Below are positions 1 through 61,718 of a stretch of DNA of 61,718 nucleotides, in pieces. The position numbers and the translations under genes are program-made. The DNA lies in assembly GCA_029932855.1 (NCBI GenBank), contig JAOZPG010000012.1:2962-64679 (forward strand), given 5' to 3'. Every line of letters starts with the position of its first letter. The stretch's first letter is position 1. The notes under the pieces are model-generated. The model worked only from the letters and a program-made list of their open reading frames with translations. It ran no database searches and was not told the origin of the DNA. Origin of the DNA: Bacteroidales bacterium (GTDB lineage Bacteria; Bacteroidota; Bacteroidia; Bacteroidales; VadinHA17).

Positions 1-1
1 T

Positions 2-238
2 GAAAATGGCAGAAAAGCCATATTGTATTCAGTGCTCCATCTTATACCTGGTAAGTCAACTGTAAGATCAGAAACCTTGCATAAACTTGGATTTAATCCA
101 AAATTCTTTACTCATTACTGGAAAAATAAGAAGGGCGATATATACCTTTTTTGCTATGAGTATGGATTTCTTAAACTCAATGAGCACGGAAGAACAAAAT
201 ACGTATTAATACAATGGCAGGAGTATATGGAAAAATAA
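2..238 (+). CDS. hypothetical protein, 5' end off the window
   Basis: The reading frame is open from base 2 and ends with TAA at 236-238, so this is the C-terminal 78 residues of a longer protein. A TTG at 23 could be read as a start, but there is no reason to prefer it because the frame continues upstream to the window edge. The fragment is rich in aromatic and basic residues (an FFTHYW stretch, then an IYLFCYEYGF stretch). I do not recognise the family. It converges tail to tail with the acyl-CoA dehydrogenase gene. Confidence 0.55.
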   Translation, partial: ENGRKAILYSVLHLIPGKSTVRSETLHKLGFNPKFFTHYWKNKKGDIYLFCYEYGFLKLNEHGRTKYVLIQWQEYMEK

Positions 239-255
239 TAAGCAGAATGACTGGC

Positions 256-1401
256 TTATTCCTTCAAAATGCTTTTTGAGATTACCAGTTTCTGGATCTG
301 GTTGGTTCCTTCGTAGATCTGGCAGAGCTTTGCGTCGCGCATTCTTTTTTCAACTCCAAACTCCCAGGTATATCCGTCGCCTCCCATGGCCTGAACAGCA
401 TCGGTTGTTACTTCCATTGCTATGTCGGAAGCATATAATTTCGACATGGCGGATAGCTTGTTGAGCTTTCTCTTATCATTATCATAAGCCCAGGCTGCAT
501 ACCAGGTAAGCATACGTGCGGTTTCTATCTTGGTGGCCATCTCGGCCAGCATGAACCCTATGGCCTGGTTGGCTGCAATCGGCTTGCCAAATTGTTTTCT
601 CTCCTTGGTCCATTCTTTTGCCGTTTCATAGGCTGCACGTGCATTGCCCACACTTAGTGCAGCTACCCCCGTGCGTGTCCTGTCGAAGGTTTTCATGGCT
701 ATGATAAATCCGTATCCTTCAGCACCAATCCTGTTTTCTTCCGGAACTTCAACATCTGTGAAAATAATTTCATTCTGAACAGATGCTTTCTGTCCCATCT
801 TTTTTAATCTTGGTTTTATGTCAATGCCCGGGGAGTCGGTCGGTACTAAAAATGCTGTCAGGCTCCTGGATCCTTTTTCAGGATCGGTAATAGCAAAGAC
901 TGTAATATATATAGAGACCTCTGCATTAGTGCTAAAGCGCTTGTGCCCGTTAATAATGTATTTGTCTCCCTTTTTAATGGCTGTTGTGCTGATACCCTGA
1001 ACATCAGAGCCTGCATTTGGCTCTGTAAGGGCATAGGAGGCAACTCCCTTTTTTTCAATGATCTCACCGAAGAACTTTTTTTTCTGGGCTTCTTCGGCAG
1101 CAATATAAAGGGGGGTGAGTGCAAGGGTATTGGCATCAATGCAAATTCCTATTCCCACACAACCGGCTCCAAGTTCCTCAGAAGCCAGAACTCCATCCAT
1201 AAGACTATGTCCATGGCCGCCGTACTCAGGTATCATGGGCCCGTTCATTATGCCTTCATCATAGGCGGCTTTTACTATTTCCCAGGGAAACTCGGCCAGG
1301 TCATCGTATTTTAAGCGTTTTGGAATTATTATACGATCTGTAAAATCCCTGTATTTCTCAACAATGGCTTCCTGTTTGGGTGTTAAACTAAAGTCTATCA
1401 T
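256..1401 (-). CDS. acyl-CoA dehydrogenase
   Basis: FAD-dependent acyl-CoA dehydrogenase of 381 residues, the usual length for the short/medium-chain family. It oxidises an acyl-CoA to the trans-2-enoyl-CoA and passes electrons to ETF. Visible landmarks are the FAD/substrate loop YALTEPNAGSDVQG near residue 122, the RKQFGKPIAANQ helix, and the C-terminal IYEGTNQIQ motif in which Glu364 occupies the place of the MCAD/SCAD catalytic base. No ETF or thiolase gene is adjacent, so chain length and pathway (fatty acid or branched-chain amino acid breakdown) cannot be read from context. The ATG at 1401 fits the family N-terminus. Confidence 0.93.
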   Translation of the reverse strand: MIDFSLTPKQEAIVEKYRDFTDRIIIPKRLKYDDLAEFPWEIVKAAYDEGIMNGPMIPEYGGHGHSLMDGVLASEELGAGCVGIGICIDANTLALTPLYIAAEEAQKKKFFGEIIEKKGVASYALTEPNAGSDVQGISTTAIKKGDKYIINGHKRFSTNAEVSIYITVFAITDPEKGSRSLTAFLVPTDSPGIDIKPRLKKMGQKASVQNEIIFTDVEVPEENRIGAEGYGFIIAMKTFDRTRTGVAALSVGNARAAYETAKEWTKERKQFGKPIAANQAIGFMLAEMATKIETARMLTWYAAWAYDNDKRKLNKLSAMSKLYASDIAMEVTTDAVQAMGGDGYTWEFGVEKRMRDAKLCQIYEGTNQIQKLVISKSILKE

Positions 1402-1524
1402 TTTGTTTTTTTTGCTTAGTGGGTTTATGAATCAGAGCATTATTAGATTAGAAAATTACAAATTTAAACTTGAAAGAGAAAGAAGAATGTGGATAAATGA
1501 AAGATATTATGATAAGCCTGCATA

Positions 1525-2217
1525 TCAAAGGATATTAAGAATATCCGATATCTTATCCAGTTTTGTTAAGCGGGGATTATCGGGGGAGGTGTTTTCCAGC
1601 ATTTCGTATTGCCATACGGTGTGATAGGGGATATGAATCGCCCTTGCGCCGGTTTCGAGGACGGGCAATATATCCGACCTGATTGAATTACCTACCATAA
1701 GAAACTCAGAGGGGTTGATATCCAGCTTTTGAAGCATCTTACTGTAATTTGCTACTTCTTTATTGCTCATTATCTCTATATGGTAAAAATATTTTGCAAG
1801 TCCTGATTTTTCAAGCTTGCGTTCCTGGTCGAAAAGATCTCCCTTGCTTACCAGTATTAACTTATACCGGCTGTTTAGTTGTTTTAATACTTCTTCAACT
1901 CCTTCCAGCAGTTCTACGGGCTTATTTAAAAGTTTCCTCCCGAGCTCTATAATATCATTTATCTTTTGCGGTTCAATCTTATTCCGGCTTACCTTGAGTG
2001 CTGTCTCAACCAGTGAAAGCATAAAGAATTTTGCTCCGTAACCAAACAGGGGGAGGTTCTTCATTTCAATATCATACAGGGTCTTTGATATTTTTTCTGC
2101 CGGAGCAAAATTGCTGAGCATACTGCAGAATTCCTGTTCGGCTTCCTTATAATTTGGTTCGTTTAGCCATAAGGTATCGTCGGCGTCAAATCCTATTACT
2201 TTTAGATGGTCTTTCAT
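1525..2217 (-). CDS. HAD-superfamily hydrolase (YjjG-like phosphatase)
   Basis: Haloacid-dehalogenase-type phosphatase of about 230 residues. The N-terminal FDADDTLW motif supplies the nucleophile Asp11 and acid/base Asp13. LVSKGD is motif II, and the MVGNSIRSDI segment holds the motif IV acidic residues. A helical cap lies between motifs I and II. I chose the ATG at 2217; the frame also opens at a TTG at 2229. The substrate is unknown; relatives such as YjjG act on nucleoside monophosphates or other small phosphates. It is on its own between two convergent-free neighbours, with about 120 bp on either side. Confidence 0.85.
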   Translation of the reverse strand: MKDHLKVIGFDADDTLWLNEPNYKEAEQEFCSMLSNFAPAEKISKTLYDIEMKNLPLFGYGAKFFMLSLVETALKVSRNKIEPQKINDIIELGRKLLNKPVELLEGVEEVLKQLNSRYKLILVSKGDLFDQERKLEKSGLAKYFYHIEIMSNKEVANYSKMLQKLDINPSEFLMVGNSIRSDILPVLETGARAIHIPYHTVWQYEMLENTSPDNPRLTKLDKISDILNIL

Positions 2218-2353
2218 TTTATAAGACAAATATTTATAAAGATAAATGAATCAAGTAGATATAGGCCTTTGTGGTATTGCTTATTCCTAAGGCAGCCTCA
2301 GGATATTATATTTTTCGAAGATACTGAACATAAGATGCATCTATATTATGGTT

Positions 2354-3745
2354 TTATCTGTCTGCTTTTCTTTTTATTACCATCAGCTTTTCGCGTGTCA
2401 TCTCATGCATTGAGTATTGTATGCCTCCAATGCCCATGCCGGAAATATCTCTTCCGCCAAAGGGCATCCAGTCTACCCTGAAGGCTGTATGGTCGTTTAC
2501 CATTACGGCTGAAGCATTTAGCCTTTCCACAGCATCGAGGGCCTTGTCGATATTTGCAGTGAAGACAGATGCCTGGAAGGCATAGGGGAGGGAGTTGGCC
2601 AAATTTACAGCATCCTTAAGCTTGTTGTAGCTGTAAATGGCTATGACGGGGCCAAATATTTCCTGCTTCGAGATCCAGCTTTCAGCTGAGGGGTTCAGGA
2701 GTATTGTTGGCTTGTAGCATGTGTCGGATAATTTCTCTCCGCCACAAATTAGTTCAGCACCTTCTTTTATGGACTGCTTCACCCAGTCGTCTACCCTTTG
2801 TGTTTCGCGGGGCAGTATAAGGGGTCCTACCTCTGTCTCAGGCTTCAGGGGGTCGCCTGTTATCAGCTCTCCGGCTATTTTCTTCAGTCCGGCAGTAAGT
2901 TTTTCAATAATGCTCTCATGTGCATATACCCTCTGTACCGATACGCATACCTGTCCCGCATGATAAAAACCTCCTTTTATTATTGCCGGCAGCAGTTCCT
3001 CAATATCCGCATCGGGCTCAATAATCACAGGAGCCACCCCGCCGTGTTCCAGTCCGCATCGTGTTCCAGGGGCCAGCTTTGACCTCAGGTGCCATCCTAC
3101 CCCGGCAGAACCTATAAATGAAAGATAATTTATTCTTTTATCGCCGGCCAGCTTTTCGGCTTCATGGTTCTTGCATATTACAGCCTGGCACCAGCCTTCG
3201 GGAAGGCCTGCTTCTTTGAGTATATCAAGCAGTGAGAGGGCCGACAACGGAGTTGTTAGTGCCGGTTTTATTATTACAGGTGCGCCCACGGCTATAGCCG
3301 GTATTGTTTGATGAACGGCAAGGTTAAGCGGGTGGTTGAAGGCGGATATTGATGCTACAACCCCAATGGGCTCCCTCATGGTGAAGGCAAGCCTGTTTAC
3401 AGAAGAGGGTGTAAGGCCCATGGGTACCTGTTCTCCTTTTATCTGCCCGATATGCTCTATTGCCAGCTGCACGCCGTTTATGGCTCTTAGTACTTCAACC
3501 TTTGAGTCGGCATATGGCTTGCCTCCCTCTGCTGCAGCCTGCAGGCTAAGCTCTTCTACCCGTTCTTTCATTATTTCCACTACATTTCCGAGTATCTCTT
3601 TTCTCTGGTAGGGCGGGAGCCATCCTGTGCTGTTTGTAAAAAGTTTATAGGCCTTTTTTAATGCTTCTTCAATTTGATCAGATGTGGAATAGGCAATTTC
3701 TTTTATAAGGCTCAGATCGTAGGGGGAGTGAATTTTTAGCATCAT
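2354..3745 (-). CDS. NAD(P)-dependent aldehyde dehydrogenase
   Basis: Aldehyde dehydrogenase superfamily, 463 residues. The catalytic cysteine is Cys267 (HAGQVCVSVQ) and the general-base glutamate is Glu233; their spacing of 34 matches the family. The usual ELGG is written LEHGG here. The NAD-binding region (FIGSAGVGWHL) and the C-terminal FGGRDISGMG loop are present. The overall look is that of the small-aldehyde branch (lactaldehyde, glyceraldehyde-3-phosphate, phosphonoacetaldehyde or sulfolactaldehyde dehydrogenases), but the substrate cannot be fixed from sequence. Two adjacent ATG codons start the gene. Confidence 0.92.
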   Translation of the reverse strand: MMLKIHSPYDLSLIKEIAYSTSDQIEEALKKAYKLFTNSTGWLPPYQRKEILGNVVEIMKERVEELSLQAAAEGGKPYADSKVEVLRAINGVQLAIEHIGQIKGEQVPMGLTPSSVNRLAFTMREPIGVVASISAFNHPLNLAVHQTIPAIAVGAPVIIKPALTTPLSALSLLDILKEAGLPEGWCQAVICKNHEAEKLAGDKRINYLSFIGSAGVGWHLRSKLAPGTRCGLEHGGVAPVIIEPDADIEELLPAIIKGGFYHAGQVCVSVQRVYAHESIIEKLTAGLKKIAGELITGDPLKPETEVGPLILPRETQRVDDWVKQSIKEGAELICGGEKLSDTCYKPTILLNPSAESWISKQEIFGPVIAIYSYNKLKDAVNLANSLPYAFQASVFTANIDKALDAVERLNASAVMVNDHTAFRVDWMPFGGRDISGMGIGGIQYSMHEMTREKLMVIKRKADR

Positions 3746-3816
3746 TTGTTATATCTTGAAATTATGTGAATAATAATTAAAATATATGTCCGGCCTTCCT
3801 GCCCGGCATACCGGGT

Positions 3817-5439
3817 TTAAAAGCTCCACCGGAACTTTACCCATAGCTCATCACCCAGATCCCACCAGCGGTTCACTGCTGCACGTGCAAAATCATTGGA
3901 GTAGCCGGTAAGGAACTCCCTGCCAAGATTTGTTTCTTCTCCCTTACGGGCATTCTCCATGTCTTGCTCAATAAGTTCAAGGGCTCTTTTTTCAATAAAA
4001 TCTATCTCATCAAATGCCTTGTTCTCATATTCCATTACCAGGGGCTCTATGATTTCTTTTCCTTTGCCCCAGTTTACCGTAGCCAGCCTGTTGGCTCTTC
4101 TGAAGGCCCACATGGCCGATTCACGGCTGAAATGATCCTGCCCGCATACAGAGAAGCTGCCGGGAAGGCTCAGGTTGCCGGCATAAATTGGCATTCTCGG
4201 ACTCTCCCTGGGCACATCAAAGCCAAACCATAACCTTCCGCCAAGCTCATCGGGCAGCCAGTCGCGAAGCTGCACTATCCATGAATAGGCACAATACTGT
4301 ACCGATATGGGCCTGTGTCGTACAACAATTCCCGAATCAAGGCTGTTCAAAAGGGCTCTTTTGTCTCTTGCCATCCATGGGTGGGCAGCGGGACTTATGA
4401 TTGTATCATAATAAATATTGTCATTTTCATCCTTGCGTCTTACAGGTACTTTCAGTTTTCTTATCATTTCCCACTTGCTGCCGTCATAGGTGGTACGGTA
4501 AAATTTCATTACATCACGTATATCAACTTTTTCTTCAGGCTTCACTGAGAAAGGCAGTTCCTCATCATCATATTTTAGTCCCAGCGATGGTGCAAGGCTG
4601 CTTAATACATAATACTCACGTATGTTAAATGGTTTTTCCCCGGAATATGCTTTCCAGAACTTAAATGTTTCTTTTCCATCCCAGAATCCCATTTTTTTTG
4701 CCAGTTTAAAGACGTTATCTGAAGCCATAAAATGATCGCTGTCTTTTAGCTTTAGTTCTCCAATGCGGCATATGTTTGCCGATATGCCTACATGATCGTC
4801 GGGTATTCTCTGTGCGGCCCATACAGATCCGGCATTATCAGGCCCTTCACCCATTATCTCGAGCTGCCACACTTCATTCTTGTCGGCTATTGTAATACAT
4901 TCTCCCCAGTCTCCATAGCCGTATTTTTTCACCAGTTTACCGATAAGGACGATAGCATCACGGGCGGTGGTACATCTTTGAAGTACTATCCTCTCGAGTT
5001 CCTCAATGGTGAAGAGTCCCTCTTCATTTCTTAATTCCTTCCTGCCGCCAAAGGTTGTCTCTCCAATGGCCAGCTGCTTTTCATTAAGGCAGGGATAGGC
5101 GGTATTCAGGTATGCATATGTTTTTTCTGCCTCAGGAATTTCTCCCATTAGCTCAACATTCTCTTCACTCCATGCAGAGCCGGTATGCATGGTTCCCCGC
5201 TTAACAGCATGCATGCTTCCCTTTTCATGATTCTCTGCGGGTACAAATTCCAGCCATGTACGATAATATGCATCGCAGGTGTGACTGGTCATCACAGATC
5301 CGTCTGTGCTGGCTTTTTTGCCTACCATAATGCTGGTACAACTGTAATTGTATTCAGGATCTTCATACTGGCCAAAAGCAAAGGGATTAATAAACAGTAT
5401 TATAAAAGATGAAATAATAAGGTGTTTGAGCTTTTTCAT
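3817..5439 (-). CDS. secreted C69-family peptidase (dipeptidase-like)
   Basis: N-terminal-nucleophile hydrolase of peptidase family C69, 540 residues. A signal peptide covers residues 1-23 (cleavage likely after AFG). A 10-residue stretch then precedes Cys34 (YSCTSIMVGKKAS), the expected N-terminal nucleophile, so a short propeptide must be removed to expose it. The conserved STDGSVMTSHTCD block follows. Family members cleave dipeptides or the amide bonds of small peptides; the substrate here is unknown. A paralogue lies at 37222-38919. The promoter must lie within or beside the tandem repeat at 5465-5760. Confidence 0.9.
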   Translation of the reverse strand: MKKLKHLIISSFIILFINPFAFGQYEDPEYNYSCTSIMVGKKASTDGSVMTSHTCDAYYRTWLEFVPAENHEKGSMHAVKRGTMHTGSAWSEENVELMGEIPEAEKTYAYLNTAYPCLNEKQLAIGETTFGGRKELRNEEGLFTIEELERIVLQRCTTARDAIVLIGKLVKKYGYGDWGECITIADKNEVWQLEIMGEGPDNAGSVWAAQRIPDDHVGISANICRIGELKLKDSDHFMASDNVFKLAKKMGFWDGKETFKFWKAYSGEKPFNIREYYVLSSLAPSLGLKYDDEELPFSVKPEEKVDIRDVMKFYRTTYDGSKWEMIRKLKVPVRRKDENDNIYYDTIISPAAHPWMARDKRALLNSLDSGIVVRHRPISVQYCAYSWIVQLRDWLPDELGGRLWFGFDVPRESPRMPIYAGNLSLPGSFSVCGQDHFSRESAMWAFRRANRLATVNWGKGKEIIEPLVMEYENKAFDEIDFIEKRALELIEQDMENARKGEETNLGREFLTGYSNDFARAAVNRWWDLGDELWVKFRWSF

Positions 5440-5464
5440 TTGTTGGGTTTTAGGAAAAAAAGAA

Positions 5465-5760
5465 AGATTTTGTTATTTGTATGTCGAAAATAAAAGATTA
5501 TAGTTGATTGTTAAGTCGTAAATAAAAGATTCTTATAGTTTGTATGTTGTAATTAATAGATTCTGTTATTTGTATGTCATAATTAATAGATTTTGGTTAT
5601 TTGTTAAGTTGTAAATAAAAGATTCTTATTGTTTGCATGTTGTAATTAATAGATTCTGTTATTTGTATGTCATAATTAATAGATTTTGGTTATTTGTTAA
5701 GTTGTAAATAAAAGATTCTTATTGTTTGCATGTTGTAATTAATAGATTCTGCTTATTTGT
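5465..5760. repeat. tandem repeat, ~31-bp units in a 93-bp higher-order repeat
   Basis: The 329-bp gap between the C69 and beta-galactosidase genes is almost wholly an AT-rich array. Units of 30-32 bp contain AAATAAAAGATTCTTA or AATTAATAGATT followed by TTATTTGTATG-like text. Three different units form a 93-bp block whose starts fall at 5511, 5604 and 5697. The later blocks are nearly identical, while the first units (5465-5510) are more diverged. No ORF of note crosses it. Confidence 0.92.
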
Positions 5761-5768
5761 TATGGTCT

Positions 5769-8972
<3,204 letters not shown>

Positions 8973-9111
8973 TTATTCTGGGAGACTGTAAATATACTAT
9001 ATCGGTATTTTAAAAAAAACAGCATGGCAAAGTCTTGTTTGAAAATCAAATAAAGGGTATTACTTTTACATCTTTGGTTTTGGAGTTCCTAAATTCTCTA
9101 AGAATTATTAT

Positions 9112-9996
9112 ATGTCTAAGAAGCAAGTTATAAGCCGCACTATTCTGCTTAGTTTATCAGTATGGATAATACATGCTGTTATTCTTACTGTATTTTCACC
9201 GGATACTGATTTTGTCTCTATGCTTATCACTGACATTCCCCTGCCGGCCATGGTATTCAGGCTGGTGCTTATTGCCGGAATAATAATATTTGCATATTAT
9301 GTGTATTTGCTTTCTTTGCGCCAGAGTAGCAATAGTGAGACCATTGAGATAGAGATACCCGAAGGGATCAAGAAGATTGCTGATACAGATCCCGATTTCC
9401 TTAATAACTTTCTGCATAAGATCAGGGTTCAGCTAAACAATATATTTGGCTTTGCCGACCTTCTTAGGGATGAAGATACGGGTAGTGAAAAGATTGAAAA
9501 GTATTTTGGCTATATAGAATCGAGCAAGCAATCTGTACATGCTGCAATTGATGAGCTGGTAAGTGTTCTTAAAATGGGTAAGATAAAAACCTGGAAGAAG
9601 GGTGATGATTATCTGGAGATCATTAACTGGTCCGGAAAAAAAATATTGATAGCAGAAGATGTGGAGACCAATTTTATTTTGCTGAAAGCTGTACTTGAAA
9701 AGACAGGAGCAGAGGTCATCTATGCAGAGAATGGGATGGAGGCATTAAAAGCCTTCAGGCGTGACAGGGATATAGATCTTATACTTATGGATATTCTTAT
9801 GCCGGAAATGGATGGCTTTGAGGCAACCAAAGCAATACGCAAGTTTAATTCGTCGGTTCCTATTATTGCCCAGACAGCTTATAATTTCGACTGGAATGCC
9901 ATACAAAAAGAGGGACTTGGTTTCAATGATTACCTGGCAAAGCCTATCGGGCATTACGACCTGATACTAAAGTGCTACAGGTATCTTGATGCCTGA
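9112..9996 (+). CDS. membrane DHp-like plus receiver protein lacking an ATPase domain
   Basis: 294 residues. Two membrane helices (about 10-30 and 45-68) are followed by a degenerate histidine-kinase dimerisation segment (about 95-150) in which LHKIRVQLNNIFGFADLL aligns with the usual H-box and keeps the histidine (His102). The proline after it is lost. A full receiver domain follows (177-294) with acidic residues AED at 181-183, the phospho-acceptor Asp227 in LILMDILMPEMDG, and Lys in LAKPIG. No HATPase_c domain exists, so the protein cannot phosphorylate itself. It may act as a phosphorelay partner or a membrane-tethered receiver. It resembles the C-terminal half of the full hybrid kinase at 32160. 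Confidence 0.82.
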   Translation: MSKKQVISRTILLSLSVWIIHAVILTVFSPDTDFVSMLITDIPLPAMVFRLVLIAGIIIFAYYVYLLSLRQSSNSETIEIEIPEGIKKIADTDPDFLNNFLHKIRVQLNNIFGFADLLRDEDTGSEKIEKYFGYIESSKQSVHAAIDELVSVLKMGKIKTWKKGDDYLEIINWSGKKILIAEDVETNFILLKAVLEKTGAEVIYAENGMEALKAFRRDRDIDLILMDILMPEMDGFEATKAIRKFNSSVPIIAQTAYNFDWNAIQKEGLGFNDYLAKPIGHYDLILKCYRYLDA

Positions 9997-10066
9997 CAGG
10001 GATGAGTCTCCGGTTTAAATGAATTTTAATATTTTGATATTGTTTTGAAAGATAAATTATATTCCA

Positions 10067-11248
10067 ATGTTGAAGCCCGATACCAGCTTAAGTATTAAAT
10101 CTATTCCAACTCCTTTTTATTATTACGATATTGACCTGCTGTCGGCAAGCATTGATTCTGCTCTTAAGGCTGCCGGCAAATACGGTTACAAGATACATTA
10201 TGCCTTAAAAGCCAATGCCGATAAAAGAATACTGTCTGTTATCAGGGCCGCCGGGATGGGTGCTGATTGTGTAAGCGGTAACGAAGTGTTAAGGGCTGTT
10301 GAGACCGGTTTTGCACCAACCGATATTTTTTATGCCGGTGTTGGGAAAACAGACAATGAGATAGTTGATGCCCTGGAAAGCAGGATAGGATGCTTTAATT
10401 GTGAATCCATACAGGAAATAGGGGTCATTAACGAGAAAGCCGGACAGCTGGGACGTAAGGCTACAATAGCTCTGAGAATAAATCCCAATATTGAAAGCCA
10501 TACCCATTCCTATATAACTACGGGCATGCAGGAGAACAAGTTCGGAATACAGATGTGGGAGCTTGATGATCTGCTGGCAGCCACACCGGCAATGAAAAAT
10601 ATAATTATTGAGGGGATTCATGTTCATGTGGGATCGCAGATTACAGACATGGAAGTGTTTAAGAATCTTAGCATCAGGATAAATGAGCTGAACAAGTGGT
10701 TTGCAGACAGGGGTGTAATTATGAGGATGCTTGACCTTGGCGGAGGTTTGGGTATTGATTATCATGAACCTGCCAAAAATCCGGTGCCGGATTTTGAAGG
10801 CTTTTTTAAAATAGTAAATGAAACCCTGGAGCCTATGGAAGGGCAGACGGTACATTTTGAACTAGGCAGGTCTGTTGTGGGACAGATGGGTAGTCTAATT
10901 ACAAAGGTCCTTTATACCAAGAAAGGGAAGAAGAAGAATTTTGTGGTTACCGATGCTGCAATGACCGAGTTGATAAGACCTGCTCTTTATGGTGCATTTC
11001 ATAAGATAGAAAATATAAGTAAAAAGAGAGAAGGGGAGCAGGCCGGTATAGATATGGTAAACTATGATGTTGTGGGACCTGTATGTGAGACCTCGGATTT
11101 CTTTGCTAAGGAGATTGATCTCCCCCTGTCAGAGAGGGGAGATATCCTGGCCATAAGGAGTGCGGGGGCCTATGCAGAGTCTATGTCTATGAACTATAAC
11201 CTGAGGAAAAAGGTTAAGGTTGTGTATTCCGATAATCCCGGCATATAG
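10067..11248 (+). CDS. lysA: diaminopimelate decarboxylase
   Basis: PLP-dependent fold-type III decarboxylase, 393 residues, converting meso-diaminopimelate to L-lysine. The PLP lysine is Lys48 in YALKANAD. Other marks are the HVHVGSQI strand, the glycine-rich LDLGGGLGIDY phosphate-binding loop, ELGRSVVG, and the GPVCETSD motif whose cysteine and glutamate contact substrate from the partner subunit. It ends one base before the end of the convergently transcribed hydrogenase protease gene. Confidence 0.93.
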   Translation: MLKPDTSLSIKSIPTPFYYYDIDLLSASIDSALKAAGKYGYKIHYALKANADKRILSVIRAAGMGADCVSGNEVLRAVETGFAPTDIFYAGVGKTDNEIVDALESRIGCFNCESIQEIGVINEKAGQLGRKATIALRINPNIESHTHSYITTGMQENKFGIQMWELDDLLAATPAMKNIIIEGIHVHVGSQITDMEVFKNLSIRINELNKWFADRGVIMRMLDLGGGLGIDYHEPAKNPVPDFEGFFKIVNETLEPMEGQTVHFELGRSVVGQMGSLITKVLYTKKGKKKNFVVTDAAMTELIRPALYGAFHKIENISKKREGEQAGIDMVNYDVVGPVCETSDFFAKEIDLPLSERGDILAIRSAGAYAESMSMNYNLRKKVKVVYSDNPGI

Positions 11249-11249
11249 C

Positions 11250-11756
11250 TTATAAGGTCTGGTCTTTACTGATAATATCAACTGTCTTTTTTACTTTGCT
11301 TATTAGCTGAGGCATAATCTTTGCAATCCCTTCCGATAACTCCATACTGAGTTCCTGTTGAGGAGCAATTGTTACAACAATAAGGTGAATTTCGGGGAGC
11401 GGCCCTATGAGGCTTGCTGAATCCATAAGATCTTTTAGTCCTATGTCATGCGAGGAAAGTGCTTTAGGAAAGTCTTTTGAGAACATGGGTTTAAGCATCT
11501 TGATGCTGCCCGGAAGATCATTGTCGAGAGAGGCATCTATAATTATTAATGTTTCATAGTCCTGCAGGACCTCCAGGAGATGGAAACCACCCGTACCGCC
11601 ATCAAGCAGTTTTATTTTCTCAGGCCATTTTAATTTTTCCAGTTCCTTAACTGCGTGAATACCAACTCCTTCATCCTGCAGGAGTATATTTCCTACTCCC
11701 ATTATAAGTATGTCTTTTGCAGATTTAAGCTTTCCGTTTTTCTTTGTTCTGATCAT
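11250..11756 (-). CDS. hyaD: [NiFe]-hydrogenase maturation protease
   Basis: HyaD/HybD-type endopeptidase, 168 residues. It removes the C-terminal tail of the hydrogenase large subunit after nickel insertion. The nickel-sensing acidic residues lie in MGVGNILLQDEGVG (the Glu) and IIDASLDND (the Asp), and the histidine in SSHDIGLKDL. It is the last gene of the hya operon, about 140 bp after the cytochrome b gene; that gap contains no ORF. The HyaD symbol is by role and position; the family includes HybD and HupD. Confidence 0.92.
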   Translation of the reverse strand: MIRTKKNGKLKSAKDILIMGVGNILLQDEGVGIHAVKELEKLKWPEKIKLLDGGTGGFHLLEVLQDYETLIIIDASLDNDLPGSIKMLKPMFSKDFPKALSSHDIGLKDLMDSASLIGPLPEIHLIVVTIAPQQELSMELSEGIAKIMPQLISKVKKTVDIISKDQTL

Positions 11757-11898
11757 ATCTTTTCTCTTTCTGCAATGCTATAGCTGCTCCTGAAACTTTC
11801 CATTCCTGAATCAGTATTGCTGCTAAAGCAGTAATTCATTCCCTGTTCCTGTATTTGTAAGTGTCCCTTAGCTGTTCCTGTCCCCGCAATTGAGACTC

Positions 11899-12606
11899 TT
11901 ACTTATCTTTATCTTCTTCTTCATGTTGCTCAATAAACTTCCATCCTCCTATCATTGATGATGTTACTCCGTTCCTTTCAATAAAGTCGTGATAGAAGAC
12001 CAGGTAGATATGTATCATGGCAAAGAGGATAAATACCCACATAAGCAGGTGGTGAATATGGCGTGCTGCCATGTCACCGCCAAGCAGTGGTACGAACCAT
12101 GCAAATAGTTTTGGAAACCACGAGGGACTCATTGCCGCATACAGTCCGAAGCCTGTGAGGCTCTGGAGCAGAAAAGCAACAAATGTAGCCAGGTAAGTTG
12201 TACTTGCCAGGTAGTTATGTCCAATGGTCTCGTAAGGTCCCAGCTTAAGCTGGAATATATCTATTTTCAGCACTTCCCATATAGCTTTCCATTGTGATTT
12301 CTTATATGGAACATAATTGTTCCATGTAGAATATTTATTCCCGACAAAGGCCCAGTACAGGCGGAAAATAAAGTTGAAAAAGAAAACATAAGCAGCAATG
12401 AAATGTATAGCCCGGTTTACTCCGAACCAGTAATTAAATGATGCCTCTGTACCGCTCTGTATGGCAAGGGGGGCACCAATTAAATAACCGGTAATACACA
12501 GTACCAGTATTGACAGTGCATTTACCCAGTGAAATATTCTTACCGGTTGTTGCCAGACATAAACCAGTTTAAGCTTAGGGTCTAATCTTAAAATATTCTG
12601 TTCCAT
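11899..12606 (-). CDS. hyaC: Ni/Fe-hydrogenase b-type cytochrome subunit
   Basis: Membrane di-haem cytochrome b of the HyaC/HupC family, 235 residues, with four membrane helices. It anchors the hydrogenase dimer on the membrane and passes electrons from the small subunit to quinone. Candidate haem ligands are the histidines in RIFHWVNALS, NRAIHFIAAY, and the RHIHHLLMW and MIHIYLVFYHDF segments. It starts 3 bp after the large-subunit stop. The C-terminal tail is charged and cytosolic. Confidence 0.94.
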   Translation of the reverse strand: MEQNILRLDPKLKLVYVWQQPVRIFHWVNALSILVLCITGYLIGAPLAIQSGTEASFNYWFGVNRAIHFIAAYVFFFNFIFRLYWAFVGNKYSTWNNYVPYKKSQWKAIWEVLKIDIFQLKLGPYETIGHNYLASTTYLATFVAFLLQSLTGFGLYAAMSPSWFPKLFAWFVPLLGGDMAARHIHHLLMWVFILFAMIHIYLVFYHDFIERNGVTSSMIGGWKFIEQHEEEDKDK

Positions 12607-12609
12607 AGC

Positions 12610-14331
12610 TTAAAATGTTTGCAGCTGGTGAACATAAGTGCCTTTTTCATCATAAACGTGCACAGCGCATGCGATACACGGATCGAATGAGTGGATGGTC
12701 CTCAGTATTTCCAGAGGATTTTCCGGATCTTCGACAGGTGTACCGATAAGTGAGGATTCGTAGGCTGACATCTGGTTTGCCGTATCGCGGGGAGAAGCAT
12801 TCCATGTGCTTGGCACCACCAGCTGGTAATTATCTATCTTCTGATCTTTTATTTTTATCCAGTGTGCAAGTGCCCCGCGGGGAGCTTCTGAGAGTCCCAC
12901 CCCTTTTGCTTCGTCGGGCCATGTACTCTTTTCCCATTTTTCATTATTGAATGTTGAAGTATCACCGTTCTTAATGTTGGTCATCAGCTGCTCCATAAAC
13001 TCAAGTCCCCATCTGGCCACCAGCCTGGTTTCCAGTCCCCGCGCTGCTGTTCTGCCTAGCGTGGAGAACAGGGCCTCAACAGGGGCCCCCAGTGCCTGCA
13101 GACCGCTTGTAACCACTTCGTTTATTTCTTCGTTACCGGCAGCATAGCCAACTATCAGCCTTGCCAGGGGACCCACTTCCATTGGATGTCCTTTCCATCT
13201 CGGGGTTTTTAGCCAGCTGTATTTTGAATCAACATTAAGCTGGTCGTAAGGTGGTTTTGGACCGGTGTAGTTAAGACTGGTCTCTCCGTCCCAGGGATGA
13301 TGACCGGCCTCGTCCCCGTCGGAATATTTATACCATGAATGCTTAATAAATTCCTGTATCTGCTCTGCATCCGAACCATCCACCTCGTGCAGCTCATTAA
13401 GGTTGCGGTCAAGAACTACACCACGCGGGAACTTAAAGCCTGAAGGATCATTTATGCCATTCGTGGGCAGGTCTCCATAGGCCAGGTAATTTGAGAGTCC
13501 CCCGCCAATACTTGCCCAGTCGTCTTTATAAAAGCCTGCAATGGCAATAAGGTCGGGTAAATATACCTGCTCCACGAATCTCTGCCCGTCTTCAAACAGC
13601 TTCTGCACCATCGCCAGCCTTTCGGCATTAAGTGCATTATTCTCATCAAGGTTAATGGAGCAGGGAACACCTCCTACAAGATAGTTGGGGTGAGGGTTTT
13701 TACCTCCAAAGATGGTGTGTACCTTAACCATTTCTTTCTGCCATTCCAGGGCTTCGAGGTAATGGGCCACGCCTATGAGGTTAACTTCAGCAGGCAGTTT
13801 ATAGGCCTTATGTCCCCAGTATCCATTGGCAAAGATTCCCAGCTGGCCACTTTCAACAAAGCCTGTAAGACGTTTTTGAAGGTCTTTGAAATAGCCGGGT
13901 GAACTCTTTGGCCAGTGAGAGATGCTCTGTGCAATCTTTGATGTTTCACCGGGGTCTGCCTTAAGGGCCGATACGATATCTACCCAGTCTAGTGCATGCA
14001 GGTGGTAGAAATGAACAACATGATCCTGCATATATTGTGCAGCGAACATCAGGTTCCTGATGATCTCGGCATTGGGGGGGATAATTATCCCCAGTGCATT
14101 TTCAACAGTCCTTACAGAAGCCAGGGCATGTACTGTTGTACATACACCGCATACCCTTTCCACGAAAGCCCAGGCATCCCTGGGGTCCCTGCCTTTAAGT
14201 ATGAGTTCAAGCCCGCGTACCATGGTGCCTGAACTGTATGCATCGACGATCTTACCTTCTTTGATCTCGACTTCCACCCTTAGGTGGCCTTCAATTCTTG
14301 TTATTGGATCAATAACTATTCTTTTTGCCAT
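12610..14331 (-). CDS. hyaB: [NiFe] uptake hydrogenase large subunit
   Basis: Catalytic subunit of a group 1 membrane-bound hydrogenase, 573 residues, oxidising H2 at the NiFe(CN)2CO site. The four nickel cysteines are visible: Cys61 and Cys64 in RVCGVCTTVHA, and Cys552 and Cys555 in DPCIACAVH. The 15 residues after His558 are the tail removed by the maturation protease. The sequence follows E. coli HyaB closely (for example IDPITRIEGH and GRDPRDAWAFVER). A Shine-Dalgarno AAGGAG precedes the ATG, which is unusual for this phylum. It starts 14 bp after hyaA. Confidence 0.97.
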   Translation of the reverse strand: MAKRIVIDPITRIEGHLRVEVEIKEGKIVDAYSSGTMVRGLELILKGRDPRDAWAFVERVCGVCTTVHALASVRTVENALGIIIPPNAEIIRNLMFAAQYMQDHVVHFYHLHALDWVDIVSALKADPGETSKIAQSISHWPKSSPGYFKDLQKRLTGFVESGQLGIFANGYWGHKAYKLPAEVNLIGVAHYLEALEWQKEMVKVHTIFGGKNPHPNYLVGGVPCSINLDENNALNAERLAMVQKLFEDGQRFVEQVYLPDLIAIAGFYKDDWASIGGGLSNYLAYGDLPTNGINDPSGFKFPRGVVLDRNLNELHEVDGSDAEQIQEFIKHSWYKYSDGDEAGHHPWDGETSLNYTGPKPPYDQLNVDSKYSWLKTPRWKGHPMEVGPLARLIVGYAAGNEEINEVVTSGLQALGAPVEALFSTLGRTAARGLETRLVARWGLEFMEQLMTNIKNGDTSTFNNEKWEKSTWPDEAKGVGLSEAPRGALAHWIKIKDQKIDNYQLVVPSTWNASPRDTANQMSAYESSLIGTPVEDPENPLEILRTIHSFDPCIACAVHVYDEKGTYVHQLQTF

Positions 14332-14345
14332 GATGTGCTCCTTTT

Positions 14346-15455
14346 TTATTCGTTAGATTGTTCTGCTTCAATTTCCTTACGGCCTTTCATTATAAGCTTA
14401 CGCTTACGTATGTTGGTAGTAACAGCATGAGTTCCTATGGCAGCAGCGGTTGCAATGCCAAGGCCCAGCCCTATCCTGTCTGCCGTGCTTTCAATACCGA
14501 AGCCCGGGTATTCTTTCAGGTGCTGATAGAAGGGGCCATGATCCCAGAAGTTATTTTCACTGCAGCCGATACACGGATGTCCTGATTGTATTGGGAAGCT
14601 AACGCCGTTGTTCCAGCGGATAATACCACAGGCATTATAGGTATTAGGCCCTTTACAACCCATTTTATAAAGGCAGTATCCTTTCTTGGCATTCTCATCA
14701 TCGAAGGTCTCAACGAAGAGGCCTGCGTCGTAATTGGGACGGCGATAACAGCTGTCATGAACCCTTCTCGAATAAAATGCCTTGGGCCTGCCCTGGCTGT
14801 CAAGTGCGGGAATCCTGTCGAAAGCAAGCAGGTGTACCACAACTCCTGCCATAACTTCAGCAATGGGAGGACAACCGGGAACATTGATGATAGGTTTTCC
14901 TTTAATGATCTTTGAAATAGCCGTTGCTCCCGTGGGGTTCGGACTTGCACTCTGTACACAGCCATTTGATGCACAGCTTCCCCAGGCAACAATAGCACTG
15001 GCTCCTTCAGCTGCCTCAAGTAAAATATCGTAAGAACTCTTTCCCCCAATACAGCAGTAAACGCCGTCTTCCTTTTTGGGGATGGAACCCTCAACCATAA
15101 GGATATATTCTCCTTTATAGTTGGTCATGGTATCATGGAGCGATTTTTCTGCCTGGTGCCCTGCCGCAGCCATAAGTGTTTCGGTGTAGTCGAGCGAGAT
15201 CTTATCCAGTAAGATGTCTGCTACCAGCGGATGTGATGAGCGGATAAATGATTCACTGCAACATGTGCACTCCTGGAAGTGAAGCCAAATTATTGCCGGC
15301 CTCTTTTTTGTCTCAAGTGCTTTAACTACCTGGGATACCCCGCTGGCTTCAAGCCCCAGCCAGGCTCCCATTAAACCACAGAATGTAATGAATTCCCGCC
15401 TGGAATAACCCCTGGCCTTGAATTCTTCAAAGACTGTAGGACGCTTGTTATTCAT
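14346..15455 (-). CDS. hyaA: [NiFe] uptake hydrogenase small subunit, O2-tolerant type
   Basis: Iron-sulfur subunit, 369 residues. A Tat signal (SRREFITF, from residue 18) exports the folded dimer, and a hydrophobic C-terminal helix (about 328-347) anchors it. The proximal cluster region has six cysteines: Cys63, 65, 66, 161, 166 and 195. These match Cys17, 19, 20, 115, 120 and 149 of mature E. coli HyaA with a constant offset of 46, the signature of the [4Fe-3S] cluster of O2-tolerant enzymes. The distal cluster is His233, Cys236, Cys261, Cys267; the medial is Cys276, 295, 298. A strong AAGGAGG precedes the ATG. Confidence 0.97.
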   Translation of the reverse strand: MNNKRPTVFEEFKARGYSRREFITFCGLMGAWLGLEASGVSQVVKALETKKRPAIIWLHFQECTCCSESFIRSSHPLVADILLDKISLDYTETLMAAAGHQAEKSLHDTMTNYKGEYILMVEGSIPKKEDGVYCCIGGKSSYDILLEAAEGASAIVAWGSCASNGCVQSASPNPTGATAISKIIKGKPIINVPGCPPIAEVMAGVVVHLLAFDRIPALDSQGRPKAFYSRRVHDSCYRRPNYDAGLFVETFDDENAKKGYCLYKMGCKGPNTYNACGIIRWNNGVSFPIQSGHPCIGCSENNFWDHGPFYQHLKEYPGFGIESTADRIGLGLGIATAAAIGTHAVTTNIRKRKLIMKGRKEIEAEQSNE

Positions 15456-15491
15456 AATATCCTCCTTGGTTTTGGTTATTAATAAGAAATA

Positions 15492-15725
15492 CTATTTATT
15501 ATTTTTATCATTCGATTTCTCAAGCTCTATCTTATACATTTCCCTGATCTTAAACTCTCCTTCCATCCTTATTTTATCTTTAAGCTTAAAGCCCAAAACA
15601 TTTTTTATATTCAGTAATAGCCATTCGGGTTTACATATAACCTTAACAGTTGAAGATTCATCCTGTTCGTGGATCTCAAGTATTTCTCCCTGCAGTGAAA
15701 ATATGTTCAGCTCAGGACCAGGCAT
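15492..15725 (-). CDS. small protein of unknown function, first gene of the hydrogenase operon
   Basis: A 77-residue soluble protein with no cysteines apart from one (ICKPEW), predicted mostly beta (GEILEIHEQDESSTVKVI, then FKLKDKIRMEGEF), with a lysine-rich C-terminus. It has no signal peptide or membrane helix. I do not recognise a family; an OB-like barrel is possible but is a guess. Its ATG lies about 17 bp after the expected start of transcription from the -24/-12 promoter, and hyaA follows after 36 bp, so it is very probably made together with the hydrogenase. Confidence 0.7.
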   Translation of the reverse strand: MPGPELNIFSLQGEILEIHEQDESSTVKVICKPEWLLLNIKNVLGFKLKDKIRMEGEFKIREMYKIELEKSNDKNNK

Positions 15726-15752
15726 GACTTTGTTAAGGCTTGCTATATGTCA

Positions 15753-15768
15753 GGCAAGTAATATGCCA
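15753..15768 (-). promoter_or_regulatory. sigma-54 (-24/-12) promoter of the hydrogenase operon
   Basis: On the minus strand the bases read TGGCATATTACTTGCC. The sigma-54 consensus is TGGCAYRNNNNTTGCW, so every defined position matches except the last. The GG and GC doublets are 10 bp apart, as required. Transcription should begin near 15742, about 17 bp before the ATG of the 77-residue ORF. The gene for a sigma-54 activator ends 155 bp upstream. Confidence 0.85.
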
Positions 15769-15866
15769 GCCTGCGGGCTATGTTGGGGGATGATTGCCGG
15801 CCGGAGCTAAGGGGCAGGATTACAATGAGTTAAGTTCCACAGGATATGAAAGTATCGTTGAAAATT

Positions 15867-15880
15867 GTATCATCTGATAC
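15867..15880. promoter_or_regulatory. candidate upstream activator site (dyad)
   Basis: GTATCATCTGATAC is a perfect 6-2-6 inverted repeat centred about 130 bp upstream of the predicted sigma-54 start site, the usual distance for an enhancer-binding protein. A further half site, GTATC, lies at 15852-15856. It is the only strong dyad between the activator gene and the promoter. That the adjacent activator binds here is inference. Confidence 0.55.
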
Positions 15881-15923
15881 TGAAGATATGCGGAATTCCG
15901 TGAATCTCTAAACGGGGAAACGT

Positions 15924-16901
15924 TTATTTTTCCTTACAGGCAGCAGAGAAGAGGTGTTTTCGCATTTTGTCCCTGAATGTAGAAAGGCTAAGGCCGAGAG
16001 TTTTTGCTGCTTCCGACTGGTTGCCGCCTGACTTTTTAAGGGCATTTTTAATAAGGTTGGACTCAACACAGCTGACTATCTGGTTAAAATCGTATTTCCC
16101 GTCAAGAAAACACATCTTACAGGCGTCAACTATCTGTACTATGGGCGATATCTTGCTAAGTTCAGGGGGCAGGTCCTGCAAGTCTATCCTCTTACCGCAG
16201 AACAGCGATACACGCTGGATAATATTTCTGAGTTCCCTTACATTTCCGGGCCATGAGTAGTTTATAAGGGCAACAAGTGCTTCGGGAGACAGGTCTATGT
16301 GCCTGTCGGGGGAGAACAATTTCAGAAAATGCTCTGTAAGAAGTGGAATATCATCCCTTCTTTCACGTAATGGCGGGATCTCAATGGGCACAACATTTAT
16401 CCTGTAAAAAAGGTCTTCCCTGAACATGTTTCTCCTGATAAGCTCTTTCAGATCGACCTTTGAGGCAGAGATCAGTCGTATATCCACCTCAATAGCCTTT
16501 GTTCCCCCAACCCTCATTATCTCTCTCGATTCAAGTACCCTTAAGAGCTTGGCCTGGATATCAAGGGGCACATCATCTATATCATCCAGGAAGATGCTTC
16601 CATGATGGGCCACTTCAAACAGGCCTTTCTTCAGGCGGCTGGCACTGGTAAAGGAACCCTGCTCATGTCCGAATAGCTCGCTGGCCATGAGGTCTGAGGG
16701 CATGGCTGACAATCCTATTCTTATAAATGAGTTTTGGCTCCTGTTGCTTATCCTGTGTATGTATTCGGCAAATATTTCTTTGCCGGTACCGGTTTCACCA
16801 ATAAGCATAACGGAACTGTTTGAATCAGCCATTTGTTTGATGCTGTCAATAATGGCTTTCATTTTTTCATTACAAGTAATGATGGAAAGGGGGCCCCTCA
16901 T
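15924..16901 (-). CDS. sigma-54-dependent transcriptional activator
   Basis: Enhancer-binding protein of 325 residues with no receiver or other N-terminal sensor domain. It starts directly with the AAA+ domain. Walker A is GETGTGKE (35-42). The sigma-54 contact loop is GSFTSA (82-87) instead of the canonical GAFTGA, and Walker B is FLDDIDD rather than FLDEI. The arginine-finger region (PLRERRDDIP) is intact. A Fis-type helix-turn-helix (NQSEAAKTLGLSLSTF) closes the protein. It sits between hypE and the hydrogenase structural genes and is the natural regulator of the promoter at 15753-15768. What it senses is not visible. Confidence 0.92.
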   Translation of the reverse strand: MRGPLSIITCNEKMKAIIDSIKQMADSNSSVMLIGETGTGKEIFAEYIHRISNRSQNSFIRIGLSAMPSDLMASELFGHEQGSFTSASRLKKGLFEVAHHGSIFLDDIDDVPLDIQAKLLRVLESREIMRVGGTKAIEVDIRLISASKVDLKELIRRNMFREDLFYRINVVPIEIPPLRERRDDIPLLTEHFLKLFSPDRHIDLSPEALVALINYSWPGNVRELRNIIQRVSLFCGKRIDLQDLPPELSKISPIVQIVDACKMCFLDGKYDFNQIVSCVESNLIKNALKKSGGNQSEAAKTLGLSLSTFRDKMRKHLFSAACKEK

Positions 16902-17067
16902 TAAATATAATTGTTTATGAAGTAATTTAACCTGGATTATTTCTTACGAACAGTCCGGGCTATGAAAGTTTAACATAGCATTTTTTTTTCGCTTTTCCTG
17001 AAGCTATGCTAAAAAAGTGCCTGATAAATAGGTATTTAGAAACAATTTAGTTAAGATTAAAAATATC

Positions 17068-18102
17068 TCAACATATCCTGGGCAGCTGCTCACCCGATAT
17101 CATATCTACTATCCTGCTGCTGCCGATGCTTGTTTTCATTCTTACCATTCCGGGCGACTTATTATCAACCCTGCCTATGATACAGCTGTTTTTGCCTTCA
17201 GGCAGCTGCTTCATTGCCTTTAGTACATTATCGGCATGTTCTTCAGGGACGAACACGAGCAGTTTACCTTCATTTGCTATATATAAAGGATCCAGTCCCA
17301 GTATCTCACAGGCTCCCTTTACCTCTTCCGATAGTGGCAACTGTTTCTCATATATCTCTATTCCTGTATTTGAGGCTTTGGCAATCTCATTAAGTGAGCT
17401 GGATAGTCCGCCCCTTGTAGGATCCCTCAAAACATGTATGTCTTTTGTTACGCTAAATACTGATTCTACCAGTTTATTCAGTGCCTGTGTATCGCTTTCA
17501 ATTGAGGTCTCAAACTCAAGTCCCTCACGGGATGACATTATGGCCACACCATGGTCTGCAATATTGCCGTTGATAAGAATGATATCCCCGGGCCTGCAGT
17601 TGGATGGTGATATATCTCTTCCCTCAGGCACATATCCTATGCCGCTGGTATTTATAAAAATCTTGTCTCCTTTACCCTTTTCCACAACTTTAGTGTCACC
17701 GGTGATGATCTGCACCCCGGCATCCCTGGCTGCCTGGCCAATAGATTGTATGATAAGCCATAACTCTTCCATGGGGAATCCTTCTTCAAGAATAAGGGCC
17801 AGTGTGAGGAATTTTGGCAGTGCACCACAGCAGGCAACATCATTCACTGTTCCGTGTACCGCAAGTTTGCCTATATCGCCACCGGGGAAAAAGATAGGAT
17901 TTACAACAAAGGAATCGGTTGACATAGCCAGCTTCCCGGGCAGGTCAAATATTGCGCCATCATGCCCTTCTTCCAGGTAGCTGTTTCCCAGCTCTTTGAG
18001 AAACATTTTTTCTATAAGCTGGTTGGACAGGCTACCACCCCCGCCATGAGCCAGGGTTATCTTATCGTAGTTTGTTATGGGTACAGGGCAGGACAGATCC
18101 AT
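17068..18102 (-). CDS. hypE: hydrogenase maturation protein HypE
   Basis: 344 residues, PurM/AIR-synthase fold. HypE dehydrates the carbamoyl group carried on its C-terminal cysteine to make the cyanide ligands of the NiFe site. The protein ends in PRIC, the required terminal Cys. The glycine-rich AHGGGGSLSNQLI start and RDPTRGGLSSSLNEIA motif are typical. It follows hypD after 11 bp. HypA, HypB and HypF are not in this window and must be encoded elsewhere. Confidence 0.97.
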   Translation of the reverse strand: MDLSCPVPITNYDKITLAHGGGGSLSNQLIEKMFLKELGNSYLEEGHDGAIFDLPGKLAMSTDSFVVNPIFFPGGDIGKLAVHGTVNDVACCGALPKFLTLALILEEGFPMEELWLIIQSIGQAARDAGVQIITGDTKVVEKGKGDKIFINTSGIGYVPEGRDISPSNCRPGDIILINGNIADHGVAIMSSREGLEFETSIESDTQALNKLVESVFSVTKDIHVLRDPTRGGLSSSLNEIAKASNTGIEIYEKQLPLSEEVKGACEILGLDPLYIANEGKLLVFVPEEHADNVLKAMKQLPEGKNSCIIGRVDNKSPGMVRMKTSIGSSRIVDMISGEQLPRIC

Positions 18103-18113
18103 AATATTATTAA

Positions 18114-19196
18114 TTAGTGTTTGTAACGGAAATATGCAGCACAGGCTCCCTCGGAAGAAACCATTGGTGCTCCCAGCGGATTTTCAGGAGTACATTCTTT
18201 ACCAAAAGCAGGGCATTCTGTGGGTTTCTTTTTTCCCTGCAAGACCTCTCCGGCAATACAGAGAGGGGATTCCTGTTTTTCAATCTTTTCAAGTCCGAAA
18301 ATCTTTTCGGCATCAAAATCAGAGAATTCTTCAGACAGTGCCAGCCCGCTTTCCGGAATAATCCCTATTCCCCTCCATTTCCTGTCTATAGTGGTAAAAA
18401 CCTTATTCATGCTTTCCTGCGCAGCTTTATTACCTTCCCTGCTTACTACCCTTGAATATTCATTTTCCACCCGGGCAACTCCCTGCTCAAGCTGCCTGAC
18501 GCTTGCCAGTATCCCCTGCAGGATATCTACCGGTTCAAAGCCGGTAATAACTATGGGTACATTGAATTCAGCCGCGAGGGGTATATATTCTTCATAACCC
18601 ATAACTGTGCAAACATGACCTGCAGCCAGGAATGCCTGTATCTCTGAGCCGGGGGAGGAGAGGATGGCCTTTATTGCCGGGGGGACAAGTACATGAGAGC
18701 TGAGAAGTGAATAATTATGAATATTTTTTCTTTTTGCCTCAATCACAGAAAAAGCATTTGCAGGTGCTGTTGTCTCAAAGCCTACAGCAAAAAACACCAC
18801 TTTTTTACCGGGGTTATTTTCTGCAATCTTAACTGCATCAAGTGGAGAATATACCATTCTTACATCTCCTCCATGGGCTTTGACCTTTAAAAGGTCGCTC
18901 TCCGAGCCGGGAACCCTTAACATGTCGCCGAAGGAAGTAAGTATTACATCATCTTTCCCTGCCAGTTCGATTGCTTTATCAATAAGTTCAAGGGGGGTAA
19001 CGCATACCGGGCATCCGGGTCCGTGAATCAGGCTTATCTTGTCTGGCAGGAACTCTTCCAGGTTATATCTCATTATGGAATGTGTCTGGCCCCCGCATAT
19101 TTCCATTATCTTCCATGCTTTGCTGCATGTCCTGTGTATCTCACCGGATATTTTCCTGACAAGGTCCATATCCCTGTATTCCTCAACATATTTCAT
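18114..19196 (-). CDS. hypD: hydrogenase maturation protein HypD
   Basis: 360 residues. With HypC it forms the scaffold on which the Fe(CN)2CO group is built. Conserved blocks are [26 protein letters not shown], and [14 protein letters not shown]. The C-terminal cysteines ([31 protein letters not shown]) bind the [4Fe-4S] cluster. It lies 18 bp after hypC and 11 bp before hypE. Confidence 0.97.
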
Positions 19197-19214
19197 TTTC
19201 TTTCAGGCTATTGC

Positions 19215-19481
19215 TTAATCCGCATTATTTTCCTTCTCATCTTCTTCTTTAAGCAGGCGGTCCATCTCCTCAAAGGCTTCCAGGCTCAGCCTGGCCTCTT
19301 CCTCGTCAAGCTTGTTCAGGGCCATACCAACATGTGCCAGTATATAATCGCCCACACCGGCTTCAGGGAGCCATTGAACACATATCTCTTTAATTATCCC
19401 TCCAAAGCTTACTTTGGCCATTCTCATGTCGGGATTAAGGGTGTTAACAGATACTATTTTACCGGGTACAGCAAGACACAT
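19215..19481 (-). CDS. hypC: hydrogenase assembly chaperone HypC
   Basis: 88 residues, starting MCLAVPGKIV; the Cys2 exposed after methionine removal holds iron during ligand transfer and contacts the large-subunit precursor. HypC-family barrel residues follow. The last 25 residues are strongly acidic, a longer tail than usual. It is the first gene of the hypCDE cluster. I see no -24/-12 element upstream, so this cluster may use a different promoter from the structural genes. Confidence 0.95.
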   Translation of the reverse strand: MCLAVPGKIVSVNTLNPDMRMAKVSFGGIIKEICVQWLPEAGVGDYILAHVGMALNKLDEEEARLSLEAFEEMDRLLKEEDEKENNAD

Positions 19482-19539
19482 AAGTCTAATGTTTTATTTG
19501 ATATGCTAAAAATATAAAGAAAATGGAAACTTAATGCCG

Positions 19540-19689
19540 GCTTACCGAATTAGTTTGAGCGGAACCATAGTACCTGCCCGCCGGATTGTTTTGAACTCGA
19601 ACATGATTTGCCGGCTCCATTACACCCGGAGGAACAGTTTTACAGACTGCAGAGCTCACCACCTGCTTACCGAATAAGTATTAAACGGA
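19540..19689. repeat. pair of ~24-bp imperfect direct repeats in intergenic DNA
   Basis: Two copies beginning GCTTACCGAAT lie at 19540-19563 and 19665-19689. They agree over the first 11 bases and diverge moderately after that, both ending in CGGA. They fill the 230-bp gap between hypC and the kinase gene, which has no ORF. The role is unknown. Confidence 0.45.
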
Positions 19690-19711
19690 GTAAGAAGCCT
19701 GCTGTATTACA

Positions 19712-20803
19712 TTATAGCAGTTCCCGGATTATAGATATCATCTGTTCTGAATGACCGGACATTTCTTCGAGAAGACGAAACTGGTTACGGCTTCTTACAA
19801 GATTGTGTTCAGGATATTCTGTCTTGTAGTACCGGTTTCCGTCAATGTAATCACTCAGAAAGCGCAGGCCCTGCATATATGTCATAAACATACCGGAAAG
19901 ATGAAGCTTTTCAAGTTCCAGGGCTGTTAGTACTGATCTTGTATTTTCAAGGAATCCTTTTGAATAGGATATGTAATATTCAAGTATGAACTTAACTTTT
20001 GACAAATCTTTCTCATCTTCTTCGGCAGCATTGGTGATGGTACGTATAGAGTCGCCAAAGTCGCTGTAAATATATCCGGGCATTACCGTGTCGAGGTCAA
20101 CAACACAGATTGCTTTTCCCGATTCATCGAACAATACATTATTTAACTTGGTGTCGTTATGAGTAATACGCAGGGGCAGCTTGTTTTGCATGGCAAGCAT
20201 CTGCAGGTCCAGCATTTCGTTTTTAAACTTATCTACTGTCTCAATTTCCGGTATTAGCCCCTTTGCCAGCTTAAGCCTGTCTTGCTTAACTAAGCTGTAA
20301 AAGTCGGCCAGCCTTTTTTCCAGGTTATGAAAATCAGGAATAGTTACCTTCAGGGTCTTCCCATCCATGTCTGAGAGGAGTTGCTGAAACTTTCCGAAGG
20401 CTTTTCCGCATTCATATGCCTGCCGGCTGCTTTCAGGCTTATCGTAAGTGTAAGTGTTGTTTATAAATTCAAAAAGCCTCCAGTATTCATTGTCAGCATT
20501 TTTATAGAATGGCTTCTTGTCATTTGTTTGTATAAGCTGTAATGTCTCCCTGTCTGCGTTTGCATCGGGGAGGTTCCCGAGTTTATTCTTAATGTGGGAA
20601 GTTACTTTAAGTATGTTTGACTGTACTGCTTCAACATCTTTAAAGACAGCATTATTTATTTTTTGAAGTATGTAATCCTTACATTTGGTTTCCCCGGTTC
20701 TTACAAGATAAGTATTATGTATATGGCCTGAACCAAAAGTTCCGGCAGATAAAAACCGGCAGTTCGTGGAGAATTGCCTGAAGATATGTTCTAAGTCCGG
20801 CAT
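19712..20803 (-). CDS. phosphotransferase of the aminoglycoside/choline kinase family (NahK-like)
   Basis: Protein-kinase-like small-molecule kinase, 363 residues. The catalytic loop is ITHNDTKLNNVLFD (HxD...N) and the metal-binding Asp lies in CVVDLDTVMPG, followed by SDFGDSIRT. Length and the THNDTKLNN form resemble N-acetylhexosamine 1-kinases. The gene follows a sodium/solute symporter by 43 bp, so the pair may take up and phosphorylate a sugar at C1. A nucleotidyltransferase that could use such a product is at 42233. Sugar kinase activity is inference. Confidence 0.8.
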   Translation of the reverse strand: MPDLEHIFRQFSTNCRFLSAGTFGSGHIHNTYLVRTGETKCKDYILQKINNAVFKDVEAVQSNILKVTSHIKNKLGNLPDANADRETLQLIQTNDKKPFYKNADNEYWRLFEFINNTYTYDKPESSRQAYECGKAFGKFQQLLSDMDGKTLKVTIPDFHNLEKRLADFYSLVKQDRLKLAKGLIPEIETVDKFKNEMLDLQMLAMQNKLPLRITHNDTKLNNVLFDESGKAICVVDLDTVMPGYIYSDFGDSIRTITNAAEEDEKDLSKVKFILEYYISYSKGFLENTRSVLTALELEKLHLSGMFMTYMQGLRFLSDYIDGNRYYKTEYPEHNLVRSRNQFRLLEEMSGHSEQMISIIRELL

Positions 20804-20846
20804 GGCATATCAGTCTGTTGTGATTAGTATTTTTTGTGCCCGGCTA

Positions 20847-22727
20847 TTAATTAGCCCTGAGCCTGTTAAACCATTTAAACAGGAAGAATGTTCCTATGAC
20901 TGCAACAGCCAATAGCAAGAAGCCCTGGCCGGGTTTCATATAAACAAAACTTCCTATTGCAAAAAGGCTGGAATAAATAACAATGATCCCTATAAAAACC
21001 AGCAGTATCTGTATGGGCATCTCCCAGGCCAGTCCTTTATCCTGCTCATCTACCGGGTCATTGTCTGCTCTTGCCTCTGATACTACTTTTTTCCAGCCTG
21101 GTCCTCCGGGACGGGTGAGGCGGTAAAAATTGCGAAGTATCTTATTTGATTCAGGCTGGGTAAGAAATGTAACAAGCAGCCAGATAATGCTTGTTACTAC
21201 TGTTGCAAGGATAAGTTTAATTGGAAAAACTGTGCCTGACAATGCTTTCTCGCCCATTTCGGCAAAATTATCCGGAAGAGGATAGATGCCGGAAAACATT
21301 TCTGCCAGGGCAAGGTCCTTAATAACAAATACAAGAACTATGGCATTAATGGTTGCTATCAGCATAGCGGATATTTCACTCCATGCATTTATTCTCCACC
21401 AGAACCACCTAAGGAGGTATATAAGGCCTGAACCGGCCCCGCTAAGAAGCAGTATATTAAAAGCCTGGGTTGCATCCTCAAGAAACAGGAGGGCCAGCAA
21501 ACCCGCAAGAACCATGAGAAAGACCGTAGATATTCTTCCAATTGTAACCAGCTCTTTTTGAGAAGCTGAGGGACGTACAAAACGACTGTAAAAATCATTT
21601 ACAATGTATGAAGATCCCCAGTTGAGGTGGGTGCCGATAGTTGACATATAGGCCGCAATTATTGAAGCAACAACAAGTCCCAGCCATCCCGGGTTAAGCT
21701 TTGAAAGCATTACAGGGTATGCCACATCATCTTTCAGGTAGTCTGAAGTAATAGCCGGAAAATCTGCTTGTATTGAGGCAAGGTCAGGATAGATGACAAG
21801 TGATGCAAGTGCCACAATAATCCATGGCCATGGCCTTAATGCATAATGTGCGAAATTAAAAAGAAGAGTGGCTCCGATGGCATTTTTTTCATCTTTTGCA
21901 GCCAGCATGCGTTGGGCAATATAACCTCCGCCACCCGGTTCTGCCCCGGGATACCATACGGCCCACCATTGTACGGCGATTGGAATAATAAGCAGGGGGA
22001 CAAAAAATGTAGGATCGGAGAAATCGGGGAAGAATGACAGTTTTTCCTTAAGAAGAGGATTGGAAAGTAAACCGCTTAGTCCTCCAACCTCGGGTTGTCT
22101 TACAGCAACAACTGCGGCAAGCACTGCCCCGAACATAGCAATGCCATACTGAAAGAAGTCGGCCCATATTACTCCTTTAAGTCCTCCCAGTCCTGAATAT
22201 AATACCACAACAATAGAAGCCCCAACAACGGTTTGCCAGGGTTGAAGGTTTAGCATTACTGCACCTATCTTAATAGCTGCCAGGGTAACTGTACCCATTA
22301 TCAGGACATTAAAGAAAAGACCCAGGTAAACAGATCTGAATCCCCTCAGGAAAGCAGCTGCCTTCCCACCATATCTTTTTTCATAGAATTCCAGGTCGGT
22401 AAGTACATTAGACCTCCTCCAAAGCTTGGCATATATAAAAACCGTTACCATACCTGTGATCAGGAAGGCCCACCAGGCCCAGTTCTTGGCAACTCCGTTT
22501 TCACGAACCATTCCTGTTACCAGGTTTGGAGTATCTGCCGAAAAGGTGCAGGCTACCATGGAAACTCCTAAAAGCCACCATGGCATTCCTCTGCCGCCAA
22601 GAAAAAATTCTGATGTGTTTTTGCCTGCTGTCCTGGAAGCTACCCAGCCGATGCTAAGAACTATAATAAAGAAAACAGTTATTATTCCCCAGTCGAGGTT
22701 ATTAAGCACAATACTGGCAATGTTCAT
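20847..22727 (-). CDS. sodium:solute symporter (SSS family)
   Basis: Integral membrane transporter of 626 residues with about 13-14 helices. The N-terminus shows the SSS features GWVASRTAGKNTSEFFLGGRGMP, split over the first two helices, and an SADTPNLVTG sodium-site-like segment. It belongs to the large Bacteroidota branch usually paired with sugar enzymes. The substrate is unknown; co-transcription with the NahK-like kinase suggests a hexose or amino sugar. Confidence 0.9.
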   Translation of the reverse strand: MNIASIVLNNLDWGIITVFFIIVLSIGWVASRTAGKNTSEFFLGGRGMPWWLLGVSMVACTFSADTPNLVTGMVRENGVAKNWAWWAFLITGMVTVFIYAKLWRRSNVLTDLEFYEKRYGGKAAAFLRGFRSVYLGLFFNVLIMGTVTLAAIKIGAVMLNLQPWQTVVGASIVVVLYSGLGGLKGVIWADFFQYGIAMFGAVLAAVVAVRQPEVGGLSGLLSNPLLKEKLSFFPDFSDPTFFVPLLIIPIAVQWWAVWYPGAEPGGGGYIAQRMLAAKDEKNAIGATLLFNFAHYALRPWPWIIVALASLVIYPDLASIQADFPAITSDYLKDDVAYPVMLSKLNPGWLGLVVASIIAAYMSTIGTHLNWGSSYIVNDFYSRFVRPSASQKELVTIGRISTVFLMVLAGLLALLFLEDATQAFNILLLSGAGSGLIYLLRWFWWRINAWSEISAMLIATINAIVLVFVIKDLALAEMFSGIYPLPDNFAEMGEKALSGTVFPIKLILATVVTSIIWLLVTFLTQPESNKILRNFYRLTRPGGPGWKKVVSEARADNDPVDEQDKGLAWEMPIQILLVFIGIIVIYSSLFAIGSFVYMKPGQGFLLLAVAVIGTFFLFKWFNRLRAN

Positions 22728-22876
22728 TCTAAGTAAGGGTTTATTTAAAAGATAGGTTTAGCTTCAGCTGTTTTTTTATATGGAAGGTAAAACTAATTAT
22801 TATTTGAGTTATTGCAAAGCTTGTACAGATAACAAGTTTATTGTAAGTTTAAAAATGATATTTTAATATAATCAGG

Positions 22877-23470
22877 ATGCAGGACACCGGAAGGGATATG
22901 ACTAAGGTGCCGCCCGATGAGGCAGAGAAAAAATATGCCAAAGGAGGTGGGAAGGAAACATTATACAGGGTTACGATACGCAGCCAGATAAGACTGATAT
23001 CCATTATGGATAGTAAGGCTAACATAATTATTAGTATGAATGCCCTGCTGATTACCGGTGTGCTTACAGTATTAACAGGTTCGAAATTCTATTGGAAGCA
23101 GACTGCTCCGATGGATTTTGCAGACCACATCCCTTTTGTTGTGTTTCTGGTTTTTTTACTCGGAGCCATGGCTTATGCCATTCTGGCAACTCGTACTGAT
23201 TTGAATACCAAAAGATTTAATATCAGGAAAAGTCCCCTGCAATTTTCCCTTAATCATCATGAAAAAGCAGAGCTTACGGAATATCTCGATTATATGGATG
23301 AAGTTCTCTCATCCAATAGACTGATTTACGAGAGCCTTAACCTGGATATGTATTTCCTGAGTGAGATAGTTTCGAGGAAGTCAAGGTTCCTGAATATTTC
23401 TTATAGCCTTTTTCTTGCAGGAATTATGCTTGGAGTTATCCTGTTCCTGGTTTTTACATTATATTCTTAA
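22877..23470 (+). CDS. Pycsar-effector-like membrane protein (PycTM/DUF5706-like), orphan
   Basis: 197 residues. A basic N-terminal helix runs into ISIMDSKANIIISMNALL, the most recognisable segment of the DUF5706/PycTM family, whose first membrane helix it begins. Further helices lie at about 85-105 and 171-196, and between them a charged segment (EKAELTEYLDYMDEVLSSN) and the ESLNLDMYFLSEIV helix agree with the family layout. Known PycTM proteins are membrane-damaging effectors that respond to cCMP or cUMP from a partner cyclase. No cyclase and no HD domain are found here, so a defence role is not shown. Its stop overlaps the convergent gene by 4 bp. Confidence 0.75.
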   Translation: MQDTGRDMTKVPPDEAEKKYAKGGGKETLYRVTIRSQIRLISIMDSKANIIISMNALLITGVLTVLTGSKFYWKQTAPMDFADHIPFVVFLVFLLGAMAYAILATRTDLNTKRFNIRKSPLQFSLNHHEKAELTEYLDYMDEVLSSNRLIYESLNLDMYFLSEIVSRKSRFLNISYSLFLAGIMLGVILFLVFTLYS

Positions 23471-25284
23471 TTCCGAACACGGTGTGTTTTTATGATCTTC
23501 TTAAGAATTATTCCCTCGTTTGTATAAAGCCGTATGAAATACATGCCTTCTGCATATGAGCTAAGATCAATTGTGAATGTATTATCATTTACAACGAATC
23601 TGTCTATGGTTTTTCCTGTTAGCCCGTCCACACAGATATTATTAATTACCAGGTTTCCGCTATTAATGATTACCATGTCTTGTACAGGGTTGGGATATAT
23701 TACTATTTCACCTGCTATGTCAGTCATAGCTATGCCAACATAGGCATCCACCTGAACATCAAAGCTGCAATTTCCTGTATTGCCGCTATCATCGGTTGCA
23801 ATCCAGGTAATTGTTGTTGAACCAACCGGCAATGAAGCACCGGTCAGGGAGGCAGAGCTGTTATAGTCATTAATTATAGTAGTTTCACAATTATCTTGTA
23901 TAGATACAGGATCAAATTCAGTCCCGGCCACAGTATATTCAGTTTGTCCTTCCGATAATGATACCTGTTGGTTTCCTATACAACTAATTGTGGGGTCTGT
24001 GTTATCCAGAACAGTAATTGTGGATGTTAGGGTGACCTGGTTACCCATGGCATCAGAGAGAGTTACATCAATATCTCTTGCTCCCACACTGGAGCAGTTG
24101 AAACTATATTGACTAAGTGAAGTATCGGCTACCTCACAATTATCTGTGGCACTGATAACCACATCACTGACTGTGATGTTTACATTTCCAGAGGAATCAA
24201 GTTCTGCAGTAAAGTCCTGAACTGTAAGATCCGGATTTGTGTTGTCTTCATGGGAACAACAATATTCAGTGTGCTGATACCCCTGCCAGGCCAGGAAGGG
24301 ATAGGCTCCATTCTCTGAAGAATTCATTCCCCAAATATCATCAGTTCCGTTTATGGTTTCATCAATGAAGTCCCATGTGGAATCAACATATGTACAGAGC
24401 AACTGCATTTCAGCAGTTGTTATTCCCGAGCCACCGGCACTGGTGCCAAGTCCTGATACCAATGTATCCCAGAATGAGTTGCATATTGTCATGGACCATT
24501 GACTGCCAACCAGACCTCCGACATCATTATTACCACCGGGAACTCCGGTACTGTAACAATTTAAAACTGAGGAAGATGAGAAGGATCGTCCAACAAGCCC
24601 GCCAACATGTCCGCTTCCATTTGAAGATCCGGTACTATAACTATTGCTTATTACCGACTGATTACTAATCCCAACCAGTCCTCCAACATATTCCATTCCT
24701 CCTGATGCACTGGCTGTACTGTAACATTTCTCTATTGTACAGGAAAGTGCCTGTTCTCCGACAAGTCCCCCAACATAATATAGTGCACCGCTTACATTTC
24801 CTGTACTGTAACAGTTAGTGATACTGGAACCTTCCCTGCTGACGCCAGTAAGCCCCCCTATATTACTTCTTCCTGATATATTAACATTTGTTACTCCAAG
24901 GCTGTCAGTGACTGATCCTACAGTGTATCCAAACAAGCCAAGAAAACAGAAGTCTACCCTGTTTATGTATAATCCGTCAATTATATGCCTTTTGCCATTA
25001 TATGATCCCGAGAAGCAGTCCTGCCAGCTAATCCCGATAGGTGAGAAACCATTCCCGCTGTCCCAGCCTGAAGTGGCAGATGCATCAATATCTGCAGTCT
25101 GTATGTAATGCTTATCCCATTCCTCAATATTCTGGCTGAGCCAGAACAAATTGTTAAGCGTAGCTATCTGGTATGGATTCCCGCTTGTACCATCACCTGA
25201 TGCAGGAGGATCTGCAGTTTGTGACTTACTTGTAAATACAATAGTTAACATTACCAGTGCTGTAACAAGTATTCCTTTTTTCAT
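23467..25284 (-). CDS. secreted GLUG-repeat/HYR protein with type IX secretion signal
   Basis: 605 residues. Signal peptide at 1-21. Residues about 130-275 hold at least four GLUG-type repeats (each with a GGLVG core and NCYSTG). Two HYR-like immunoglobulin modules follow (about 345-520; for example PTISCIGNQQVSL). The last 80 residues form a Por-secretion sorting domain (IVIYPNPVQD, then GMYFIRLYTNEG and a basic end). It is therefore likely exported through the outer membrane and anchored or released at the surface. Adhesion or matrix function is plausible but not shown. Confidence 0.88.
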   Translation of the reverse strand: MKKGILVTALVMLTIVFTSKSQTADPPASGDGTSGNPYQIATLNNLFWLSQNIEEWDKHYIQTADIDASATSGWDSGNGFSPIGISWQDCFSGSYNGKRHIIDGLYINRVDFCFLGLFGYTVGSVTDSLGVTNVNISGRSNIGGLTGVSREGSSITNCYSTGNVSGALYYVGGLVGEQALSCTIEKCYSTASASGGMEYVGGLVGISNQSVISNSYSTGSSNGSGHVGGLVGRSFSSSSVLNCYSTGVPGGNNDVGGLVGSQWSMTICNSFWDTLVSGLGTSAGGSGITTAEMQLLCTYVDSTWDFIDETINGTDDIWGMNSSENGAYPFLAWQGYQHTEYCCSHEDNTNPDLTVQDFTAELDSSGNVNITVSDVVISATDNCEVADTSLSQYSFNCSSVGARDIDVTLSDAMGNQVTLTSTITVLDNTDPTISCIGNQQVSLSEGQTEYTVAGTEFDPVSIQDNCETTIINDYNSSASLTGASLPVGSTTITWIATDDSGNTGNCSFDVQVDAYVGIAMTDIAGEIVIYPNPVQDMVIINSGNLVINNICVDGLTGKTIDRFVVNDNTFTIDLSSYAEGMYFIRLYTNEGIILKKIIKTHRVRN

Positions 25285-25383
25285 TGATCTTCTTTTAAAA
25301 GTTTAGCCTTACAGAAATATTCATGAAAATATATAATATTTAAGTAGAAATCCAAACAATAGAATGTGTTTGAAAACAGATAG

Positions 25384-25998
25384 TTATTTTGAATTTCCAG
25401 CGGCGGCTTTTCGTGATTCTCCTCCGAGATAACCTCCGTGATGTCTCATGGCATAGTCATGAGCAGTAAAATTAATTCTTTTCATCATACAGGCTACCAG
25501 TGCATCGCCTATCACTGTCATTACTGTTGTGGAAGTGGTGGGCGTAAGTCCCAGGGGACATACTTCTTTAGGGTTTCCTGTATCTATCACCACATTGGCT
25601 GATTCTGCCAGTGGGCTCCCGGGTTTGCCGGTAAGCACTATAAGAGGAATCTTTGGAAACATATTCCTTGCAAGACCTGTAAGCTCAATTATTTCGCGTG
25701 TTTTTCCGGAATTTGATATCAGGAACAATATATCATTTTTCTGCAGAATGCCCAGATCGCCATGCTGGGCATCACTTGGATGCAGGTATATAGAAGGTGT
25801 TCCCGTAGAACTGAAGGTTGTAGCTATATTAATTGCTATCTGTCCGGCTTTTCCCATTCCGCTTGTTACAACTTTCCCGCAGTTTGAATGTACCTGCTTG
25901 TATATCAGGTCGAGGGCCTTAGTGTAGGATTCATTTACCGGAATGTTTTTAATTGCCTTTGCTTCATCTTTAAATATTTGTCTAAGCAGTTCTGACAT
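25384..25998 (-). CDS. kdsD: arabinose-5-phosphate isomerase, SIS domain only
   Basis: 204 residues, a single SIS domain without the tandem CBS domains of E. coli KdsD. It converts ribulose 5-phosphate to arabinose 5-phosphate for Kdo synthesis. All four catalytic residues of KdsD are matched by alignment: Lys50 (GMGKAG), Glu102 (SGKTREI), Glu145 (PKEVCPLG) and His186 (AMRHHGG). CBS-less KdsD enzymes are known in Bacteroides. It is divergent from the ROK kinase gene, which might instead hint at a role in amino-sugar use. Confidence 0.82.
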   Translation of the reverse strand: MSELLRQIFKDEAKAIKNIPVNESYTKALDLIYKQVHSNCGKVVTSGMGKAGQIAINIATTFSSTGTPSIYLHPSDAQHGDLGILQKNDILFLISNSGKTREIIELTGLARNMFPKIPLIVLTGKPGSPLAESANVVIDTGNPKEVCPLGLTPTTSTTVMTVIGDALVACMMKRINFTAHDYAMRHHGGYLGGESRKAAAGNSK

Positions 25999-26093
25999 AA
26001 TAAGTTGTTTGATGTATTTTTTTCATGAACCTGATAAAAATAACTATTTAATATGATTTAATTTCATTTTCTATAGTATTGGAGCATTTTTTC

Positions 26094-26101
26094 TAATTTT
26101 G
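26094..26101 (+). promoter_or_regulatory. Bacteroidota-type -7 element before the ROK kinase
   Basis: TAATTTTG matches the TAnnTTTG consensus and lies 20 bp before the ATG at 26121. A good -33 TTTG at the usual distance is not seen, so support is limited to this element and its position in the divergent kdsD/ROK gap. Confidence 0.35.
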
Positions 26102-26120
26102 CCATATTGATTTTACTAAT

Positions 26121-27248
26121 ATGACCATAGAACGGGACAAACGGGTAGTATTAACACTTGATGCAGGAGGCACGAATTTTGTTTTTTCTGCAATAAAGGG
26201 GGCTGAGGAGATTATTGACCCGCTAAGACTGCCTTCAAACGGTCATGACCTGGACCTTTGTCTTAAAACAATAATAGATGGTTTTAAAAGTGTAAAGGAC
26301 AGGATTAGTGATGATGTTGTAGCACTTAGTTTTGCTTTTCCGGGGCCTGCTGATTATCCAGGGGGGATAATAGGTGATTTGAATAACCTGCCGGCTTTTC
26401 GTGGGGGTGTAGCTCTGGGACCCATGCTTGAAGAAATATTCCGCCTGCCTGTATTTATTAATAATGACGGCAATTTGTTCGTTTACGGAGAGGCTATTGC
26501 CGGTTTGTTGCCTTTTATTAATAATAAGCTTAAGGAGAATGGCAGTGCCAAGCGATTTTTAAACCTGGCCGGCTTTACACTGGGTACCGGGTTTGGAGGG
26601 GGGATTGTTATTGACGGGAAACTTCTTATTGGAGATAACTCTCTGGGTGGGGAGGCATGGCTGCTTCGTGACATGAGGAACTCACTTACAAATATTGAGG
26701 AGAGCATAAGCATAAGGGCTATAAAAAACAGTTATGCTCTTAAGGCAGGAATTGATTTAAATCAAGTTCCCGGGACCAGGGAAATACAACAAATAGCTAT
26801 TGGAAAGGCAGATGGTAATACTGAAGCAGCCAGGAGCGTTTTCAGGGATATGGGTAAAGCTCTTGGAGAGGCTATGTCAGTACTTTCAACCCTGGTTGAC
26901 GGACTGGTGGTATTGGGAGGCGGTATCTCAGGTGCCTGGCCATTATTTCTCGATGAGGCCATACTTCATATGAGGGGCTCGTTTGAGACCCCTGAAGGAG
27001 AATCATTCGGACGTCTAACAACAAGGGTATTTAACCTTGAAGATAAACAGGATCTTATGGAGTTTATTCAGGGAGATACGAGGACAATAAGGATACCGGG
27101 TTCCGGCAGGGATATGAGCTATGATACCATGGCAAGAACAGGAGTAGGAATAAGCAGGCTTGGTACAAGCAGGGCTGTTGCCATAGGAGCATATACATTT
27201 GCATTGAATATGCTGGATAATGGTATAGTAACAAAAACTGATATATAA
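26121..27248 (+). CDS. ROK-family sugar kinase
   Basis: 375 residues, actin-like ATPase fold. The phosphate loop is LTLDAGGTNFVFS, the catalytic aspartate lies in FINNDGNLFVYGE, and GTGFGGGIVIDGKL is the second nucleotide loop. The zinc-binding CxCGxxGC motif of many ROK proteins is missing, and there is no N-terminal DNA-binding domain, so it is an enzyme rather than a repressor. It is followed after 18 bp by the glucosamine-6-phosphate deaminase fusion, so glucose, N-acetylglucosamine or glucosamine is a likely substrate. Confidence 0.88.
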   Translation: MTIERDKRVVLTLDAGGTNFVFSAIKGAEEIIDPLRLPSNGHDLDLCLKTIIDGFKSVKDRISDDVVALSFAFPGPADYPGGIIGDLNNLPAFRGGVALGPMLEEIFRLPVFINNDGNLFVYGEAIAGLLPFINNKLKENGSAKRFLNLAGFTLGTGFGGGIVIDGKLLIGDNSLGGEAWLLRDMRNSLTNIEESISIRAIKNSYALKAGIDLNQVPGTREIQQIAIGKADGNTEAARSVFRDMGKALGEAMSVLSTLVDGLVVLGGGISGAWPLFLDEAILHMRGSFETPEGESFGRLTTRVFNLEDKQDLMEFIQGDTRTIRIPGSGRDMSYDTMARTGVGISRLGTSRAVAIGAYTFALNMLDNGIVTKTDI

Positions 27249-27266
27249 TTGAAAAATCACAATACA

Positions 27267-29201
27267 ATGGAATTGAATTATACAATAGATGAAAACCTTG
27301 AGAGGTATGAAAACTTACCTCTTAGCATATTTAAACAGGCTGATGAAGCATCACGGGTAGTTGCAGAAGAGATTGCCGGGCTTATTAAGGCTCGAGAGAA
27401 GGAGAAAAAACACTGCGTACTTGGTTTCCCAACAGGTTCAACACCGGTGGCTCTATATAAGGAACTGGTGAGGATGCATAAGGAAGACGGGTTGAGCTTT
27501 AATAATGTTATAACTTTCAATACAGATGAATATTATCCTATTCATTCCGGTAACCTTCAGAGTTATGCCAGGTTTATGAGAGAGTACCTCTTTGATCATG
27601 TTGATATTAAAGAAGAAAATATAAACATACCTGACGGGATGCTTCCCATGGAAGAGGTGGGGAACTATTGTAAATATTATGAAGATAAGATAAAAGAACT
27701 GGGGGGGATAGACCTGCAAATATTAGGGATAGGAGGTACCGGTCATATAGGCTTCAATGAACCGGGGTCATACAGGGGCTCTGTTACCCGATTAATAACA
27801 CTTGACACATTGACAAGGGCCGGAGCCGCAAGTGATTTTTTTGGAGCCGAGAATGTTCCTGCAAAGGCTATAACTGTTGGGATTAGCACCATACTGTCTG
27901 CGAAAAAGATTATCCTGATGGCCTGGGGTGAAGGGAAGGCAAAAGTGCTAAAGGAAGCAGTTGAGGGAGAAGTCAGCGAGATGATCCCGGCAAGCTTTAT
28001 ACAGGAGCATCCGCAGGCACTGGTTGTGATTGATGAAGCAGCAGCAGCGGAGCTTACAAGAATAAAAACACCATGGCTGGTTGGCGAATGTACGTGGGAT
28101 GAGAAACTCATAAGAAAAGCTGTGGTATGGCTGTGCAAGAAGATTGATAAACCCATACTTAAGCTTACAAACCGTGATTATAATGATAATGGTTTAAGTG
28201 AACTGGCTGCAGAATACGGAACGGCATACCAGATAAATATCAAGGTGTTCAATGACCTGCAGCATACTATTACAGGCTGGCCGGCCGGAAAACCCAATGC
28301 TGATGATAGTGACCGTCCTGAGCGTGCCAAACCATTTCCTAAAAAGACAATAATCTTCAGTCCCCATCCGGATGATGATGTAATATCTATGGGCGGGACA
28401 TTTATCAGGCTGGTTGATAATGGGAATGATGTGCATGTTGCTTACCAGACCTCGGGAAATATTGCAGTTTTTGATGAAGATGTACTAAGGTTTGCTGATT
28501 TTGCCGTTGATTACCATGATTCTTTTCAAATGGGTGGGATGGAATTTAAAGAGCTATATAACAGGGTGCAGGATTCTATAAATAATAAGGTGGCCGGTGA
28601 TGTTGACTCTGAGGAAGTCAAACAGATGAAGGCACTGATTAGGATGGGAGAGGCCAAGGCAGCCTGCAGGTATGTGGGTGTACCCGACGAAAATGTACAT
28701 TTTTTAAATCTTCCTTTTTATGAAACAGGGACTGTAAAGAAAAAACCTGTGGGAGATGACGATGTTGACATAATTGTTAAGTTGCTCAGGGAAGTAAAAC
28801 CTCATCAGATATTTGCTGCGGGAGACCTGTCAGATCCTCATGGGACTCACAGGGTTTGCCTTGAGGCCATTTTTATGGCTCTTGATGTTGTTAAGGATGA
28901 TAAATGGACAAAAGACTGCTATATATGGTTATACAGAGGGGCCTGGCAGGAATGGGGACTTTCAGAAGTTGAGATGGCAATACCTTTGAGTCCCGATGAG
29001 GTTACCCGTAAAAGAAAAGCTATTTTCAAACACCAGTCGCAAAAAGACTCTGCCCTTTTCCCCGGAAGTGATGCAAGGGAATTCTGGCAACGTGCCGAAG
29101 ACAGGAACCATGCGACTGCTGTGTTATATGATAAGCTTGGAATGGCCGAGTATCAGGCCTTTGAAGCTTTTGTGAGGTGGATACCCGAAAGTTGGAAATA
29201 G
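27267..29201 (+). CDS. nagB: glucosamine-6-phosphate deaminase fused to a PIG-L/LmbE deacetylase domain
   Basis: About 644 residues, over twice the length of plain NagB. The N-terminal half is NagB-like (GFPTGSTPVALYKEL, FNTDEYYPI, GIGGTGHIGFNEPGS) and would convert glucosamine 6-phosphate to fructose 6-phosphate and ammonia. The C-terminal half, from IIFSPHPDDDVISMGG on, is a PIG-L-type zinc deacetylase with the HPDDD metal motif and a second site in SDPHGTHRVC. The fusion would suit N-acetylglucosamine 6-phosphate use, but activity of the second domain is not shown. The ATG at 27267 is preferred to a TTG at 27249. Confidence 0.93.
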   Translation: MELNYTIDENLERYENLPLSIFKQADEASRVVAEEIAGLIKAREKEKKHCVLGFPTGSTPVALYKELVRMHKEDGLSFNNVITFNTDEYYPIHSGNLQSYARFMREYLFDHVDIKEENINIPDGMLPMEEVGNYCKYYEDKIKELGGIDLQILGIGGTGHIGFNEPGSYRGSVTRLITLDTLTRAGAASDFFGAENVPAKAITVGISTILSAKKIILMAWGEGKAKVLKEAVEGEVSEMIPASFIQEHPQALVVIDEAAAAELTRIKTPWLVGECTWDEKLIRKAVVWLCKKIDKPILKLTNRDYNDNGLSELAAEYGTAYQINIKVFNDLQHTITGWPAGKPNADDSDRPERAKPFPKKTIIFSPHPDDDVISMGGTFIRLVDNGNDVHVAYQTSGNIAVFDEDVLRFADFAVDYHDSFQMGGMEFKELYNRVQDSINNKVAGDVDSEEVKQMKALIRMGEAKAACRYVGVPDENVHFLNLPFYETGTVKKKPVGDDDVDIIVKLLREVKPHQIFAAGDLSDPHGTHRVCLEAIFMALDVVKDDKWTKDCYIWLYRGAWQEWGLSEVEMAIPLSPDEVTRKRKAIFKHQSQKDSALFPGSDAREFWQRAEDRNHATAVLYDKLGMAEYQAFEAFVRWIPESWK

Positions 29202-29304
29202 AACTTTTATGTCAGATGGCCGGCAAACGCAATTATGTCTGATTATTATCATTTTATTAATGGCATGATTGTAATACTTTTAATTATTACTAAATACTGA
29301 TTTT

Positions 29305-30390
29305 ATGAAAACAATTAGCTTTTTCCTTGTGTTTGCATTTTCATTAATCTTCATTTCCTGTAATAAAGATGATGATAATAATAATAATCCGGCTGGTAAT
29401 GTTGTGGTAATTACTGATGACATTACTGAGCCGACAACATGGGAGGATGGTAAGGTTTATCTTATTAAGGCATGGGATTTTTATGTAGAAAATACTCTTA
29501 CAATAGAGGCGGGTGCTATTATTAAGTTCCATCCTTCAGACGGGCCGTATCTTATACTGTCTGGAAGTGGGACTATCATTGCAAATGGCACATCGGCAAA
29601 GCCAATTATTTTTACTTCATATAAAGATGACAGCCGGGGAGGAGATACTAATGGCGATGGCGATGCTACTAGTCCTGCTTCTAAAGACTGGGATGGTATC
29701 AGTACCAATGGGATGAATGGATCAGTTTTTAAATATTGCGAGTTTTATTATGGAGGCGGAGGCAGTTATGCAATTACCCTTGCCATAGAATCCGGATCTG
29801 TGGCCAGTGTTGAGAACTGTACCTTTGCACATAATGCAGGTGATGATGCCAGTGGATGGTATGGTGCACTTGATTTTTCAACAGCCGGTAAAGGAAGCAT
29901 AGTTAAGGGCAATATTTTTTATGATAACATAAGGCCGCTTTCAGTGATGGCAGATATGAATATTCCTGATGATCAGGTATTTCATGACCCTGATAATCCA
30001 TCGGTTACAAATAAGTATAATGGCATTTTCGTTGAAACCATAGATGAGATCACAGACGCAAATGTTAACTGGCAGGAAACGGAGGTTGCTTTGGTTATAG
30101 ATGATAATGACTGGCATATTAGTTCGGGGGCATCCCTGCATCTGGGTAATAATGTGGTTTTAAAATTCAGAACGGGAAGTTACCTTCTTCTTGATGAAGG
30201 CTCTTCTTCGCTGATAAATTATAATGGTTCAGGAGTTTACTTTACCTCGTATAAGGATGACTCAAAAAAGGGAGATAGCAATGGTGACGGTGCGGCCACA
30301 TCTCCTGTTAATGGGGATTGGGGTGGTGTTTATGATAATTTTGCAGGCATTTACCTGTCGTGGTCTAATATACTCTATGCACTTAATTAA
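29305..30390 (+). CDS. surface lipoprotein with two beta-helix-like repeats
   Basis: 361 residues. The lipobox LIFISC gives lipidation at Cys19, followed by an Asp/Asn-rich linker (DDDNNNNP) typical of Bacteroidota surface lipoproteins. The rest is a two-fold internal duplication: a TIEAGAIIKF-type segment leading to FTSYKDDSRGGDTNGDG, and again LHLGNNVVLKF leading to FTSYKDDSKKGDSNGDG. Each copy has an EF-hand-like DxNGDG calcium loop. The fold is likely a right-handed beta-helix. The function is unknown. Confidence 0.82.
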   Translation: MKTISFFLVFAFSLIFISCNKDDDNNNNPAGNVVVITDDITEPTTWEDGKVYLIKAWDFYVENTLTIEAGAIIKFHPSDGPYLILSGSGTIIANGTSAKPIIFTSYKDDSRGGDTNGDGDATSPASKDWDGISTNGMNGSVFKYCEFYYGGGGSYAITLAIESGSVASVENCTFAHNAGDDASGWYGALDFSTAGKGSIVKGNIFYDNIRPLSVMADMNIPDDQVFHDPDNPSVTNKYNGIFVETIDEITDANVNWQETEVALVIDDNDWHISSGASLHLGNNVVLKFRTGSYLLLDEGSSSLINYNGSGVYFTSYKDDSKKGDSNGDGAATSPVNGDWGGVYDNFAGIYLSWSNILYALN

Positions 30391-30541
30391 TAATACAGGC
30401 AGACATTCTGTTTTTGTCCGCTCTGTCCTGACAGGCCATCGTACGGAAAAAGAAAGGAGGAATTACTTCGTGATTCCATTGGTCCGACTATTAATAGAAA
30501 ACAGCAATTGCTTTGCAATTGACAATCCATCGCTCACAAAT

Positions 30542-30560
30542 AAAAAAGAGCAAGCTCTTT
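30542..30560 (-). terminator. rho-independent terminator, copy 1
   Basis: Stem AAAGAGC/GCTCTTT with a 2-base loop; on the minus strand it is followed by a run of T. This is the second of two identical terminators met by transcription leaving tRNA-Arg. Confidence 0.65.
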
Positions 30561-30698
30561 ATATATTTGCTTGTTCTGTCTGTCCTGACAGGCCATCGTA
30601 CGGAAAAAGAAAGGAGGAATTACTTCGTGATTCCATTGGTCCGACTATTAATAGAAAACAGCAATTGCTTTGCAATTGACAATCCATCGCTCACAAAT

Positions 30699-30717
30699 AA
30701 AAAAGAGCAAGCTCTTT
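30699..30717 (-). terminator. rho-independent terminator, copy 2, for tRNA-Arg
   Basis: Same stem (AAAGAGC/GCTCTTT) with a T run on the minus strand, 47 bp past the 3' end of the tRNA. It is the first terminator met by that transcript. Confidence 0.7.
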
Positions 30718-30763
30718 ATATATTTGCTTGCTCTGTCTTGTATTAAAGCTGTTTTCTATTAAG

Positions 30764-30837
30764 TGAACCCGGAGGAATTCGAATCCCCAACCTCCTGATC
30801 CGTAGTCAGGTGCACTATCCAGTTATGCTACGGGTCC
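30764..30837 (-). tRNA. tRNA-Arg (anticodon ACG)
   Basis: A 74-base cloverleaf on the minus strand. The acceptor stem GGACCCG pairs with CGGGTTC (one G-U). The anticodon stem CCTGA/TCAGG encloses loop CTACGGA, giving anticodon ACG, read as inosine-CG after editing. The T arm contains GGATTCGAATTCC. The CCA end is not encoded. The discriminator base is A. Confidence 0.95.
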
Positions 30838-30995
30838 AATACGTTGCAAAGATACGAAAAAAAGAGAAATCATTTAATACTTTTTTTATATGATCATATC
30901 GGAAACAAGCAAAACATAATCCATTAATTTTTGTATTTTAGTACAAATCAGAAAGCTTTTGATTAGTTAGTTATTAATAACGTATATCAACAATT

Positions 30996-32075
30996 ATGAA
31001 TGGAAAAGAAAGAATCCTTACTGCACTTGCAAGAAAAGAACCGGATATGGTTCCACTCTATATTCATGGTATAAATGAGGCCCCCATTATCGGGATAGGG
31101 AAGCACCTTACTGACGGCCTTCCTGACCCAAAGGACTTCAGGATTATGTCTGAGATGGATAAGCTTAAGCTTCTGGATACGCTTTTTATGATACATGAGC
31201 ATTATGATGTTGATGGCATGACATGCTTCGAAATAAATCACGAAGAAAAAGTGGATGACCTCCATGTGAAAGACAGGTTCGGGGTGGTCTATAAATTGTC
31301 GGAGTATGGTATTCCTGTACCTGTTGGCCATCCTGTTGGAGATTTCAATGAATTAAAGAAATTTATCCCTCCTGTTCCCGGAAAGGAGGACCTTGGGCTT
31401 TTGAATCTTGCTACTGAACGTTTCAAGGGTCAGAAAGCTACTTTCTGGCTCATGCGTGGTACTTTTGTCCGTTCGTGGCGCTTAATTGGCATGGATAATT
31501 ATATGCTTAATATCTATACCGACCCTGAATTCATACATTCTCTTGCAAAAATGATGCTGGATTTCAATCTTGCCCAGCTGGATCTTCTGGTTGAAGCAGG
31601 CCTTGATGTACTGGTGATTGAAGATGATATTGCCACTAACGTAGGTCCTATGATATCCCCGGAGCATTTTAAATTATTTATTAATTCTTATAACAGGCAA
31701 ATTGTTGAAAAAGCCCATCAAAAAGGACTCAAAGTGGTCAGGCATTCTGACGGTAATCTATGGCCTCTTTTAGATATCCTCCTTGAAACCGGCTACGATG
31801 GGCTCAACCCGCTGGAACCCCAGGCAGACATGGAAATAAAAAAGCTAAAGGCCTACTGTGGTGATAAGATCTGTCTTTTAGGGAATATTGATAGTGTGGA
31901 TCTTTTGCCTAACGGGAATACAGAGGAGGTTGAGCAGGCGGTTATTCAGGCAATTGAAGATGGGGCCCGGGACGGGGGACTGATAATATCTTCTTCCAAC
32001 TCCCTGCATCCCGGGGTTAATCCCGAGAACTGCATAGCGATGTTTAAGGCTGTTCGCAAGCATGGTAAATATTAA
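30996..32075 (+). CDS. uroporphyrinogen decarboxylase-family protein
   Basis: 359 residues, UroD/MtaA-type TIM barrel. The N-terminal MNGKERILTALARKEPDMVP and the later VRHSDGNLWPLLDI and LLGNIDS segments are typical of the branch that includes corrinoid methyltransferases and proteins of unknown role, rather than of haem-pathway HemE. No corrinoid protein gene is beside it, so the substrate is unknown. It is likely a single-gene unit with about 85 bp before the histidine kinase. Confidence 0.82.
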   Translation: MNGKERILTALARKEPDMVPLYIHGINEAPIIGIGKHLTDGLPDPKDFRIMSEMDKLKLLDTLFMIHEHYDVDGMTCFEINHEEKVDDLHVKDRFGVVYKLSEYGIPVPVGHPVGDFNELKKFIPPVPGKEDLGLLNLATERFKGQKATFWLMRGTFVRSWRLIGMDNYMLNIYTDPEFIHSLAKMMLDFNLAQLDLLVEAGLDVLVIEDDIATNVGPMISPEHFKLFINSYNRQIVEKAHQKGLKVVRHSDGNLWPLLDILLETGYDGLNPLEPQADMEIKKLKAYCGDKICLLGNIDSVDLLPNGNTEEVEQAVIQAIEDGARDGGLIISSSNSLHPGVNPENCIAMFKAVRKHGKY

Positions 32076-32159
32076 TGAGTCACTTTTTTATCTTAGTAAA
32101 GTTTCTCAGATAATTTTTTCTTAAATTTAGCAAAACAGAATTAACCCCAATTTAAGTCT

Positions 32160-33851
32160 ATGTTCACTTTAAGCTGGACAAAAATAGTAGGATCGCCTGC
32201 AGAGTTCTCCATGGAACACAGGATGCTTAACGGGTTTATGTTCTTTAGCATTGTTACTGCATTTATGTCGACCTGTGTTAATTATTTTCTTGACCTGGGA
32301 CAAATATTGATCTTTCTTACTGTTACCACGTTTTTTTTAACAGCTTTGCTGTATTATAGGTCAAGATTTTTAAGGGCCTACTATTCAACCCTTTACATGT
32401 CTTCGGTCTATTTTTTATTGCTCTTATCTGCATTGTGGATTGAAAACGGGGGGTCCAGCGGGCCTACTACTTATTTATACCTGGTATTGCTTGTTTACAT
32501 TATTCTCTTTTTTAAGGAACCGTTTAGCTTTTTAATGGTTGGCATACTGGTCATTACGCTTAGTGCTTTATTTATAGGTGAAGCGATGTTTCCCCATTTA
32601 GTAACTCCTTACCCGGAAGGAACCAGTCTGATAATAGATCACCTGTCGGTTATTATTCCTGCTATAGGTTTTATTACCTTCCTTATTTACCATACCAGGA
32701 AATATTACCTTAGTGAAAAGAAAAAAGCAGAAACTTCCGATAAGCTGAAATCTTCCTTCCTGGCAAATATGTCTCATGAGATCAGGACCCCGATGAACAG
32801 TATAATAGGTTTTAGCCAGCTTCTGAATGAGAACCCTGATCCCGCAACCCAGAAGAAGTATATTAACCTTATTCTTGAGAGTGGAGATTCATTATTGACT
32901 CTTATTAATGAGATACTTGATATTTCGCAGATTGAAGCGGGACAGGGAAAAATCTTTCCTAAGACATTCGAACTTGATCAGTTGCTGAAAGACCTGTGGA
33001 ATAGTTTTGAAGCCGAGAGGATAAAAAACAATATGACCGATGTGCAGCTTATTCTTGATGAGCCCGGGAAATCAAGGGTGAGGACCATGCATGCCGATCC
33101 TTACAGGCTAAAGCAGGTATTGTCTAACCTGCTTAATAATGCTCTTAAGTTTACCGATGCAGGCGAAATAAGTTTTGGATATTCCATTCTTCATGAAAAT
33201 AATATAAGATTTTATGTTAAGGATACAGGAATAGGTATTGCTCCTGAAAATATGGATGCCATATTTGACAGATTTTTTAAGCTTGAAGAAGATGTAAATC
33301 GTTTATACAGGGGAACGGGACTGGGACTTGCAATATGCAAGCAGATAGTGGAGATGATGGGAGGGGAGCTTTACGTGAACTCAAAACCGGGAGACGGATC
33401 TGAATTTTATTTTGACATTCCATTATATACAGGCTGGGAGGACAGGGAAACACAAATCTACAGGGGGAAAGGAAAAACTTATAAGTGGAAGAAAAAGAAA
33501 GTGCTTATTGCCGAGGATGAAGAGCTTAATTTCAAGCTGTTTACTGAGATCTTTAAATCAACCGGTGTGGAAATAATAAGGGCTGTAAACGGACGTGAAG
33601 CACTGGATATTTTTAATAAACGCTCAGGTATTGATTTAATAATCCTGGATATAAAGATGCCTGTGTTAAGCGGTCTTGATGCCATTAAGGAAATAAGAAA
33701 GACAAACAAAGAAATTACTGCTATAGCTGTTACTGCATATGCCTTAAAAGAGGATAAGCTTAATTGTCTCTCTGCAGGTTTTAATGAATACCTTGCCAAG
33801 CCTTTCAGAAAGATGGAATTTCTTGAAACAGTTGAGAAGTACCTCAAGTAG
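32160..33851 (+). CDS. hybrid histidine kinase with C-terminal receiver
   Basis: 563 residues. Five to six membrane helices (about 25-178) form the sensor region with no recognisable periplasmic domain. The dimerisation domain has NMSHEIRTPMNSIIGF with phospho-acceptor His206. The ATPase domain shows the N box (SNLLNNALKFTD), DTGIGI and GTGLGLAI glycine boxes. The receiver at about 445-560 has AEDEE, LIILDIKMP (phospho-Asp) and LAKPF. No output regulator is adjacent, so signal and target are unknown. Confidence 0.93.
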   Translation: MFTLSWTKIVGSPAEFSMEHRMLNGFMFFSIVTAFMSTCVNYFLDLGQILIFLTVTTFFLTALLYYRSRFLRAYYSTLYMSSVYFLLLLSALWIENGGSSGPTTYLYLVLLVYIILFFKEPFSFLMVGILVITLSALFIGEAMFPHLVTPYPEGTSLIIDHLSVIIPAIGFITFLIYHTRKYYLSEKKKAETSDKLKSSFLANMSHEIRTPMNSIIGFSQLLNENPDPATQKKYINLILESGDSLLTLINEILDISQIEAGQGKIFPKTFELDQLLKDLWNSFEAERIKNNMTDVQLILDEPGKSRVRTMHADPYRLKQVLSNLLNNALKFTDAGEISFGYSILHENNIRFYVKDTGIGIAPENMDAIFDRFFKLEEDVNRLYRGTGLGLAICKQIVEMMGGELYVNSKPGDGSEFYFDIPLYTGWEDRETQIYRGKGKTYKWKKKKVLIAEDEELNFKLFTEIFKSTGVEIIRAVNGREALDIFNKRSGIDLIILDIKMPVLSGLDAIKEIRKTNKEITAIAVTAYALKEDKLNCLSAGFNEYLAKPFRKMEFLETVEKYLK

Positions 33852-33901
33852 AGCCTGCTGTGTACCTTAGCAGGTGTTGAAATGAACAAAATTTAATAGT
33901 T

Positions 33902-36736
33902 ATGAAAAGAGTTATCAGGGTCTTATTAAAAATAATACTGGGTTTATTTATACTGATCTTTCTGGCATTGCTGATATTACCGGTTTTTCTTAAAAAGCCT
34001 GCCATGAAAAAGGCGGAAACGGAGCTTAATAATATGCTTAATGCAGAACTTGGTTTTGATGATGTTAAATTAAGCTTTATAAGGAATTTCCCGCGTTTGT
34101 CTGTGGGCCTCGAGGGATTGACAGTAATGGGTGTTGATGAGTTTGAGGGACGTAAACTGGTGGGATTTAAGTCATTCAGGATTATTGTAAACCTTGCCAG
34201 CCTTCTTAGTAAGGAGGGAGTGGAAATAAGATCTGTAATAATTGATACACCTGAAATAAATGCCCTGATACTTGAGAACGGACTGGCTAACTATGATATA
34301 ATGAAAGAGTCTGAACAAGATACTGAAGATCCTGAAGAGGAAGCGGAAGGCCCTGATATTAAGCTGAGGCTGAATAAATTTTCTATAATCAATGCTAAGA
34401 TTATTTATACAGACCATTCTTCAAATATTAAAGCTTCGCTTGAGGACTTTGATTTTAGCATGAGTGGCAAGCTGGGTACTTCCCATACTGAAATAAGGCT
34501 ACAGGCAGATGCCGGACCGGTAAATGTTGTGATGGACCATATTCCTTACCTGAAGGATGTTAATCTGAATGTTGATATGGGACTTGCTGCAGACCTTGAC
34601 AATATGAAGTTCAGCCTGATTGATAATGAGTTTGCATTGAACGATCTGGTATTACAACTTGAGGGAGATATCGACCTTGGTGGTGAGGATCCTGAAATGG
34701 ATATTAGTTTTAATAGCCTGAACACTGCTTTCAAATCATTGATATCACTTGTGCCGGCTATTTATATGAATGATTTTCAGGAACTGGAAACCAGTGGCAG
34801 CCTGAAGCTGGCAGGATCTGTAAAAGGCTTTTATATTGAAAAGGATTCTATATATCCTGATGTTATCATGAAGCTGGAGGTAGAAGATGCAATGTTTAAA
34901 TATCCTGATCTGCCCACTGCTGTTGAGAATATAAATATTTCTCTAAAGCTGGATGTTGACGGGGAGGATATGGACAGGACAAAGTTTGATCTTGATAATT
35001 TCTCATTTACAGTTGAAGGAAATCCTGTTGTGGCGGAATTACATTTGAAGACTCCTCTAAGTGACCCATGGATTAAGGCAGGTATTGAGGGGGATATGGA
35101 TATTGGAGCATTGTCTGCAGCCATCCCTGTTGAAGGTATTGATATGAGAGGTAATTTATCGTCTGGTTTCAGCCTGGAAGCCAGGCTTTCATCAATTGAA
35201 AATGAAGCTTACCAGGACATAGATGCCGCAGGCAGCATAGAGCTTAATGCTTTTAAATTAGATATGCAGGAACTTCCGGTTTCCCTTGAAATTTCCGGGG
35301 CAAGGCTTGATTTTGATCCCGGGATGCTTGAGTTGTCTCAGCTTGACATGATGATGGGAGAGTCGGATATACATTTAAAGGGGAAGCTTGATAATTACCT
35401 TCTTTATACACTTAAAGATGAAGATTTGCAGGGAGCCTTTGTGCTTAGCTCCTCTAATCTGAATATTAATGAGCTTATGCCTGAGATGGCTGATGAAGAA
35501 GAACTTGCTGAGGATGACACTCTGAGCATGTCGCTGATAGAGATCCCGGCTAATGTGGATTTTAGTTTCAGCTCAGAGCTGAGTCATGTTGAGTATGATA
35601 ATCTTATTATTGATGATCTGCAGGGAGAGATACTTATAAAAGATTCTAAGCTGATCCTTGACAGGCTTTTTATGAAGATACTGGATGGCAGCATGCTGGT
35701 AAATGCAATGTACCTTGTTTCCGACTCGCTTGTGCCGGAGGTAAATATGGACCTGTCGGTTAAGGATATTGATATAGCATCTGCTTTTAAGAGTTTTAAC
35801 AGCGTTCAGGCCCTGGCTCCTTTTGCAAAAGATCTTAAAGGAGAAGTGTCTGCATCCCTGAAATATTCGGGAGAACTTGATAAGACCATGATGCCTGATA
35901 TTTCAACTATTGACGGATCGGGGAGATTAAGTTCCAGGGAGATAAGCATTGTGAGTGCCCCGGTTTTTGATAAGATGAAGGAGCTGTTAAAATCGGATAA
36001 GGCCATTAGTAACACCATGAAGGATATAAACATCTCCTTCAGGATAATTGATGGCAGGGTGATAGTGACACCCTTTGATTTTAAAATGGCTAATGTGCCG
36101 GCCAGCTTAAGTGGTTCACACGGACTGGATCAGAGTCTTGATTATAAACTGGAAATGAATATCCCCAGGGAGACCCTTGGATCGGGAGCAAATGCACTAA
36201 TAGACCAGCTGGGTTCAGGGGCCGCCTCACTGGGACTTGCTTATGATCCTGAAGCTCCCATAGCTGTAAATTTTCTGATTGGAGGAGTAATTGGCAATCC
36301 TGAGCTTAGCATGGGAGCAGGTGAGAGTAGTAAAGATATAGTAAAGAAGCAGGTGGAGCAAGAGGTGACGAAAAAGATTGAAGAGACAAAGCAGGAGATA
36401 CAGAAAAAAGTAGAAGAGACAAAGCAGGAAGCCAGGGAGGAGCTAAACAAGGAGATTGAAAAAATAATGGCAGATGCAGAGAGGGAAGCTGAAAATATAC
36501 GTAAATCAGCCAGGGATGTAGCGGAACAGGTTAAGAAGGAGGCTGAAGCCAATGCTGTTAAGATTGAAAAAGAAGCAGAAGGGAGAGGCAGCATTGCAAA
36601 AAGTATTGCTAATAAAGCTGCCGATAAGCTGCGTGAAGAAGGGGACAGGAAAGCCAGGCAGATTGTAAATGAAGCTGATGCTAAAGCCGAGCAGCTACTC
36701 CGGGAAGCCAGGGAAGAAGCTGATAAATTAAAATAA
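33902..36736 (+). CDS. AsmA-family envelope protein with C-terminal coiled coil
   Basis: 944 residues. One N-terminal membrane helix (about 8-30) is followed by a long beta-rich AsmA-like body; the start (ELGFDDVKLSFIRNFPRLSVGLEGLTV, in pieces) and the C-terminal DFKMANVPASLSGSHGLD region match the family, which includes inter-membrane lipid-transport proteins. The last 130 residues are a highly charged coiled coil (KKIEETKQEIQKKVEETK repeats), unusual for AsmA proteins. Located 50 bp after the histidine kinase, possibly co-transcribed. Confidence 0.87.
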   Translation: MKRVIRVLLKIILGLFILIFLALLILPVFLKKPAMKKAETELNNMLNAELGFDDVKLSFIRNFPRLSVGLEGLTVMGVDEFEGRKLVGFKSFRIIVNLASLLSKEGVEIRSVIIDTPEINALILENGLANYDIMKESEQDTEDPEEEAEGPDIKLRLNKFSIINAKIIYTDHSSNIKASLEDFDFSMSGKLGTSHTEIRLQADAGPVNVVMDHIPYLKDVNLNVDMGLAADLDNMKFSLIDNEFALNDLVLQLEGDIDLGGEDPEMDISFNSLNTAFKSLISLVPAIYMNDFQELETSGSLKLAGSVKGFYIEKDSIYPDVIMKLEVEDAMFKYPDLPTAVENINISLKLDVDGEDMDRTKFDLDNFSFTVEGNPVVAELHLKTPLSDPWIKAGIEGDMDIGALSAAIPVEGIDMRGNLSSGFSLEARLSSIENEAYQDIDAAGSIELNAFKLDMQELPVSLEISGARLDFDPGMLELSQLDMMMGESDIHLKGKLDNYLLYTLKDEDLQGAFVLSSSNLNINELMPEMADEEELAEDDTLSMSLIEIPANVDFSFSSELSHVEYDNLIIDDLQGEILIKDSKLILDRLFMKILDGSMLVNAMYLVSDSLVPEVNMDLSVKDIDIASAFKSFNSVQALAPFAKDLKGEVSASLKYSGELDKTMMPDISTIDGSGRLSSREISIVSAPVFDKMKELLKSDKAISNTMKDINISFRIIDGRVIVTPFDFKMANVPASLSGSHGLDQSLDYKLEMNIPRETLGSGANALIDQLGSGAASLGLAYDPEAPIAVNFLIGGVIGNPELSMGAGESSKDIVKKQVEQEVTKKIEETKQEIQKKVEETKQEAREELNKEIEKIMADAEREAENIRKSARDVAEQVKKEAEANAVKIEKEAEGRGSIAKSIANKAADKLREEGDRKARQIVNEADAKAEQLLREAREEADKLK

Positions 36737-36761
36737 AAAAAGGCGTCCTGAGGGACGCCTT
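36734..36761 (-). terminator. rho-independent terminator of rplS
   Basis: A perfect 9-bp stem AAGGCGTCC/GGACGCCTT with loop TGAG. On the minus strand it is followed by a T run, and it begins 23 bp after the rplS stop. On the plus strand no T run follows, so it serves rplS mainly. Confidence 0.9.
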
Positions 36762-36783
36762 AATACTGTTCTGATATATTCAG

Positions 36784-37131
36784 TTAAAATTTTCTTTCCT
36801 TGATACGGGCTTTCTTACCGGTAAGTTCACGCAGGTAGAAGATACGGGCCCTGCGTACTTTGCCGTGCTTGTTCACTTCTATCTTTTCAATAAATGGTGA
36901 GGCAAGGGGAAAAATACGTTCAACACCTACACCGCCCGACATTTTACGTACTGTAAAACTTGCGGTGCCTGAAGAACCTTTTCTCTGGAGCACAACTCCT
37001 TTGAATTGCTGAATCCTTTCCTTTTCACCTTCTTTTATCTTGTAATGCACTGTTATGGTATCTCCGCTCCTGAAGGCAGGGAAATTCTTGTCAACTGCAT
37101 ATTCTTTTTCTACAACTTTCATTAAATCCAT
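36784..37131 (-). CDS. rplS: 50S ribosomal protein L19
   Basis: 115 residues, standard length. [30 protein letters not shown] and [17 protein letters not shown] are signature L19 segments (first one split over residues 21-40). L19 sits at the subunit interface of the ribosome. Here it is a single-gene unit rather than part of the rpsP-rimM-trmD-rplS operon of other bacteria. Confidence 0.98.
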
Positions 37132-37221
37132 CTCGCTTCTCTTTTTTCTTATGAGTTTCTAAAATCGAGCGCAATATTACTATTTTTTTTTGAAAACAGG
37201 GCTATAATTAATAATAAAATT

Positions 37222-38919
37222 TTAATGATCTCCTTTTTGTTCAGGCATTAAGAATTTATCTCCTGTTTTTTCAATTACAAGCCTGTACCAGTCCTCCCCG
37301 TAACCGGGTTGCTTAACCTCAGGGGGTATCATGATATGGTTACTGGGAACTTCCCTGGCAGTTTTTATGTTGCCATCCATATATTTGCTGAAGATGAAGC
37401 CATAAAAATCCTTCCATGTAGAAACCAGGTTATTTCCTGTATTAACGGAGTATTCAGTTAAATACTTAAGGGCTTCTTTTTCATTATCACTTATCATTTT
37501 CGCGGCATTCTCATCTACTTTCTTTGTTTCATCGAAATACATTTGTTCTAGTTCGGCCTGCTTTTGCCTTATATCAGGATATATCTCTGATGCCCTGCTA
37601 TAGGCGAAGTTAGATAACTGGTTAAAAACCCAGAATGCAGACTCGGTAGTAAATTCCATTATATCCCCATTACCATGTGCATATGCCCATGGCACTTCAG
37701 TGATACCACAATACATTGGAGCATAGACTGTTGAGTAGGTATCGTCAACACTAAACCACAGTATGCCTCCAACAGGGTCGGGGAGCCAGTTTCGTGACTG
37801 GGCAACAAATGAGAAGCCGGTTTGCTGGGTTGAGGTAGCTCTCTCGTTGAAATAAGTCTTGCCATTTACCTTCCATGTAAGTGGCCTCCATCTGACACCA
37901 CAGTTGAATGCCCCACCGCCAATATCAGCGGTCATGTCCATTGGGCTTCCCTCGTAATGATCCCTCATCAGTTCCATAACATCTTTCACAGAAAGCTTCT
38001 TATCGGGTTTTATCCATAGTGGCATCCTTTCTCCGTCAAGTTCATAACCCATGGCATAATTGAGGTATTGTTCCATATTGGGGTTTACCCTGTTGAATGC
38101 GCTCCATACACGGGCTTCACAAAACCTTGCTCCGCCAAAATCGAGAGGTGCATATACATCAGAGAAACTGAATTCTTCATCTTTACCATCGAAATATCCC
38201 TTTTCCCTTGCAAGGCTGATCATATCATATGCATATACATTTTCAATTTCGGGATTGAATATTTTCTTTATTTTTTTGGAAGAAATACTGGAAGATCCCT
38301 TCAAAGGAAAAGCAGTGATCCTTGCGTGGTTGGCATGACCGGAGATATAACCATCGGGAATTTTACGGGCAGCCCAGACGGCTCCCGTATTAGCAGGTCC
38401 TTTTCCTATTAAATCCATTATCCATGCCTCGTTGGGGTCGGAAATAGAAAATGATTCACCCGAGCTGGCGTAACCATATTCTGTAAGCAGGTCACTCATT
38501 ACTTTAATTGCTTCTCGTGCAGTTTTTGCTCTTTGCAGGACTATATACATAAGACTGCCGTAATCAATTATTGCGGTGGAGTCATATAGCTCATGCCTTC
38601 CACCGTAGGTTGTCTCACCAATGGCTACCTGGTGTTCATTCATATTACCAACAACCGAATAAGTATGCCTGGCCTGCCTGATCTTCCCCATAAACTTACC
38701 TGTATCCCATTCATAAATATCCATCATAGCGCCTTCAGGGTAATCAGCAGCAGGACGAAAATACAGCTCTCCGTAAAGAACATGTGCGTCGGCAGCATAT
38801 GTTATCATTGTTGAGCCATCAGCACTGGCACCCCTGGAGATGATGAAATTTGTACAGGCATAAGAGTTGAAGCTTGTTAAAGCTGCAAAAAGGATAATCA
38901 CAATAAGGGACTTTTTCAT
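37222..38919 (-). CDS. secreted C69-family peptidase, paralogue 2
   Basis: 565 residues. The signal peptide ends NSYA and signal peptidase cleavage there directly exposes Cys22 (CTNFIISRGASADGS), the N-terminal nucleophile. Thus no propeptide is needed, unlike the paralogue at 3817. Conserved GETTYGGRHEL and the ARTAREAI helix match that paralogue. A peptidase or amidase of unknown substrate, probably periplasmic. Confidence 0.9.
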   Translation of the reverse strand: MKKSLIVIILFAALTSFNSYACTNFIISRGASADGSTMITYAADAHVLYGELYFRPAADYPEGAMMDIYEWDTGKFMGKIRQARHTYSVVGNMNEHQVAIGETTYGGRHELYDSTAIIDYGSLMYIVLQRAKTAREAIKVMSDLLTEYGYASSGESFSISDPNEAWIMDLIGKGPANTGAVWAARKIPDGYISGHANHARITAFPLKGSSSISSKKIKKIFNPEIENVYAYDMISLAREKGYFDGKDEEFSFSDVYAPLDFGGARFCEARVWSAFNRVNPNMEQYLNYAMGYELDGERMPLWIKPDKKLSVKDVMELMRDHYEGSPMDMTADIGGGAFNCGVRWRPLTWKVNGKTYFNERATSTQQTGFSFVAQSRNWLPDPVGGILWFSVDDTYSTVYAPMYCGITEVPWAYAHGNGDIMEFTTESAFWVFNQLSNFAYSRASEIYPDIRQKQAELEQMYFDETKKVDENAAKMISDNEKEALKYLTEYSVNTGNNLVSTWKDFYGFIFSKYMDGNIKTAREVPSNHIMIPPEVKQPGYGEDWYRLVIEKTGDKFLMPEQKGDH

Positions 38920-39079
38920 TTTATTAGAGTTTTATGATAAATCTGTTTACTATCAAACAAAAAAACTTTCCTGCCTGCTGCTTTATTGCTTTTGGCCGGC
39001 AGTATTTGCAATACGATCATGCCATTGCGACCATAATGGTCGGGCCAGGCATAAAACGAAGAAACAAAAATAGAAAAAT

Positions 39080-40219
39080 TTATAGCATAAACTCCACAAG
39101 CCTGATACGATCTTCATTATTGAGCAAATGATGCATCCCGCTTAGCCTGTTTGCATTCATCTGGTTAATGATCTCTGCTTTTTCTTTCTGTCCCAGGTTA
39201 ATATCTTTCAGGCTCAGCGGGGACTTGAGTATGGAAAATGCTTTTTCAACTTGTCCTATGGTATCGTCAACCGAGTTGCAGTCGAACAAGCCTTTGCCCA
39301 GGCTTATGATCCTGTCGGGAATTCTGTCTTTTTGTAGTTTTAGCCAGGCCGGACATACAATACTCAGGCTGGCTCCGTGAGGAGTGTCGAAAAGAAAAGA
39401 CAGCTGATGTCCTATGGCATGCATTCCCCAGTCACCACCCTGCTTTCCATAGTCTGTGAGGCCATTCAGGGCCAGTGTGGCATCGAGCATTATGTTAGCC
39501 CTGAGCTCATAATTATGCAGGTCTTTCAGCAGGCGGGGGCCCCAGTGCATGGCATCTTTTATTATCGAGAACACTATCCTGTCTGTGATTGACGAATCTC
39601 CCCTGCCGAAAAAAGCTTCCAGGGCATGTACTATAAGATCGACAATGCCATATGCTGTATAATCGGCCGGCACGCTGACAGTATATTGGGGGTCGAGGAA
39701 AGAATGCCTTGGAAAGTTAAGTTCATCCACAAAAGCTGTTTTTTGCCCTGTATCGGGATTTTGTATAACTGCAGCTCCATTCATTTCTGTACCCGTGGCT
39801 GCCAGGGTAAGGACAGTTATAAGTGGAATGCTTGTTTCAGGTTCTACTTTCCATTGCATAAAATCCCATGCCTTTTTGTCTGAAGCAATACACAGGGCTG
39901 TTATCTTGGCCGAATCAATAACACTGCCTCCGCCAAGGGCTATAATCAGCTCTGTCTTTTTCCTTTTTCCCAGTATGGCAGCCTTTTCAACATCAGCTAT
40001 AACAGGATTGGGCCTAATGCCCCCGTATTCTGATATTTCAAGTCCTGCATTTTTCAGACTACTTATTACTTCAGCATAATAACCATATTTCTTTGCCGAA
40101 CCCTGTCCGTAAATCAACAAAACCCTTTTTCCGTATTGTCTGGCAACTTTACCCAGATCTTTTACCACGTTCTTCCCGAAATGCAGCCGTGTGGGATTAT
40201 ATGCTGTAAAATTTTCCAT
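39080..40219 (-). CDS. iron-containing alcohol dehydrogenase
   Basis: 379 residues, group III NAD(P)-dependent alcohol dehydrogenase of the BdhA/YqhD branch. The NAD site is GGGSVIDSAK. Metal ligands are the Asp and His in YGIVDLIVHALEAFF and the two histidines in HAIGHQLSFLFDTPHG. It follows anmK by 7 bp. A role in fermentative alcohol formation or aldehyde removal is likely; the substrate is not known. Confidence 0.92.
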   Translation of the reverse strand: MENFTAYNPTRLHFGKNVVKDLGKVARQYGKRVLLIYGQGSAKKYGYYAEVISSLKNAGLEISEYGGIRPNPVIADVEKAAILGKRKKTELIIALGGGSVIDSAKITALCIASDKKAWDFMQWKVEPETSIPLITVLTLAATGTEMNGAAVIQNPDTGQKTAFVDELNFPRHSFLDPQYTVSVPADYTAYGIVDLIVHALEAFFGRGDSSITDRIVFSIIKDAMHWGPRLLKDLHNYELRANIMLDATLALNGLTDYGKQGGDWGMHAIGHQLSFLFDTPHGASLSIVCPAWLKLQKDRIPDRIISLGKGLFDCNSVDDTIGQVEKAFSILKSPLSLKDINLGQKEKAEIINQMNANRLSGMHHLLNNEDRIRLVEFML

Positions 40220-40226
40220 TATATTA

Positions 40227-41288
40227 TTACCCGATTATCAATCCTCCGGAATTATTCCTGCTGGCCCCGGTTACAGTAGAAATGCAATTGTTCTCACCCC
40301 TAAGTCGCAATACTCCGAGGAAAGCAAATATCAGTGCTTCCTTATAATCAATAATATTATTAGCGGGAACCACTATCTTATGTTTGCTGTGAGCCTGCAA
40401 ACGTTCAATAAGAAAGCTGTTATGTGCTCCTCCTCCTGTGGTAAGCATTTTCCCTTTCTTCATTGTTTCCACAGTAATTGCTATTTGTATGGCAATATGT
40501 TCATAAACTGTCCTTAATTTATCAGTTTCCGGTATTGAACTGTTTTCGAGAACAGGAATGAACCTGGTTTCAAACCATTCGCGTCCCAGTGATTTGGGTG
40601 CTTTTAGCCGGTAATAATCCAGGGCATTAAGCTTATCCAGCAGTTCTTTGTTCAATGATCCTGTTCTGCCCAGGTGCCCGTTCATATCAAACGGCCTGCC
40701 CTGTTTGTTCATGATATGGTTCAGGGCCATATTGGCCGGTGACGGATCGAAAGCGTATATTTTGCCTTCTGACCGGTAGCTGATATTGGAAAAACCTCCA
40801 AGGTTAAGGCAATAGTCATAATCTGTGAAAAGCATCCTGTCGCCAACAGGTACCAGGGGGGCACCCTGTCCGCCCAGGGCAACATCCAGCGCCCTGAAGT
40901 CGCTAATGGTTGTTATGCCTGATTTGGCAAATATGCTGTTTGGGTCGCCTATCTGTAGTGTGAGTCCAGCTTCCGGCTGATGAAATATTGTATGTCCGTG
41001 TGAGGCAATCAGGTCTATCCCTTCAGTCTTGCCATCCAGGAACTCAAGTACTTTTTTGCCGGTATATTTGCCGTATTGCACATTTAGTAAGCTTATACCA
41101 TAAGCATCCAGCTCCTGTGCCGATGATAATCTCCCGGTCCATATATCATCATACTTAAAAGTTTCAGCCCTGTTGATTGTAAATTTCCAGCCTTCCCTGA
41201 GCGGTATAAATGAGCAATCAGCAATATCAAGTCCGTCAAGTGAAGTCCCCGACATTAGTCCCAGCACCCTGTATCCTGCTTTTGACAT
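40227..41288 (-). CDS. anmK: anhydro-N-acetylmuramic acid kinase
   Basis: 353 residues. AnmK opens and phosphorylates 1,6-anhydro-MurNAc from cell-wall recycling to give MurNAc 6-phosphate. The GLMSGTSLDGLDIADC phosphate loop, ASHGHTIFHQPE and the TTGGGAHN segment are typical. The partner etherase MurQ is not in this window. It lies 36 bp after cutC, in a probable cutC-anmK-adh operon. Confidence 0.95.
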   Translation of the reverse strand: MSKAGYRVLGLMSGTSLDGLDIADCSFIPLREGWKFTINRAETFKYDDIWTGRLSSAQELDAYGISLLNVQYGKYTGKKVLEFLDGKTEGIDLIASHGHTIFHQPEAGLTLQIGDPNSIFAKSGITTISDFRALDVALGGQGAPLVPVGDRMLFTDYDYCLNLGGFSNISYRSEGKIYAFDPSPANMALNHIMNKQGRPFDMNGHLGRTGSLNKELLDKLNALDYYRLKAPKSLGREWFETRFIPVLENSSIPETDKLRTVYEHIAIQIAITVETMKKGKMLTTGGGAHNSFLIERLQAHSKHKIVVPANNIIDYKEALIFAFLGVLRLRGENNCISTVTGASRNNSGGLIIG

Positions 41289-41324
41289 TCTTGCTGTGCT
41301 TAAATATTTAATGCTTTGCCCGGT

Positions 41325-42080
41325 TTATTCTGCTGATTTTAAGGTCGATACAATAGATCTTATTCTTTCTACATCAGTAACAAGCCTTTCATATTCCGGT
41401 ATCTCAGGAATACCCCCTAAAAATACTTTAGGGTTGGTGTATTTCATTTTACTCTTAATAACACTTGCACCGGTAAGGTGGTATTCTTTGGCACCGGTAA
41501 TGCTTATCATGTCTTTAATATTATCCTTGTTAATACCTGCACCAGGCATAATAATGATCCTGTTATTTGCATTTTCTATGAGCCTGGTGATCAGGCCGGC
41601 CCCGGTTGGAGCCTCATTCATCATTCCGGAAGTAAGAAGTCTTGATGCTCCGGTGGAAATTACATCCTCAAGTGCCTGCTCAGGATTTTTTGTCATATCA
41701 AATGCCCTGTGAAAGGTTACATTAAGAGGTTGTGCCAGTTGTACAAGCTCTTTGCTGCGTTTTACATCAATAGTCCCATCTTTAGTAAGTATGCCAAATA
41801 CCACCCCGTTTAGCTTTAGCTTTTTTGCCAGTTCTATTTCCCGCTTCATTATTTCATATTCGAGTGCGGAATACAGGAAATCACCCCCGCGGGGACGAAT
41901 CATAATATTTATATCGAGACTGAGGTTTTTCTTTGCTATTTCAATCATTCCCGCACTGGGTGTTGTACCTCCCTCATAGAGGTTTGCACACAGCTCTATC
42001 CTGCCGGCCCCACCTTCCTGTGCTGCCAGGGCTGACTCAATTGAATCTACACATACTTCAAGAACATATCCTTTTGACAT
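41325..42080 (-). CDS. cutC: CutC family protein
   Basis: 251 residues, TIM barrel. The SALAAQEGGAGRIELCANL and GGTTPSAGMI segments define the family, which was named for copper homeostasis although direct copper binding and the reaction are uncertain. The ALTSGM-type segment appears as RLLTSGMMNEA. First gene of a likely three-gene operon with anmK and the alcohol dehydrogenase. Confidence 0.94.
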   Translation of the reverse strand: MSKGYVLEVCVDSIESALAAQEGGAGRIELCANLYEGGTTPSAGMIEIAKKNLSLDINIMIRPRGGDFLYSALEYEIMKREIELAKKLKLNGVVFGILTKDGTIDVKRSKELVQLAQPLNVTFHRAFDMTKNPEQALEDVISTGASRLLTSGMMNEAPTGAGLITRLIENANNRIIIMPGAGINKDNIKDMISITGAKEYHLTGASVIKSKMKYTNPKVFLGGIPEIPEYERLVTDVERIRSIVSTLKSAE

Positions 42081-42232
42081 AACTATACAATAATAATGTA
42101 TTCGTACTTTTCTGTTTCAAATGTATAAGTTTTATAGAGGAAAAATATTATTTTCTTTATAATTGCACTTATAATTGTGACTAATCTTGAATTAATCGAG
42201 TCGAATAATAAATATTACAAAATTTTAAACGA

Positions 42233-43132
42233 ATGAAACCTGTTTTATTGATACTGGCTGCCGGAATGGGTAGCAGATACGGAGGGCTGAAACAAATGGA
42301 TCCCATTGGCCCCTCGGGGGAAGCAATTATGGATTATTCTATATATGATGCTATAAAGGCTGGTTTTGGCAAGATCGTATTTGTTATAAGAAGGGATATA
42401 GAAAAAGATTTCAGGGAATTATTCATTGATAAGTTGCAGGGAAGGATAGAGATTGATTATGTGTTTCAGGATATTGATATGCTGCCCGGCAATATGCAGG
42501 TTCCTGAGGGCAGGAAGAAGCCATGGGGTACGGCTCACGCCATGCTTGTTGCTGCAGAAAAGATAGATGCTCCCTTTGCTGTGATCAATGCCGATGATTA
42601 TTACGGGCCCTCCTCGTACAAGGTGATGGCAGATTATCTGATGAATAACAAGGAGGATAACAGCTATTCCATGGTTGGTTTTCAGCTTGACAAAACTCTC
42701 TCAGAGCACGGACATGTATCAAGGGGAGTATGTGAGATAAACAAGGATGGTCACCTGGTTGAAGTGGTGGAAAGGACAAAGATAAGCAATGAGGAGGATG
42801 GCATATATTATTATGATAATGAAGAAAGGGTTGGACTGAAGGGGGATGAGACGGTTTCTATGAATTTCTGGGGTTTTAAGAAGAATGTATTTAAATACCT
42901 GGAAAGCTACTTTCTCGATTTTGTGAGAGAGCATGGCAAAGAACTTAAATCGGAATTTTTCATCCCTTTAATTGCCACCAGGCTTATTAATGAGAAGATT
43001 GCTGATTTTAAGATACTTAAAAGCGGGGAGTCATGGTTTGGGGTTACTTATTCAGACGATAAACCCCAGGTGGTAAGCGAGATCAGGAAACGTATTGAGC
43101 AGGGTATATATCCTGAAAAACTCTGGTCTTAA
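42233..43132 (+). CDS. sugar-phosphate nucleotidyltransferase
   Basis: 299 residues. The Rossmann-like nucleotidyltransferase signature LAAGMGSRYGGLKQMDPIG (loop with Gly-x-Gly-x-Arg) and the metal Asp in VINADDYYG mark it as a pyrophosphorylase joining a sugar 1-phosphate to an NTP. This branch is common in Bacteroidota next to NahK-like kinases; here the kinase lies 22 kb away. The sugar and nucleotide are unknown. Confidence 0.85.
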   Translation: MKPVLLILAAGMGSRYGGLKQMDPIGPSGEAIMDYSIYDAIKAGFGKIVFVIRRDIEKDFRELFIDKLQGRIEIDYVFQDIDMLPGNMQVPEGRKKPWGTAHAMLVAAEKIDAPFAVINADDYYGPSSYKVMADYLMNNKEDNSYSMVGFQLDKTLSEHGHVSRGVCEINKDGHLVEVVERTKISNEEDGIYYYDNEERVGLKGDETVSMNFWGFKKNVFKYLESYFLDFVREHGKELKSEFFIPLIATRLINEKIADFKILKSGESWFGVTYSDDKPQVVSEIRKRIEQGIYPEKLWS

Positions 43133-43183
43133 CAGTCGCGTACCCTGAGTATTCTATTGCATACAATTATTTTTGCAGGAACC

Positions 43184-43352
43184 GGCACTATCCGGAGTGT
43201 AAAAAAAATCAGGGCTAAACGAAGCATCTGAAGGATCAGGATTGTCCGGAGTGTATGAAGGCTCATTGCTAAACGGAGGCACCTGGAGGAATCAGCACTA
43301 CACGGAGAATTTGAAGGCTCATTACTAAAAGGGAACATCTGAAGGATCTGGG
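43184..43352. repeat. degenerate 54-56 bp tandem repeat
   Basis: About three units fill the gap between two convergent genes. Each contains a GCTAAAC- or ACTAAAA-type start (43214, 43268, 43324), then CATCTGAAGGATC or CACCTGGAGGAATC, a CCGGAGTGT- or CACGGAGAAT-type segment and GAAGGCTCATT. Unit lengths are 54 and 56 bp. No coding potential is evident. Confidence 0.8.
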
Positions 43353-45095
43353 CTACCAGAAAAAGCTAAAACGAAATTCCGCAATATTGTTTTTCATGTC
43401 ACTCAGCCTGAGCAGCAGCTCATGGTCTTTGCCTTTTTCTATCTTCTCCTGATCAAGAAAATGAAACAGTTTGTCATTTTTCGGGTCGTACTCAAAGAGC
43501 ATCCATTTCCCGTCAATAAAGCCCTCGTACTTATTAATTCCCGAAAATTCATCCCTGACAACAAAATCGAGTTTTTTCAGTGAGGAAAGGTTTTTCCCTT
43601 TTGAGGGAATAAAATTATTTGGAATTATTTCCGGGGCTATTGTGTCTATGCAGACAAAGTATTTCCCGAATTCCCGGGTTCTAATAAACACTTTGCCATC
43701 TTTATATTCACCACCCCGTGCAAATATTTTATTATTATCATCCATCCCTGCCAGCAGCAACTTGTCTTCCAGTCCTTCAGGTACTTCTTCTGCTTCTATG
43801 CCAAGCTTAAAAGATTTGTGTACAGGAGTGTGCTTGTCATGCACATGATATATCCATGAATAGATGCCTTCAGAAGGAGGTGAGATTACAAGCCTGAAAT
43901 AAACAGAATCGTAAAATGCATCTTTGGGAATATCAATCTCGAAACCATTAAAAGAATAAGTGTTTTCGATCTGGTAGGGCATAAGCATAAGGTAATCATT
44001 TCTATTCTTTTCCTTCCTGTCCTTAATGATAGCGGGAGCCGTACCCAGGGCGCTGAACTCAAGAACTGATTTATTCCCATGACTGTCACTAATAATAATT
44101 TTCAGTAGCTTCTTATCACCTTCGCGAAAGAGCACGGAACCGTCTCCGCGGGTTCCTGCATAAATTCTGAGACGGTTATTAGCTTCTATAAAGCATTTCC
44201 TTATTTTACGCCCGCTTTCAATGCGTTCGCTGTAGTCTATATTGCTGTTTACATACCTGGTTTCGGAGAAAGCAAACTCATCGAAAACAGTATTTGAGAC
44301 CAGATTATTATCTTCCAGTACTTCAATGCTATAAACTCCGCACTTATTATAAGAACCATCCATGCGGTCGTAAGTCTCTACTGCCAGTCCTATTTTTCCT
44401 GAAAGCCGGACGCTTCCCTGCTGTTTGAGCCTGTAGCTCCCATTGCTTCCCGTAAGACTAAATTCCATCCTTTTCCCGCTACCCATAATACTGCTTGTAT
44501 CATTCAGGGGGTAAAACAAGAGGCTTGAGATTACGGGAGGGGTATTATCTTTAATGTTAAAGCCATAAAGAAGGACATTTGTGGGATGTTCTGTTGCTGT
44601 TTCCCTTATCTCGAAATGAAGGTGTGCTCCCAGAGAACTGCCTGTATTGCCTGAATAGCCTATCAGATCTCCTTTTTTAAAACTGAACTGGTCTTTAGCC
44701 GGGAAAAGGCTTAGAGCGAAAGTCTGCTTCTCATATTGTTTTTCCTTAACATAGCTTTCAATCTCAGGAGAGAAACGGCTAAGGTGCCCGTAAACAGAAG
44801 TGTAGCCATTTGGGTGGTCGATATAAAGGGCTCTTCCATATCCTCCGGGACTAACGCTGATCCTTGAAATATGGCCATCTGCTACAGAACGTATTATTTC
44901 TCCGGCCCTTCCCCTGGTTTTAATATCTATTCCTGAATGAAAGTGATCGGTCCTTATCTCGGCGAAGCTGGATGAGAGGTATATCTGAAAATCAACAGGT
45001 GATGAAAAATAATCTTTTGGAAAAGCCTGCTGTGCAGAGCAGGGGTCTGAAAAAAAGAGAAGAGAAACAACTGATAATATAAAAATAGGCTTCAT
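43353..45095 (-). CDS. M23-family metallopeptidase, secreted
   Basis: About 580 residues from the ATG at 45095, which gives a clean signal peptide ending PCSAQQ; the frame opens 11 codons earlier at 45128. The LytM domain is N-terminal (residues about 35-190): HFHSGIDI gives the first zinc ligands and HLHFEI the last, so the enzyme is probably active on peptidoglycan cross-links. The remaining 390 residues are beta-rich and contain Ig-like segments of unknown role. Large proteins of this layout are common in Bacteroidota. Confidence 0.9.
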   Translation of the reverse strand: MKPIFILSVVSLLFFSDPCSAQQAFPKDYFSSPVDFQIYLSSSFAEIRTDHFHSGIDIKTRGRAGEIIRSVADGHISRISVSPGGYGRALYIDHPNGYTSVYGHLSRFSPEIESYVKEKQYEKQTFALSLFPAKDQFSFKKGDLIGYSGNTGSSLGAHLHFEIRETATEHPTNVLLYGFNIKDNTPPVISSLLFYPLNDTSSIMGSGKRMEFSLTGSNGSYRLKQQGSVRLSGKIGLAVETYDRMDGSYNKCGVYSIEVLEDNNLVSNTVFDEFAFSETRYVNSNIDYSERIESGRKIRKCFIEANNRLRIYAGTRGDGSVLFREGDKKLLKIIISDSHGNKSVLEFSALGTAPAIIKDRKEKNRNDYLMLMPYQIENTYSFNGFEIDIPKDAFYDSVYFRLVISPPSEGIYSWIYHVHDKHTPVHKSFKLGIEAEEVPEGLEDKLLLAGMDDNNKIFARGGEYKDGKVFIRTREFGKYFVCIDTIAPEIIPNNFIPSKGKNLSSLKKLDFVVRDEFSGINKYEGFIDGKWMLFEYDPKNDKLFHFLDQEKIEKGKDHELLLRLSDMKNNIAEFRFSFFW

Positions 45096-45155
45096 GCTCA
45101 CTATATACGGTAAATATTTAAAATGCAAAGCTATAATATAAGCTGGTAAATGCTA

Positions 45156-45231
45156 ATAAAGTAGCAGGCTTTTGTGGAGTGTATTAAAAACAAATAAAGA
45201 TGCATGCTTTTGGAGAGAGCATTAAAAACAA
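45156..45231. repeat. two 38-bp tandem repeats
   Basis: ATAAAG...ATTAAAAACAA units at 45156-45193 and 45194-45231, agreeing except for a few bases in the middle. They lie between the divergent M23 and zapA-operon promoters, just upstream of the -33 element at 45242. Confidence 0.8.
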
Positions 45232-45241
45232 AGTGGTTTCT

Positions 45242-45271
45242 TTTGAATTTTATATTCCTGTGTTAACTTTG
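45242..45271 (+). promoter_or_regulatory. Bacteroidota promoter of the zapA operon
   Basis: TTTG (45242-45245), an 18-bp spacer, then TAACTTTG (45264-45271) match the -33/-7 pair TTTG/TAnnTTTG of the primary sigma factor of this phylum. The GTG start of the first gene is at 45290, so the leader would be about 12 bases. Confidence 0.7.
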
Positions 45272-45289
45272 TCTTAAAATGATAGTACT

Positions 45290-45580
45290 GTGTCTGATTC
45301 AAATGAAATAATTAATAAGCTTAGACAAAAGATCTTGGAAATTGTTTCTTTGACTGATAGCTGTAAGGAGGAAAACCGGCTGCTTAAAGAAGAGAACGGG
45401 AAACTGAACTCCAGGATATCAGAGCAGGAACTGACAATTAATGAGTTAAACGGTAAATATAATAGCATTAGTCTTGCAGAAGCTTTTGCGGCTTCCCCGG
45501 ATGATTCAAGGGAAGCAAAACTGAAAGTGAATAAGATTGTGCGGGAAATTGATAAATGTATTGCTCTTTTAAATAAATAA
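45290..45580 (+). CDS. small coiled-coil protein upstream of zapA
   Basis: 96 residues starting at GTG; no in-frame ATG is near. Residues 5-60 form a heptad coiled coil (CKEENRLLKEENGKLNSRIS), followed by a short SLAEAFAASPDDSREAKLKV helix. It lies 13 bp before zapA, so a ZapB-like partner role in cell division is possible, by position and shape only. The family is usually annotated as hypothetical in Bacteroidota. Confidence 0.75.
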   Translation: MSDSNEIINKLRQKILEIVSLTDSCKEENRLLKEENGKLNSRISEQELTINELNGKYNSISLAEAFAASPDDSREAKLKVNKIVREIDKCIALLNK

Positions 45581-45593
45581 TCATTGGGCTGAT

Positions 45594-45884
45594 ATGGATG
45601 AAAAGCTGACAATAAGGGTTAATCTGGCAGACAGATATTATCCATTGAAGATACCCAGGCAGGATGAAGAAAAGATCAGGAAGGCTGCGAAAATGATAAA
45701 TGAAAAGATACTCATGTATAAGCAGCGGTATAGTGATAAGGATGTTCAGGATTTTTTAGCAATGGCTGCCCTGCAATATGTAGTAAAAGTAATAGATCAT
45801 GAGGAAAAGTCAGATATTTCTCCTATATTAGTAGAGCTGGAAGATTTGACCCGAGAGTTAGAAGATTATCTTGAAAAAAAGTAA
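45594..45884 (+). CDS. zapA: cell division protein ZapA
   Basis: 96 residues, standard length. The N-terminal strand-rich domain (KLTIRVNLADRYYPLKI) and the C-terminal long helix (DVQDFLAMAALQYVVKV) match ZapA, which cross-links FtsZ filaments at the Z ring. The order zapA, structured RNA, then a downstream gene recalls zapA-ssrS of Proteobacteria. Confidence 0.9.
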   Translation: MDEKLTIRVNLADRYYPLKIPRQDEEKIRKAAKMINEKILMYKQRYSDKDVQDFLAMAALQYVVKVIDHEEKSDISPILVELEDLTRELEDYLEKK

Positions 45885-45914
45885 TATACGTTCTTTAACA
45901 TAGTAATGATTTTG

Positions 45915-46110
45915 CCCGCATTATTTCTGTAATTCTTTTTGAAACTCAACACTTTATAAATTGGAGTTCAACTCAGTTCATGGATGACAGGCCATAGCCC
46001 TTTGGGTTCTGTAAAAAGACCTTGGATCTCAGAGATGAACTGGAGACTCCTCCCAATGTAAAACTGGGGTTTTATAAAACGTTATAGAAATGTGCGGGTT
46101 TTTTATTTTT
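45915..46110 (+). ncRNA. ssrS: candidate 6S-like RNA
   Basis: The 249 bp after zapA fold into one long interrupted hairpin of about 185 bases. The closing stem pairs CCCGCA (45915-45920) and TTTCT (45924-45928) with AGAAA (46086-46090) and TGCGGG (46093-46098). An inner stem pairs ATTGG/GAGT with ACTC/CCAAT, and CAGTTCAT (45974-45981) with ATGAACTG (46035-46042). A T-rich run (46099-46110) ends it as a terminator. Size, single rod shape with internal bulges, and position after zapA are those of 6S RNA. The exact 5' end is unsure: a TGATTTTG -7-like box overlaps the stem start. No family search could be run. Confidence 0.62.
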
Positions 46111-46133
46111 AATAATGAATAGATCAGATACGC

Positions 46134-46280
46134 TAAATTCATTAAATAGCTTAGATACACCAAATATGCATAATACATTAAATACACCAAATTCATTAAA
46201 TATCTTAAATACACTAAATACGCTTAATACGCCACTAAATATGCTTAATACATTAAATACACTTAATACACTAAATACTT
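46134..46280. repeat. 9-bp minisatellite directly before rny
   Basis: Sixteen units of a 9-bp motif of the type TAAATACAC (variants TAAATTCAT, TTAATACGC, CAAATATGC), with one 3-bp insertion, 147 bp in all. The array ends 3 bp before the ATG of rny at 46284, so it forms the whole leader of that gene. A 61-residue minus-strand ORF across it is only the repeat read as protein. Confidence 0.9.
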
Positions 46281-46283
46281 GAT

Positions 46284-47831
46284 ATGATTATACTAACAAT
46301 AACGCCTGTTATATATGGTGCATCCGGACTTATTCTGGGTGCCGGCTTAACATTCGTACTTTTGCAGGTCATGGTGAAGGGCAAAAGCAGGAAGATACTG
46401 GCAGAAGCCGAATCTGAGGCTGAAGTGATAAAGAAAGATAAGATACTGCAGGCCAAAGAGAAGTTTTTTCAGCTTAAGACCGAGCATGAGAAAATGATAA
46501 ATGAAAGAAACAATAAGCTTGTTCAGGCAGAGAACCGCTTCAACCAGAAAGAGTCAGCGCTTTCGCAGAGAATTGAGGAAAATAAGCGGGAAAGGAAAGA
46601 GATCGATGCCATAAGGAATAATCTAAAAGCACAGATTGATATCCTTGAACGAAAGGAGGAAGATGTTGCAAAGATGCACAAGCAACAGGTTGAGCAGCTT
46701 GAGGCTATCTCAGGACTTTCGGCAAATGATGCCAGAGAGCAGCTGATTGATTCCCTGCGTGAGGAAGCAAAAACAGAGGCCATGTCTTACATTAATGACA
46801 TAATGGATGAAGCACGTATGACAGCCAACAAGGAGGCAAAAAGAGTGGTTGTAAATACTATTCAAAGGGTTGCCTCGGAAACGGCAATTGAAAATTCAGT
46901 TACCGTATTTCATATTGAGAGTGATGAGATAAAGGGCAGGATCATTGGAAGGGAAGGAAGGAATATTAGGGCTATGGAGGCTGCCACGGGAGTGGAGATA
47001 ATAGTTGATGATACTCCTGAAGCAATTATCCTGTCGGCATTCGATCCGGTAAGGCGTGAGATTGCCCGCCTGGCATTGCACCAGCTTGTTACAGACGGAA
47101 GGATTCATCCTGCAAGGATAGAGGAGATAGTTGCAAAAACAAAGAAGCAGATTGAAGAGGAAATTGTGGAGGTCGGGAAGCGCACGGCTATAGACCTTGG
47201 TATTCATGGCCTTCACCCCGAACTCATACGGCTTGTGGGTAAGATGAAATACAGGTCTTCGTACGGACAAAACCTGTTACAGCATTCCAGGGAGGTGGCT
47301 AACCTGTCGGCAGTAATGGCCGGTGAACTTGGATTGAATACAGCCCTGGCAAAACGGGCCGGTTTGTTACATGATATCGGTAAGGTGCCTGATGATGAGC
47401 CCGAGCTGCCTCATGCTGTGCTGGGAATGAAACTTGCTGAAAAATTCAAGGAGAAAGCTGATGTATGCAATGCCATAGGCTCGCATCATGATGAGGTTGA
47501 GATGACCACGCTTATTGCTCCCCTTGTGCAGGTGTGTGATGCTATTTCAGGTGCTCGTCCCGGTGCAAGGAGAGAGGTTGTGGAAGCTTATATTAAGAGG
47601 CTTAAGGACCTTGAATCACTTGCACTTTCTTACCCTGGTGTTTTAAAGACATATGCCATACAGGCAGGAAGGGAGCTGAGGGTTATCGTTGGTTCTGAAG
47701 ATGTGTCTGATAAAGATGCAGAAAGCCTTTCATATGATATAGCCAGGAAGATACAGGATGAGATGACCTATCCCGGGCAGGTAAAAATTACAGTGATAAG
47801 AGAAACCAGGGCGGTTAATTATGCTAAATAA
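46284..47831 (+). CDS. rny: ribonuclease Y
   Basis: 515 residues. An N-terminal membrane helix (about 7-27) anchors the enzyme, followed by a long coiled coil (about 30-190), a KH RNA-binding domain ([16 protein letters not shown]) and an HD domain with the [12 protein letters not shown] metal site. RNase Y starts mRNA decay by internal cleavage. Its leader is a 9-bp tandem repeat, and the epimerase gene begins immediately after its stop codon. Confidence 0.97.
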
Positions 47832-48896
47832 ATGTCTTCTGAGATATTAATCACCGGGACAGCAGGATTTATTGGTTATCACCTGAGCAGGAGATTGCTT
47901 GAGGATGGACGTCAGATTGTAGGTATTGATAATATAAATGATTATTACGATCCCGGCTTAAAATATGACCGCCTGCTGGAAGCTGGTATTGCAAAGGAAG
48001 ATATTAAGGACGGACATAGGCTAAGAAGCTCAAAGTACCCGGGCTACAGCTTTTATAAGGCAGATATCTCAAACGAAGAAGATATAAAGGATATCTTTAA
48101 GAAGCATAATATCAGCTATGTTGTAAACCTTGCTGCACAGGCCGGAGTGCGTTACAGCCTTAGCAATCCTCATGCTTATATCAACAGTAACATAAAGGGT
48201 TTTATTAATATACTTGAAGCCTGCCGGCATAATAATGTTAAGCACCTGTGCTATGCAAGCAGTTCAAGCGTATATGGTATGAACACTAAGATGCCATTTA
48301 GTGTTCATGATAATGTTGACCATCCGGTAAGCCTTTATGCAGCCTCCAAGAAAAGTAATGAATTAATGGCTCACAGCTACAGCCATTTATATGGTATCCC
48401 TACAACGGGACTTCGTTTTTTTACAGTTTACGGTCCCTGGGGAAGGCCTGATATGGCCCTGTTTCTTTTTGTTGATGCAATTCTTAATAATAAGCCCATA
48501 GAGGTATTCAATGAGGGTAATATGAAAAGGGACTTTACATATATAGATGATATCGTGGAGGGCCTGGTAAGGGTAGTGGAGAATCCCGCGGCTTCAAATC
48601 CCGGGTGGGCGGGACTTGATCCCGATCCTTCTTCTTCTTCGGCACCCTATAAAATATATAATATTGGGAATAATAAACCGGTTCAGCTGATGGATTTTAT
48701 ATCTGCCATTGAAAAGCAACTCGGGAAGCCTGCCGAGAAAATATTCATGCCCATGCAGGCAGGTGATGTTCCTGAGACCTATGCTGATGTAAAAGATCTT
48801 ATTCAGGATATGGATTATAAACCAGGCACAGCCATTGAAGATGGAATAAGGAAATTTACAGACTGGTATATTGATTACTACAAGATAAATCATTGA
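47832..48896 (+). CDS. NAD-dependent epimerase, UDP-glucuronate 4-epimerase-like
   Basis: 354 residues, short-chain dehydrogenase fold. NAD-binding loop GTAGFIGYHL; catalytic Tyr and Lys in YAASKKSNE; the VYGPWGRPDMALFLF segment is typical of UDP-glucuronate 4-epimerases used in capsule or LPS sugar synthesis. The start codon directly follows the rny stop, so the two genes are translationally linked. The terminator at 48911 closes the operon. Confidence 0.9.
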   Translation: MSSEILITGTAGFIGYHLSRRLLEDGRQIVGIDNINDYYDPGLKYDRLLEAGIAKEDIKDGHRLRSSKYPGYSFYKADISNEEDIKDIFKKHNISYVVNLAAQAGVRYSLSNPHAYINSNIKGFINILEACRHNNVKHLCYASSSSVYGMNTKMPFSVHDNVDHPVSLYAASKKSNELMAHSYSHLYGIPTTGLRFFTVYGPWGRPDMALFLFVDAILNNKPIEVFNEGNMKRDFTYIDDIVEGLVRVVENPAASNPGWAGLDPDPSSSSAPYKIYNIGNNKPVQLMDFISAIEKQLGKPAEKIFMPMQAGDVPETYADVKDLIQDMDYKPGTAIEDGIRKFTDWYIDYYKINH

Positions 48897-48910
48897 TAGA
48901 CTGCATAAGC

Positions 48911-48939
48911 CGGGGATAAGATACTTCCCCGTTTTTTTT
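48911..48939 (+). terminator. rho-independent terminator after the epimerase gene
   Basis: Stem CGGGG..AAG / CTTCCCCG with a 3-base loop and a 2-base bulge, followed by eight T. It lies 15 bp after the epimerase stop. Confidence 0.85.
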
Positions 48940-48973
48940 CAATTTCTATTTTATGAAGCCATTAATAAAGGAT

Positions 48974-49864
48974 ATGAAATATTTGAAAAGACAAATAATT
49001 GTCATTATAGCTTTTTTCATAATTGGCAATGTCCTTGCACAACAAGGAATTGTAGATTGTTCTCAGGTAATAAAAAGCGAAATCCTTAATCGTGATATGC
49101 CATATTCCGTTTTTCTGCCTCAAGGATATGAAGAATCAAACAGGCCGTATCCTGTTTTATATTTACTTCATGGCTGGGGAGGCGATCATACCAACTGGGT
49201 TACCAAAGGAGAAGTAAACAGGATAGCAAGTTCTTTAATCACAAAAGGAGATGTTCCGGATATGATAGTTATAATGCCTGATGGAATAGTAAATTCGAAC
49301 TACATTAACTATTATGACAAATCTATTTTGTGGGAAGATTTTTTTTATGAGGAATTTATTCCCGGTGTAGAACGAAAATACAGAATTATGAGTAATAGAA
49401 GATACAGAGCCATTGCAGGTCTTTCTATGGGCGGAAATGGAGCCTTGTATCATTCTATAAAACACAAGGATATGTTTAAGACATGCTATGCACTTAGTGC
49501 CGCTGTTAGAGTTATTGAGCCACAAGAAAGAGGAAAAGAGCAGAAAGCCTTTGATCTAAAAAGATACGGACCTATTGATGAGGAAGGCTTTCCATCTAAT
49601 TATAAGAAATATTCTGTCATAGAGATTATTAAAGCAATGGATGCTCATCAGATTGCGGATAGTCAGGTGAGTTTCCCATTAATAAGCCTGGATTGTGGCG
49701 ACGATGATGCTTTTTTAACAGCTAATACAAATCTTGTTCAGATAATGAAAGAAAAGAATCTTCCGGTTGAGCTAAGGGTTCGTGATGGAGGTCATAATTG
49801 GGAATACTGGAGAACCGGATTGGAATTAGCATTAAAATTTGTCGGCAATTCGTTTAGGAATTAA
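48974..49864 (+). CDS. secreted esterase (esterase D/feruloyl-esterase-like)
   Basis: Alpha/beta hydrolase of about 296 residues from the ATG at 48974, which gives a signal peptide ending VLAQQ; an ATG at 48953 adds 7 residues. The nucleophile elbow is GLSMGGNG, the oxyanion region LLHGWGGD, and the C-terminal histidine RDGGHNWEYW. Related enzymes release acetyl or feruloyl groups from polysaccharides, or act like S-formylglutathione hydrolase. A secreted carbohydrate esterase is the best guess. Confidence 0.87.
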   Translation: MKYLKRQIIVIIAFFIIGNVLAQQGIVDCSQVIKSEILNRDMPYSVFLPQGYEESNRPYPVLYLLHGWGGDHTNWVTKGEVNRIASSLITKGDVPDMIVIMPDGIVNSNYINYYDKSILWEDFFYEEFIPGVERKYRIMSNRRYRAIAGLSMGGNGALYHSIKHKDMFKTCYALSAAVRVIEPQERGKEQKAFDLKRYGPIDEEGFPSNYKKYSVIEIIKAMDAHQIADSQVSFPLISLDCGDDDAFLTANTNLVQIMKEKNLPVELRVRDGGHNWEYWRTGLELALKFVGNSFRN

Positions 49865-49924
49865 TTATAGGCCTAATCATTAGTTAGTTACAGTGGTGGC
49901 AGGCTATTTGTGTCTGTCTTAAAG

Positions 49925-50803
49925 TTATTTTCCTTCCTTCGTTAAGATCTTGTAAACATTATTAAATATTTCAACTTTTTCGGCATTTCCCTGTTTTTCA
50001 TAAGCATATGAGAGGTTAAGGCAGAGCCGTTGAATGATTAGCTCGTTGCTGCAGGGGTTGAAGAAAGAGGGATCGGGATTTAAATCGAGGTTCTTAATAA
50101 AACTCTCTATTTCCGACCTGTTCAGTATCACACCTTGCCTGAATGGATTTATATAGAACAATATCCTTGTTCCGGGGTCTCCCGGTATGTCGTTGTGCTT
50201 CTTGTCTGTATAGGCAAGAATAAAGTTCTTTGGCAGGTTTACACCGTAAACCGGGAGGTCTAACTTCATGGCCACAGCCGAGTAAATGATAGCAAGGCTT
50301 AAGGGGTTGCCCTTTTTTGTATCAAGGACCGAGTTAATATAATTATTATCAGGGGAGTAGTAATTCGACTGGTTCCCGGAGAAACCGTATTCCTCAAAAA
50401 TTATATGGTTAAGTATCCTTATCTTTTCCAGGGCGGTTAGCCTGTCATTTAGTTCGAGCCAGACAGATTTAACGATCTTGTCAATAAAAAAATCTATTTC
50501 CTTCTTATCGAGATCGGGGTATTGAAATTTTGCCAGCAGGCATGCACCATCCACGAGGTCTTTTCTGTCTGATGTCAGCCATTTCTTCAGACCGGTAGAG
50601 GCTTCTTTATTATTAATCTCCTGTATAAGTTTCTCTAACCTTCCCTGGTACAGTTCATCTGTTGAAGATTCCCATGCCTTTTCCAGTACAGGGATAATAT
50701 CACTGCCCTGGCTTAAGAGGTTCTTATTGACAGATTGATAAACTTGCTGGTCGGGATCGTCAAGCAAGTGTATAAGGGCCATTATTTTATCATCTGCGGC
50801 CAT
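49925..50803 (-). CDS. SirB1/transglutaminase-like domain protein
   Basis: 292 residues. An N-terminal HEAT-like helical region (about 1-100) is followed by a SirB1-type core (KGNPLSLAIIYSAVAMKLDLPVYGVNLP) and a helical, TPR-like end. The cysteine expected of a true transglutaminase is replaced, so catalysis is doubtful. The start lies 1 bp after the phosphorylase stop, so the two are surely co-transcribed. Function unknown. Confidence 0.82.
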   Translation of the reverse strand: MAADDKIMALIHLLDDPDQQVYQSVNKNLLSQGSDIIPVLEKAWESSTDELYQGRLEKLIQEINNKEASTGLKKWLTSDRKDLVDGACLLAKFQYPDLDKKEIDFFIDKIVKSVWLELNDRLTALEKIRILNHIIFEEYGFSGNQSNYYSPDNNYINSVLDTKKGNPLSLAIIYSAVAMKLDLPVYGVNLPKNFILAYTDKKHNDIPGDPGTRILFYINPFRQGVILNRSEIESFIKNLDLNPDPSFFNPCSNELIIQRLCLNLSYAYEKQGNAEKVEIFNNVYKILTKEGK

Positions 50804-50804
50804 G

Positions 50805-51686
50805 CTATTTTTGTTTAGCTATTCTGTTAAGGACAAAAGAAATAAGCTTTTCAATAACAGGCTTGTAATCAGACAGGTACTCCTGAGTTACCCTGTTGGC
50901 AATAATGGCACATATGGTTGAAGCTTCATGCCCCAGCATCTTTCCCAGTCCGAATATTGCAGAACTTTCCATCTCAAAATTTGTGATCCTGTGTCCCTGG
51001 AAAGAAAATTCCCTGACAGCTTCATTAAGCTTTTCGAGCTTTGGCCTGAGGCGTAAGATCCTGCCCTGGGGACCATAAAATCCGGGAGCTGAAATTGTAA
51101 CTCCCTGCATGACTTCCCTGGCCTCCAGCATTGAATTAAGTTCTTCAGATGCTTCCACAACATATGGAGACCCCAGGCTTGGGTCCCATGGCAGCCTTTC
51201 AGTCAGTGCCCTTGAAAAATCATTCCTTGTAATGTCACTGCTTCCTGAATAAAAATTCAGAAGGCTGTCGAAACCTATGGCCATAGTGCTTAGAAGAAAA
51301 GATCCTACATTAATGTTTTCCTGTAAGGCACCTGATGTTCCTATTCTTATCATCCTCAGCCTTTGCTTCTGTTCTTTAATGATTTTCTTTTCCAGGTCTA
51401 TGTTAAAAAGAGCATCCAGTTCGTTTACAACAATGTCAATATTGTCGGTGCCAATGCCGGTAGAAATGACAGATATTCTTTTACCCTTATATGTTCCGGT
51501 ATGGCTGACAAATTCACGGCTTGAGACCTTGAGTTCTATATCCGAGAACCTGGATGATATCAATGACACTCTGTCGGGGTCACCCACAAGAATTATATCT
51601 GAAGCAATCTGTCCGGGTTTCAAATGCAGGTGAAATACACTTCCGTCATTGTTTAAAATAAGATCGGATGTTTTTAATGCTGTCAC
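50805..51686 (-). CDS. nucleoside phosphorylase (uridine phosphorylase-like)
   Basis: 293 residues, NP-I fold. The phosphate-binding loop is LVGDPDRVSL, VISTGIGTDNIDIV lies at the base site, and ITNFEMESSAIFGLG holds the Glu-Met-Glu ribose-binding motif. This places it with uridine phosphorylases, which split nucleosides to base and ribose 1-phosphate for salvage. Exact base specificity is not certain. Confidence 0.92.
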   Translation of the reverse strand: MTALKTSDLILNNDGSVFHLHLKPGQIASDIILVGDPDRVSLISSRFSDIELKVSSREFVSHTGTYKGKRISVISTGIGTDNIDIVVNELDALFNIDLEKKIIKEQKQRLRMIRIGTSGALQENINVGSFLLSTMAIGFDSLLNFYSGSSDITRNDFSRALTERLPWDPSLGSPYVVEASEELNSMLEAREVMQGVTISAPGFYGPQGRILRLRPKLEKLNEAVREFSFQGHRITNFEMESSAIFGLGKMLGHEASTICAIIANRVTQEYLSDYKPVIEKLISFVLNRIAKQK

Positions 51687-51772
51687 TTTATTTGCATATA
51701 AATCAACTAAATCTATCTATGGCAAGATAATTAAAGTTTTTAGAAAGACTGCAATATTTCAGTAAATTCGAT

Positions 51773-51780
51773 TACTTTTG
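51773..51780 (+). promoter_or_regulatory. Bacteroidota-type -7 element before the SPFH gene
   Basis: TACTTTTG matches TAnnTTTG, 82 bp before the ATG at 51862. No clear -33 TTTG at proper spacing. Confidence 0.35.
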
Positions 51781-51861
51781 CAATTCGGATAAGCAGGATT
51801 TGAAATGCTTATTATGAACGTGTAATTTTCGATTTAATAATTTTACTAAATAAAAATAGTT

Positions 51862-52674
51862 ATGAAACAAAAACAATCACTTTTCATAGGTTTAGCAGTA
51901 ATTGTAATACTTCTGTTATTATTCAGCAGCCGTATGTTCTACATAATTGAACCGGGAGAAAGAGCTATTGTATTTAAGAGCATCTCAGGTTCATTTGAGA
52001 GGGATGATATTGTATCAACAGGTCTTAAGGTAATTGCGCCGTGGAACAGGCTCTTCAGGTATGATGTAAAAGAACAAAAAAGCGAAGAAACCATGGATGT
52101 GCTGAGTAAGAATGGATTATCCATTAATGTGGATGTTACCGTACGTTTTAATCCTATATACAATCGCATTGGATATTTACATGAAACATTTGGAGTTAAT
52201 TACGAGTCAAGACTGGTGGTTCCTGAAGTACGTTCAACAGTAAGGAGGGTTACCGGACGCTATACTGCCGAAGAGATATATTCAACCAAGAGAAATGAGG
52301 TTGAGCAAGCCATTATTGAAGAAACAGCTGTAATACTGAAGGAGAACAATATTGAGATGCACGCCCTTCTTATACGTTCAATAAACCTCCCCCCGGATAT
52401 TAAGAGGGCTATTGAGTCAAAGCTTCAGCATGAGCAGGAAGCACTTGCCATGACTTATGTTAACGAGAAAGAAAGGATGGAAGCGGAACGGAAATCAATC
52501 GAAGCTGAAGGGATTGCTTCTTTCAACCGTATTATAAGTGCCAGTCTTACGAGCAACATCCTTAAACAAAAGGGGATAGACGCCACTTTAAAGCTGGCCG
52601 AATCAGCTAATGCCAAAGTTGTTGTTGTGGGAAGCGGTAAAGACGGACTGCCTTTAATACTTGGTAATAACTAA
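51862..52674 (+). CDS. prohibitin/SPFH-domain membrane protein
   Basis: 270 residues. One N-terminal membrane helix (8-25), then a prohibitin-homology domain (IEPGERAIVFKSISG, VDVTVRFNPI, RSTVRRVTGRYTAEEIYST) and a helical segment rich in Glu/Lys. Such proteins form ring-shaped membrane oligomers that often guard or regulate FtsH-like proteases. No protease gene is beside it. Monocistronic. Confidence 0.92.
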   Translation: MKQKQSLFIGLAVIVILLLLFSSRMFYIIEPGERAIVFKSISGSFERDDIVSTGLKVIAPWNRLFRYDVKEQKSEETMDVLSKNGLSINVDVTVRFNPIYNRIGYLHETFGVNYESRLVVPEVRSTVRRVTGRYTAEEIYSTKRNEVEQAIIEETAVILKENNIEMHALLIRSINLPPDIKRAIESKLQHEQEALAMTYVNEKERMEAERKSIEAEGIASFNRIISASLTSNILKQKGIDATLKLAESANAKVVVVGSGKDGLPLILGNN

Positions 52675-52810
52675 GAATTTCCGGATAGTATATAATAATT
52701 GATAATAGTCAATAGCATTTTTTAAGACAGTGTTTATGTTGGCTGCAATAATTATGGGAGGTATTTAAGCAGATACTTGTTGTTTGCTTATAATACCAAA
52801 AGTGTGAAAG

Positions 52811-55258
52811 ATGAAAAAGAGCCTGATATTTTTAATTATTTTTATTCTTTTTTTGAAAATCCCTGTGCTGGGCTTTGATGAGAAGAAAGTAATAAATACT
52901 ACAAAAACTGAGGAGGCGCCAAGAATAGACGGAAGGCTGGATGAAGAGATATGGCAGTCAGCAGCAGCTTATTCTGATTTTATCCAGTATTCACCCTATA
53001 ATGGCGATAAGGCTTCATTTAAAACTGTTGTAAAGCTTGTATATGATCAGTCTGCATTATATGTAGCTGCCATGATGTATGATCCTTTTCCGGATAGTAT
53101 TTATACAGAGCTTGGAGAGAGGGATGCTGACAGGGATCTTAATGCAGATCATTTTTCATTTGATATTAATCCGTTTAATGACGGTGTGAATGGGATGACC
53201 TTCAAAGTTTCCGCCTCGGGTGTAAAGACAGATAAGAAGAGGACAGGAAGTGGCAGGCACGGGGTTGATGTTTCATGGGATGTCGTATGGCAGAGTGCGG
53301 TGAATATCAATTCAGAAGGCTGGTCGGTAGAAATGAAGATCCCATATTCTGCAATCAGGTTTCCAAAGGCAGAGGTGCAGAAGTGGGGAGTGAATTTCTG
53401 GAGGGAGGTGAGGCGGAAAAGAGAGTGGTCCAGCTGGAACTATGTTGATAATGAGGTGGGTAACATTTTTAATTACCTTGGATCCCTGGAGGGGATAAGA
53501 TCTATAGAACCGCCTTTAAGACTTTCATTTAGCCCATACCTTTCGGGCTATCTGGAGAAGCATTCGGAGTCAGACAAATGGTCGACATACTATAATGGCG
53601 GCATGGATGTAAAGTATGGTATTACTGAAAGCTTTACACTTGACATGACCCTTATTCCTGATTTTGGACAGGTGCAGTCGGATGATATTATTTTAAACCT
53701 TTCTCCTTTTGAGGTGAAGTACAATGAGAAAAGGCCATTTTTTACCGAGGGAACGGAGCTCTTTAACAAGGGTGGGATATTTTACTCAAGGCGAATAGGA
53801 TCAAGACCCAGGGCTTATTTGAGTTCAAGAGATATTAATGAAGGAGAGACTATAAGGAATAATCCACAGGAAGTTAAGCTGATAAATGCAAGCAAGCTTT
53901 CCGGCCGTACAGCAGGGGGACTTGGAATTGGGGTTTTTAATGGTATGACTGCAGCAATGTATGGAGAGATTGCAGATTCACTGGACAGGACAGAAAAAAT
54001 AATGACCCAGCCATTTACCAATTATAACATGATTGTGCTGGACCAGAGCCTCAGGAATAATTCATATCTGAGTTTTGTGAATACCAATGTGTGGCGGGAT
54101 GGTCCGAAGGATGAGAATTTCTATACAGCAAATGTTAGCGGAACCGATTTTAAGTTTCTTAATAAAGATAATCTATATTCAGTTGGGGGCCAGACTGCAT
54201 TATCCCAGAAATATTATGATAGCCTGGATACAGACCTGGGCTACAGGGTGGCTCTGAGTATGGGTAAGACAGGAGGTGTTTTTAGGGCTGAGTACAAGAC
54301 AGAAATAATATCGGATACTTATGATCCTAATGATATGGGTTTCGAGAGAAAGCAGAATGAGATGACTCACGAAGGAAGTTTTAGTTATAATATATTCAGG
54401 CCCAGGGGAGTAATTCAATCTTCCCGGAATTCGTTTGATATTGAATATGCCAGCCAGTATAAGCCTGCTGCTTTTTCTTCTCTTGAGCTGAGCCTGAAAA
54501 GTTTTACAACTTTCATGAATTACTGGACAATAGGTCCCGGGATTACTTATACTCCCCTGGGAAAACATGATTTCTATGAGCCGAGGGCAGAAGGCAGAAG
54601 TTACTACAGGTATCCCGACCTGAACCTGTCAGCATGGCTTTCTACAGACAGAAGGAAAGACCTTTATGCCATGCTTTCGTTAATGTATGGTACTAACAGT
54701 TCGCCATACGATCAAAATGCATACAACTTTAAAATTTCAACCCGCTACAGGATAAGTAACAGCTTGCAGTTTACATTACGGACCGGCTTAAGTAAAGAGT
54801 ATAATGATATTGGTTATGTGAGTTATATTAATTCAGACTCCATTATTTTTGGTATGAGGGATAATCTGACTGTCAATAATACTATTGAAACAAGTTTCAT
54901 TTTTACAAACAGGATGTATCTTAATTTCAGGCTTAGGCATTACTGGTCCAAAGTAGATTATAATGAGGAATTCTTCTCCCTGAAAGAAGATGGATATCTC
55001 GATCCTGTTGACTATAATACGGATAATATAGATATTAACTTTAATTCATTTAATATTGATATGGCCTATACCTGGAGGTTTGCCCCGGGATCTGAGATGT
55101 CTGTTGTCTGGAAGAACTCTATTCATACATATGGAAATGTACTGATAGATAATTATGTTGATAACCTGAGAAACACATTACAGGCCGATCAGCTTAACAG
55201 TTTTTCTGTAAAGCTTCTGTATTATCTCGATTATCAGTACCTTAGGCCAAAATCGTAA
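52811..55258 (+). CDS. DUF5916 outer-membrane protein with CBM9-like N-terminus
   Basis: 815 residues. Signal peptide at 1-21. Residues about 25-230 are a CBM9-like beta sandwich (APRIDGRLDEEIWQSA, YVAAMMYDPFPDS). The rest matches the DUF5916 outer-membrane beta barrel (FGQVQSDDIILNLSPFE, NEKRPFFTEG, FYSRRIG). Widespread in Bacteroidota; function not known, possibly in uptake or surface polymer binding. The DUF4293 gene follows by 30 bp. Confidence 0.9.
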   Translation: MKKSLIFLIIFILFLKIPVLGFDEKKVINTTKTEEAPRIDGRLDEEIWQSAAAYSDFIQYSPYNGDKASFKTVVKLVYDQSALYVAAMMYDPFPDSIYTELGERDADRDLNADHFSFDINPFNDGVNGMTFKVSASGVKTDKKRTGSGRHGVDVSWDVVWQSAVNINSEGWSVEMKIPYSAIRFPKAEVQKWGVNFWREVRRKREWSSWNYVDNEVGNIFNYLGSLEGIRSIEPPLRLSFSPYLSGYLEKHSESDKWSTYYNGGMDVKYGITESFTLDMTLIPDFGQVQSDDIILNLSPFEVKYNEKRPFFTEGTELFNKGGIFYSRRIGSRPRAYLSSRDINEGETIRNNPQEVKLINASKLSGRTAGGLGIGVFNGMTAAMYGEIADSLDRTEKIMTQPFTNYNMIVLDQSLRNNSYLSFVNTNVWRDGPKDENFYTANVSGTDFKFLNKDNLYSVGGQTALSQKYYDSLDTDLGYRVALSMGKTGGVFRAEYKTEIISDTYDPNDMGFERKQNEMTHEGSFSYNIFRPRGVIQSSRNSFDIEYASQYKPAAFSSLELSLKSFTTFMNYWTIGPGITYTPLGKHDFYEPRAEGRSYYRYPDLNLSAWLSTDRRKDLYAMLSLMYGTNSSPYDQNAYNFKISTRYRISNSLQFTLRTGLSKEYNDIGYVSYINSDSIIFGMRDNLTVNNTIETSFIFTNRMYLNFRLRHYWSKVDYNEEFFSLKEDGYLDPVDYNTDNIDINFNSFNIDMAYTWRFAPGSEMSVVWKNSIHTYGNVLIDNYVDNLRNTLQADQLNSFSVKLLYYLDYQYLRPKS

Positions 55259-55288
55259 AATTCATACAGGACTAAAGATTAATATAAA

Positions 55289-55744
55289 ATGATACAGAGG
55301 ATTCAAAGTATTTATTTGTTTTTTGCTTCTGTCGCCATGGTAATAATGCTGATTTTTCCCATTGCTATTATGGTGGGGACAGGAGAGGCTGACTATGTCT
55401 ACTTATTTTACGGGATTGTTTCGGCAGAGGGAGAACTGCTTCTGAGTGCTGTTCCCCTGGCTGTACTTTTGTCTGCCATTCCGCTTATTAGTTTAGTTAG
55501 CATTTTCTTATACAGGCATCGCATACTGCAGCTAAGGCTGTGTAGCTTTAATATATTGCTTATGCTGGGAGGGATAGTACTTATCTGGTATTACGGATAC
55601 CATGCCGGCAATAGCCTGTCTGCCGATGTCCTGTATTCTGTTCCTGCCATTATGCCTGTGCTTGCGGCGATACTAAGCTACCTGGCATTCAGGGGGATAA
55701 GGAAAGATGAATTATTGATACAGTCGGTGGAAAGGATTAGATAA
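55289..55744 (+). CDS. DUF4293 membrane protein
   Basis: 151 residues with four membrane helices and short loops. It begins MIQRIQSIYLFFASV, the hallmark of the DUF4293 family of Bacteroidota. Function unknown. It converges with pyrI, 40 bp apart. Confidence 0.88.
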   Translation: MIQRIQSIYLFFASVAMVIMLIFPIAIMVGTGEADYVYLFYGIVSAEGELLLSAVPLAVLLSAIPLISLVSIFLYRHRILQLRLCSFNILLMLGGIVLIWYYGYHAGNSLSADVLYSVPAIMPVLAAILSYLAFRGIRKDELLIQSVERIR

Positions 55745-55784
55745 AGAAACAGTCAGGACTAAGCAATGCAGGGCTGTGCTTAAT

Positions 55785-56249
55785 TTATATCTCAGCCGAC
55801 ATATGTTCCTGATCGGTGATCTTTTCGCAATAATGACATTTAAGCGATATCTCACCATTCTTATTTATTACATGGAACTTTGTCATCACATCTTCGTTGT
55901 TGGTAATACACTTGGGATTAACACATTTTGTAATTCCCGATATTTCTAAAGGTACCTTGACAATAGATTTCTCAACCACTTCATAATCTTTTATGAAGTT
56001 AAGTCTGGCTTCAGGTGCTACAAGGGCTATGCGGTTGATCTCGTCACCAACAAATGTTTTCTCTGATACCTTAATAATTGCTTTTTGTCCCAGCTTGGTA
56101 CTGTCAAGATTTGTTCCGAAGGTTATCTGGTGGTCAAACTTGTCAAGTCCCAGTATAGATATTACCCTGAACAGGTTTTTAGCGGGTATATGGTCTATTA
56201 CCGTACCGTTCCTGATAGCACTTACACTTAATTGTTTTCCTTTGGTCAT
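55785..56249 (-). CDS. pyrI: aspartate carbamoyltransferase regulatory subunit
   Basis: 154 residues. The zinc site shows the four cysteines CVNPKC and LKCHYC, and the N-terminal allosteric domain binds nucleotides (SAIRNGTVIDHIPA). It gives CTP/ATP control of pyrimidine synthesis. Located 11 bp after pyrB, in the order pyrB-pyrI as in E. coli. Confidence 0.97.
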   Translation of the reverse strand: MTKGKQLSVSAIRNGTVIDHIPAKNLFRVISILGLDKFDHQITFGTNLDSTKLGQKAIIKVSEKTFVGDEINRIALVAPEARLNFIKDYEVVEKSIVKVPLEISGITKCVNPKCITNNEDVMTKFHVINKNGEISLKCHYCEKITDQEHMSAEI

Positions 56250-56260
56250 CGACTTTTATT

Positions 56261-57172
56261 TTATTTAATTAAACCGAGAAGGCTTGCAATAATGGCCTGC
56301 CTGGTGTAAACACCATTAAGAGCCTGGGTGAAGTAGTATGCTTTTTCACTGTCATCAACATCAGTACTTATCTCGTTAACCCTGGGCAGGGGATGCAGAA
56401 CCTTCATATTTGCTTTGGTATTCTCAAGCATTTCCTTTTTCAGAACATATACATTCTTAACCTTCTCATATTCCATCGGATCAGAGAATCTTTCTCTTTG
56501 CACCCTTGTCATATATACAATATCTGCTCTTGATATTATATCCGTGAAATCGCTGTGCTCGTAATATTTTAAACCCAGGTTATCAAGATGCATTTTATAT
56601 TCATCAGGCATCCTGAGCTCAGGAGGTGAAATGAAATTAAAAGTTGCATTGAAATGAGACATTGCCATAAGCAGGGAGTGTACAGTCCTTCCATACTTAA
56701 GATCTCCCACCAGGAAGATATTCATGTTTTCCAGGCTTCCCTGTGTTTTTTTTATTGAATACAGGTCAAGAAGCGTTTGTGTAGGGTGCTGGTTGGCTCC
56801 GTCACCCGCATTTACGATAGGAATAGAAGAGACTTCGGAAGCATAAAGAGCTGCTCCCTCCAGGGGGTGCCTCATAACTATCAGGTCGCTGTAATTGTTT
56901 ACAGTTAAGATAGTGTCTTTAAGGCTTTCTCCTTTTGAAGTGCTTGATGATGAAGCATCTGTGAATCCGACTATCCTGCCGCCAAGCCTGTTTACCGCAG
57001 ATTCAAAGCTCAGCCGTGTACGTGTTGATGGTTCAAAAAACAGTGTGGCAATTACCTTTCCGTTAAGTAAACCGGGTTTGGGATTGTTTTCAAATTCAGC
57101 AGCCAGTTCAACGATCCTTAGTATTTCTTCTTTACTGAAATCGTTTATTGAGACCAGGTTTCTGTGATTCAT
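56261..57172 (-). CDS. pyrB: aspartate carbamoyltransferase catalytic subunit
   Basis: 303 residues. Makes carbamoyl aspartate, the first committed step of pyrimidine synthesis. [15 protein letters not shown] binds carbamoyl phosphate, [16 protein letters not shown] and [10 protein letters not shown] bind aspartate and phosphate. No attenuator-like leader is clear in the 172 bp upstream, which holds only weak dyads. Confidence 0.97.
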
Positions 57173-57344
57173 TTAGGCCGTATTAAGATTTGTGCTGAAC
57201 ACAAAGTTAATCAAGGCTTCTTAAATATTGACAAGTAATTGATAATCTGTTGAAAACTTTTAAGCGGTCTTTTTAAAACACAAAGAATTATCGATTAATT
57301 ACCGGCCCGGTATAATCCGGTCCTGTCAGGCCGAACAGGTCTCC

Positions 57345-57959
57345 TTAGGAAATATCCTCTTGCCTGATTATTACAGAATTTATTAGCATCATCCTTTTAG
57401 TCAGCCTCTCAATGATATTTACGGGAACATTCAGTTTGATTTTGCAATCCATTTCATAGCTATATTCTTTGGGACTCAGACCTTCTTCCTTTAGTAGCTT
57501 TAATACCTGATTTAGTTCGGGGTATTTGAATTCCAGCAGAAAGGATTCGCTTATTTCAATCTTTATAATGCCTGCATTGTCAATAGCATCTGCTGCTGCG
57601 GTTTTATAGGCCCTGAAAAGTCCGCTGCTGCCCAGCAGGGTCCCCCCGAAATAGCGAACAACCACTACCAGGGTATTTGTGAGTTGTTTTGACCTTATAC
57701 GGCCCAGAATTGGTTTGCCGGCAGTACCGGATGGCTCTCCATCGTCATTGCTGCGCTCCATCTCCCCGGCATTACCCAGCACCCATGCATAACAATGATG
57801 GCGTGCATCGTGGTAGCTCTTTTTTAATTCTTCGAGATGCGACTTAATATCATTCTCACTATCAATTCTATAACAAAATGATATAAACTTGCTGCCCTTT
57901 TCTTTATAAAGTCCCCGGCCCTGTTTTGAGACTGTGAGGTATGAATCAGGACTATTCAT
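57345..57959 (-). CDS. YigZ/IMPACT-family protein
   Basis: 204 residues. The N-terminal UPF0029 domain shows SYHDARHHCYAWVLG and DDGEPSGTAGKPIL, then VVVVRYFGGTLLGSSGLFRAY, all diagnostic of the YigZ/IMPACT family. The C-terminal DUF1949 domain is ferredoxin-like. The molecular role in bacteria is unknown. It begins 2 bp after the transporter stop. Confidence 0.93.
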   Translation of the reverse strand: MNSPDSYLTVSKQGRGLYKEKGSKFISFCYRIDSENDIKSHLEELKKSYHDARHHCYAWVLGNAGEMERSNDDGEPSGTAGKPILGRIRSKQLTNTLVVVVRYFGGTLLGSSGLFRAYKTAAADAIDNAGIIKIEISESFLLEFKYPELNQVLKLLKEEGLSPKEYSYEMDCKIKLNVPVNIIERLTKRMMLINSVIIRQEDIS

Positions 57960-57961
57960 GA

Positions 57962-58828
57962 TCAGGATGATTTATACAAGAGAAAGAGTGTGATGATGGC
58001 TATCATTATCCCTGCACGGTTCACAGGTTCAAGCTTTTCCCTGAATAAGACAGAGCCTGCTAAAACAGCTATTAATATAACCCCGATATTATTCATTCCG
58101 AACACCAGGGAGCTGTCAAGATCAGTTTTCTGCAGGGCAAGGATTATCAGGCTGATAGAGCCAAAATTTATAATTCCAAGTACAGAACCCCCAATAATGT
58201 CTTTCAGGCTTATTCTTTTTATGCCCCCCAGGGAATACCATGAACGGGTGAAAAGACTTGTTATCGCTGCAACAAGAAAAAGGTAAGTCGAGAATTTCAG
58301 TACATTGATATTCTCAAGATGAGAGCCCTGGGAATATTTAATAAGGGAGTCTATTATGCCTGTTCCAAGGAAAAGCAATACCGGGAGACTGATACTGCCG
58401 GCCTGCTCTTTGCCCATGTCTTTTTTTACCACAACAAGGAATACCGCCAGGGGAGCCATTAGTATGGCAACAATTTTGAGAATACTTAAAGGCTCATTGT
58501 AATATAAAATACTGAATGACATGGGTATAATTACAGACATCCTGCCGGCGACCGAAGAGATGCTTATACCTGCAATCTGTGTGCTCCTGGCCATAATATG
58601 AAAGACCACGACAAATAATATACCCAGTATCACTACGGGGATGATCCATGACAGATCATTGCGGGGGATATTCAGAATATCTTTACCGTTAAGCAGCAGC
58701 CCGAAAAGGAAAGCAAGCAGGTAATTTATCAGGATGGCATTTTCATTGTTAACCCCAAAATGACTAAAGTACCTGAAAATAATATAAATGCAACTGGCTA
58801 CTAAAATACTGGAAAAAAGAAAGCCCAT
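57962..58828 (-). CDS. EamA/DMT-family transporter
   Basis: 288 residues, about ten membrane helices in two halves (LLFGLLLNG-type and VFGMNNIGVILIAVLAG-type). Drug/metabolite-transporter fold; the substrate is unknown. The start codon lies in one arm of a perfect 10-bp inverted repeat (see 58821-58848). Confidence 0.88.
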   Translation of the reverse strand: MGFLFSSILVASCIYIIFRYFSHFGVNNENAILINYLLAFLFGLLLNGKDILNIPRNDLSWIIPVVILGILFVVVFHIMARSTQIAGISISSVAGRMSVIIPMSFSILYYNEPLSILKIVAILMAPLAVFLVVVKKDMGKEQAGSISLPVLLFLGTGIIDSLIKYSQGSHLENINVLKFSTYLFLVAAITSLFTRSWYSLGGIKRISLKDIIGGSVLGIINFGSISLIILALQKTDLDSSLVFGMNNIGVILIAVLAGSVLFREKLEPVNRAGIMIAIITLFLLYKSS

Positions 58829-58848
58829 ATAAATTGATATATGGGCTT
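58821..58848 (-). promoter_or_regulatory. hairpin covering the transporter start codon
   Basis: AAGCCCATAT and ATATGGGCTT form a perfect 10-bp stem with an 8-base loop. In the mRNA of the DMT transporter the AUG (58828-58826) is inside the 3' arm, so folding would hide the initiation site. Confidence 0.6.
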
Positions 58849-58876
58849 AAAGATAATTATTTAAACTTCAATCCTT

Positions 58877-58910
58877 ATTGTCAGGAATTCAATATTTCAT
58901 TCCTGACAAT
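58877..58910. promoter_or_regulatory. 12-bp perfect hairpin after the GroES-like gene
   Basis: ATTGTCAGGAAT and ATTCCTGACAAT pair over 12 bp with a 10-base loop, starting 15 bp past the groES-like stop. No T run follows on the minus strand, so it is either a weak terminator or an RNA 3' stabiliser. Confidence 0.6.
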
Positions 58911-58925
58911 TATGTACTAATATTT

Positions 58926-59213
58926 TTATATTGCTTCGGTCTCTACAAGCTTGGCCAAAATATCGGCATAAGGAATAACCAGGTATTTTTTATCTTCAAA
59001 ATCGGTCTCTGTACCTGAGAACTCTTTATAAAAAACTGTGTCACCAACAGCTACCTCGGCATTATCAATATTGCTTACTGCAACAACCTTTGCAAATTTG
59101 GGTTTTTCTTTTGCAGAATCAGGGATAATTATCCCGCTTGCGGTTTTACTTTCTTTTTCTTCTTCTGTAATGTCAAGTATAACATTCTGATTTACCGGTA
59201 ATAGATCTTTCAT
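58926..59213 (-). CDS. GroES-like co-chaperonin, orphan
   Basis: 95 residues from the ATG at 59213 (a TTG at 59231 also opens the frame). The core beta barrel of Cpn10 is visible: GIIIPDSAKEKPKFAKVVAV, VAVGDTVFYKEFSGTE and YLVIPYADILA. The mobile-loop region is present but acidic. No groEL is adjacent. It may be a second co-chaperonin in addition to the groESL pair expected elsewhere in the genome. Confidence 0.88.
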   Translation of the reverse strand: MKDLLPVNQNVILDITEEEKESKTASGIIIPDSAKEKPKFAKVVAVSNIDNAEVAVGDTVFYKEFSGTETDFEDKKYLVIPYADILAKLVETEAI

Positions 59214-59322
59214 ATCTGTAATAATTTTCAATTGTTAATATATGGTTCTTTTCTCTTTTAATTAATGTTTATAAAAGCAGGCTTATGCATGTAGCATTTT
59301 CTTGCCTGTATTTTTCTTTCTG

Positions 59323-59934
59323 TTATCCTTCTATTCCGAGCAGGCTGTTTATCCTGTCCTTATCAAATCCAACAATCACCTGTCCGTTAATATCAGTCTG
59401 CGGCACACCCTGTTGTCCTGATCTTCTTACCATATTCTCGGCAGCTTTCTGGTCTTTCGATACATCTATATCTGTAAACCTTACCCCGTTGTTCCGGAAA
59501 TAAGATTTCAAGGTATTGCACCACGAGCAGCTGGGGGTTGAATATACGGTTACTCTTTTCTGTGCTTTTCCTGTGCCTGCAGAAGCCTTGAATACAAGAT
59601 TATCGAATATGTTTTTATAATAAACCTTATCATTGCAGCCCTTATAGGTATTTTTTAGCTCTCCCTTTTCAAGGCTAAGCAATGTGGGTGCGGATGTTAC
59701 TGAATATTTCTCATGTACATCCCTCACCTCCGCTACGTTTACAGTGTAAAGTCCTGGACCTCCGGCAGCTTCCTGCTGCGAATCTGCATCTGAAGCAGAG
59801 AATGCCTCATTAATATTGTTAAATGCACATTCGCTCAGTTCCGAGCCTTTCTTATATATTAGCACATAAGCCAGGTCTTTATCATTTACCTGTCCGCTAA
59901 GATCTTTATATGATTTTATTTCTGTGATCTTCAT
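59323..59934 (-). CDS. thioredoxin-like/glutaredoxin fusion protein
   Basis: 203 residues. The N-terminal 120 residues have a thioredoxin-like fold (cis-proline region VTSAPTLLSL) but only one cysteine (Cys36, SELSEC) at the expected active site. Residues 125-203 are a glutaredoxin with CSWC (Cys136/139), the VPQTDINGQ cis-proline loop and GFDKDRI. The C-terminal domain is probably the active thiol reductase. The role of the N-terminal half is unclear. Confidence 0.88.
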   Translation of the reverse strand: MKITEIKSYKDLSGQVNDKDLAYVLIYKKGSELSECAFNNINEAFSASDADSQQEAAGGPGLYTVNVAEVRDVHEKYSVTSAPTLLSLEKGELKNTYKGCNDKVYYKNIFDNLVFKASAGTGKAQKRVTVYSTPSCSWCNTLKSYFRNNGVRFTDIDVSKDQKAAENMVRRSGQQGVPQTDINGQVIVGFDKDRINSLLGIEG

Positions 59935-60153
59935 TATTAAATATCAACTTTTTTTACCAGCCTTCAGACGGGAACAAAACTATAATTACCAAAAGGATAA
60001 TTTATTCGTTTTGCTCATGAATCCGCCGGGTCCGGTTACTAACTGTTTAGTCCTCTTTCATATTTTATGCCAAAAAGAAATAAAGATTGTTTTGTCAGCC
60101 CTTCTGACATTTTGACCTGAAAAAAAATTGCCCGGCGCATGGAGACAGGCTGA

Positions 60154-60623
60154 TCATAGCTTAGGATTTATCCAGTCATTATATTTATCTGACTGCAGGG
60201 GGGAATGTGTCCTGAGATAATTCCTCCTTGCTTTACGCCATGTCCCGGCAGGGATATTAAAACCCGTTACATTGCCCGATGCTGATTGCATTTTTGTTTC
60301 GGTCTTTTTTAGAAAATTTATAAGTTCCTTATTTCCGTAGTTGTTTATGAAACTTTCCAGGGTGGGTTCTGGCCCCGGATTTTGCATCCAGCAGGTCTGA
60401 TATCTTGAACTTGGCTCTTTCCAGCCTGTTAGGCTGTATATCTTTAGCCATCATACTCTGGGAAAGGTCGAGAAGGATGATCAGCGGTGTTTCAAGTTGT
60501 TTCCCGGGGACTTCGATCTTTTCCCATACCGGACCCCGCAGCACCAAGAATTGCAATGCACAGGATAAGGCTAAGCATAAATGGACGCAGGAAATGAAAT
60601 TCTTCCCAGTTTATATTTGGCAT
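60154..60623 (-). pseudogene. decayed VWA-domain (Bat/TPR type) gene
   Basis: From the ATG at 60623 the frame reads FHFLRPFMLSLILC, the membrane N-terminus of VWA/Bat proteins, then stops after 45 codons. A second frame (60556-60329) continues the family text (LRGPVWEKIEVPG, LLDLSQSMMAKDIQPNRL with the MIDAS motif). A third (60387-60154) carries a short C-terminus. Most of the VWA domain is missing. At least two frame changes and internal deletions have occurred, so no functional protein is expected. Confidence 0.72.
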
Positions 60624-60626
60624 ATT

Positions 60627-61673
60627 TTAATAATTACTGTAGAAGTTCAATATTTCATTTAAAGTCTCTGTCCTTTGCTCGTCCTTTTCCATTAAGATCT
60701 CATGCTGAGCATCTTCCACAACATAAGCTTTGCAGTCAACTCCCGCTTCCTTTGCCTTTTTAACAAAGCGCTGATGTTCAAGGGGGTCAACTATCTGTTC
60801 GTTCTCTGCAGAGAAAAGAATAAAGGGAGTTTCAATTTTATTTATATTATCCTTCATGTATCCGAACTGTTTACATGAATTAAATAACCACCGGTATGTA
60901 ACACCCCCCAGCCTTGCTTCAGGCATCTCTGCAAAAGCGGCGTTCATCCTTTTATATCTTGTTCTTGAACCTGTTAGAGTATTCTTGTCGAAGGGTACCT
61001 TATCATCATTGTATCCACTCTGGCCCGGGGCATATTTGGCGTCCTTACCCGAAAAAAGTTTCGCTATTGCACAGCCTGGCGGTTTCAGTCCAAGCATGGG
61101 AGAAGAAAATGCGGCTGCATTAAAATCGCCGGGATATTGTTCTATATAGGTCATTCCGATAGCCCCCCCCATTGAGTGTGTCAGCAAATACACTTTTTTA
61201 TGATCTCTTTTGACAAGCACAGAATCATAGAATTGCTTCATGTCATCTATATAGTACTGAAAGTTGTCAACATAACCCATTTCGGGGTCTTCGGTCATCC
61301 TGCCCGACTGGCCCTGTCCCCTGTGATCATGAATATACACTGAGAAGCCATTATTATACAGGTCATAGATCAGTTCCTTGAATTTTATGGCAGCTTCTGT
61401 TCTTCCTGCAGATATCAATATGGCTGCTTTTTCATCATCTTCCTGTATGAATGTATTATAATAAATGCTTAGACCTGCCTGTCCGGCAAATCTTCCTTCC
61501 TCCCCATTACTGTAAAATTCTTCTATCCTTTCTGCATAAGCTTCATCTTTCAGCTGTTCTGTTGTTGTCAGATCATACTTGTTTTCTCCTGTCTGCAGGT
61601 GTTGAAAGTTAACATTACATGAAGCAAGTAAAAGGATTAAGACCAGGAGGCCATGATTAAGATTCTTAGTCAT
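60627..61673 (-). CDS. lipoprotein alpha/beta hydrolase (monoacylglycerol-lipase-like)
   Basis: 348 residues. A lipobox (LLLASC, Cys19) makes it a lipoprotein. The nucleophile is in THSMGGAIG, the acid in ENEQIVDP and the His in EDAQHEIL; HDHRGQGQSGR is the typical lysophospholipase/monoglyceride-lipase motif. Probably hydrolyses lipid esters in the envelope. The VWA pseudogene starts 4 bp after its stop. Confidence 0.9.
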   Translation of the reverse strand: MTKNLNHGLLVLILLLASCNVNFQHLQTGENKYDLTTTEQLKDEAYAERIEEFYSNGEEGRFAGQAGLSIYYNTFIQEDDEKAAILISAGRTEAAIKFKELIYDLYNNGFSVYIHDHRGQGQSGRMTEDPEMGYVDNFQYYIDDMKQFYDSVLVKRDHKKVYLLTHSMGGAIGMTYIEQYPGDFNAAAFSSPMLGLKPPGCAIAKLFSGKDAKYAPGQSGYNDDKVPFDKNTLTGSRTRYKRMNAAFAEMPEARLGGVTYRWLFNSCKQFGYMKDNINKIETPFILFSAENEQIVDPLEHQRFVKKAKEAGVDCKAYVVEDAQHEILMEKDEQRTETLNEILNFYSNY

Positions 61674-61718
61674 TTTTTTATATTATTAAATAAAATTATG
61701 GATTAATGTAATAATAAA

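Follow-up and report, generated by a model that had tools for sequence, protein, structure and literature searches.

The hydrogenase small subunit encoded in a Bacteroidales genome of the VadinHA17 lineage (GCA_029932855.1) raises the question of whether it carries the six-cysteine proximal cluster of O2-tolerant enzymes, and what such a cluster would mean for the use of H2 in the presence of oxygen. The window, i.e., the whole stretch of DNA that was analyzed, comprises 61,718 nucleotides of contig JAOZPG010000012.1, and the genome is 2.6 Mb in size and 96% complete. The gene and the codons concerned are as follows, with positions given in the window.

14346-15455, minus strand: small subunit of the HyaA/HoxK type, 369 amino acids, with an ATG start, a twin-arginine signal (RREFITFC) and a C-terminal anchor (homology; signal and anchor read by eye)
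15258-15269, minus strand: proximal ligands Cys63, Cys65 (extra) and Cys66, codons 63-66, Cys-Thr-Cys-Cys (alignment; coordinates by arithmetic)
14958-14975, minus strand: proximal ligands Cys161 and Cys166 (extra), codons 161-166, CASNGC (alignment; coordinates by arithmetic)
14871-14873, minus strand: proximal ligand Cys195, codon 195 (alignment; coordinates by arithmetic)

The protein belongs to the [NiFe]-hydrogenase family, scoring 497 bits with TIGR00391 (cut-off 179.5) and matching PF01058 and PF14720. In a phmmer comparison its residues 47-367 correspond to positions 1-321 in chain 3uqy_S of E. coli Hyd-1, and since the two aligned stretches are equal in length the offset is 46. Cys63, Cys65, Cys66, Cys161, Cys166 and Cys195 are found at positions 17, 19, 20, 115, 120 and 149 in Hyd-1 numbering, which we take to be those of its six proximal ligands. 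An alignment with E. coli HyaA and HybO agrees, as all six cysteines are common to HyaA, while Cys65 and Cys166 are replaced by Gly in HybO. The preliminary description had claimed exactly this, namely a match to the Hyd-1 ligands at a constant offset and two extra cysteines that are glycine in O2-sensitive enzymes, and both claims hold. Gly is also present at the extra positions in chain 3myr_A and in Alteromonas. The twin-arginine signal at residues 19-26 and the C-terminal tail align with HyaA, as read from the sequence. Residues H233, C236, C261, C267, C276, C295 and C298 are conserved with both HyaA and HybO, and they presumably serve the medial (three Cys) and distal (His and three Cys) clusters. 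In the corresponding HoxK protein, positions 19 and 120 are termed supernumerary cysteines in an excerpt of PMC10583674. The likelihood that the six-cysteine match arose from chance or an artefactual alignment is vanishingly small, and this explanation was rejected because 321 residues, equal in length in query and chain, are homologous to Hyd-1 and the cysteines are kept in relatives. The proximal cluster is very likely of the [4Fe-3S] type.

The small subunit lies in an operon with the order P0002-small-large-cytochrome b-protease, in which P0002 is a conserved small protein, while hypC, hypD, hypE and a sigma-54 activator are located upstream, all on the same strand. This make-up fits a membrane-bound uptake hydrogenase.

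12610-14331, minus strand: large subunit, 573 amino acids, with CxxC ... DPCIACAVH motifs (PF00374, 797 bits)
14158-14160, minus strand: Glu58 of the large subunit, equivalent to Glu73 of Hyd-5, a second residue linked to O2 tolerance (alignment; excerpt of PMC3940037)
11899-12606, minus strand: Ni/Fe-hydrogenase b-type cytochrome, the putative quinone-linked electron exit (TIGR02125, 173 bits, cut-off 121.5)
11250-11756, minus strand: maturation protease of the large subunit (TIGR00072, 113 bits, cut-off 47.45)
17068-18102, minus strand: HypE (TIGR02124, 481 bits)
18114-19196, minus strand: HypD (TIGR00075, 508 bits)
19215-19481, minus strand: HypC (TIGR00074, 78 bits, cut-off 48)

The large subunit also has the conserved equivalent of His229 (H214). 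Concerning the class of the enzyme, the ranking of solved structures was HoxK (453 bits), Hyd-1 (430), chain 3myr_A (345) and Hyd-2 (289) for the small subunit, and 3myr_B (820 bits), 4c3o_A (781), Hyd-1 (695) and HoxG (673) for the large one. We take 3myr to be the Allochromatium vinosum hydrogenase of group 1e and 4c3o_A to be Salmonella Hyd-5. The large-subunit scores raised the possibility that the window enzyme represents the Isp-type (group 1e) line with a separately acquired six-cysteine motif, and the tree of the large subunit separates groups 1d and 1e at only 54/20. However, in a small-subunit tree of 23 hand-chosen rows a branch with 99/99 support separates 18 rows (the window clade together with four proteobacterial 1d anchors, and including two four-cysteine variants) from five rows of 1e/1c type, the 1e labels being our own assignment and the program having warned of a long HybO branch. 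Placement of the small subunit with known 1d enzymes was supported at 98/95 in a tree of 46 rows, likewise chosen by hand. The window enzyme also has Glu at position 73, which in an excerpt of PMC3940037 is described for the Hyd-5 large subunit as typical of O2-tolerant enzymes, whereas Gln is found in five other tree rows (HybC plus four that carry a 1e label or none). Neither group 1e hallmark, i.e., the four-cysteine proximal site or Gln73, is present in the window enzyme, and a TIGR02125-type cytochrome b directly follows the large subunit. Group 1e membership was judged less likely after the small-subunit tree and Glu73, and we regard a 1e origin as very improbable. As to group 1d, the HydDB assignment of the Phaeodactylibacter xiamenensis enzyme to this group is given in an excerpt of PMC5037454, and the enzyme of a Phaeodactylibacter MAG (L050) shares 70% identity with the small and 71% with the large subunit of the window and falls in the same clade, in a tree that leaves out eight duplicate or partial loci (L025, L038, L113-L116, L118, and L119). 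Group 1d had been expected from the first reading of the sequence; the small-subunit structures and tree together with Glu58 support it, and the window enzyme is very probably of this type.

Enzymes of this kind are encoded by 8 of 60 genomes, among them that of the window, by 15 of 117 genomes of the same family and by 43 of 393 of the same order. The phylum sample contained them in 97 of 395 genomes (E 1e-100 or better), with Cys at all six positions in 95 and at the covered positions in the remaining two, which are fragments. In a collection scan, the pattern of which permitted Gly at the first extra position, all six cysteines were present in every one of the best 80 of at least 583 named loci. 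Couto et al. (2015) reported only six-cysteine enzymes in the CFB group. Six-cysteine enzymes are thus already known from Bacteroidota, and the window enzyme is a typical representative of an established family; it adds little new by itself, and its value lies in the comparison set of relatives and in P0002. A side observation concerns Parabacteroides distasonis, in which hypABCDEF and a six-cysteine hydrogenase cluster lie on a sequence of 57.7 kb that was submitted as a plasmid (NZ_OY725764.1; L148).

Among the relatives in the order sample, the extra cysteines were replaced in 4 of the 42 genomes checked (of 43 with the enzyme); G224, a fragment lacking the proximal site, was left out of this check and of the oxidase counts below. 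Gly/Gly occurs at the extra positions in G051 (L023, G051:C641) and G421 (L270, G421:C146), and Gly/Asn in G006 (L024, G006:C51). G289 (L271, G289:C422) has Gly at the second position, the first being uncovered in a small subunit cut by the contig end. The 46-row tree, for which the two trait columns were omitted from the alignment, requires a minimum of four changes between the six- and four-cysteine states, which may be read as one gain and three losses, with G421 and G289 sharing one loss. Its starred branches force at least three changes, and the placement of G051 is weakly supported (88/82). G051 keeps the promoter-like site, P0002, cytochrome b and Glu73, and its contig ends before any activator. 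Both G421 and G289 show the small-large-cytochrome b-protease row and Gln73, the latter being found also in Lutibacter, their nearest named six-cysteine kin. G006 looks decayed: only 75 codons of its cytochrome b remain, neither a GG-N10-GC site nor P0002 was found upstream, and its small subunit has six changes at columns invariant in the other rows (110 rows, median 0), so that its function as a four-cysteine enzyme is doubtful.

A few relatives appear to have lost the two extra cysteines, which would amount to a natural experiment on how O2 tolerance comes and goes. Four-cysteine enzymes within the six-cysteine group are not without precedent, as Couto et al. listed four from Firmicutes, and a mesophilic Methylacidimicrobium HupS of group 1d type without the extra cysteines is described in an excerpt of PMC5364354. 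We found no report of such a loss in Bacteroidota in the open-access literature searched. In an excerpt of PMC10583674, the engineered C19G/C120G MBH has a Cys4 [4Fe-4S] cluster and retains 52% of the native methylene-blue activity, indicating that such a four-cysteine protein can work. The two natural Gly/Gly variants share 61% and 74% identity with the window enzyme, and one has Glu73 and the other Gln73. With them, the contribution of each residue to O2 tolerance could be examined in naturally occurring proteins instead of engineered ones. In addition, the two traits were compared across 128 large-subunit rows (duplicates and non-Bacteroidota included), and co-evolution of the six cysteines with Glu73 was not found. 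The 111 rows with a six-cysteine partner had Glu in 44, Gly in 61 and Gln in 5 cases, with one uncovered, and the four-cysteine enzymes of G051 and G006 have Glu. Glu73 is thus unreliable as a marker in Bacteroidota.

The respiratory setting of these enzymes was also considered. Both oxidase families, cytochrome bd and haem-copper, were missing from two of the four four-cysteine genomes (G051, with neither a CydA nor a haem-copper match above cut-off, and G289, which is 78% complete), compared with none of the other 42 enzyme-bearing genomes. The exact probability of this contrast is 0.006, obtained by hand arithmetic with no correction for relatedness or genome completeness. The association between four cysteines and lack of oxidases is not strict, since both families are present in G421 and CydA in G006. 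The genome of the window carries HypB, CydA, CydB and RpoN elsewhere, and its HypF lies beside another [NiFe] hydrogenase, which has NuoE/F- and HoxU-like subunits (L031, G000:C9:28000-42000). A haem-copper-like subunit of this genome scored below the NCBIfam and above the Pfam cut-off. A two-gene haem-copper oxidase-like pair below the NCBIfam cut-offs is located next to an Rrf2 regulator (L029:6046-8268, G000:C24).

The best explanation for the locus, in which we have considerable confidence, is a periplasm-facing, membrane-bound uptake hydrogenase of group 1d type with a six-cysteine cluster, a cytochrome b and probable sigma-54 control. The NiFe site in the large subunit would cleave H2, and the electrons would travel from the proximal [4Fe-3S] cluster through the medial and distal clusters to the b-type cytochrome and on into the quinone pool. 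From there they could reach low-O2 oxidases such as cytochrome bd, or anaerobic reductases; CydA is found in 43 of 46 enzyme-bearing genomes, compared with 48 of 60 relatives irrespective of the enzyme. The six-cysteine cluster would give up two electrons and thereby rescue the active site from O2, and transcription of the operon would probably start at a sigma-54 promoter controlled by the neighboring sensorless activator. The sequence data establish where the ligands lie, the order of the genes, the family, and the presence of P0002 and a promoter-like site in relatives as well, and from these the cluster type, cellular location, electron path, O2 tolerance and regulation are deduced.

Whether the enzyme works in the presence of oxygen, as initially suggested, depends on how the six cysteines are weighed. 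Parabacteroides, Dysgonomonas, Prevotella and Tannerella, which are mostly anaerobic genera, also carry six-cysteine enzymes, in line with an alternative in which the cluster is present as an inherited feature of the clade and the enzyme works only under anoxia, e.g., in H2-fumarate respiration. The same alternative is favored by an excerpt of PMC5364354, in which Methylacidiphilum has two hydrogenases, its six-cysteine group 1d enzyme being the oxygen-sensitive one in whole cells and expressed only below 0.2% O2, and by an excerpt of PMC10305171, in which marine group 1d genes peak in abundance in hypoxic water. The six-cysteine signature makes O2 tolerance likely but not certain. On the other hand, strict anoxia fits less well with the presence of cydAB and a haem-copper-like subunit in the genome, and with the occurrence of at least one oxidase family in all 42 enzyme-bearing genomes without a four-cysteine variant. 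The weight of the oxidases is limited, as NO reductases also belong to the haem-copper family and cytochrome bd is frequent among these relatives in any case (48 of 60). On balance, we consider a role confined to anoxia rather unlikely. The group 1d-type enzyme is probably O2-tolerant and is likely to perform useful H2 oxidation under low O2; we infer that oxidation of H2 in the presence of oxygen would most likely take place at such low levels.

A further question is how the operon is controlled, and whether its first gene contributes to the enzyme. Three features precede the small subunit.

15492-15725, minus strand: P0002, conserved small protein of 77 codons, first gene of the operon, without a Pfam or NCBIfam family (homologues; purifying selection)
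15754-15768, minus strand: candidate sigma-54 (-24/-12) promoter TGGCATATTACTTGC (exact pattern match; similar sites upstream in relatives)
15924-16901, minus strand: sigma-54 activator with AAA+ from residue 7 and a Fis-type HTH, without an N-terminal sensor domain (PF00158, PF25601, PF02954)

The promoter candidate is the sole exact match to TGGCAYN5TTGC in the window and lies 28 bases before P0002. Window-wide, the pattern alone is not significant, given that 0.45 matches are expected and at least one was obtained in 31 of 100 shuffles. Relatives were examined as well: a site scoring at least 9/11 occurs in the 500 bases preceding the small-subunit gene in 11 of 18 activator loci (L038 duplicates L022), while 4.2% of random 500-base pieces of activator-bearing loci reach this score. 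Outside the 18 loci a promoter-like site was seen in 7 of 98 rows; two of these (L114, L115) are apparently duplicates of L033 and L034, having the same identities, and in three (L023, L116, and L120) the upstream sequence is too short for an activator to be seen. In relatives, too, a P0002 homologue is the first gene of the operon. Across the 71 loci in which the upstream sequence extends to 1,600 bases or more, shorter loci and L038 being left out, P0002 was present in 13 of 14 with an adjacent activator and in 1 of 57 without; that single locus (L040) has an activator match by a looser test. L069, too short for this table, has an activator match and no P0002.

The comparison of P0002 between the window and G001 (pN 0.20, pS 0.81, the latter saturated) indicates that it is a real gene. 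It gave no Pfam or NCBIfam match at E 0.001; the predicted structure (mean pLDDT 80, pTM 0.52) contains only two strands, and the best Foldseek match against the PDB had an E value of 4.2. An iterated P0002 profile also recruited HypC from L035-L037 and L118. With a clean profile and the four HypC proteins supplied, only the L035 HypC (E 3e-5) was among the matches listed, to about E 21. The hhalign comparison of P0002 with the HypC profile returned a probability of 5% (E 0.0079), Pfam HupF_HypC reached at best E 0.06, in 2 of 19 family members, and none of the 19, some with hand-chosen starts, has the Met-Cys start typical of HypC. Identification of P0002 as HypC/HupF was not accepted. The rhizobial HupF, a HypC paralogue, stabilizes the large subunit in the presence of oxygen according to an excerpt of PMC3534401, and by analogy one may speculate that P0002 acts like HupF, though without the Met-Cys start. 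We consider P0002 a candidate for an unrecognized accessory protein. A broader reading, tentative and in our opinion improbable, would join these elements: the sensorless activator, the promoter and P0002 would form a control-and-assembly module standing in for HyaE/HyaF in one non-proteobacterial six-cysteine branch, with P0002 as a new assembly factor of the small subunit or its Fe-S clusters, and the six-cysteine site would be a labile O2 switch, turned off two or three times in Bacteroidota by replacing both extra cysteines.

Among known systems, Cupriavidus necator (Ralstonia eutropha) HoxKG shares the six proximal cysteines and includes the best solved match to the window small subunit. 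It differs in having ASWG between ligands Cys115 and Cys120, where the window has ASNG, and in its large subunit, HoxG being outscored by 3myr_B and 4c3o_A. E. coli Hyd-1 (HyaABC) resembles the window in the six ligands at constant offset and in the small-large-cytochrome b-protease order, with 53% identity between the small subunit and HyaA. In contrast to Hyd-1, the window operon has a sigma-54-type promoter and activator and no HyaE/HyaF match; E. coli HyaE and HyaF, which we take to be counterparts of HoxO/HoxQ, were without a tblastn match (E 1e-3) across 88 loci, many of which are short, so that divergent homologues, or copies located elsewhere, may exist. A. vinosum 3myr provides the closest solved large subunit but, unlike the window enzyme, has a four-cysteine small subunit and Gln73. 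The engineered C. necator MBH C19G/C120G has the same double Gly as the natural G051 and G421 variants (excerpt of PMC10583674), whereas the window enzyme keeps both cysteines. The Methylacidimicrobium HupS, from Verrucomicrobia, is likewise of group 1d type without the extra cysteines, and in an excerpt of PMC5364354 Asn takes the place of one of its four remaining cysteines, unlike the situation in G051, G421 and G006. Finally, Phaeodactylibacter and other Bacteroidota enzymes assigned to group 1d by HydDB share the clade and the six cysteines with the window enzyme; many six-cysteine relatives in this phylum have Gly or Gln at the Glu73 position, while the window clade has Glu.
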